IMG/VR virus record: IMGVR_UViG_3300029953_000122
Span: 1-29,537 of that record
DNA: 29,537 bases
Direction: 5' to 3' (one strand)
From: a virus
Position numbers and translations under genes: made by a program. This document shows, piece by piece, positions 1 through 29,537 of the stretch. The notes under the pieces were generated by a model, which was not told the DNA's origin, ran no database searches, and was given only the letters and a program-made list of their open reading frames with translations. Position 1 is the first letter of the stretch. Each line of letters starts with the position of its first letter.

Positions 1-128
1 GAGATATGGATAAAGTGATATATGCCAAAGAAAATAATATAAAATTATTAATTATCCCATATACAGAAGAAAAGAATTTAGAAAGCTATATTACTAAACA
101 AATTGATATATTAAATATAGGAATATAA
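1..128 (+). CDS. C-terminal end of a zinc-ribbon homing endonuclease (partial)
   Basis: The window opens inside a reading frame (first full codon at 3) that ends with TAA at 126-128. The visible 41 residues include DMDKVIYAKENNIKLLIIPY followed by TEEKNLESYI. This is nearly the same as the last residues of the complete endonuclease at 26325-27392 (DLDKVQYAKENNIRLIIIPY, then TEEKNLEEYI), so the two are paralogues. That family carries Cys/His zinc ribbons followed by a PD-(D/E)XK-like (EDxHD/Vsr-type) nuclease domain, and the visible part is the end of the nuclease domain. The stop codon directly abuts the ATG of the DNA polymerase gene at 129, so the element sits immediately upstream of the polymerase. 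The rest of the gene lies outside the window, so whether it is intact is unknown. Confidence 0.8.
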   Translation, partial: DMDKVIYAKENNIKLLIIPYTEEKNLESYITKQIDILNIGI

Positions 129-1970
129 ATGACAGCAACTATAAACATAGCTATATTATGTAATGGTAATCCAGAAATAAAAGAAACAAAGCAAATACAA
201 TTACTAAATCAATTTATTCCTAGGCCCCCAAGTTGTGATATAAATGTAATTACTATTTGTACCCCTGAGTTTACTACAGATATAGCTGAACAAATAATAG
301 AATTTGATACTGATTTGATTATTCATTACGGTTTAGAGCTTGGATTATTTTTTAATGAGTTGGAGACTACTTCTTTAATAAACAATAAAAAAATAGATAT
401 TATTGTAGATAATCACAGTGTAAATTCTCTATTTTACACTGATAAATATATGTATAGCACCTTTTTTGATGTTATTAAAGCAAAAATAGAAGATATAGAC
501 TTAGTAAAAAGTAGGCCTAGTAAATTATTTGTAGCAAAAACTGAGGCTGATTTAATCTATTTAAGAGATAGGTGTTTTAAGGAACCGTTTGGAGCTGATA
601 CAGAAACAAGCTTCCTAAATGCCTTTATAAAATCTCCAGCTCCTAAATTACTATGTTATTCTCTAGCATGGCTATCTGATGAAGAAGAGGCATGGTGTAT
701 CCCTACTTCTGATGCTCTTATAGCATCTGGAAATTGTACATTTACTAAGGAAACTGTATTAAAATATACAGAACAGATATTCTTTGAATCTGAACAGGCC
801 CAGTTCTGGCATAATTTTGCTTATGATGGTCTTGTATTACATGAGTTATTTAATGGTAGAAAACCTAAAAATTTCATGGCTGATACTATGGTGCTTCTTA
901 CTTTATATCACCATGCTAATAAATCAGCAGCCCTAAAAGAAAATACACATTTAATTGGATTACCTGCCTATAAAGACCCAATTAAAGATTGGATTAAGGA
1001 ACAGGCTACAATTTTTTCAAAAAAGAAAAAAGAAACTAAGGGTAAAGCAGCAAAAGAGGCTCTTGGAGATAGAACCTATGGTTTTGAAGACGTTCCGCTA
1101 GACATCCTGGCTCCATATGCCTCCATGGATGCGTTAGCAGTTGTAAGGCTTGTAAATTTTCTTAAAAAGAATATGGATAGAACTTTATGGAGTTTCTACT
1201 ATAAGATTCCACATAAAGTTATTATAACGTCTAATGAATTGGCTTGTGAGGGATATACTATCTCTAGAGATAGATTTTTACAAGCTAAATTAGAGTATGA
1301 AAAACAAATTAAAGCTACTTATGCTGATAGTATAACACTTATTGATTCATACATAGATGATAAGGATACTTTTAACATAGCTTCCGGTAAACAATTAGGT
1401 AATATATTATTTAATAAAGATAAGTTAAATCTTCCAGTATTTAATAAAACAAAGAAAAAATCTCCATCAACTAATCAAAAAGCTCTTGATGATTTGATTC
1501 TGTTTCATCCATTTATTTTTAAGCTGTCCAAACTTAAAAAGCTACTTAAATTATACTCTACTTATTCTTATAGAGGGTATAGTGGTGTGTTGAATGAGGG
1601 TTCAAGAAGCTACAAACGTATAGGACATTGGACAATCAATGCCCAATATAGTCAAACTAATAGAACAGCAAGATTAGGCTCTACAAATTTTTCTGGGCAT
1701 AATGGAGAAAAACATAAGGGAGGACCTATACTAACTCTTCCATCACACGGTTCTATGGTTAAACAATATTTTTGTCCAAATAATGTAGCAGAGCAGGAAA
1801 ATATACTTTATGACAAAATTGTGGCAAAATTGTCAGATGCTGATAAATTAAAAATTAGCCAGGCTTTAACTTTTGATATCTCATTAACTATTAAACCATC
1901 TAAAAGTAAGAAAAAAACTAAAGAAGTTGGTGTGAATGAAGACAGTGATGAAGATGATTCAGACAGTTAA
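129..1970 (+). CDS. Family A DNA polymerase, N-terminal half (3'-5' exonuclease and start of polymerase domain)
   Basis: The 613-aa protein carries the proofreading exonuclease and the first part of a PolA-type polymerase for phage DNA replication. Exo I is D157-T-E159, Exo II is N229xxxD233 (HNFAYDG) and Exo III is Y330xxxD334. Residues 415-480 match the PolA thumb pattern (FNIASGKQLG, then SKLKKLLKLYSTYS). TNRTARLGSTN at 510-520 corresponds to the TGRLSSxxPNLQ region, and VKQYFCP at 544-550 corresponds to RQAFxxP. In PolA, motif A should follow within a few residues. Here the protein instead continues into about 60 unrelated residues ending in a Lys-rich then Asp/Ser-rich tail (603-613). 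Motifs A, B and C are in the gene at 3621-4925. The first ~130 residues are unassigned and no 5' nuclease domain is visible. AGGA at 119-122 precedes the ATG. Confidence 0.93.
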   Translation: MTATINIAILCNGNPEIKETKQIQLLNQFIPRPPSCDINVITICTPEFTTDIAEQIIEFDTDLIIHYGLELGLFFNELETTSLINNKKIDIIVDNHSVNSLFYTDKYMYSTFFDVIKAKIEDIDLVKSRPSKLFVAKTEADLIYLRDRCFKEPFGADTETSFLNAFIKSPAPKLLCYSLAWLSDEEEAWCIPTSDALIASGNCTFTKETVLKYTEQIFFESEQAQFWHNFAYDGLVLHELFNGRKPKNFMADTMVLLTLYHHANKSAALKENTHLIGLPAYKDPIKDWIKEQATIFSKKKKETKGKAAKEALGDRTYGFEDVPLDILAPYASMDALAVVRLVNFLKKNMDRTLWSFYYKIPHKVIITSNELACEGYTISRDRFLQAKLEYEKQIKATYADSITLIDSYIDDKDTFNIASGKQLGNILFNKDKLNLPVFNKTKKKSPSTNQKALDDLILFHPFIFKLSKLKKLLKLYSTYSYRGYSGVLNEGSRSYKRIGHWTINAQYSQTNRTARLGSTNFSGHNGEKHKGGPILTLPSHGSMVKQYFCPNNVAEQENILYDKIVAKLSDADKLKISQALTFDISLTIKPSKSKKKTKEVGVNEDSDEDDSDS

Positions 1971-2589
1971 TAAACAAAGTAATAAGTATTCAAATATACA
2001 GTATAATTTTATAGCTAATTCTTTTATTCCTGAAAGTGGATATTTAAATCATTTATTATTAAAATATAGTGCCTCTATTACAGCATCTTTATTGATAAAA
2101 GAAAAATTATTAAATGATTATAGATATGCTTCTGTTATGTTAGTATATAAGCAAGTAAAAAGTAAAGCCTCAAGAAAAAAAGCACCTGAGAATATGCTGT
2201 TTAGAGAAAATCTTAATAATGATATATTAGATTACTTAAAAGTGGCAGAAACTACACCCTTTACAGAGACTAAAATACTATTATTAAATGATACAGTATT
2301 AGATAAATCAGTAGGGGATAGTGGCTTACAGTGTTTATTTGTTTTTGAAAAGCATGATGGTTCTCATGAATTTGTATTAAGCCCTGGTGCTGGTATTAGG
2401 GCACTAACTAATATGATTGGTATGGGAATTTTTGAATGTGAAAACGTAGATGAAGTATTAGACAGTCTTATTATGGAGTTATCTGATTTATGTCTTACTC
2501 ACATAATACCTCCTTCTGGTATTACTTTAACTTCCAAATTAACAGAAGACATTAAAAGATATTTAGAATTTTATTTATATGGAAAATAA
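1936..2589 (+). CDS. Unknown 217-aa protein lying between the polymerase halves
   Basis: I do not recognise this protein. It starts 35 bases inside the end of the polymerase N-half gene, in another frame, so the two are probably translationally coupled. ATGs at 1936, 1948 and 1954 are all possible starts and none has a strong ribosome binding site. It looks soluble and mixed alpha/beta, with no signal peptide, membrane segment or obvious metal-binding cluster. A central stretch (LSPGAGIRALTNMIGMGIFE) is followed by a helical acidic C-terminal third. It is not a frame-shifted remnant of polymerase, because no PolA motif is present. Its position suggests it arrived with, or was trapped by, the event that split the polymerase. 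A role as a bridging or accessory subunit for the two halves is only a guess. Confidence 0.7.
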   Translation: MKTVMKMIQTVNKQSNKYSNIQYNFIANSFIPESGYLNHLLLKYSASITASLLIKEKLLNDYRYASVMLVYKQVKSKASRKKAPENMLFRENLNNDILDYLKVAETTPFTETKILLLNDTVLDKSVGDSGLQCLFVFEKHDGSHEFVLSPGAGIRALTNMIGMGIFECENVDEVLDSLIMELSDLCLTHIIPPSGITLTSKLTEDIKRYLEFYLYGK

Positions 2590-2627
2590 AGCATTAATAA
2601 CAAACTAACTTCAAAGGAGATAATACA

Positions 2628-2816
2628 ATGAAATATCAAATTGGTGCCATTATTAAGGACCCAGACAATTATACTACATGGGAAGTAATTAAAGCCGAAA
2701 TGAGACCAGACAAGGAACTTTACACAGTAAAACACATAATTAATGGTGTAATATCTAGTATGGGAGTTGAGTTTGATGGAACTGATAGGTGGATAGAATA
2801 TTATATTAAGATGTAA
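2628..2816 (+). CDS. Small 62-aa protein of unknown function
   Basis: This short gene has an excellent ribosome binding site (AAGGAGA at 2614-2620, seven bases before the ATG), which supports it being real. The product is small and probably beta-rich, with alternating hydrophobic residues (YQIGAIIKDP, YTVKHIINGVISSMGVEF), several Trp/Tyr and no cysteines. It does not resemble a known domain that I can name. It lies between the 217-aa gene and the LAGLIDADG endonuclease, inside the interval separating the two polymerase halves. Confidence 0.65.
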   Translation: MKYQIGAIIKDPDNYTTWEVIKAEMRPDKELYTVKHIINGVISSMGVEFDGTDRWIEYYIKM

Positions 2817-2826
2817 GAGAAAAGTA

Positions 2827-3639
2827 ATGGCAAAAGAACCTAATTGGTCAAAAGAAGACAATTTATTATTAAAAGAACATTATGAATTAGATACAGAAGA
2901 GAATCTTCAAAGGTTATTTCCTACAAGAACCTGGGTAGGAATTAAAGAACATGCGAAAAGCAAATTTAAAATAAAAAGATTAGTATCCAATAGAGTAAGA
3001 GTTGGAAATACTGCTACTTTATTGGAAGAAACATTGGAGGCTTATTATTGGATGGGCTTCTTATTAGCTGATGGCACATTTGATAAGAATGGAAGGCTAT
3101 CTTTAACTTTATCCGAAAAAGATAAAGACCAAGCATATAAATTTGCCTCCTTTATAGAAATGAAAAAAGAAAATGTAAGAGCATATACAAGAAAAACTAA
3201 TTATAGCAGTTCTTCTACCCATTATCAAGTATCAAGTATGGTAGGATATTATGGTCAACAAATAAGAGAGAAATTTGATTTAAAGTTGAATAAAACGGAA
3301 AATCCTCCAGACCTAAGTAAGATACTTAACAATACAACCAAAGATAATTTTTTAGCTTTAATAATTGGCTTTATTGATGGAGATGGGTCAATAATTTATT
3401 CCAATAAAAAAGTAAATACAAATATAAAAATAGAAATACACTCCTCATGGTTACTGAATTTATCCCTAATAGAAAAAGTTATTTATTCCTATTTTTTAGA
3501 AGTTGGACCTAACTCTTCAAAAATAAATAGAAATGGATATGCTTCACTGTATATATCAAGAACTTCCATAGTTAAAAAATTAAAAGAATTCAGTAAAAAT
3601 CTACCGAGGTTAGAAAGAAAATGGCAGAAGATAACCTAA
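2827..3639 (+). CDS. LAGLIDADG homing endonuclease with N-terminal Myb/SANT-like region
   Basis: This 270-aa protein is a site-specific homing endonuclease. It has two LAGLIDADG motifs about 104 residues apart: GFLLADG (77-83, acidic residue D82) and GFIDGDG (181-187, acidic residue D186). A monomeric two-motif enzyme places one acidic residue from each motif in the active site. The first ~50 residues (NWSKEDNLLLKEHY, then FPTRTWVGIKEHA) resemble a Myb/SANT-type helix-turn-helix, common as an extra DNA-binding module in phage homing endonucleases. The gene lies between the two halves of the family A polymerase and its last 19 bases overlap the start of the C-half. Both motifs are intact, so the enzyme could be active. 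The likely target is a polymerase gene lacking the insert. Confidence 0.9.
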   Translation: MAKEPNWSKEDNLLLKEHYELDTEENLQRLFPTRTWVGIKEHAKSKFKIKRLVSNRVRVGNTATLLEETLEAYYWMGFLLADGTFDKNGRLSLTLSEKDKDQAYKFASFIEMKKENVRAYTRKTNYSSSSTHYQVSSMVGYYGQQIREKFDLKLNKTENPPDLSKILNNTTKDNFLALIIGFIDGDGSIIYSNKKVNTNIKIEIHSSWLLNLSLIEKVIYSYFLEVGPNSSKINRNGYASLYISRTSIVKKLKEFSKNLPRLERKWQKIT

Positions 3640-4925
3640 TTCAAAAGTTAAATAAATTATCATTTAATAGTTTAGATAAGTTAGGAATTGATTGGAGAAG
3701 TGTAGTTAGCTCTAATCCAGATTTACAAGCTGATTATACTTCTTTATTAACTCTTAAAAAAGACTGGATTATAATTAACATCGACTATAGTCAACTTGAG
3801 GCATATATGCTAGCCTCGTTATCTGGTGATGATAAGCTTATTAAGGCTGTTAATTCTGGACTTGACCTACATAAAGTTAACACTGAAAACTTATATCACC
3901 TTAATTATTCTGAAATAGAAACAAATCTTAATAATGCCAAAACACCAGAAGAAACTAGAGTAGCACAAGCTATTATGGAAGATTTTAAAGCTAAACGAAA
4001 AGCAACAAAATCCTTTACGTTTAGTATTAGTTATGGAGCTGGTAAAGAAAAAATAAGTATGGATTTAAGAATTCCAGCGCAAGATGCTGATAAACTTCTT
4101 AAAAATTTCTATGCCACATATCCAAAAATTAGAGCTTGGCAAGGAAGAACTTTGTTAAAAGCAGTAAAGGAAGGATATTTAGAAACACCTTTTGGAAGAA
4201 GAAGAGCCACTCCAAAAATTTATGGAAGACATGAAGCATACAAGGCATTTATTGAAGAAGACTATAAAACTATACAAAAGTTAAAAACTGATAAAGAATA
4301 TTGGTCATTAAGAGAAGAATTTAAGCAAATTTTGAATACTAACATTCAAAGTAGTGCTACTGACATGTGTAGTTTGGCTGCTTGTAAATTTAAAAACTGG
4401 TTAAAGACTTCTGATAAACGGGCTGAGTTATACTTCTGGGTACACGATAGTATTGTATTGGCTTGCCATGTTGATGATTCTGTGGAAGTAATAGAAAAAT
4501 TACGAGATTTTATGGAAAATCAAGTAAAATATCCTAATGACCCAGTTAATTATAGAACATCATTAGAGGTTGGTTATAATTATGAGTGGGTAACTGAAAT
4601 TAAACGTGATGATTGGATTAAGACATCAGATAAGAAAGCTTTATTACTTGCTAAATTAGACGAAAGTTTAGATGAGGATTTAAATAAATCTTTCAAAATG
4701 ATAATTAAAAGTACTCAAAGCGATATGACAAACTTTGAAGCCTATATTAAAACAGTTAAAATGTCTAAGGAAGATTATTTTAATAGCCTTGTTGAGAAGT
4801 TAGGTATTGAAGGTATAACAAGTCCAGAAGAGTATATGATTGCGCTTAATAACTGTTCCCCTGAGGAATATGAACAAAGTATGGGATTTGATATAGAAGG
4901 AGAAACAGGAGATGAAGAAGTCTAA
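3621..4925 (+). CDS. Family A DNA polymerase, C-terminal half (palm/fingers catalytic core)
   Basis: This 434-aa protein holds all three catalytic polymerase motifs. Motif A is DYSQLE at 55-60 (metal ligand D55). Motif B is R126xxxK130xxxF134xxxY138G, matching E. coli Pol I R754/K758/F762/Y766. Motif C is VHDS at 274-277 (metal ligand D276), where Ser replaces the usual Glu of HDE. NIQSSATD at 241-248 matches the PolA QxxAxD helix. Residues 1-47 are not PolA-like, and DWIIINIDYSQLE (48-60) picks up exactly where the N-half leaves off. About 100 extra acidic residues follow the normal polymerase end. The ATG lies inside the endonuclease gene, with GAGG at 3606-3609, and no other ATG precedes motif A. 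The protein has no exonuclease, so it must work with the N-half or as a non-proofreading core. Confidence 0.93.
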   Translation: MAEDNLIQKLNKLSFNSLDKLGIDWRSVVSSNPDLQADYTSLLTLKKDWIIINIDYSQLEAYMLASLSGDDKLIKAVNSGLDLHKVNTENLYHLNYSEIETNLNNAKTPEETRVAQAIMEDFKAKRKATKSFTFSISYGAGKEKISMDLRIPAQDADKLLKNFYATYPKIRAWQGRTLLKAVKEGYLETPFGRRRATPKIYGRHEAYKAFIEEDYKTIQKLKTDKEYWSLREEFKQILNTNIQSSATDMCSLAACKFKNWLKTSDKRAELYFWVHDSIVLACHVDDSVEVIEKLRDFMENQVKYPNDPVNYRTSLEVGYNYEWVTEIKRDDWIKTSDKKALLLAKLDESLDEDLNKSFKMIIKSTQSDMTNFEAYIKTVKMSKEDYFNSLVEKLGIEGITSPEEYMIALNNCSPEEYEQSMGFDIEGETGDEEV

Positions 4926-5211
4926 TCCTAAACAATATAAGATATTACATATAGTATCTGGTAATTATTGTATATTAGCACCTCTTGATAGAACTGTTAA
5001 TTACTTTGTATTAGATTTTGAAGGTACTCATAGACCCTGGATTGACATACAAAAATCAACAGACAAAAAACTTTGGGAATGGTTTTGGAATAATCCTGGA
5101 AGTTTGGAATTAGCCTCTTACCTATGTGGTGAATATGAATATGAGACTCGTAGTTCACATTTTATAACTGAACACATGACCAAAGATGAATTTGAATTGG
5201 TAGCTATATAA
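4912..5211 (+). CDS. Unknown 99-aa protein, paralogue of the gene at 6270
   Basis: The function is not recognised. The gene starts 14 bases before the polymerase C-half ends, with AAGGAG at 4897-4902, so the two are coupled. The N-terminus (YKILHIVSGNYC) closely matches RILHILSGTLC of the 88-aa protein at 6270-6536. Both also share a mid-protein Trp-rich stretch (PWIDI with KLWEWFW, against PFINI with EQLWNK) and an ending of the type DEFELVAI/NEFTLI. They therefore form a small paralogous phage family. It is probably a compact mixed alpha/beta soluble protein, with no membrane segment. Confidence 0.75.
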   Translation: MKKSNPKQYKILHIVSGNYCILAPLDRTVNYFVLDFEGTHRPWIDIQKSTDKKLWEWFWNNPGSLELASYLCGEYEYETRSSHFITEHMTKDEFELVAI

Positions 5212-5636
5212 TGTTTGAGGAATATGAGTCTGTTATTAAGCAATCAATAACTAATGAAAAAGCAGATAAGTTTTTGTCAAAGAATTACTACAAGATTTTT
5301 CATTTATTAAGTAGTGAGATTCTTTATAAAGAGCTACTTGTGCCCCATAATATCTTTAAATTAGATAGCAAGCAATGTTATGAAGGAAGAATTCTTGGAA
5401 AACCTATGGGATGGTATTTATCCTGGAAACAGTATTCCTGTCCTTTAGTTCTTCCTTTACATTGCTGTAAGGGGTTTGTTCATACTAATATAGCTAATGG
5501 GTCGTTAGGTAAAAGGTATCCAGAATGTACCTTTAATGAATTTGATTATATTCCAGTAAGTAAAGAAGAAGCTATAATAGCCTATGGATTAAATATTCCA
5601 CTTAGCTACTATAAAAAAATATTAAAAAATGAATAA
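5211..5636 (+). CDS. Unknown 141-aa protein
   Basis: The ATG shares one base with the previous stop (TAATG), a classical translational coupling arrangement with no strong ribosome binding site of its own. I do not recognise a family. The protein is rich in aromatic residues and has a Cys cluster (CPLVLPLHCCKGF, around residues 82-94) that could bind a metal. Near the N-terminus YKIFHLLSSE faintly echoes the KILHIVSG start of the preceding protein, but the similarity is too weak to call homology. It probably belongs to the same operon as the neighbouring small genes. Confidence 0.7.
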   Translation: MFEEYESVIKQSITNEKADKFLSKNYYKIFHLLSSEILYKELLVPHNIFKLDSKQCYEGRILGKPMGWYLSWKQYSCPLVLPLHCCKGFVHTNIANGSLGKRYPECTFNEFDYIPVSKEEAIIAYGLNIPLSYYKKILKNE

Positions 5637-5659
5637 TGTTTATATAGGAGAAAAACTAA

Positions 5660-6268
5660 ATGAAAATTAATTTAAGTAAGGGAAATACTAAACTTGGTAA
5701 AATTTTATCTTTTAGTATTTCAGCATTAAAATCCTGTCCTACAAAAACTTCATGGTGCGAAAAACACTGTTATGCTAAAAGACTTGAAAATCAATATCCA
5801 AATGTTAAACAAGCATACAATGATAACTTTAATGCTATTACAGATAAAACCTTTACAACAGATATGGTAACTGAAATTAAGAAATATAATAAATCTAATA
5901 TATTTAGATTACATGTTAGTGGAGATATGCTTAATGTGGCATATATTTATAAATGGATAAGTATTGCTAAACAATTACCTAATATTACATTCTATGGTTA
6001 TACAAGAGCTTGGGAAGATACTAACTTACTTCCACATCTAGGTATTTTAAATAAGCAACCAAATGTAGTATTATTTGCTAGTACTGATATAACTACAACT
6101 AAGAATACACCAAAAACATTTAGAGTTGCCTATGCTGGAGATAATAAACCAACTAATATACAATCAACAACATGTCCTCAACAAACTAATAAAGTTGATA
6201 CATGTCTTGACTGTAAATTATGTTTTACTAAAAAAGCTAAAACTAATATTTATTTTAGGACACACTAA
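5660..6268 (+). CDS. Gp88-family phage protein (cysteine-rich, CYA and HVSGD motifs)
   Basis: The 202-aa protein matches the layout I know from the phage Gp88 family. It has an N-terminal GNTKLGK segment (8-14), then C26, C33 and C37 (SCPTKTSWCEKHCYA), a central FRLHVSGD (82-89) followed by FYGYTRAW (111-118), and a C-terminal cysteine group C172, C182, C185, C188 (CLDCKLC). The conserved Cys and the His85/Asp89 pair suggest bound metal or an Fe-S cluster, but the biochemical role of the family is not established to my knowledge. AGGAG (5647-5651) supports the ATG at 5660. The next small gene begins one base after the stop. The family assignment is from memory of the motif pattern. Confidence 0.75.
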   Translation: MKINLSKGNTKLGKILSFSISALKSCPTKTSWCEKHCYAKRLENQYPNVKQAYNDNFNAITDKTFTTDMVTEIKKYNKSNIFRLHVSGDMLNVAYIYKWISIAKQLPNITFYGYTRAWEDTNLLPHLGILNKQPNVVLFASTDITTTKNTPKTFRVAYAGDNKPTNIQSTTCPQQTNKVDTCLDCKLCFTKKAKTNIYFRTH

Positions 6269-6269
6269 T

Positions 6270-6536
6270 ATGAGAATTTTACATATCCTATCTGGAACTT
6301 TGTGTTCTTATGTAATATATTCTAATAATGCTGTAATATCTATTTCAGGCTTTAATCCTCCTTTTATAAATATTACAGAAAAAGAATATGAGCAACTTTG
6401 GAATAAAAATTATGTTATAATATTTGGATTAGATGACCAACGACCTAGTGATATAAAAATATATGGTAAATATCCAGATAAATATATAATAAATAAAGGA
6501 ATTGAAATATTACCAAATGAATTTACTTTAATATAA
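6270..6536 (+). CDS. Unknown 88-aa protein, paralogue of the gene at 4912
   Basis: I place the start at ATG 6270, one base after the Gp88-family stop. A longer open frame runs back to 6126 but lies within the Gp88 gene, and only the shorter form aligns with its paralogue. The opening RILHILSGTLC matches KILHIVSGNYC of the 99-aa protein at 4912-5211, and both end with a (D/N)EF-containing hydrophobic tail. AGGA at 6257-6260 may serve as ribosome binding site. The function is unknown. The pair flanks the 141-aa and Gp88-family genes, suggesting a local duplication. Confidence 0.7.
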   Translation: MRILHILSGTLCSYVIYSNNAVISISGFNPPFINITEKEYEQLWNKNYVIIFGLDDQRPSDIKIYGKYPDKYIINKGIEILPNEFTLI

Positions 6537-6543
6537 GGAATCT

Positions 6544-7329
6544 ATGGAGTATAGTGAACAAGATAAAAAATTACGATTGGAATATCTTACTAACAAATTA
6601 AAACTCTCTAATAGGGAGCAGGGGGAGAAACAAGAGCTAATTAGATTATTAACTCCTAAGAATACCAAACTGAATAATAAAAAAGACTATAAAAATATAG
6701 AACAATATTTTGATGTAGTAGAAAGTAGTGTAAATAAAATATATAATGAAGCTAGACGTTCTGGTTCTAAGGCCATACAACCAGAATTAAGAGATGAATT
6801 AAAACAAATAGGTATGGTAAGTCTATTAGAAACATATAATAACTTTGACACATCAAAAGATTGTTCGTTTAGAACATATGCTTGGTATAGAGTTAGAGGA
6901 GCCTTATTGGATTATTTACGAAGTCAAGATACTGTATCAAGAAGCACTAGAGCTGCCTTAAAACTAATAAAACATGATGATACTACTAATACCTTTAGCT
7001 CTGATGTATTAACTCAGAAACAAGTTGATATAGCAGTAAAAAAAAGTACAATAGTTAGTCAATTTTCAATGTTAAATGAAGATTCCTCTGTGGCAACTAT
7101 AGCAGATTTTGAAGATACTACAGATAGATATCTAAATATAGAGGATAAAGAAACATTAAAAAGTCTATTAAAGGCATGTCCATTAACTGAAAGAGAAAAA
7201 GCTATAATTGATGGACACTATTTCAAAGACAAAAGATTATATGATATAGGAAGAGAATTAGGGATTACAGAGAGCAGAATAAGTCAATTACATAAAGAAA
7301 CATTAAATAAGCTGGCCAAATATGTCTAA
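6544..7329 (+). CDS. Phage-encoded sigma factor of the FliA/SigD (sigma-28) type
   Basis: The 261-aa protein is a sigma-70-family factor that should redirect host RNA polymerase to phage promoters. Residues 84-136 are region 2, with DELKQIGMVSLLETYNNFD and SFRTYAWYRVRGALLDYLRS followed by SRSTR. These match the FliA/WhiG/SigD pattern (DLIQxGxxGLLEAxxRYD, FxTYAxxRIRGAMLDELR, VPRSxR). Residues 213-258 are region 4 (PLTEREKAIIDGHY, DIGRELGITESRISQLHKE), with the typical SESRVCQLH-like recognition helix. The middle (140-200, region 3) is poorly conserved, and the first ~50 residues are a charged extension. AAGGA at 6535-6539 is only four bases from the ATG. Two sigma-28-like promoters on the opposite strand (14249-14274, 27412-27438) are candidate targets, pointing to control of late genes. 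Confidence 0.9.
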   Translation: MEYSEQDKKLRLEYLTNKLKLSNREQGEKQELIRLLTPKNTKLNNKKDYKNIEQYFDVVESSVNKIYNEARRSGSKAIQPELRDELKQIGMVSLLETYNNFDTSKDCSFRTYAWYRVRGALLDYLRSQDTVSRSTRAALKLIKHDDTTNTFSSDVLTQKQVDIAVKKSTIVSQFSMLNEDSSVATIADFEDTTDRYLNIEDKETLKSLLKACPLTEREKAIIDGHYFKDKRLYDIGRELGITESRISQLHKETLNKLAKYV

Positions 7330-7579
7330 AATGGATGAAATAAATAAAAGAATATTAGAAAATACAAATGAGCACTTACTTCTACATCCTGATATTAAAG
7401 CTATTCTAAAATCAATTGAAGGTTTAGAGACTTTAAAAACTCAATTACAAGAAACAAGAGATAATTCAGCTAATATAATAGATTTAGAAGCTTCAATTGA
7501 TATAATAGAGATGCTAGTAGACATAGAAACTTCAATAAAAGAATTAGAACAGCAAATATTTATAGAGAATAAGAAATAA
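7322..7579 (+). CDS. Small coiled-coil protein coupled to the sigma factor gene
   Basis: This 85-aa protein starts eight bases before the sigma-factor stop (ATG 7322; a second in-frame ATG lies at 7331), so it is co-translated with it. It is almost entirely helical, with heptad-like hydrophobic spacing (IKAILKSIEGLETLKTQL, then IDIIEMLVDIETSIKELEQQ), indicating a coiled coil. It has no cysteines and no membrane segment. Its family is not recognised. Close coupling to a sigma gene is typical of sigma regulators such as anti-sigma factors, but no FlgM-like motif is visible, so that role is only a possibility. Confidence 0.7.
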   Translation: MSKMDEINKRILENTNEHLLLHPDIKAILKSIEGLETLKTQLQETRDNSANIIDLEASIDIIEMLVDIETSIKELEQQIFIENKK

Positions 7580-7580
7580 A

Positions 7581-8441
7581 ATGGATAAAAAAGAAAGCAT
7601 ATCTCTAGATAAATATTATACAAAATCTGAAACTGCTATGTTATGTTATACTAAATTAAAAAATTACATTACTTCACAAAATATTAAACTTAATAATATT
7701 ATTTTTATAGAGCCTTCTGCTGGAAATGGCAAATTTTTAGAGGTCATACAAGAAACTAAAATAGGATTAGATTTATTTCCAGAGCATTCTGACATAGTTA
7801 AAGCAAATTTTTTATCTGGAGACATATTAAAGTTTTATAAACAAAGAAAGTGTAATTATATTTTTATAGGTAATCCTCCTTTCGGATATAAGGGTAGACT
7901 AGCTATTGATTTTATAAATATGTCACTTAAATGTAGCGAAATTGTTGGATTTATATTGCCTATTCAATTTAGAAAGTGGTCAGCACAATCAAAAATTAAT
8001 AAGCAAGCAAAATTAGTATTTGATATGCTACTTCCTATTAATTCCTTTACTTTATCCAATAAAGAGTATAATTTACGATGTTGTTTTCAAATATGGACTT
8101 TAAATAATGACACAACAAATCTTCGACTTTTAGAAAAACCAAGGACGTGGCATTCTGATTTTAAGTTGTATCAATACAATAGAACACCAGAAGCAGAAAA
8201 ATATTTTGATATGATTTGGGATTTTGCTGTTCCACGACAAGGCTATTTAGATTATACTTTTAAAGCGTTTTCAAAAGAACAATGTGATAGAAAACAACAA
8301 TGGATATTCTTTAAAGCAAATAATGATATAGTTTTAGAAAAATTAAAAGCATTAGATTTTGTTAAGTTATCATTAAAAAATAGTGGCATACCAGGATTTG
8401 GTAAGGCTGATGTTATAGAGGAGTATACTAAATTATGTTAA
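7581..8441 (+). CDS. DNA adenine (N6) methyltransferase-like protein
   Basis: This 286-aa protein is a class I SAM-dependent methyltransferase of the type that methylates adenine in DNA. Motif I is FIEPSAGNGKFL (42-53), which binds SAM. Motif IV is NPPF at 98-101, the catalytic loop typical of N6-adenine and N4-cytosine enzymes. GLDLFPEH at 62-69 is a plausible motif II, with an acidic residue for the SAM ribose. No separate target-recognition domain is evident beyond the C-terminal ~150 residues, so specificity cannot be read. The start is one base after the preceding stop, and the last seven bases overlap the next gene, a putative restriction nuclease. Together they resemble a Type II restriction-modification pair. 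A stand-alone anti-restriction methylase is the alternative. Confidence 0.85.
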   Translation: MDKKESISLDKYYTKSETAMLCYTKLKNYITSQNIKLNNIIFIEPSAGNGKFLEVIQETKIGLDLFPEHSDIVKANFLSGDILKFYKQRKCNYIFIGNPPFGYKGRLAIDFINMSLKCSEIVGFILPIQFRKWSAQSKINKQAKLVFDMLLPINSFTLSNKEYNLRCCFQIWTLNNDTTNLRLLEKPRTWHSDFKLYQYNRTPEAEKYFDMIWDFAVPRQGYLDYTFKAFSKEQCDRKQQWIFFKANNDIVLEKLKALDFVKLSLKNSGIPGFGKADVIEEYTKLC

Positions 8442-9169
8442 AAACCATTGAGGAATTAATCACTATATTAAAAGAAACTAATTTTAGTAGTTCATTAGCA
8501 ATAGAAACAACTAATACAACAACTAAAAATAATGATAATATTACAGAACTTGCTATAAAACAGATACTATTAGATAATGGCTTACACGAACAGCAGAAAA
8601 CAAATCCAACCATAGATGATTTACAACAAGAATATACTAGACAAACAGGAAAAATATATTATAAACTATCCTCGAAGGAAGGCAAAGCACTGACTGAAAT
8701 GGAAAAGGCTGAACAGATTAAAAAATTGACTCAAATCAAAACTACATATAAAACACCACTAAAAAATGGATATTTTATGTATCAGCCAAACGGAAGTCAA
8801 ATGCCTCCTGATTTTGCTGTTAATATAAATGGCTTTCTAGACATAGAAAGCAAAGCGGGTCATTTAACAATGTTTAATAGTGGATTACCTAAAGAAAATA
8901 CTTTTTATATGTGTGAATTCCTTGATGGTACATCTCATAGAGATTTTGGAAAGAATATATTTGCTGAACCTGCTATGTGCAATTTATTAAAGGAAATCAG
9001 AGAAGAATTTGAAGAACATAATGACAATGCTCTAAATAGATTAGAAAATAGTGGAAAATTTTCTAATGAAAAATTAGAAATAATTAAAAAATATAATTTA
9101 TGTCTATATCCAAGAGCAATGATGAGACCATTTTCAGCTAAAGATAGTATTTGGAATATAACAATCTAA
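8435..9169 (+). CDS. Putative PD-(D/E)XK restriction endonuclease partnered with the methyltransferase
   Basis: This 244-aa protein starts seven bases inside the end of the methyltransferase gene. It contains QPNGSQMPPDF (117-127) followed by LDIESKAG (135-142). D126, E138 and K140 fit a PD-(D/E)XK nuclease core, with ExK on the second strand. The FNSGLPKENTFYMC stretch after it also resembles the region after the core in several uncharacterised Type II restriction enzymes that I recall. The first ~100 residues are mainly helical, and a C-terminal YPRAMMRPF may be part of DNA contact. With the adjacent methyltransferase this suggests a compact restriction-modification system carried by the phage. 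A host-DNA-degrading nuclease protected by the methylase is another reading. The last gene of the + strand block, it precedes the terminator at 9194-9222. Confidence 0.7.
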   Translation: MLKTIEELITILKETNFSSSLAIETTNTTTKNNDNITELAIKQILLDNGLHEQQKTNPTIDDLQQEYTRQTGKIYYKLSSKEGKALTEMEKAEQIKKLTQIKTTYKTPLKNGYFMYQPNGSQMPPDFAVNINGFLDIESKAGHLTMFNSGLPKENTFYMCEFLDGTSHRDFGKNIFAEPAMCNLLKEIREEFEEHNDNALNRLENSGKFSNEKLEIIKKYNLCLYPRAMMRPFSAKDSIWNITI

Positions 9170-9193
9170 TAAAATATGGTTATAAAGTAAAAC

Positions 9194-9222
9194 GAGGAGC
9201 CCTAAAAAGCTCCTCTTTTTTT
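9194..9222 (+). terminator. Rho-independent terminator at the end of the + strand block
   Basis: A perfect seven-base-pair stem (GAGGAGC at 9194-9200 with GCTCCTC at 9209-9215) with an eight-base loop is followed by seven T residues (9216-9222). It lies 25 bases after the nuclease stop and between converging + and - strand genes. In the - direction the stem is followed by a T-poor run, so it would terminate leftward transcription only weakly. Confidence 0.92.
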
Positions 9223-9287
9223 ATGCTTTTAAATATTTTTATAAATGGTTTATTATTTTGTTGCCATAAACTTTACAACTATTTTAT

Positions 9288-10145
9288 TTAATAGCGAATA
9301 AAAGGTTTGTAACTAACATCTGCTGGACCATTTAATAACTCAGATATTTCATTATTATCTATATTCTTTGAAGGTTCTGACACTGCTGTTCTTTTTAAAC
9401 AAGCTATGTTATTTTCATCTCTTGTTATAGCAATGTTTCCTGTCATGGGTAATTTATTTAATATGGCTAACTGTGCTTCTGGATTATATATTTTTAATAT
9501 AGAAAATAATCCCTTAATATCTTTAGAATAATACAGTTTACCTGGCTTTACTTCTCTCACAAAGGCACTTACTGCTTCTCCCATACTAGCACCCTCTTCA
9601 ATAACTTCCTCGGCCTCTGTGATGATTTCTGGAGCAGTAAAGATATCTTCATATCCGTCACTCTCATCTAAGAATGCTTCTGGAGTAGTGTAAAATGATT
9701 TATGTTCTGGGATAATAGCTGTTGGGTCTGTTAAAATATCTAAAGAGTATTCACCCATTGCTTCTTTTTCTTTTTCAAATACATCTTCTAATTGTCTATC
9801 TAATACTTTTTCGATATGTTCTGTACTTTCTGATTTTTCTTGTTCATTGGATAAATTTTCTCCACTTTCCTCTAACTCTTCAATAGAGATTCCATATTTA
9901 TCTTCTAAATCACCTAAAGTTTCTGTTATAGTAACCTCACTTCCAGGTTCAGCTGCTTCAAATACCGGAATTTTAGATATTATTCCTTTTATTGCTTCCT
10001 CATCTTCTGAATTCTCTGAAGAAAGCACTTGGTCAGCTTCATTTAGTTCTTTAACCGGATATTCACCCTTCTTAATTAGTATAACTTTATCACTATCCTC
10101 ATTAAATAGTAATGTAAATGAAAAAGTTTCGTTTTTATCTATCAT
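9288..10145 (-). CDS. Unknown highly acidic protein (285 aa)
   Basis: The function is not recognised. I prefer ATG at 10145 because AAAGAG lies just upstream. The alternative GTG at 10154 would sit on that ribosome binding site. The N-terminal ~170 residues are extremely acidic and low-complexity (ENSEDEEAIKG, SIEELEESGE, EAEEVIEEG), probably disordered. The C-terminal ~90 residues look folded (KPGKLYYSKDIKGLFSILKI, then QLAILNKL). It is the last gene of the long - strand structural block and follows the disordered 521-aa protein. Such acidic proteins can be virion or DNA-mimic proteins, but nothing here decides that. Confidence 0.75.
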   Translation of the reverse strand: MIDKNETFSFTLLFNEDSDKVILIKKGEYPVKELNEADQVLSSENSEDEEAIKGIISKIPVFEAAEPGSEVTITETLGDLEDKYGISIEELEESGENLSNEQEKSESTEHIEKVLDRQLEDVFEKEKEAMGEYSLDILTDPTAIIPEHKSFYTTPEAFLDESDGYEDIFTAPEIITEAEEVIEEGASMGEAVSAFVREVKPGKLYYSKDIKGLFSILKIYNPEAQLAILNKLPMTGNIAITRDENNIACLKRTAVSEPSKNIDNNEISELLNGPADVSYKPFIRY

Positions 10146-10171
10146 ATTAGTCACTCTTTAGTTATACTTAA

Positions 10172-11737
10172 TTACAGTCTTGAATAGGGACTTCCTTTTG
10201 TAAATAATGGAGTCTTTTGGGTATTAGTTGGATTATAGCCTCTAATTTTATTAATTCGTTGTTGAAATGCTGGTGTACCTTCTAATCCAGCAGCAGTATT
10301 ATCAGCACCTATAGTATTAGTAGCCACAGGGGCCATTGGATTTTCTGGTGTAGATGGAATAGTTGGAGTAGTTGCTGGAACAGTTGGTTTAGTAGCTTGA
10401 TTTGTAGTTGTAAAGGTATTAACTGGAATATTCGATTGATTTATAGTATTAGGTTGATTTATAGAAGCTTGAACTGCTTGTTGTGGTAGCTCTTGTGCTG
10501 TAGAAGCCGTTTGTGCTTGATTTATAGGTGGTTCAAAAGTAGTAGAAGGTATATTAGAAGCATTACTTGTAGGTTGTGGATTTAAAGAATTAGCAGATAA
10601 TGATGGAGTAGCATTTACAATATCTCCTGGTTTTGCCATAGTAGAAGTATTTGGAGAAACTGTATTTGGAGCATTTTGTAAGGAAGCTTGAGTTCCAGTT
10701 GGTTGTAAAGCATTTCTATAAGCAGTTCTAAATGAATTACCAATAGAAGCTGGCTTGATAGTTTGCTGATTAGGAATATTAGAGGCCTTGGAAGTAGCTG
10801 CAGGATTTGTTATTGGCTGAGTATTAGTCTCATTTCCACCAACCGTTATTCCTTCTTTGCCTTGAACTGATGTAGCTGTTTGTTCTTTAGTGTCTATTTG
10901 TTTTATAGCAGTATCAGCAGTTTGTTCTGCTTCTTGATTTGAAACTGGCTGTGATGCTGCCGCAGATAATTGATTTAGAATATCTGTGGCTTGTTGTTTA
11001 ATTCCTGCTACTTCTTGGGGACTTACAACAAGATTATTATTTAGTTCTTTTTGTTTTGTATTTATAAGAGCAGATAAATCCTGTAAAGCCTTAGTCATTC
11101 CTGCTCTTTGGTCTGAAGCACCTGCTAATTTGACATCTATATTAGTTATTTTATTATTTCGTTGAGCAGCAAATCTCTCAGGGTCCCCATCATTAACTTG
11201 AGAAGCAACACTATCTCCTGAGGTCTTGCCTTTGATTATATCCTGTAAAATTTCATAGTGTCCTGGATTTTTTAAATTAAGACTTGGAAACACATAATAA
11301 TCAGTAGTTCCTGCCCTATTGTTAGAAACTTTAATCATAGGGCTACTTTGAATTACTGCTGAATTAGTTCCTAAAAAATTCTTGGCTTTTCCTACTAAAT
11401 TCAAGGGGCTTGGAGCTAAAGCAGGTCTTGGGGTAGATATTCCTTTTCTACCACGTAAACCTCTTATATTACCACCAACATCTGCCCAAGATTTTATTTT
11501 ATCTCCTATAGCAGAAGCTATAGGACCTTCAATTAAAGTTTCTTGCTTTACCTGAACACTATCAAATAATCCTATATGCTTATTACAAAAATCTATAGAA
11601 TTCTCTTTTGGCATTTTTAAGAATACATCACAAAATTCCACTATATTATATACTTTACTTGAATCAAAAATGTCAAAAGATAAATTTAATCCTTGAGCAG
11701 ATTCATTTAGAATATCTGATATATTTTTATTATTCAT
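10172..11737 (-). CDS. Large protein with a disordered Asn/Gln/Thr/Pro-rich C-terminal half
   Basis: This 521-aa protein has an apparently folded N-terminal part (about 1-230), including a Gly/Arg segment (GGNIRGLRGRKG, around residues 88-99). It is followed by a short helical stretch and then about 250 residues of low-complexity sequence rich in Asn, Gln, Thr, Ser, Ala and Pro (TTPTIPSTPENP, NASNIPSTTFEPP). The tail ends with a basic segment (QRINKIRGYNP). No enzyme motif is visible. It lies between a membrane-anchored protein and the acidic protein, in the - strand virion block, so a structural or injected virion protein is possible. A weak ribosome binding site (AGGTGGGG) lies within the end of the upstream gene. 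Confidence 0.75.
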   Translation of the reverse strand: MNNKNISDILNESAQGLNLSFDIFDSSKVYNIVEFCDVFLKMPKENSIDFCNKHIGLFDSVQVKQETLIEGPIASAIGDKIKSWADVGGNIRGLRGRKGISTPRPALAPSPLNLVGKAKNFLGTNSAVIQSSPMIKVSNNRAGTTDYYVFPSLNLKNPGHYEILQDIIKGKTSGDSVASQVNDGDPERFAAQRNNKITNIDVKLAGASDQRAGMTKALQDLSALINTKQKELNNNLVVSPQEVAGIKQQATDILNQLSAAASQPVSNQEAEQTADTAIKQIDTKEQTATSVQGKEGITVGGNETNTQPITNPAATSKASNIPNQQTIKPASIGNSFRTAYRNALQPTGTQASLQNAPNTVSPNTSTMAKPGDIVNATPSLSANSLNPQPTSNASNIPSTTFEPPINQAQTASTAQELPQQAVQASINQPNTINQSNIPVNTFTTTNQATKPTVPATTPTIPSTPENPMAPVATNTIGADNTAAGLEGTPAFQQRINKIRGYNPTNTQKTPLFTKGSPYSRL

Positions 11738-11743
11738 TTAAGA

Positions 11744-12295
11744 CTATGCCCCACCTAAATACTTTTTAACTATAGTTAATGCTATATGATATAAAATAAT
11801 CCCAACAAATAATAGCCAAAGTTGATTGCTTAAAGTAGTTTTTAATTTAATAAAGAATTTATCTATAGGAGAATATTCAGTACCATCAGATTTTAGTCCT
11901 AAATTAAGAAACAAAGAAGAAAATTTAGAATTCATATACTCTTGTTGCTTTTCATTAGACTTTATCATTGCTGTTTGAACTACATCTTTATATTCATTAT
12001 TAAAAGTAGTTAATAATGTAGATAACTCATCCTGGCTATTTATTAACTTTTCAGTTTGCTCTAATAATTCTCTTACTTTATTATCTACTTCATCTATTGT
12101 GTGACCATTGTTTAAATCATTTTCAAGTAAGGAATGTATACTTCTAGCATACTCACTATTACTAGAAAGAACTAAAGATAAAGCATGAAGCAAAGCATCA
12201 TCTGCTCTGTGTTCCAATAAAGCACTTGTAGAAGTGTCTTTTTTCTTACTTCTCTGATTTTCTGAATCAGTAAATAAATATTCATTGCTGTCCAT
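11744..12295 (-). CDS. Predicted C-tail-anchored membrane protein (183 aa)
   Basis: The start is set at ATG 12295 because GGGGA lies nine bases upstream. A TTG 15 bases earlier has no ribosome binding site. The first ~150 residues are polar and helical (coiled-coil-like, KVRELLEQTEKLINSQDELS). They are followed by a single strongly hydrophobic segment near the C-terminus (LWLLFVGIILYHIALTIV) and a short basic end (KKYLGGA). This is the layout of a tail-anchored inner-membrane protein with its bulk in the cytoplasm. No known holin or spanin motif is seen. It ends in TAG followed two codons later by TAA. Its role in the phage is unknown. Confidence 0.72.
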   Translation of the reverse strand: MDSNEYLFTDSENQRSKKKDTSTSALLEHRADDALLHALSLVLSSNSEYARSIHSLLENDLNNGHTIDEVDNKVRELLEQTEKLINSQDELSTLLTTFNNEYKDVVQTAMIKSNEKQQEYMNSKFSSLFLNLGLKSDGTEYSPIDKFFIKLKTTLSNQLWLLFVGIILYHIALTIVKKYLGGA

Positions 12296-12316
12296 TACTA
12301 ATTTCCCCAAGATTAA

Positions 12317-12523
12317 TTAATTATTTATTTGTTTAAGCTTATTATATTTATTTAAACAAATTTTAAGTTTATTGTATTCTGTTTTTAAATCAGTATATGA
12401 AGCAATAAATTCTGTAACTATATCCTCGGATAGCCTAGTATCACTTGAAGTTATTAAAGTAAGCATCTCCTCTTCATTTTTTGTATTTAGATTTTCTGAT
12501 GGTTTTATAATGGTCTTAGGCAT
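12317..12523 (-). CDS. Small helical protein (68 aa) of unknown function
   Basis: A short gene with AAGG upstream of its ATG, starting within three bases of the previous gene's stop. The product is mostly helical and charged (EEEMLTLITSSDTRLSEDI, then TEYNKLKICLNKYNKLKQ), probably a coiled coil at the C-terminus. No family is recognised. It is packed tightly in the - strand block of small virion or accessory genes. Confidence 0.6.
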   Translation of the reverse strand: MPKTIIKPSENLNTKNEEEMLTLITSSDTRLSEDIVTEFIASYTDLKTEYNKLKICLNKYNKLKQINN

Positions 12524-12526
12524 AGA

Positions 12527-12802
12527 TTATATTACCTTATCGCTTCCTGCTACGCCTGGAATCATAGCAACATAGCCACTACCACTACCTGAAGGGGAAT
12601 TTATCACATTAGTTAATGGAATAATAACATTTGTAATAAAATCTTGATAGTCTGACACACTTGAGAAAATTAACGAACCTCCCAACCATTTAAGTGTTAT
12701 ATTTCCTGAATGTGTAGATGTAGCTGTATTATAGCTAACACTTCCAGAACCAGATGAAGTAGAAGACGGGATAAATACATTTTCAGTTTTAGTGATGGTC
12801 AT
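12527..12802 (-). CDS. Small Ser/Gly/Thr-rich protein (91 aa)
   Basis: AAGGA lies upstream of the ATG at 12802. The protein is rich in Ser, Gly and Thr (STSSGSGSVSYNTATSTHSG, then SPSGSGSGYVAMIPG), with a short central hydrophobic part (LKWLGGSLIFSSVSDYQDF). This resembles the composition of small virion decoration or adhesion proteins, but no domain is recognised. It lies directly downstream of the candidate neck protein at 12817-13320. Confidence 0.65.
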   Translation of the reverse strand: MTITKTENVFIPSSTSSGSGSVSYNTATSTHSGNITLKWLGGSLIFSSVSDYQDFITNVIIPLTNVINSPSGSGSGYVAMIPGVAGSDKVI

Positions 12803-12816
12803 AATATATCCTTATA

Positions 12817-13320
12817 TTAACTTGGTTTATTATAAGTATCAAAACCAGCCTGATTTTGATATAATCTAACTTTTATATGATAACGTAAAGGTCTTCCTAG
12901 TCTAAAAAGCTCTTTTGATATTCCAAATATTTCAAACATCTGATGTATTTGATTATTAGTTACAACATCTCCTATTATAGGAACTCTTCCTAAGATATGT
13001 TCTAATGAGGATATGTTAAACCAAATATCGCCAGTTCTTTCTGCTACTTGTGAGGAGCCTATTATATCTACACCATGAGTAGTAGCTTCTTCTACCTTAA
13101 AGTAAGAATATAATTCTATTGGATCTAAAAAGTTTTTAGAGGATAATAAGTCTCTGTAAACAGGGTCAAAATTTTCTTGGAATTGGTTTAATTTATAATA
13201 TATAGTTTTAACACCAAATAATGAAATTTCTTCTATGTCAGTTGAGTTAATAAAAAGAAAATCAGCCAATCCATTTGGAGTCTGGTCGCTATAATTATAA
13301 TTACTAGTTCTAAGAGCCAT
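12817..13320 (-). CDS. Candidate neck protein (T4 gp14-like layout)
   Basis: This 167-aa protein has the layout of T4-type gp14 neck proteins: a DPVY segment (52-55), a middle part with a 'Y-(F/L)K' strand, and then a GDVVTNNQIHQMFEIF stretch followed by a hydrophobic C-terminal strand region (GRPLRYHIKVRLYQ). In that family a GD-x-I/V element and an 'xxF.I' strand recur before the last strand. The match is of pattern only. The ribosome binding site AGGA includes the TAG stop of the upstream gene. Its neighbour (13332-13784) looks like a tail-completion protein, which fits a neck/connector cluster. It could equally be an unrelated small virion protein. Confidence 0.5.
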   Translation of the reverse strand: MALRTSNYNYSDQTPNGLADFLFINSTDIEEISLFGVKTIYYKLNQFQENFDPVYRDLLSSKNFLDPIELYSYFKVEEATTHGVDIIGSSQVAERTGDIWFNISSLEHILGRVPIIGDVVTNNQIHQMFEIFGISKELFRLGRPLRYHIKVRLYQNQAGFDTYNKPS

Positions 13321-13331
13321 AAACTTAATTC

Positions 13332-13784
13332 CTATTGTCTTTGTTTTTTACTAAAATCGTCAAAATAATCTTCTATACATTTACTCAAAAAATGTATTCC
13401 TGGAGTATAAAAAGAACCAAATTCTAAATCTAAAACATAAGGACTTATATATAACATTCCATCTTCTGTATTATATACTAGGACATCATCTAAGACTCTT
13501 ATAAAGTCATCATAAATAGCTTTAGCATACTTATTTCGTATTTCTTTGGAGAATTGTATCTTATTCTCAAACATGTACTCTTCAGCAGCACCAAAAAAAT
13601 TATTAGAAGTTAAAATTTCTGGAACCTCTTTTTTTATTTTTTCCATTAATTTTGGAAATAATTCCTTAGTAAGTTGCTTAGATAGTTCAGATAGTTTTTT
13701 TGGATCCTGTGGTTCTATCACTATCTCCATATAAAAACCATCTTCTTTTTTATTAGCTTTTGGTACAATAATTTGCTCTCTCAT
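13332..13784 (-). CDS. Candidate neck/tail-completion protein (HK97 gp10-like pattern)
   Basis: The 150-aa protein has a charged helical N-terminal half (SELSKQLTKELFPKLMEKIK). It ends with a beta segment YVLDLEFGSFYTPG followed by a helix (FLSKCIEDYFDDF). This resembles the 'YAxxLEFGTxxxPAxPFLxxAL' ending of HK97 gp10-type proteins, which join head and tail. Residue-level support is limited to that ending. It precedes the gp14-like candidate and follows a terminator at 13803-13831. An AAGAG sequence upstream of the ATG at 13784 may be its ribosome binding site. Confidence 0.5.
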   Translation of the reverse strand: MREQIIVPKANKKEDGFYMEIVIEPQDPKKLSELSKQLTKELFPKLMEKIKKEVPEILTSNNFFGAAEEYMFENKIQFSKEIRNKYAKAIYDDFIRVLDDVLVYNTEDGMLYISPYVLDLEFGSFYTPGIHFLSKCIEDYFDDFSKKQRQ

Positions 13785-13802
13785 ACAACTTAACTCTTAA
13801 AT

Positions 13803-13831
13803 AAAAAGCCTGAAATTAATCGGGCTCTTTT
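13803..13831 (-). terminator. Probable terminator after the 104-aa late gene
   Basis: On the - strand the sequence AGCCCG, an eight-base AT loop, CAGGCT forms a short stem (one C.A mismatch) followed by five T and more T-rich bases. A run of A on the other side lets the stem extend by A-T pairs and suggests it could also work in the opposite direction. It lies between the stop of the 104-aa gene and the next gene. The stem is short, so some read-through is likely. Confidence 0.55.
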
Positions 13832-13857
13832 ATCTACTTTAGATCTATTTTAAAAAA

Positions 13858-14172
13858 TTAAATAGTACCTTCCAAGGCAACCTCAATAGAATAGACTACA
13901 CCAATACTAGGAAATACTTTACTAATACGCTCCTTAAGCTGAGCAACTTTAGCACTATCTACATTAATAGGTTCATCACCCGACTTAGAAATTTGGTCAC
14001 TTAATCGTGCCCAGTTAAGCTTATCAGCATAACTTATCTGTGAGTCATCTGGAAGAACTGCCTTAATAGAAAGCTTAGAAATTTCCTTCAGCGTAAGAGC
14101 AGAAGAAGTAGCATCTAATTTAAGCTCTCCACCATCTGGATCCTTAAGAACCTGAGAAAAATTTACTAGCAT
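13858..14172 (-). CDS. Small abundant-looking late protein (104 aa), function unknown
   Basis: The start is set at ATG 14172 because AAAGGAG lies four bases upstream, the strongest ribosome binding site on this strand. An in-frame ATG at 14241 has none and falls at the predicted transcription start. The product (MLVNFSQVLKDPDGGELKL, then LNWARLSDQISKSG) is mixed alpha/beta, without cysteines or membrane segments. It resembles nothing I can name. It has its own sigma-28-like promoter (14249-14274) and a terminator behind it (13803-13831), so it is probably a one-gene transcript, as expected of a highly made protein. No other gene on this strand shows this combination. Confidence 0.75.
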   Translation of the reverse strand: MLVNFSQVLKDPDGGELKLDATSSALTLKEISKLSIKAVLPDDSQISYADKLNWARLSDQISKSGDEPINVDSAKVAQLKERISKVFPSIGVVYSIEVALEGTI

Positions 14173-14248
14173 GAAACTCCTTTTAAACAAAACCAATTTA
14201 GGTTGTTTAGCTTTTTTCCTATTTATTAATCTACCACTCATATTATAA

Positions 14249-14274
14249 GTATCGGTAAATGATAAAAAACTTTA
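14249..14274 (-). promoter_or_regulatory. Sigma-28 (FliA/SigD)-like promoter
   Basis: On the - strand TAAAGTTT (14274-14267), a 10-base spacer and ACCGATAC (14256-14249) match the FliA consensus TAAAGTTT-N11-GCCGATAA and the SigD form TAAA-N14-16-GCCGATAT. It is in the intergenic region 75 bases before the 104-aa gene's ATG. The window encodes a FliA-like sigma factor (6544-7329), which is the probable reader. The similar site at 27412-27438 shares the preceding T (TTAAAGTT) and the trailing ATACT. Confidence 0.65.
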
Positions 14275-14303
14275 ATATTTTTTGTAATTTAATATATCAT
14301 ATT

Positions 14304-14642
14304 TTAATAAGGGCTTGTACCACTTAATGGCCATAATTGACCATAAGTTGGACGTAAGACAACTGCTGTATAAACTGCTGGAAATGTATTTATTACCATA
14401 AACATATCTAATGTTTTTACAGATTTTATTATAACCTTATTTTGTATAAAAGTTATACCAATATAAGGAACTGGAATAGCAAATTTCTCACCAAGAGGAT
14501 TATTAAAAACTGGTGAAGAGACCATAAACATATTAGAAAGCCTAACAGAATGTCTGATAGTAAAAGAAATAGGCAGGCTTTTATAGAAACCACTATTATT
14601 TAATCCTGTAGGTGCTAATATTGTTTTTACAGGTGCTGACAT
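14304..14642 (-). CDS. Small virion-like protein (112 aa), function unknown
   Basis: AAGGA precedes the ATG at 14642. The product is hydrophobic and beta-rich without a clear membrane helix (FAIPVPYIGITFIQNKVII, then TFPAVYTAVVLRP), with many Pro and Val. It has no recognised domain. It lies between the 649-aa discoidin-domain protein and the 104-aa late protein. Because of that position it is probably a small virion component such as a fibre or baseplate accessory. Confidence 0.65.
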   Translation of the reverse strand: MSAPVKTILAPTGLNNSGFYKSLPISFTIRHSVRLSNMFMVSSPVFNNPLGEKFAIPVPYIGITFIQNKVIIKSVKTLDMFMVINTFPAVYTAVVLRPTYGQLWPLSGTSPY

Positions 14643-14716
14643 AAATTATAATCCTTTTATTTTAGCTAATAGTTTCTAAATACATATAAATATAACTTAC
14701 TATATTAAATATTAAA

Positions 14717-16666
14717 TTAACTAGGCGTAATATACCCGCCAAACAACAACCCCTGAACTATAAAACAATACCATCCTGCTATATATAACGTAGTTCCAGC
14801 TATTGGAGTAATTGGTGAAGTGGCATAATTTCCTCTAACACATCCAGCAAAAGTAGTTGATGTTGTACTAGAATAACTTATTATTTCTCCATCTAAAACA
14901 AGCCATCCAGAAGTTGGAAATCCTGAAGTAGAAGCAACTGTTAAGGTAGTATCTGTTTTTAATCCTGTACTAGAAATAGTAGTAGTAAAGTCATTACATG
15001 GTGAAATTAATAACTGCTCATTAGTTGGCGCAATTCCTGTAAATTTATACCAATCTAAATTATAGTAATTTGGACCAATTATTCGAGCCGGCAGCGCGGA
15101 ATATGATGACAAGTTACTATATACATATCCCGGTATAGTAATACAGCTTAATCTATGAATAGAAAAAAAAGTACCTGAATCAGCTCCATTAAATAGCCCT
15201 TCTCCATTCATCTGACTATAATAAGTTGCAGTACAACTATTATTAGGAAAAGCAATATTAAGCGTATTAATATTAGATGGGGAATCTTGTAGTTCTGCTG
15301 CAATACTAAAATGGGTAAAAGCAGATAAATTAGGGCTGTCCGCCCCATAAGTATCCACTGCAGTTTGAGTAAAAGTGTTGCTAGGCACTACCCAAAAATG
15401 AGAAGGGGATCCATATCCACTAGTATTAGCAACAACATCGTCGTAACCAACTAACAACTCAACTATTGTGCAGGGTAATCCATAGGCTGCTAAGTCAGAT
15501 ACTGGAATTTGGGATATAGCAGAAACATTATCTCCATAACAAGCATGTATTGGCATAGTATATGCAGTATTTGTTTTAGAGGCAATTGCTATACCTCTTG
15601 AACAAATTTGTAAATAGTAAATCCAACCATTAATAACATCAGTAGTTATAGAAGTTCCAAAAGAAAAACTACTTCCCTGTACTAAAGGAGTAGTATATAC
15701 AGAGGTTGATGGGCTATTACTTATATTAGAAGAAGTTATAGCTACATTCATTGCTGGAGTAACCTGTGTAGCAAGAATACAAGCGCCAGCGCTCTCTAAT
15801 GCAGTTGGCCAATACCAATTCCATGCCAAGAAATTAGCATTAGTGCTAGTCTTACATGCCTCATACAAACCCCTAGCATTTTTAATAGCTGTATTACTAG
15901 TAGAACCTACAAAAGATACTGTATTACTATTAATGGTAATACTTAAAGTTACGGCTCCTGCTGTTGGACTATTAAATATATATAGTTCAGGTAATGGTAG
16001 TAATAACTCCTGAACTGATCGTAAAAGAATAGAAGTTCCAGCACTTGGAAATAACCACCGTAAAACGTCTCTGGAATAACTATTACCTATTGTTTCAGTA
16101 GTAGGTGGAATACAGTCAAAAAAGTTTTGTGTGGTAAGCCAATTGCCATTTATGTCTTCTAAAGTCCAACCTGCAACATAGCAGGTAGTTCCAGAGACTA
16201 CAGCAGTGATATTTATTCTCCAATAAGTTTGTGAAGTAGCTCCTGTAATAGCATATTTTCTACGTTCAGCATATTGCCAATTAATTTGTCCAGTAAAGGT
16301 TTGAAGAGTAGTCCATGTAGATCCATTTGATGAATAGTCTAGTGTAAAAGTAATAGGAGCATAATTGAGACTACTAGAATTACCTACTTGAACATACATA
16401 TAAGTTGGTATAAATCCAGCTGTAATATTTGCTCCCACAGAAGCTGGTAAAGTGGCCTGTGTAGCAACAGTGGTAGAAGTCATATCAAAGGCATTACCTG
16501 GAGTAGCCATTGTTCCTATAATTGAAGTAGGAATAACAGCTTGACGTACAACCTGCCAAGGGGTTGCGCCAGTAGTTGTTAGCAATGAAGCGAAAGTGGC
16601 CTGCATGCTGGAAGAAGTCGCACCACTAGAAATTAAATTACTGGACCATCCCAAAAAAGTACTCAT
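14717..16666 (-). CDS. Large virion/appendage protein with a discoidin-like carbohydrate-binding domain
   Basis: This 649-aa protein has a likely F5/8-type (discoidin, galactose-binding) fold at about 85-170: VQVGNSS, FTLDYSSNGSTWTTLQTF, YWRINITAV. The pattern 'x-SxDGxxWx' with a following aromatic and a final 'RxxI' strand is characteristic. The last ~75 residues (TTLTVASTSGFPTSGWLVLD, GEIISY, CVRGNY) match a small module common in phage tail proteins, with Gly-Phe-Pro, 'EIIxY' and RG elements. The middle is beta-rich, low in charge and contains many Cys. It is probably an exposed tail appendage or fibre that binds cell-surface sugar. It lies just downstream of the repeat-containing fibre in the same transcription direction. 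Confidence 0.72.
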   Translation of the reverse strand: MSTFLGWSSNLISSGATSSSMQATFASLLTTTGATPWQVVRQAVIPTSIIGTMATPGNAFDMTSTTVATQATLPASVGANITAGFIPTYMYVQVGNSSSLNYAPITFTLDYSSNGSTWTTLQTFTGQINWQYAERRKYAITGATSQTYWRINITAVVSGTTCYVAGWTLEDINGNWLTTQNFFDCIPPTTETIGNSYSRDVLRWLFPSAGTSILLRSVQELLLPLPELYIFNSPTAGAVTLSITINSNTVSFVGSTSNTAIKNARGLYEACKTSTNANFLAWNWYWPTALESAGACILATQVTPAMNVAITSSNISNSPSTSVYTTPLVQGSSFSFGTSITTDVINGWIYYLQICSRGIAIASKTNTAYTMPIHACYGDNVSAISQIPVSDLAAYGLPCTIVELLVGYDDVVANTSGYGSPSHFWVVPSNTFTQTAVDTYGADSPNLSAFTHFSIAAELQDSPSNINTLNIAFPNNSCTATYYSQMNGEGLFNGADSGTFFSIHRLSCITIPGYVYSNLSSYSALPARIIGPNYYNLDWYKFTGIAPTNEQLLISPCNDFTTTISSTGLKTDTTLTVASTSGFPTSGWLVLDGEIISYSSTTSTTFAGCVRGNYATSPITPIAGTTLYIAGWYCFIVQGLLFGGYITPS

Positions 16667-16692
16667 AATATAAAGTCTCTCTATAAATATAT

Positions 16693-19134
16693 TTATTCTA
16701 ATTTTAATATAGTTGCTGAAACGGTTATAGTGCTTGTAGAATTGCCTAAATTTTGAATTGTCATATAAATATTTTGATTTAGTATAGAATCATTATTAAA
16801 ACAAATAGGAACTGGACTACAAATCCAAGATAGTTGGGTGCTTGTAAATACAAATTCTGCCATTAATCCAACATTACCTGAAGGAGTTGTAGATGATAAC
16901 CTAGATAAATCAGAGGTAGCTGTAGCATTAGTTCCATAAAATCTAATTCTTGATGGTGTATTTACAGAGATAGTTAAAATCTGAAAAGTATAACAAGTAG
17001 TAGAAACAGTATATATTTGACTAGTATTAATTGCTAATGAACCACTAGTAAAATTAAAAGGCACTGTTCCTAACGAGGCAGAACTAGATTCAGAAATCCA
17101 ATATACAGTAGTTCCATCAGTGGAAAGAATTTTTCCAGCCTGACCAGTTACACTAGGAAGAGTGGAAATAGGAGACCATAATAAATTAGTTCCATCTGTA
17201 TATAAGTATTTTCCACTTTGCCCACTTACTGATGGAACTTGATTAGTTAGAGCAGTCCAAGCATAAGAAGAACCAGTGCTTTCCAATACATATCCAGTAT
17301 TGCCTACAGAAACAGCTGGAACTAATTGAGTTATTTGAGACCACGAAACAATACTTCCATTAGTAGTTAAGTAATAACCACTATATCCTGTTTGTGAGGG
17401 AAGTTGAGAAGGTATAGCTGCCCAAGAAGGACCTCCAGAAACCACAGTTAAAACTTGCCCTGTTGAACCTATTGATAATCTTGCAGCTACTCCTCCAGCA
17501 TTTGCTGCAATCATATCCCCAGTTGTGGTCATTGGATTTGTAAAACCTACTGGAATGGTAGACCAACTTGCAACAGACCCATTGTTTGTTAAATACCATC
17601 CAGTTGTGCCACTAGATATTGTTGGCAATTGATTAGGTATTGTTCCCCAAGAAACTGTTGAACCATTATTTGTTAGAAATTCACCATTAGTTGCTCCGGA
17701 CATTGGAGGAATTATAGTGGTCCAAGCCGGAATACCTGAAGTTGAGGTTAATACAGTTCCAGAAGTTCCTATACCTAGCCTAACTGGAGTTCCTGATGTA
17801 GTTCCATAAATTATATCTCCTACTGTAGTCATAGGATTAGCTAATGTCACAGGAGTTACCCATTCTGCTAAATTATACCCTCCAGAAGAAGTATAAACTG
17901 TTAAAACCTGTCCTACAGAGCCTATTGAAAGCTTAGTTAGTGACCCTGAAGCTCCTCCCAGTATTAAATCTCCATAGAATGTCATTGGATTTATTAAAGG
18001 AGTTTCCCAACTAAGAGTAGTTGAATTTAACACAGTTAAAACTTGATTAATAGAACCTATACCCAATCTTAGTGAAGTTCCTGACAACCCTCCAACTATT
18101 AAATCTCCATAAGTAGTCATTGGATTTGCTAAGGCCGAAGCCCAGGAGTAAGAGGACCCATCATTAGTTAGAAATTTTCCAGCACTACTTCCAGATATTC
18201 CTGGAACTTGATTTATAGCTGCCCAAGACATAACTGAGCCATTATTTGTTAAAAAGTTTCCTGCTTGTCCTGAAATACTTGGAGGATTAGTGTTTATTAT
18301 CCATTGAGAAATAGTTCCATTATTGGATAAAATATAATTAGATACCCCTACAGACATTGCTGGTACTTGATTTATTGAAGCCCAATTAGCAACAGTTCCA
18401 TTATTAGTTAAAAACTGTCCTGTTGTTCCAGAAGTAATAGCAGGAACAAGAGTCTTCCATCCCAAAATTCCTGAGGATACCACTGTTAAACTCTGCCCTA
18501 CTGACCCAGCAGCTAATTTTCCTGCACTTCCTGAGGTACCACCAACTATTAAATCACCTGAGGCAGTCATTGGATTAGCTAGCCAAGTTGGAGTTAGTTC
18601 CCAGGATACAGTAGAACCATTAGTATATAAATAATAACCTCCAGCAGTATATGGAGTCTGATTAGGAAATGGAGAGCCCCAAAACACAGAAGTTCCATTA
18701 TTGGTTAGAAATAATCCAGATTCTCCTGCTACTGGTGGAACTCCTGCTACTGAATTTTCCCACGCAGCTGAGTATGGAGAAAGAGCGGTAAGAACTTGTC
18801 CAGTGCTTGGAACACTTCCTGTCATATTTACTAAAAATTGGCCTAATGATGTATTTATTGATAGTGAATTTGCTACAGCATCATTAGTCTCAATCCAATC
18901 AGAACCACTCCAAGTATATAGGATTTTTAGACCTATATCATATACTTTAAAACCTACTGTTATTACTGTATTTTTTAAGGTTTTAATTTCAGAATCTGAT
19001 AATAATGGAATTAGTTCTTGTGTATTATCAGGTAAGATATTACCCAGCATATACTTAGTGGAATCATAAGTGCCACCAACAACCACTGTTAAATTTGAAG
19101 TATACTGAATAATAGACATATATTTCTCTATCAT
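16693..19134 (-). CDS. Tail fibre built of two alternating repeat types (813 aa)
   Basis: The 813-aa protein has a short N-terminal region (to ~130, with ILYTWSGSDW typical of tail-fibre heads), a repeat region (~132-680) and a C-terminal beta-rich tip (~688-813). There are about twelve A units of ~25 residues (pattern P..SG..G.FLTNNG...SW) and five B units of ~40 residues that start at N187, N337, N382, N433 and N533 (NPMTTxGDxIxGG, RLxIGSxGQVLTV, W). Such Gly-rich repeats form trimeric shafts in phage fibres. The tip (around 690-813) is a candidate receptor-binding domain. AAGGA precedes ATG 19134. Its 5' end faces a + strand gene only 38 bases away. Confidence 0.85.
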   Translation of the reverse strand: MIEKYMSIIQYTSNLTVVVGGTYDSTKYMLGNILPDNTQELIPLLSDSEIKTLKNTVITVGFKVYDIGLKILYTWSGSDWIETNDAVANSLSINTSLGQFLVNMTGSVPSTGQVLTALSPYSAAWENSVAGVPPVAGESGLFLTNNGTSVFWGSPFPNQTPYTAGGYYLYTNGSTVSWELTPTWLANPMTASGDLIVGGTSGSAGKLAAGSVGQSLTVVSSGILGWKTLVPAITSGTTGQFLTNNGTVANWASINQVPAMSVGVSNYILSNNGTISQWIINTNPPSISGQAGNFLTNNGSVMSWAAINQVPGISGSSAGKFLTNDGSSYSWASALANPMTTYGDLIVGGLSGTSLRLGIGSINQVLTVLNSTTLSWETPLINPMTFYGDLILGGASGSLTKLSIGSVGQVLTVYTSSGGYNLAEWVTPVTLANPMTTVGDIIYGTTSGTPVRLGIGTSGTVLTSTSGIPAWTTIIPPMSGATNGEFLTNNGSTVSWGTIPNQLPTISSGTTGWYLTNNGSVASWSTIPVGFTNPMTTTGDMIAANAGGVAARLSIGSTGQVLTVVSGGPSWAAIPSQLPSQTGYSGYYLTTNGSIVSWSQITQLVPAVSVGNTGYVLESTGSSYAWTALTNQVPSVSGQSGKYLYTDGTNLLWSPISTLPSVTGQAGKILSTDGTTVYWISESSSASLGTVPFNFTSGSLAINTSQIYTVSTTCYTFQILTISVNTPSRIRFYGTNATATSDLSRLSSTTPSGNVGLMAEFVFTSTQLSWICSPVPICFNNDSILNQNIYMTIQNLGNSTSTITVSATILKLE

Positions 19135-19137
19135 TTA

Positions 19138-19164
19138 ATTCCTTAATTAAATTATATAAGGAAT
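19138..19164. repeat. Inverted repeat carrying two back-to-back ribosome binding sites
   Basis: ATTCCTTA (19138-19145) and TAAGGAAT (19157-19164) are perfect inverted arms of eight bases, 11 bases apart. Each arm carries an AAGGA sequence, one reading into the - strand fibre gene (ATG 19134) and one into the + strand gene (ATG 19173). The two genes' promoters must therefore lie within or beyond coding sequence. Confidence 0.75.
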
Positions 19165-19172
19165 AAATTGAA

Positions 19173-19562
19173 ATGGCATCTAAAGAATCTCTTGCGAGTG
19201 CTATTAACCAAGTACTTAATAATATTAGAAAAGATAAAGAAAAAGAACGAATTGATATGGAATTATTTGCTAATAATTGTATAAAAGAATTTTTAACTTT
19301 AGATTTACCCTTTTACAGCATAGCAACTGACCCACAAGATAATAATATTGTAGTTATTCAAGTTCCATTTCTTAAAGAATGCCATATAGAAGTAGAACAG
19401 TATTTATTTGGTTCAAAAGAAAAATGTGCTACTTTGTATATAAACAGAAAAGCTGTAAGAAAGATACAGCTTGCTGATAAAAATCCTGAGTATATTCAAC
19501 GAGTAGCTAACGCATTACTTGATTACTTAAAACGATATCTCATTCTAAAAAGTAAACTATAA
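19173..19562 (+). CDS. Lone + strand gene in the late block (129 aa), function unknown
   Basis: This 129-aa protein is the only + strand gene I support between 9288 and 29537. AAGGA at 19158-19162 supports the ATG. The first ~50 residues are helical and charged (NQVLNNIRKDKEKERIDMEL), followed by a beta strand (NNIVVIQVPFL) and a helical end (YIQRVANALLDYLKRY). It is not recognised. It ends three bases before the stop of the - strand fibre gene at 19566-21365, so it fills the whole gap between two convergent/divergent fibre genes. It could encode a fibre-assembly chaperone or an unrelated protein. Confidence 0.75.
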   Translation: MASKESLASAINQVLNNIRKDKEKERIDMELFANNCIKEFLTLDLPFYSIATDPQDNNIVVIQVPFLKECHIEVEQYLFGSKEKCATLYINRKAVRKIQLADKNPEYIQRVANALLDYLKRYLILKSKL

Positions 19563-19565
19563 TTA

Positions 19566-21365
19566 TTAAACTATTTCAGTCCAAATATAATTAGCTGTAT
19601 TTGGTGTAAAGCTGGTAATATTTGTTATAGAATACGTAGCACTTGAGGGCACTATAAAATAACCTGTAGAATAAGAGCCTGCTGCTGCTAAACTTGTTGG
19701 AGTATTAGCAATTAAAACACTATTAACATATAACCCAAAGCTTACAGATGTGGTAGTAGTTCCAGAATCACTTATAATAACTAACATTGGTTTTCCAGTG
19801 CTGTTAGTATAAGTTGTGCCTAATACTCTAGTAGTGGAATTATATGTAGTAACTGTTGAAAAAGCTCCAGTAACCCCAGTAAAAGGAACTGACGCAGCAC
19901 TACCACCAATAGATAATCCAGCTGCAGTTCCAGTTAAACCTGTTCCTGGACCGCTAAAAGACCCACCAGTAATAGACCCAGTAGATAATATAGAAGTAGT
20001 AGCTACTATAGTTCCAGTTACTACTCCGGTAGATGCTCCAGTTATATTAGCCCAAGTAAGATTAGTTAGATTGCTTCCATCACCGGAAAATGAAGATGCT
20101 GATACAGCACCTGAAAATAATCCTGTTCCAGTAGATATTGATGTAGAAAAACTTCCTATTGTTCCTGACACTGTTCCCGTAGAAGTTAAAGCATTACACC
20201 AAATTGTTTTCCCTACTCCAAGACCCCCGGAAACATATAAAGCAGTTCCTACAGAGCTATAAGCTGTAGAAGTAGTGTTAGAGATATTAACTTGACCAGC
20301 AATAGTCATACTTTGTGAAAATACTGAAGCGCCACCAACAGTAAGGGCTCCTCCTATAGATAAATTATTAGATAATGTAGCACTATTTCCAGTAAAAATA
20401 CCAGAAACAAGTAGAGTGCTGGAGAAGCTTCCTGTAGTAGTTACAATACCATTAGTAAAAACTCCACCACCAGTAGTAAGTGCTTGTAAATCAGCTAAAG
20501 TAATATTAGACTCCAACACTGAATTATGGTCAGATGAGGAATATAATACATAATTTCCAGCATAACTTGAGGGTCTAGTTAAAATAGTTCCTGTAGCATC
20601 TGGATAGGAATAAACCCTATTAGCACTTAATCCAGAACTATTTAACGACATAGTATATGAGGAATCACCTATGAGATTAATAGCTTTTTTATTATTTGTT
20701 ATTAATGTCCAAGTATCTGATGTAGTTGTAGTAGTGCTTAATAAGATACTAGCTATAGTTAGATTAGAGGTTCCATTAATAATTAAACCTCCACCAACCG
20801 TTCCTCCAGTTGTTCCACTATTATTTAATAATACGGTATTACTAGAGATAGATAAATTAGAACCTATAGATAGAGAACCTACTATGCTTACGTTATTAGA
20901 AAAAGAAACTGCCCCCCTAACGGAAAGGCCATTAGCTAGTGTAAAAGAGTTGCTAAAAACTACTGGGCAATTAAAAGTAGTTAAATTAGTAGAGGAAGTA
21001 TTATTAAAAATAATAGGGCCATTTATGGTATTGTAAGAAGTTGTAGTAGGATTGGTTATAGTTACTAATCCTGTAAAAGTAGTAGCTCCTTCAAAGGTAT
21101 TTACATTTGTAAAAATATTAGAATAACCTAATGTAGGAAATGAAGCTATAGTACTGCCGTTATTAGAAAATTGAAGTTGCCAAGAACCTCCCACATAAGC
21201 TACTCCTATATATGGATTATATAAATAGCCAGCTGTGGTACTGGTCTGAAATACAATATATTTAGGTTCCAATAGGCCAACACTGTCTGTTGGGTCTCCT
21301 ATAACTAAATCCCTATTATTAGTAGTTGTATATCTAAATTGACTTGGAACTAGTTCGCCGCTCAT
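19566..21365 (-). CDS. Tail fibre, paralogue of the gene at 22180 (599 aa)
   Basis: The N-terminal ~85 residues (SGELVPSQFRYTTTNNRDLV, IGDPT, KYIVFQT) are nearly identical to those of the neighbouring fibre at 22180-23766. The C-terminal ~100 residues (YNSTTRVLGTTYTNSTGKPM) are also related to its end. The N-terminus therefore probably attaches to the same baseplate partner. The shaft consists of Gly/Ser/Thr-rich repeats ('FSGDGSNLTNL', 'SFSGPGTGLTGT') typical of trimeric phage fibres, and the C-terminal domain would be the receptor tip. AAGGA precedes ATG 21365. No intramolecular chaperone is visible at the end. The two fibres are separated by an HNH homing endonuclease. Confidence 0.85.
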   Translation of the reverse strand: MSGELVPSQFRYTTTNNRDLVIGDPTDSVGLLEPKYIVFQTSTTAGYLYNPYIGVAYVGGSWQLQFSNNGSTIASFPTLGYSNIFTNVNTFEGATTFTGLVTITNPTTTSYNTINGPIIFNNTSSTNLTTFNCPVVFSNSFTLANGLSVRGAVSFSNNVSIVGSLSIGSNLSISSNTVLLNNSGTTGGTVGGGLIINGTSNLTIASILLSTTTTTSDTWTLITNNKKAINLIGDSSYTMSLNSSGLSANRVYSYPDATGTILTRPSSYAGNYVLYSSSDHNSVLESNITLADLQALTTGGGVFTNGIVTTTGSFSSTLLVSGIFTGNSATLSNNLSIGGALTVGGASVFSQSMTIAGQVNISNTTSTAYSSVGTALYVSGGLGVGKTIWCNALTSTGTVSGTIGSFSTSISTGTGLFSGAVSASSFSGDGSNLTNLTWANITGASTGVVTGTIVATTSILSTGSITGGSFSGPGTGLTGTAAGLSIGGSAASVPFTGVTGAFSTVTTYNSTTRVLGTTYTNSTGKPMLVIISDSGTTTTSVSFGLYVNSVLIANTPTSLAAAGSYSTGYFIVPSSATYSITNITSFTPNTANYIWTEIV

Positions 21366-21377
21366 TTCTAATTTTCC

Positions 21378-22148
21378 TTATGCTCTATCATTTATACTGT
21401 GTATCAGTCTCTTACTTATTTCATAATTTATTGTTTTATAATTACTATTATGAGCTTTGGTAAAATGACAATCAAAACATAATAAAATTAAATTATCAAT
21501 ATCTAATGCCCTTGATTCATCTAAATTAATTGGTATTATATGATGACAATATAATTTATTCTTAATTGAGGAATGTTTTCCACATAATTGACAAGTATAA
21601 TTATCTCTTTTTCTAACCTTACTTAATATACCACTTTGTAATATTTTAGAACGTAATAATTTTGAATTGTCTGTCAATAAAATATCTGGATTTTTTCCTT
21701 TACTTATTCTATAATTTTTAAAAAAAGTTCTAGTATGCTCTTTTGCTAAACATCCACAGGACTTGGTATTTCCTGAAATCAATTCGCTAGTGCTTACATA
21801 ATGTATTTCCAAAGAACCGCAAGAACATTTTACAGGCCATTTAAATCTTCCATTTATTTTTTGTTTTTCTCCAATAACTTCTAATCTATCAAAAATATCC
21901 CCAATACTTATTAAATATTTAATCCTAGATTTTTTCTCTTTTAGTAATATTTTTTTTCTCTTACAGCCACAACTTTTTGCTTGGTTACCATCTTTACGAA
22001 TAAGGTCAAATTTAGTAACTAGTATTTCCTTGTAACAAATACAAGAACATATATATTTTGTAATATTTCTAACCCCATTAAAAACAACAACTTTAGAAAT
22101 TACAGTTAGATAATTTATCTGTGTTCCCTCTAATAGTTCTTCTGACAT
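21378..22148 (-). CDS. HNH homing endonuclease between the two fibre paralogues
   Basis: This 256-aa protein carries an HNH nuclease domain: CQLC (C186, C189), YCHHIIPI with H202/H203, N219 in IDNLILLC, then C224, C227 and H228 (LCFDCH). Upstream lie two cysteine modules ending in SCGC (59-62 and 130-133), each preceded by paired Cys (CSCIC at 34-38, CSCG at 108-111). This arrangement is frequent in phage HNH homing enzymes and probably contacts DNA. The core catalytic residues are present. AAAGG precedes ATG 22148. It sits exactly between two paralogous fibre genes in the same orientation, as a free-standing homing gene would. Confidence 0.88.
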   Translation of the reverse strand: MSEELLEGTQINYLTVISKVVVFNGVRNITKYICSCICYKEILVTKFDLIRKDGNQAKSCGCKRKKILLKEKKSRIKYLISIGDIFDRLEVIGEKQKINGRFKWPVKCSCGSLEIHYVSTSELISGNTKSCGCLAKEHTRTFFKNYRISKGKNPDILLTDNSKLLRSKILQSGILSKVRKRDNYTCQLCGKHSSIKNKLYCHHIIPINLDESRALDIDNLILLCFDCHFTKAHNSNYKTINYEISKRLIHSINDRA

Positions 22149-22179
22149 TACAAAACCTTTAAAGAATTATCAACTAAAA

Positions 22180-23766
22180 CTAATTATGGGTCTCACTCCA
22201 ATATACATTTGCTATTGAAATACTATAAACTAAATTTACTTGATATGTCCAACCTTGTGGTACTATAAAAGAGCAAATAGCAGTATCATCAAAAGCGTCT
22301 ATTCCAGTGCTTTTACAACTTACCGCAGATAAAGTTCCATTTAGATAAACGTAAAAATAAGCAGAGTATGGTTGGCTGCCTTGTGGCTGAACTGTAACAG
22401 TTACAAACATTGGGCCTGATGTGCTGTTAGTAAATGAAGTTGAAAAGGGTCTGCTAGAACTATTATACACACTTACAGTAGTAAATGGCTTACCAGATAC
22501 ACCAGAATAAGGAACTGTACCAGCAGAACCAGCGGAAGAAGCATAGCCAACACTTAAACTGGAGGCAGTTCCTGTTAAACCAGTTCCGGCACCAGAAAAT
22601 GAAGAAGCCACAACAGTTCCCCCAGCAGACATGCCACCAGATAAAGTTAAAGAAGCAGCGGTAAGAGCACTTGAAAAAGTTCCGGCAGTTGCTCCTGTTA
22701 TAGCACCAGATAAAGCTAAAGAAGTTGCTGATAGGGCTCCAGAAAAAGTTCCAGTAGTTCCTACTACAGCTCCTCCAGCATTAGCTAAAATTAAATTTAT
22801 TTGTGACTGTATATTAGAAGTTAATCCAGATAGATAGCTGACATTTATAGTAGATTCTGTGATTGAAGTATTATCTGAAGAAGATAACAAAAGCTTACTA
22901 CCAGAGAAAGTTCCTGGATTTATTACTAAAATTCCAGAATTATTAGGATATTGATAGGTCCTAGCAGCAGTTAATCCAGGGCTCTTAAAAGTTATAGGAT
23001 AGGAAGAATCACTAATAAAATTTATAGGATATCCAGAAGCAGGAAGCAAAGTCCACGTATCTGAAGTAGTAGTTGTAGTGGAAGTCAAAATACTAGCAAT
23101 AATAGCAGAACTTCCATATACTACTAATCCAGAACCAGAAGATGCTGATGTACTACCTGTATAATGTACTGCTACTGTAGAAGAATTAGATATTACGGAA
23201 GAAATGGGCCCTAGGGAAATTGCTCCAGTTGCTGTTAGTCCATCTGACAAAGTAACTAATCCATTAAAAGTACCAGCACCAGATAGAAGTAAAGTTGAGG
23301 ATAAAGTAACTGCTCCAGATACCCCTAAGGAACCTGATATAGTTACAGGACTATTAAATACAGTAGGTGAACTATTGTTAATTATTACAGAACCATTAAA
23401 TGTAGCCGCTCCAGATACTGCTATGGAAGAACTAAAAGTAACAGCACTATTAAGGGCTACACTACCATTAAAAGTTACAGTGCTGTTAAAGGTATTAGCA
23501 GCACTAAATATATTTGCTAGAGATAATTGAGCAAAAGAAGTAGATGAAACTCCATTACTAGAGAACTGTAATTCCCAAGTACTTGTTCCAGAATTATATG
23601 TAACTCCTATATATGGATTAGTAGCATATCCAGGAGCTGTATTTGTCTGAAACACTATATATTTAGGGTCTAGTAATTCAGCAGTATTTGTTGGGTCACC
23701 TATAACTAAATCTCTATTATTAGTTGTAGTGTACCGAAATTGTGATAAAGTTAACTCGCCACTCAT
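22180..23766 (-). CDS. Tail fibre, paralogue of the gene at 19566 (528 aa)
   Basis: This 528-aa protein shares its N-terminal attachment region (SGELTLSQFRYTTTNNRDLV, IGDPT, KYIVFQT) with the 599-aa fibre at 19566-21365, and its end (YNSSSRPFSTSFTNSTSGPM) is related but diverged. The shaft has many 'TFNGSVTI'-like and 'GTFSGALSATSLALSG' repeats. The C-terminal ~100 residues differ most, as expected for a receptor-binding tip. It ends in TAG. AAGGAAG precedes the ATG. It is transcribed before the HNH endonuclease and the second fibre. Confidence 0.85.
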   Translation of the reverse strand: MSGELTLSQFRYTTTNNRDLVIGDPTNTAELLDPKYIVFQTNTAPGYATNPYIGVTYNSGTSTWELQFSSNGVSSTSFAQLSLANIFSAANTFNSTVTFNGSVALNSAVTFSSSIAVSGAATFNGSVIINNSSPTVFNSPVTISGSLGVSGAVTLSSTLLLSGAGTFNGLVTLSDGLTATGAISLGPISSVISNSSTVAVHYTGSTSASSGSGLVVYGSSAIIASILTSTTTTTSDTWTLLPASGYPINFISDSSYPITFKSPGLTAARTYQYPNNSGILVINPGTFSGSKLLLSSSDNTSITESTINVSYLSGLTSNIQSQINLILANAGGAVVGTTGTFSGALSATSLALSGAITGATAGTFSSALTAASLTLSGGMSAGGTVVASSFSGAGTGLTGTASSLSVGYASSAGSAGTVPYSGVSGKPFTTVSVYNSSSRPFSTSFTNSTSGPMFVTVTVQPQGSQPYSAYFYVYLNGTLSAVSCKSTGIDAFDDTAICSFIVPQGWTYQVNLVYSISIANVYWSETHN

Positions 23767-23835
23767 ATTTAATCTTCCTTATATATTATATTATGTAACT
23801 GTATAGTCATTGTTAAAAACCCTATGTATACTTGA

Positions 23836-26292
23836 TTAAAAATCTATATCTGGAATAAAAGGAATTTCTAAATTTGAGCTTAATGTGGCATTTATCAATG
23901 AAATAGTTTGTCTAGTCTGAAGTAAAATTTTCAATCTGTTATATTTAATAGACTTAGAAAGATAGGTTGCTGTAACACTGTCATTTAACCAATTAAAAGT
24001 ATTAGTAGTATCTATATAACTAAAAGTAGAATATAGAGATTTTAATACTTGTATTTCTGTAGCATTTTCAGTATTTATATATAGTTGGTCTAAATTCTCT
24101 GATGGTAAATCATAATCATTAAATTGATTTATAAAATAAGGTAGGGTATCAGTTCCTACCAAATAATTTTTATAGAAAATTTGATTGTAATTATATCCTA
24201 TACTATTAGGTAATTTAGAAGTTATTTGTGGAACATACTTAGAATATCTTATAGAAGCACCATAACTTGTAGGTAGTATATATCTGTTTATGGGTTCTGT
24301 AATTAAACCGCAACCAAAAATATTATTAACTTCAGGAATACTTTGTAAATCTCTTAAAGAAGTCCCAAATAAATCTGTTCTAATTGCCTTACTTCCGACT
24401 ATAGGTGATAAATAATCAGAAGAAGTCTTATTACAAGTTATTACGAGAGTTCCTAAATCAGTATTTAAAATACCATAATAGACATTAGAAGAAGTTCCTT
24501 GTATTACTCCAAAACCTCTTAGACCAGTTATATATGAAATGGGATTAGTTAAACTAAATCCATATGAACTTGTAATATTTAGATTACGTTCTTTAGTAGT
24601 TGTATCAGATGCTAATAGCCAAGATGACCAAGAACCATTTAAATATCTAAATATTTGATTTCTAGTAGTTATAAAGATATCTGAGTTAAAGTAAGATAAA
24701 CCGGTAAATTGATTAGGATTTATTACTATTGAGGAACCTATAGAGGTATCTTTTGTTATAGTGAGTTGTCGTGAAATATTACCATAATTAACATCATTGT
24801 TTATAGATAAATATATAAGTTCTGTAATATATGAAGAAGAACTGGAAGAATAAGTAGCCACTGCTGTTATAACTTTAGATGTATTAGTCATACCATAACT
24901 TGTTGAATATGGTATTGACTTTATTATATCACAAACCTCGTTAGTAAATGGGTTTGTAAATAAAGTCCAAGAATATCCAGTTGTAGTTAATGTCCAAACA
25001 TTACTTACATTAGTGTATATACTACTATTATTAGAGATAGTAAAACCTATTGGATAACTTGTATTTGGAAGGGCCGGCAAAGAACTAACTGACAAAGGTA
25101 AAACTACTGATTTATATATATTATAAGTAGTATTTAAAATATAAGAATAGTATTGTGTTGCTGTATATTTATATACTGTATATATATTTTTAACAGTAGA
25201 AATAGTAGATATTATAGTTGCCCGAACAGAATTTGAAGCTATATTTCCAACAGTAGTATTTAAAGTATAAACTGCTCCAGATATATTATCAGTTCCGGAA
25301 ACAAGAGAACCTACTATAACACCAGTAGGAATTCCAGCACCAGTTATAGTTTGGTTTATAAGACTACTTGAAGCCCCTGTATTAGAAGTTAAAGTTAAAC
25401 TACTTCCACTAAAGGAAGCAGTGAAAGTAGATACAACTCCTAATTGTGTAGTTGTTAATGGCTTAGTATATACTGCTATAGGTTCTCCAGCCTCAACTGG
25501 ATTATTAACTATTCCCAAAATATAAACAGGAGCATAAGTTTGTGGAATAATGGAAGTAGATATAGGAGTATTAGTAGGTGTTACTGTATTAGTTATTAAG
25601 GTATGTTTAAAGATATAATTACCAGAAATTTGGTCATTATCAGTTTCAGATACCCAAGAAGGGCTACCTAAAGTATAAGACAGTAAGCCTTCCTGTAAGG
25701 TTCCTGCCCATATAGTTATATTTCCAGGAGTAGATACTGAAGCAGCATTTTGTATAGCTATAGAAGTTACTTGCTGTGGATAGACCATTCCAGAAGTTGG
25801 TATTGGAATAATTGTTTGGCCAGAATCTAAAGAATAATAAAATCCATAAAGGCCTCTATATACTACAATTACTAATGAGGTACCTTTATTATTTACCGAA
25901 AGAGAATAATAAATCTCTAAAGTATTTTGTTTATTTTTAGAAGTTTGTTTAACTAATTGAGAATTTGAAACTGATATAGTATGTGTAGAACCAGTCAATC
26001 CTTGTATACTTCCCACAGGAGGTTGTGGTGTTATTATACTAGTAGATAATACTCCATTAGTTATATAATTCTGCATTATATTGGCATTATAACCAGAACT
26101 AGTAGTATCGCTAACTACAACAGCATTATATAACACAGATTCAGAATCTTTAAATTGAGATATAGCAGGATATAAGGACTCATCAGACGAAACACTCTGA
26201 GTCTGTAGCATTATACTACCAGGAGTTATATTGGTTAATATAGAAGCTGATACATAATTATTAACTAAACTAGGGGCAGCAAATTCAGACAT
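23836..26292 (-). CDS. Large tail/baseplate protein (818 aa)
   Basis: This 818-aa protein is probably a virion tail component. The first ~250 residues have beta-propeller-like features, including an Asp-box-like YYSLDSGQT (around 152-160) and IWAGTLQEGLLSY. Residues ~288-360 (FTASFSGSSLTLTSNTG, then GAGIPTGVIVGSLVSGTD and YTLN) form a small beta domain that I know recurs in phage structural proteins. The C-terminal ~200 residues are more ordered and end with a helical segment (YNRLKILLQTRQTISL). No protease or glycosidase catalytic site is obvious. It follows the baseplate and neck-like genes and precedes the fibres, so a baseplate-to-fibre linking protein fits, but this is inferred from position. 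Confidence 0.65.
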   Translation of the reverse strand: MSEFAAPSLVNNYVSASILTNITPGSIMLQTQSVSSDESLYPAISQFKDSESVLYNAVVVSDTTSSGYNANIMQNYITNGVLSTSIITPQPPVGSIQGLTGSTHTISVSNSQLVKQTSKNKQNTLEIYYSLSVNNKGTSLVIVVYRGLYGFYYSLDSGQTIIPIPTSGMVYPQQVTSIAIQNAASVSTPGNITIWAGTLQEGLLSYTLGSPSWVSETDNDQISGNYIFKHTLITNTVTPTNTPISTSIIPQTYAPVYILGIVNNPVEAGEPIAVYTKPLTTTQLGVVSTFTASFSGSSLTLTSNTGASSSLINQTITGAGIPTGVIVGSLVSGTDNISGAVYTLNTTVGNIASNSVRATIISTISTVKNIYTVYKYTATQYYSYILNTTYNIYKSVVLPLSVSSLPALPNTSYPIGFTISNNSSIYTNVSNVWTLTTTGYSWTLFTNPFTNEVCDIIKSIPYSTSYGMTNTSKVITAVATYSSSSSSYITELIYLSINNDVNYGNISRQLTITKDTSIGSSIVINPNQFTGLSYFNSDIFITTRNQIFRYLNGSWSSWLLASDTTTKERNLNITSSYGFSLTNPISYITGLRGFGVIQGTSSNVYYGILNTDLGTLVITCNKTSSDYLSPIVGSKAIRTDLFGTSLRDLQSIPEVNNIFGCGLITEPINRYILPTSYGASIRYSKYVPQITSKLPNSIGYNYNQIFYKNYLVGTDTLPYFINQFNDYDLPSENLDQLYINTENATEIQVLKSLYSTFSYIDTTNTFNWLNDSVTATYLSKSIKYNRLKILLQTRQTISLINATLSSNLEIPFIPDIDF

Positions 26293-26324
26293 TCCATTTC
26301 CTTACATAACTTAATTGCTATGAT

Positions 26325-27392
26325 TTAGGAAATTATATATTTGCTTATATACTCCTCAAGATTCTTTTCTTCAGTATATGGAATAATTATAAGTCTTATA
26401 TTATTTTCTTTAGCATACTGAACTTTATCTAAATCTCGTTGAATTGCTTTCTCATATATGGCCAAAGTTTTATGCCAGTAATTTGGATATTCATAATGCT
26501 GATAACCATGATATTCAAAGGCTATTTTATGTTCTTCATTATAACCATCCCATTGATAGCAATTACTTTCACATTTAAAATTAGTTTTTTTAAGTTCAAA
26601 TCCAAGTTTTTGTTCTAATAATTCTTTACATTTACGCTCTGTCTTAAACGAAGAACATTCCGGGCACCACTTGTTACCAATATGTAAATTTCCCCAACTA
26701 GCTCTCCATTGATGACCTTTTGAACATTCCCACAACATTCTAGTTTCATTATTGACATAAACTTTTTCAAGGCATTTACCATTATATTTTTTTGTAACAT
26801 ACTCATTACATTCTTCTACAGAAGGCTTACTTTTATTAGCACATACAGGACACCATGTTTTTTTATTTTTAATACCATTCCAGTTAGTCTTCCATTGATG
26901 CCCCTCAGAGCACTCCCAAAGCATTCTAACATGACTATTTACATAAATAGTATTACAACATCTTCCATTATGCTCATTTTTAACATACTCACAACATTCT
27001 TCTATAGTTGGCTTAACATTTCTTGCGCAAATAGCACACCATTTATTGCCACTATTAATACTGTTCCAAGTGGCTTTCCATTTATGACCTTTAGAGCATT
27101 CCCACAACATTTTATAGTGGGCATTTACATAAGTAGTTTCAAGACATTTACCACTATGTTCTTTTTTGGCATAATCTTGACATACACTAATATCAGGCTT
27201 AAGATTTCTTGCGCATTTAGGACACCAACTATTAGCATCTTTTATATTATGCCAGGGAGTTCTCCATTGATGCCCTAAAGAACATTCCCAAAGCATTTTA
27301 ACATGAGTACCTTTGTAAATATTCTCCAAACATTTGCCACCCTTATTAGCTGCCCAAAGCCTACATTCAATTATATCACTTTTCTTGCCCAT
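26325..27392 (-). CDS. Zinc-ribbon homing endonuclease with PD-(D/E)XK-like (EDxHD/Vsr-type) domain
   Basis: The 355-aa protein has four tandem zinc-ribbon units of 62 residues. Each has WEC..GH.W and later WCP.C or close variants (C37/H41/C57/C60, C99/H103/C119/C122, C161/H165/C181/C184, C223/H227/C243/C246). The C-terminal domain (~250-355) contains WDGY (D282), IAFEYHGYQHY (E293, H299), RDLDK (D320, D322) and RLIIIPY. This pattern is typical of the EDxHD/Vsr-like homing nucleases found in phages. GAGGA precedes the ATG at 27392. A sigma-28-like promoter lies just upstream. A second family member ends at position 128. It separates a neck-like gene from a tail gene. Confidence 0.88.
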   Translation of the reverse strand: MGKKSDIIECRLWAANKGGKCLENIYKGTHVKMLWECSLGHQWRTPWHNIKDANSWCPKCARNLKPDISVCQDYAKKEHSGKCLETTYVNAHYKMLWECSKGHKWKATWNSINSGNKWCAICARNVKPTIEECCEYVKNEHNGRCCNTIYVNSHVRMLWECSEGHQWKTNWNGIKNKKTWCPVCANKSKPSVEECNEYVTKKYNGKCLEKVYVNNETRMLWECSKGHQWRASWGNLHIGNKWCPECSSFKTERKCKELLEQKLGFELKKTNFKCESNCYQWDGYNEEHKIAFEYHGYQHYEYPNYWHKTLAIYEKAIQRDLDKVQYAKENNIRLIIIPYTEEKNLEEYISKYIIS

Positions 27393-27411
27393 AAGTCCTC
27401 ACATAGTAATA

Positions 27412-27438
27412 GTATTGGCAACAGTAGAAAGAACTTTA
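27412..27438 (-). promoter_or_regulatory. Sigma-28 (FliA/SigD)-like promoter
   Basis: On the - strand TAAAGTTC (27438-27431), an 11-base spacer and GCCAATAC (27419-27412) match TAAAGTTT-N11-GCCGATAA at 13 of 16 positions with exact spacing. It lies in the gap between the neck-like gene (stop at 27441) and the zinc-ribbon endonuclease. The expected transcript would start near 27404, just ahead of the GAGGA at 27396-27400. The phage sigma factor at 6544-7329 is the candidate reader. Confidence 0.65.
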
Positions 27439-27440
27439 AC

Positions 27441-28193
27441 CTAATCAAGCATGAATTGAATGTGACTTTTGTGATCGAATAACTCTTCTTTGAGAACAGT
27501 AATTTCTTCTTTACTCTCAGCCACTAATTCGGCAGCATTCAAAGTTTGGCTCTCATTGCCAGGACCACCAGATACCTGACTGAACTTACCTCTGACCTTA
27601 CCTAACATGCCTTTTGATGTAGCTAGGGCAAATTTTCTAATCCAATTTATGCCCCATTGATTAGATAGTGATATATTCTCATCTTTATCTTCAACACCAA
27701 AAGCATTTTTTGAGTACTCAATTAGTATACTGGGAGCATTTCTAGGTATTGGCCACACATATAATTGGTTATTTACTACTTTGAAGGTTATAGTATTACC
27801 TATTACACGATTTCTATTCTGTAAATACTCAAAAAACACACCTAAATTACCAGCAGCATGTACAAAATTAGTATAGTTTGGACCAAAAGGCGAAGCATAG
27901 ACAGCAAACGAGAAAATGTCTTGGGTACTTCCAGCAGCAGTTTCAAAAGGAATATTAAAAGTAACATTTTTAACAGTTGCTGCTTCTTCAGGAATATCAA
28001 ATACATTATTACTAGAATTGTTAACAGGTAACTGCATGTAAGCCAGCTCAAAAGCCCCAGTAGCTAGATATTCATTTATGGCTTGGTCTATGGCTACATT
28101 AAGCTGTAATGGGGCTAGTTCAACATTTACTATTGGTGAGCCTAAACTAGTTAATATATATTTTCTAATTTCTTCTCTAGGAATTAAAGCCAT
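27441..28193 (-). CDS. Candidate neck/head-completion virion protein (T4 gp13-like)
   Basis: This 250-aa protein starts with PREEIRKYILTSLGSPIVNV, followed by QLNVAIDQAINEYL. This resembles the opening of gp13-type neck proteins ('...I...LG.P.v.VEL...Q...aIddAl..y'). The C-terminal part (WGINWIRKFALATSKGMLGK, VRGKFSQ, LNAAELVAESKEEITVLKEE) also has the pattern I know from neck-like virion proteins of T4-related phages, where an 'LG.IR.Kfs' helix precedes a 'L...G..L..eg..E...L' segment. The assignment is by pattern only. AAAGGA precedes ATG 28193 and the gene ends in TAG. It follows directly after the gp6-like baseplate gene. Confidence 0.55.
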   Translation of the reverse strand: MALIPREEIRKYILTSLGSPIVNVELAPLQLNVAIDQAINEYLATGAFELAYMQLPVNNSSNNVFDIPEEAATVKNVTFNIPFETAAGSTQDIFSFAVYASPFGPNYTNFVHAAGNLGVFFEYLQNRNRVIGNTITFKVVNNQLYVWPIPRNAPSILIEYSKNAFGVEDKDENISLSNQWGINWIRKFALATSKGMLGKVRGKFSQVSGGPGNESQTLNAAELVAESKEEITVLKEELFDHKSHIQFMLD

Positions 28194-28205
28194 TAGTATA
28201 TTCCT

Positions 28206-29537
28206 TTAATTTGTTGCTGTATTTATCATGACAGTATTTAAAACTAACATTTCATATGGATTCATTTGTACTGTCAAATTTGCTATACCTATTACATTAT
28301 TTCCCAAAGAAGGAAATTCATTAGATGCTTCATTATATGACGGAATATCTTGAATAGGAACAAAAATTCTATTTCCTAGGGGTATGACAGTTCCGTCAGG
28401 TAATGTTATTGTTTCTACACCACCAAAATAACAATCATAATCAGCTATACCAGATATAGTGGATATTTTATTATGGAAATCAGCTGCATTAAATCCCATA
28501 CCCATTTCAAAATTAGCTAAATCAAAATAGTTAGTTATTATGGAAGTTAATGCAGACTTTATTTGCCCAGCTAAATATCCTGGTTTAATTGTAACATCTA
28601 TTCTTAAGTCAATATTTCTGACCAATCCGTCTACTATTTCTATGGACGTGCCGAGACATTTATAGTTATTTATATATTCGCTAAGTTGTAGTTTTTCTAT
28701 ATATGAAAGAGGCTCCAACTGCTCTAATGAATTACTTGTCTGAACTACTAAAGTATATAATCTAATTACTGAGCTATCTGAATCGGCCTTAGAGAGAGCA
28801 GTAGTTACTTTAATAGCAGAATTATATTTCTTTACTAATATGGTATAATCTGTTCCTGTTACTGCTCTATCTTGGGCAGTAAAAAATCTTGATACTAAAG
28901 CTTTTGCCATAGCAGGAGTTTCACCAGCTATAGGTGGAGCAGAATCGTAATCATTTCTTAAATATAAATTAACATTACCTACAGTTACTATTTGATTGGC
29001 ATCTCCTGCTTGAACTATGTTTCCAGTAGTATTTGCGTCATTAACTCTATAAATAACTTGTATAGCAGCCCCATTAAAAGGTATTTGTCCAAAAACACCA
29101 TCTCCAAATTTTACAGTGGCATTGAAATCACCATCTGTACCTACTTCGTATATGGTATCTGATTCTATATATGTATCATAATTAGCTGATATACCAAAAG
29201 CCATAGTAGTTGCAGAAACAGCCTTACCTATAGCAATTTTCTTATCTGGATTATTATTTAGATAAGCTACATCAGGATATAAGGAAGTATCAGCTAATCG
29301 TAATTGTGTATCAGATATTAATTGTGGTTGATAAATAGTGCCTAAAGAACTATTAGTAGTAATTGTGGAACTTTCTAATAAATATAGAATATCTCCTGCT
29401 GACCAATATACTTGTTCTGTACCATTATAAAAATAATTTACTAATGTAGATTGTTGTCCATATGAAGACACTGTGTTGGCTAAAGCACCATATACATAAC
29501 TTGGGTGATACAATAACACATCAACATATTCATCTGA
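28206..29537 (-). CDS. Baseplate wedge protein, gp6/gpJ-like (partial at its 5' end)
   Basis: The reading frame is open to the right edge of the window: six more codons (SDEYVD) precede the GTG at 29519. The gene therefore almost certainly starts outside, and at least 443 residues are visible. The sequence follows the gpJ/T4 gp6 family: a FGDGVFGQIPFNGAAIQV stretch, GNVNLYLRNDYDSAPPIAGE, ALVSRFFTAQDRAVTGTDY, LVKKYNSAI, and then a series of beta/alpha repeats. In the family, the GxGxxG-like 'FGDGxxG' turn, the 'R.vTg.DY..lv......' element and the C-terminal 'vdi.i.v.' domain are hallmarks. The protein would form the inner baseplate wedge around the tail hub of a contractile tail. It is the best single indicator of myovirus morphology here. 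Confidence 0.85.
   Translation of the reverse strand, partial: SDEYVDVLLYHPSYVYGALANTVSSYGQQSTLVNYFYNGTEQVYWSAGDILYLLESSTITTNSSLGTIYQPQLISDTQLRLADTSLYPDVAYLNNNPDKKIAIGKAVSATTMAFGISANYDTYIESDTIYEVGTDGDFNATVKFGDGVFGQIPFNGAAIQVIYRVNDANTTGNIVQAGDANQIVTVGNVNLYLRNDYDSAPPIAGETPAMAKALVSRFFTAQDRAVTGTDYTILVKKYNSAIKVTTALSKADSDSSVIRLYTLVVQTSNSLEQLEPLSYIEKLQLSEYINNYKCLGTSIEIVDGLVRNIDLRIDVTIKPGYLAGQIKSALTSIITNYFDLANFEMGMGFNAADFHNKISTISGIADYDCYFGGVETITLPDGTVIPLGNRIFVPIQDIPSYNEASNEFPSLGNNVIGIANLTVQMNPYEMLVLNTVMINTATN

Follow-up and report, generated by a model that had tools for sequence, protein, structure and literature searches.

The DNA polymerase of the window (the whole 29,537-nucleotide stretch of viral DNA analysed here, IMG/VR record IMGVR_UViG_3300029953_000122) appears to be encoded by two open reading frames (ORFs), 129-1970 (613 aa) and 3621-4925 (434 aa), which match consecutive parts of the PHROG profile phrog_17. 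We refer to these as the N-half and the C-half of a family A DNA polymerase (PolA). The features of the locus are listed below, with identities given relative to the diverged relative L011.

1-128, plus strand: phrog_559-type homing endonuclease gene, 3' end (translation in frame 3, ...DKVIYAKENNIKLLIIPYTEEKNLESYITKQIDILNIGI)
129-1970, plus strand: PolA N-half gene, 613 aa, with N-terminal domain, 3'-5' exonuclease, thumb and first palm strands
597-608, plus strand: Exo I motif DTET, residues 157-160
810-827, plus strand: Exo II motif HNFAYD, residues 228-233
1116-1130, plus strand: Exo III motif YASMD, residues 330-334
1782-1967, plus strand: N-half C-terminal tail, residues 552-613, 61-63% identical
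1936-2589, plus strand: 217-aa ORF overlapping the N-half end, no Pfam or PHROG match
2628-2816, plus strand: 62-aa ORF, no Pfam or PHROG match
2827-3639, plus strand: free-standing LAGLIDADG homing endonuclease (PF14528, E 1.8e-6; phrog_4645, E 2.3e-17)
3621-4925, plus strand: PolA C-half gene, 434 aa, with palm, fingers and motifs A, B and C (PF00476, E 1.6e-43)
3621-3758, plus strand: C-half N-terminal extension, residues 1-46, predicted helical, 62% identical
3783-3800, plus strand: motif A DYSQLE, residues 55-60
3996-4034, plus strand: motif B, R126...K130...Y138
4443-4448, plus strand: motif C His-Asp (HD), residues 275-276
4611-4922, plus strand: C-half C-terminal extension of ~100 residues (331-434) with an acidic end, 54% identical

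Thumb, palm and fingers usually lie on one polypeptide in PolA, an arrangement that is common without being strictly defining. In the window they are divided between two ORFs, and the same is true of its relative. The scored phrog_17 match of the N-half ends at residue 550, the C-half resumes the profile at column 1003, and Pfam DNA_pol_A is shared out between both ORFs, confirming a preliminary description of the locus that placed the split directly before motif A. In aligned unsplit PolAs, 11-13 residues separate the last shared Phe from the motif A Asp; the corresponding loop of the window reads 'F-CPNN' plus 'KKDWIIINI-D', and by this count 0-2 residues have been lost, within the 0-4 estimated earlier. 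One of the unsplit sequences, L027, is filed as a phage record and is an intact bacterial-type PolA, used only as such a reference.

All three exonuclease motifs assigned to the N-half in the preliminary description were found there (DTET, HN..YD and Y...D), while the polymerase residues D55, E60, R126, K130, Y138, H275 and D276 are all in the C-half, where they are invariant or nearly so among 34 sequences; motif B there reads RKATKSFTFSISYG (residues 126-139). Taken together, the exonuclease and polymerase motif residues are mostly invariant or nearly so in 30-34 diverse PolAs. AlphaFold models compared by Foldseek predict that each half, on its own, folds into the portion of Pol I expected of it: the N-half matches Klenow and the Pol I of phage G20c (E ~4e-15) and the C-half, with a mean pLDDT of 84, matches KlenTaq, Bst and Pol theta (E ~3e-15).

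The new ends created by the break measure 62 residues (552-613) on the N-half and 46-47 on the C-half, close to the roughly 60 and 47 first proposed. The N-half tail consists of two weakly predicted helices followed by a Lys-rich and Asp/Ser-rich end and is modelled with low confidence, and block pLDDT is 70-82 for residues 21-50 of the C-half. A derivation of the tails from a long insert in the loop before motif A was rejected, since none of 45 unsplit viral PolA loci has such an insert. Copying from homing genes was rejected as well; when profiles of the tails were searched against all collected ORFs, significant matches occurred only in the two lineages themselves. A resemblance between the start of the C-half and its own end (FNSL..KLGI) was not significant (1.1 bits).

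The window clade comprises two diverged members only, the window and L011/L006, which has the same break and both tails at 61-72% identity. In the relative the halves are 3.8 kb apart (1.65 kb in the window), gene order is shuffled, and the gap holds several genes, among them one methyltransferase-like and one for a sigma factor; a homologue of the 217-aa ORF (214 aa, 49% identical) follows the N-half in L011 too. Comparison of the window with L011 showed both halves and both tails to be under purifying selection, with dN/dS of 0.06-0.19 in the cores and synonymous change near-saturated. For the C-half, dN/dS is 0.17 in the N-terminal extension, 0.19 in the catalytic core and 0.27 in the C-terminal extension (331-434), and pS is ~0.9 in the N-half tail. 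The tails are retained as protein, and their persistence in L011 despite near-saturated synonymous change indicates that neither sequencing errors nor chance read-through account for them. Because they are conserved, they are probably functional. A full-length polymerase elsewhere in the genome had been named as an observation that would argue against a two-chain enzyme; no second PolA was found on five related contigs of 19-56 kb, all of them genome fragments. Scans tuned to the window clade for unsplit close relatives returned the same contigs only.

Homing genes stand on both sides of the N-half. The phrog_559-type gene has its stop at 126-128, immediately upstream, and a complete homologue (L009:5110-6000) matches phrog_559 (E 2.5e-44) and the DUF4379 / CapR domains. 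The homing gene expected between the halves is present as the free-standing LAGLIDADG ORF (2827-3639), which lies directly upstream of the C-half and overlaps its start by 19 bases. The 5' end of the N-half falls in a recombination tract: relative to the otherwise identical L009, identity drops from ~100% to 74-88% below about window position 482. The pattern resembles the HEG-islands described by Barth, Dunham and Seed in 2023 (PMC10448857), in which two homing genes bracket an essential replication gene with sequence exchange beside one of them. However, the homing genes of those islands flank whole genes, gene modules or spliced exons, whereas in the window the second homing gene separates the halves of the cargo enzyme. 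The LAGLIDADG gene has no match in the loci of the relative (L011/L006), so a homing gene between the halves is not a necessary part of the split. A scan of 1-5400 for sigma-70 promoters and terminators found these to be no richer than in shuffled sequences.

Several explanations for this arrangement have to be weighed. The ~1.65-kb gap, with its LAGLIDADG gene, might be a self-splicing intron whose removal yields one continuous polymerase. Phage PolA genes commonly contain group I introns with homing genes, as do close to half of the polymerase genes of Bastillevirinae (PMC11878797), the annotation of the ICP2 polymerase joins two pieces in a region that has an HNH gene, and both halves of the window share one reading frame. 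However, Rfam matched no intron family in the gap and no group I or II intron in the window, its relatives or the other split loci, and a search of 1-5400 at E up to 10 gave only two weak unrelated matches. Splicing would also remove long coding tails that L011 conserves as protein, and the gap of L011 differs in length and content, with several other genes; we consider an intron very improbable. The tails could instead be intein halves that splice both chains into one, as there is a split intein on record in the split family B polymerase gene of MIJ3 (PMC6892783), but this seems more remote still. The tails, at 62 and 46 residues, match no intein family in Pfam or PHROGs, and by inspection the downstream junction (...LTLKKDW) lacks His-Asn and the N-half tail has a Lys/Asp/Ser-rich end rather than intein blocks. 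The earlier proposal that the halves are translated separately is supported, and no intron signature was found.

That the halves are remnants of a decaying gene, in a phage replicated by a host or other polymerase, is as improbable as an intron. The contigs are incomplete, so another polymerase could exist elsewhere, but the catalytic residues are all intact, the cores show dN/dS of only 0.06-0.19 against near-saturated synonymous change, and a diverged relative has the same break. Somewhat less improbable, though still unlikely, is that the products work apart, the N-half as a stand-alone exonuclease and the C-half as a polymerase brought to the fork by its tails. The two are distinct genes, shifted relative to each other and bearing different tails. 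However, the C-half is without the thumb and several palm strands and is therefore unlikely to hold a primer-template alone, and the halves are usually near each other in both the window and the Zobellviridae-type lineages considered below.

We favor the view that a single family A DNA polymerase is made from the two ORFs as two chains, which assemble in trans without being joined; this we hold to be quite probable on the basis of these sequence comparisons. An old two-chain polymerase is most likely, rather than a gene that is spliced or was broken recently, because the break and tails are shared with the relative, there is no intron or intein signature, and no second PolA was found. Each chain would be translated from its own start, with the N-half providing the exonuclease and thumb and the C-half the fingers and the ligands of the catalytic metals. 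Pairing as in one-chain PolA would take place between the final palm strand of the N-half (around MVKQYFC) and the strand of the C-half that bears motif A (DWIIINIDYSQLE), and the new tails at both ends would add a clamp. The break is probably old in the window lineage and, we infer, most likely arose by insertion of a homing element in the conserved motif A region; since then the halves have moved relative to each other and the homing gene has come and gone. That the tails act as docking sequences is plausible. A stronger proposal, that this is a dedicated two-subunit replicase whose chains assemble only via the tails as an obligate docking module and are separately exchangeable or regulated, is rather doubtful.

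Essential phage enzymes cut in two are already known. In Aeromonas phages 25 and 44RR the replicative polymerase gp43 is likewise split between two genes. Phage 25 has a free-standing homing gene where gp43 is interrupted, and its gp43A/B co-purify and show polymerase activity (PMC2988022); gp43 is, however, a family B enzyme, with a different break. In Aeromonas phage Aeh1, a free-standing homing gene cuts NrdA into two cooperating chains that are fully functional (PMC2988022; PMC3267527), but that enzyme is a ribonucleotide reductase, and the tails in the window are unlike the neighboring homing genes. A two-chain PolA would add one of the best-studied polymerase folds to the few enzymes known to work when cut, and a polymerase that is split in nature and has docking tails might be used as a controllable reagent.

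Splitting of a family A enzyme at motif A had been described as an unusual design, but it is not a singular one: PolA is also split 0-20 residues before motif A in MEP401/402, Vibrio phage VP41s3 (MZ073369) and ~14 IMG/VR contigs. Our literature search for earlier papers on split family A polymerases yielded only the 2023 report of a two-ORF DNA polymerase in the OM43 phage MEP401 (PMC10580990). Scans for start codons near motif A returned 22 split and 43 whole PolA rows, which are not frequencies because the design of the scans favored splits and certain contigs account for more than one row. In the Zobellviridae-type two-ORF PolAs (PMC10580990; L045, L084, L155-L166) the palm is likewise cut shortly before motif A, giving an exonuclease and thumb ORF followed by a motif A-to-C ORF with its own start codon. 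Unlike the window, these have no long tails, and they carry small ORFs or nothing between the halves where the window has a LAGLIDADG gene; in L160 the open frames adjoin with nothing inserted. Most of their breaks lie ~20 residues further upstream, whereas that of MEP401 is at motif A itself, its N-half ending at the same place as in the window, with the phrog_17 match stopping at column 1003.

The window pair sits on its own long branch, elsewhere in the tree than the Zobellviridae-type sequences, and a single split origin with them was rejected (AU test, p=0.0056), with long branches and unsettled bootstraps in that tree. The window lineage was likely split separately. PolA splits are on record, unstudied, in other phages; that of the window, with its unusually long tails, looks to have been invented separately and points to one palm region as a place where PolA broke more than once. 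If the reading of the tails as an obligate docking module were true, the window and the Zobellviridae-type splits together would mean that two-chain PolA evolved repeatedly and independently by breaks in one short stretch of the palm. PHROGs already has an N-half family (phrog_9556) and a C-half family (phrog_2573); phrog_9556 is unlisted for the N-half of the window, and the C-half matches phrog_2573 (E 9e-41), with phrog_17 the better match.

On the evidence of their sequences, two open reading frames of the window between them encode one family A DNA polymerase (PolA), and homing genes lie next to them.

Genes at the split polymerase
Ends at base 128, immediately upstream of the N-half: phrog_559-type homing gene
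129-1970, plus strand: PolA N-half, 613 aa, with exonuclease motifs I-III
2827-3639, before the C-half, with a 19-base overlap with it: LAGLIDADG gene
3621-4925, plus strand: PolA C-half, 434 aa, with motifs A, B and C

The halves match consecutive parts of the PHROG family phrog_17, with the C-half resuming at column 1003, and Pfam DNA_pol_A is likewise divided between them. Catalytic residues are conserved in comparison with 30-34 diverse viral PolAs. When the halves are aligned with unsplit PolAs (SPO1-like, Enterococcus, T5-like and bacterial), the break lies in the loop flanked by 'VKQYFCPNN' and 'KDWIIINIDYSQLE', with at most 0-2 residues missing, and none of 45 unsplit viral PolA loci has a long insert at this loop. 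The preliminary description, which had proposed a split directly before motif A and a loss of 0-4 residues, is borne out by the distribution of motifs and by this alignment.

Our search of IMG/VR revealed three contigs that hardly differ from the window, and a single diverged relative (L011/L006/L010) that is found on two contigs; its N-half is 72% and its C-half 61% identical to those of the window. The relative shares the break to the residue and keeps both tails, the N-half tail reading '..ENILYDKIVAKLS..KPAK..DDEDDDSV' and the C-half extension 'M..KLDSLSFNSLDKLGIDWRSV..LKK'. Synonymous sites are close to saturated (pS 0.67-0.91), yet the proteins remain 61-64% identical in the two tails and the C-half core, and dN/dS is 0.17 in the C-half extension versus 0.19 in the core, so the extensions noted earlier on both new ends are under constraint similar to that of the enzyme itself.

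An intron between the halves would instead yield a single chain. At gathering thresholds, however, the gap matched no Rfam family, and a search of bases 1-5400 at E up to 10 gave just two weak, unrelated matches. Splicing would also remove precisely the tails that are conserved, and this reading was rejected. An intein was likewise rejected, as the tails have neither an intein match nor a His-Asn junction. Another PolA gene, which would argue against a functional two-chain enzyme, was absent from the related contigs, all of them fragments and the longest 56 kb. Both halves are conserved genes with no intron or intein signature. The earlier suggestion that they are made separately is supported, and a two-chain PolA is a well-supported reading and the most likely one.

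In this two-chain enzyme, each half would be translated separately and the chains would assemble via palm strands that are adjacent in the one-chain enzyme, with the two tails helping assembly. Single-chain AlphaFold models gave palm and fingers for the C-half (pLDDT 84 on average and over 90 in most of the core; Foldseek matches to KlenTaq, Bst and Pol theta, E about 3e-15) and exonuclease, thumb and part of the palm for the N-half (pLDDT 75; matched to phage G20c Pol I and Klenow, E about 4e-15). The C-half extension came out as short helices of moderate confidence, with block means of 70-82 for residues 21-50, and the N-half tail as two helices of low confidence and, beyond them, a stretch of very low confidence; that the two chains dock is inferred. 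Acidic tails bind replisome partners in phage T7, and as a further possibility both chains might bind such partners through their acidic ends. Precedents for working split enzymes are gp43A/B of Aeromonas phage 25 (PMC2988022) and Aeh1 NrdA (PMC2988022; PMC3267527; see the title of Crona et al.).

The idea that a family A split at motif A is a singular design is not supported. OM43 phages MEP401 and MEP402 are reported to carry their family A polymerase in two ORFs, for which an intron was guessed (2023; PMC10580990); the first ORF of MEP401 finishes with 'EIKTLFLSRYGE' and its second opens with 'MILNADAKALEW', a break in the same loop as in the window. Two polymerase CDSs are annotated in Vibrio phage VP41s3, and the annotation of the ICP2 polymerase joins separate pieces, with an HNH gene lying in that region. 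Pattern scans of IMG/VR revealed a group of splits (N-half end '..GRLSC.NPNLQN.T..', C-half start 'MS.IRECFKSR..G.LVEADYSQLE') with gaps of up to about 850 bases, although at one locus, L160, the open frames adjoin with nothing between. The half-specific PHROGs families phrog_9556 and phrog_2573 have ends agreeing with this group. Unlike the window, all of these splits lack long tails.

In a tree built from motif A to the end, the window and L011 lie on their own long branch, and Zobellviridae-type splits fall in a supported group that also includes unsplit enzymes; a tree constrained to unite the window pair with these splits was rejected (AU p=0.0056). Two or more origins of the split are thus likely rather than certain, given long branches and unsettled bootstraps. 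New here are a split that falls exactly at motif A and is apparently independent, two conserved tails and a changed relative genome position of the halves. Many introns and homing genes are known in phage polymerases (PMC11878797), with which a homing insertion into the conserved region of motif A would agree as a possible origin of the split in this lineage.

Both homing genes, including the LAGLIDADG gene, are absent around the halves in L010/L011, which shows that the split can be maintained without them. From about base 482 to 7967 the window agrees at 99.99% with the near-identical contig L009, with a sharp drop to 74-88% over bases 1 to about 481, which take in the last part of the upstream homing gene and ~118 codons at the start of polA-N. 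This stretch is a recombination tract, exchanged next to the homing gene in a manner resembling co-conversion, and the layout of N-half and homing genes is like that of HEG-islands (Barth et al. 2023, PMC10448857). Two further homing-type endonucleases, an HNH (21378-22148) and a phrog_559 type (26325-27392), lie on the minus strand among tail/fibre-like genes, making four homing-type genes in 30 kb.

Gene order also differs. In the relative 3.8 kb separates the halves, and several genes occupy this interval; among them are a sigma factor and a methyltransferase-like gene, both of which lie downstream of the C-half in the window. The rearranged block (window 3621-9169 versus L011:9210-13617) places polA-C and two small genes before these genes in the window and after them in the relative. 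A 217-aa gene (1936-2589) overlapping the end of polA-N keeps its place in the relative though other neighbours differ, and is a candidate polymerase partner.

We also observed a tandem array of more than ten small paralogues (60-140 aa; L009:800-3829, L010:148-4384) that start like '.KILHIPTG.Y/F' and end like 'FEIVEV', with window members at 4912-5211, 5211-5636 and within 6126-6536. The two window copies tested had no Pfam or PHROG match, and the array is an expanded family specific to the lineage. Finally, the fibre-like proteins at 19566-21365 and 22180-23766 (minus strand), with the HNH gene between them, are paralogous with near-identical starts (MSGEL..SQFRYTTTNNRDLVIGDPT), a possible duplication.
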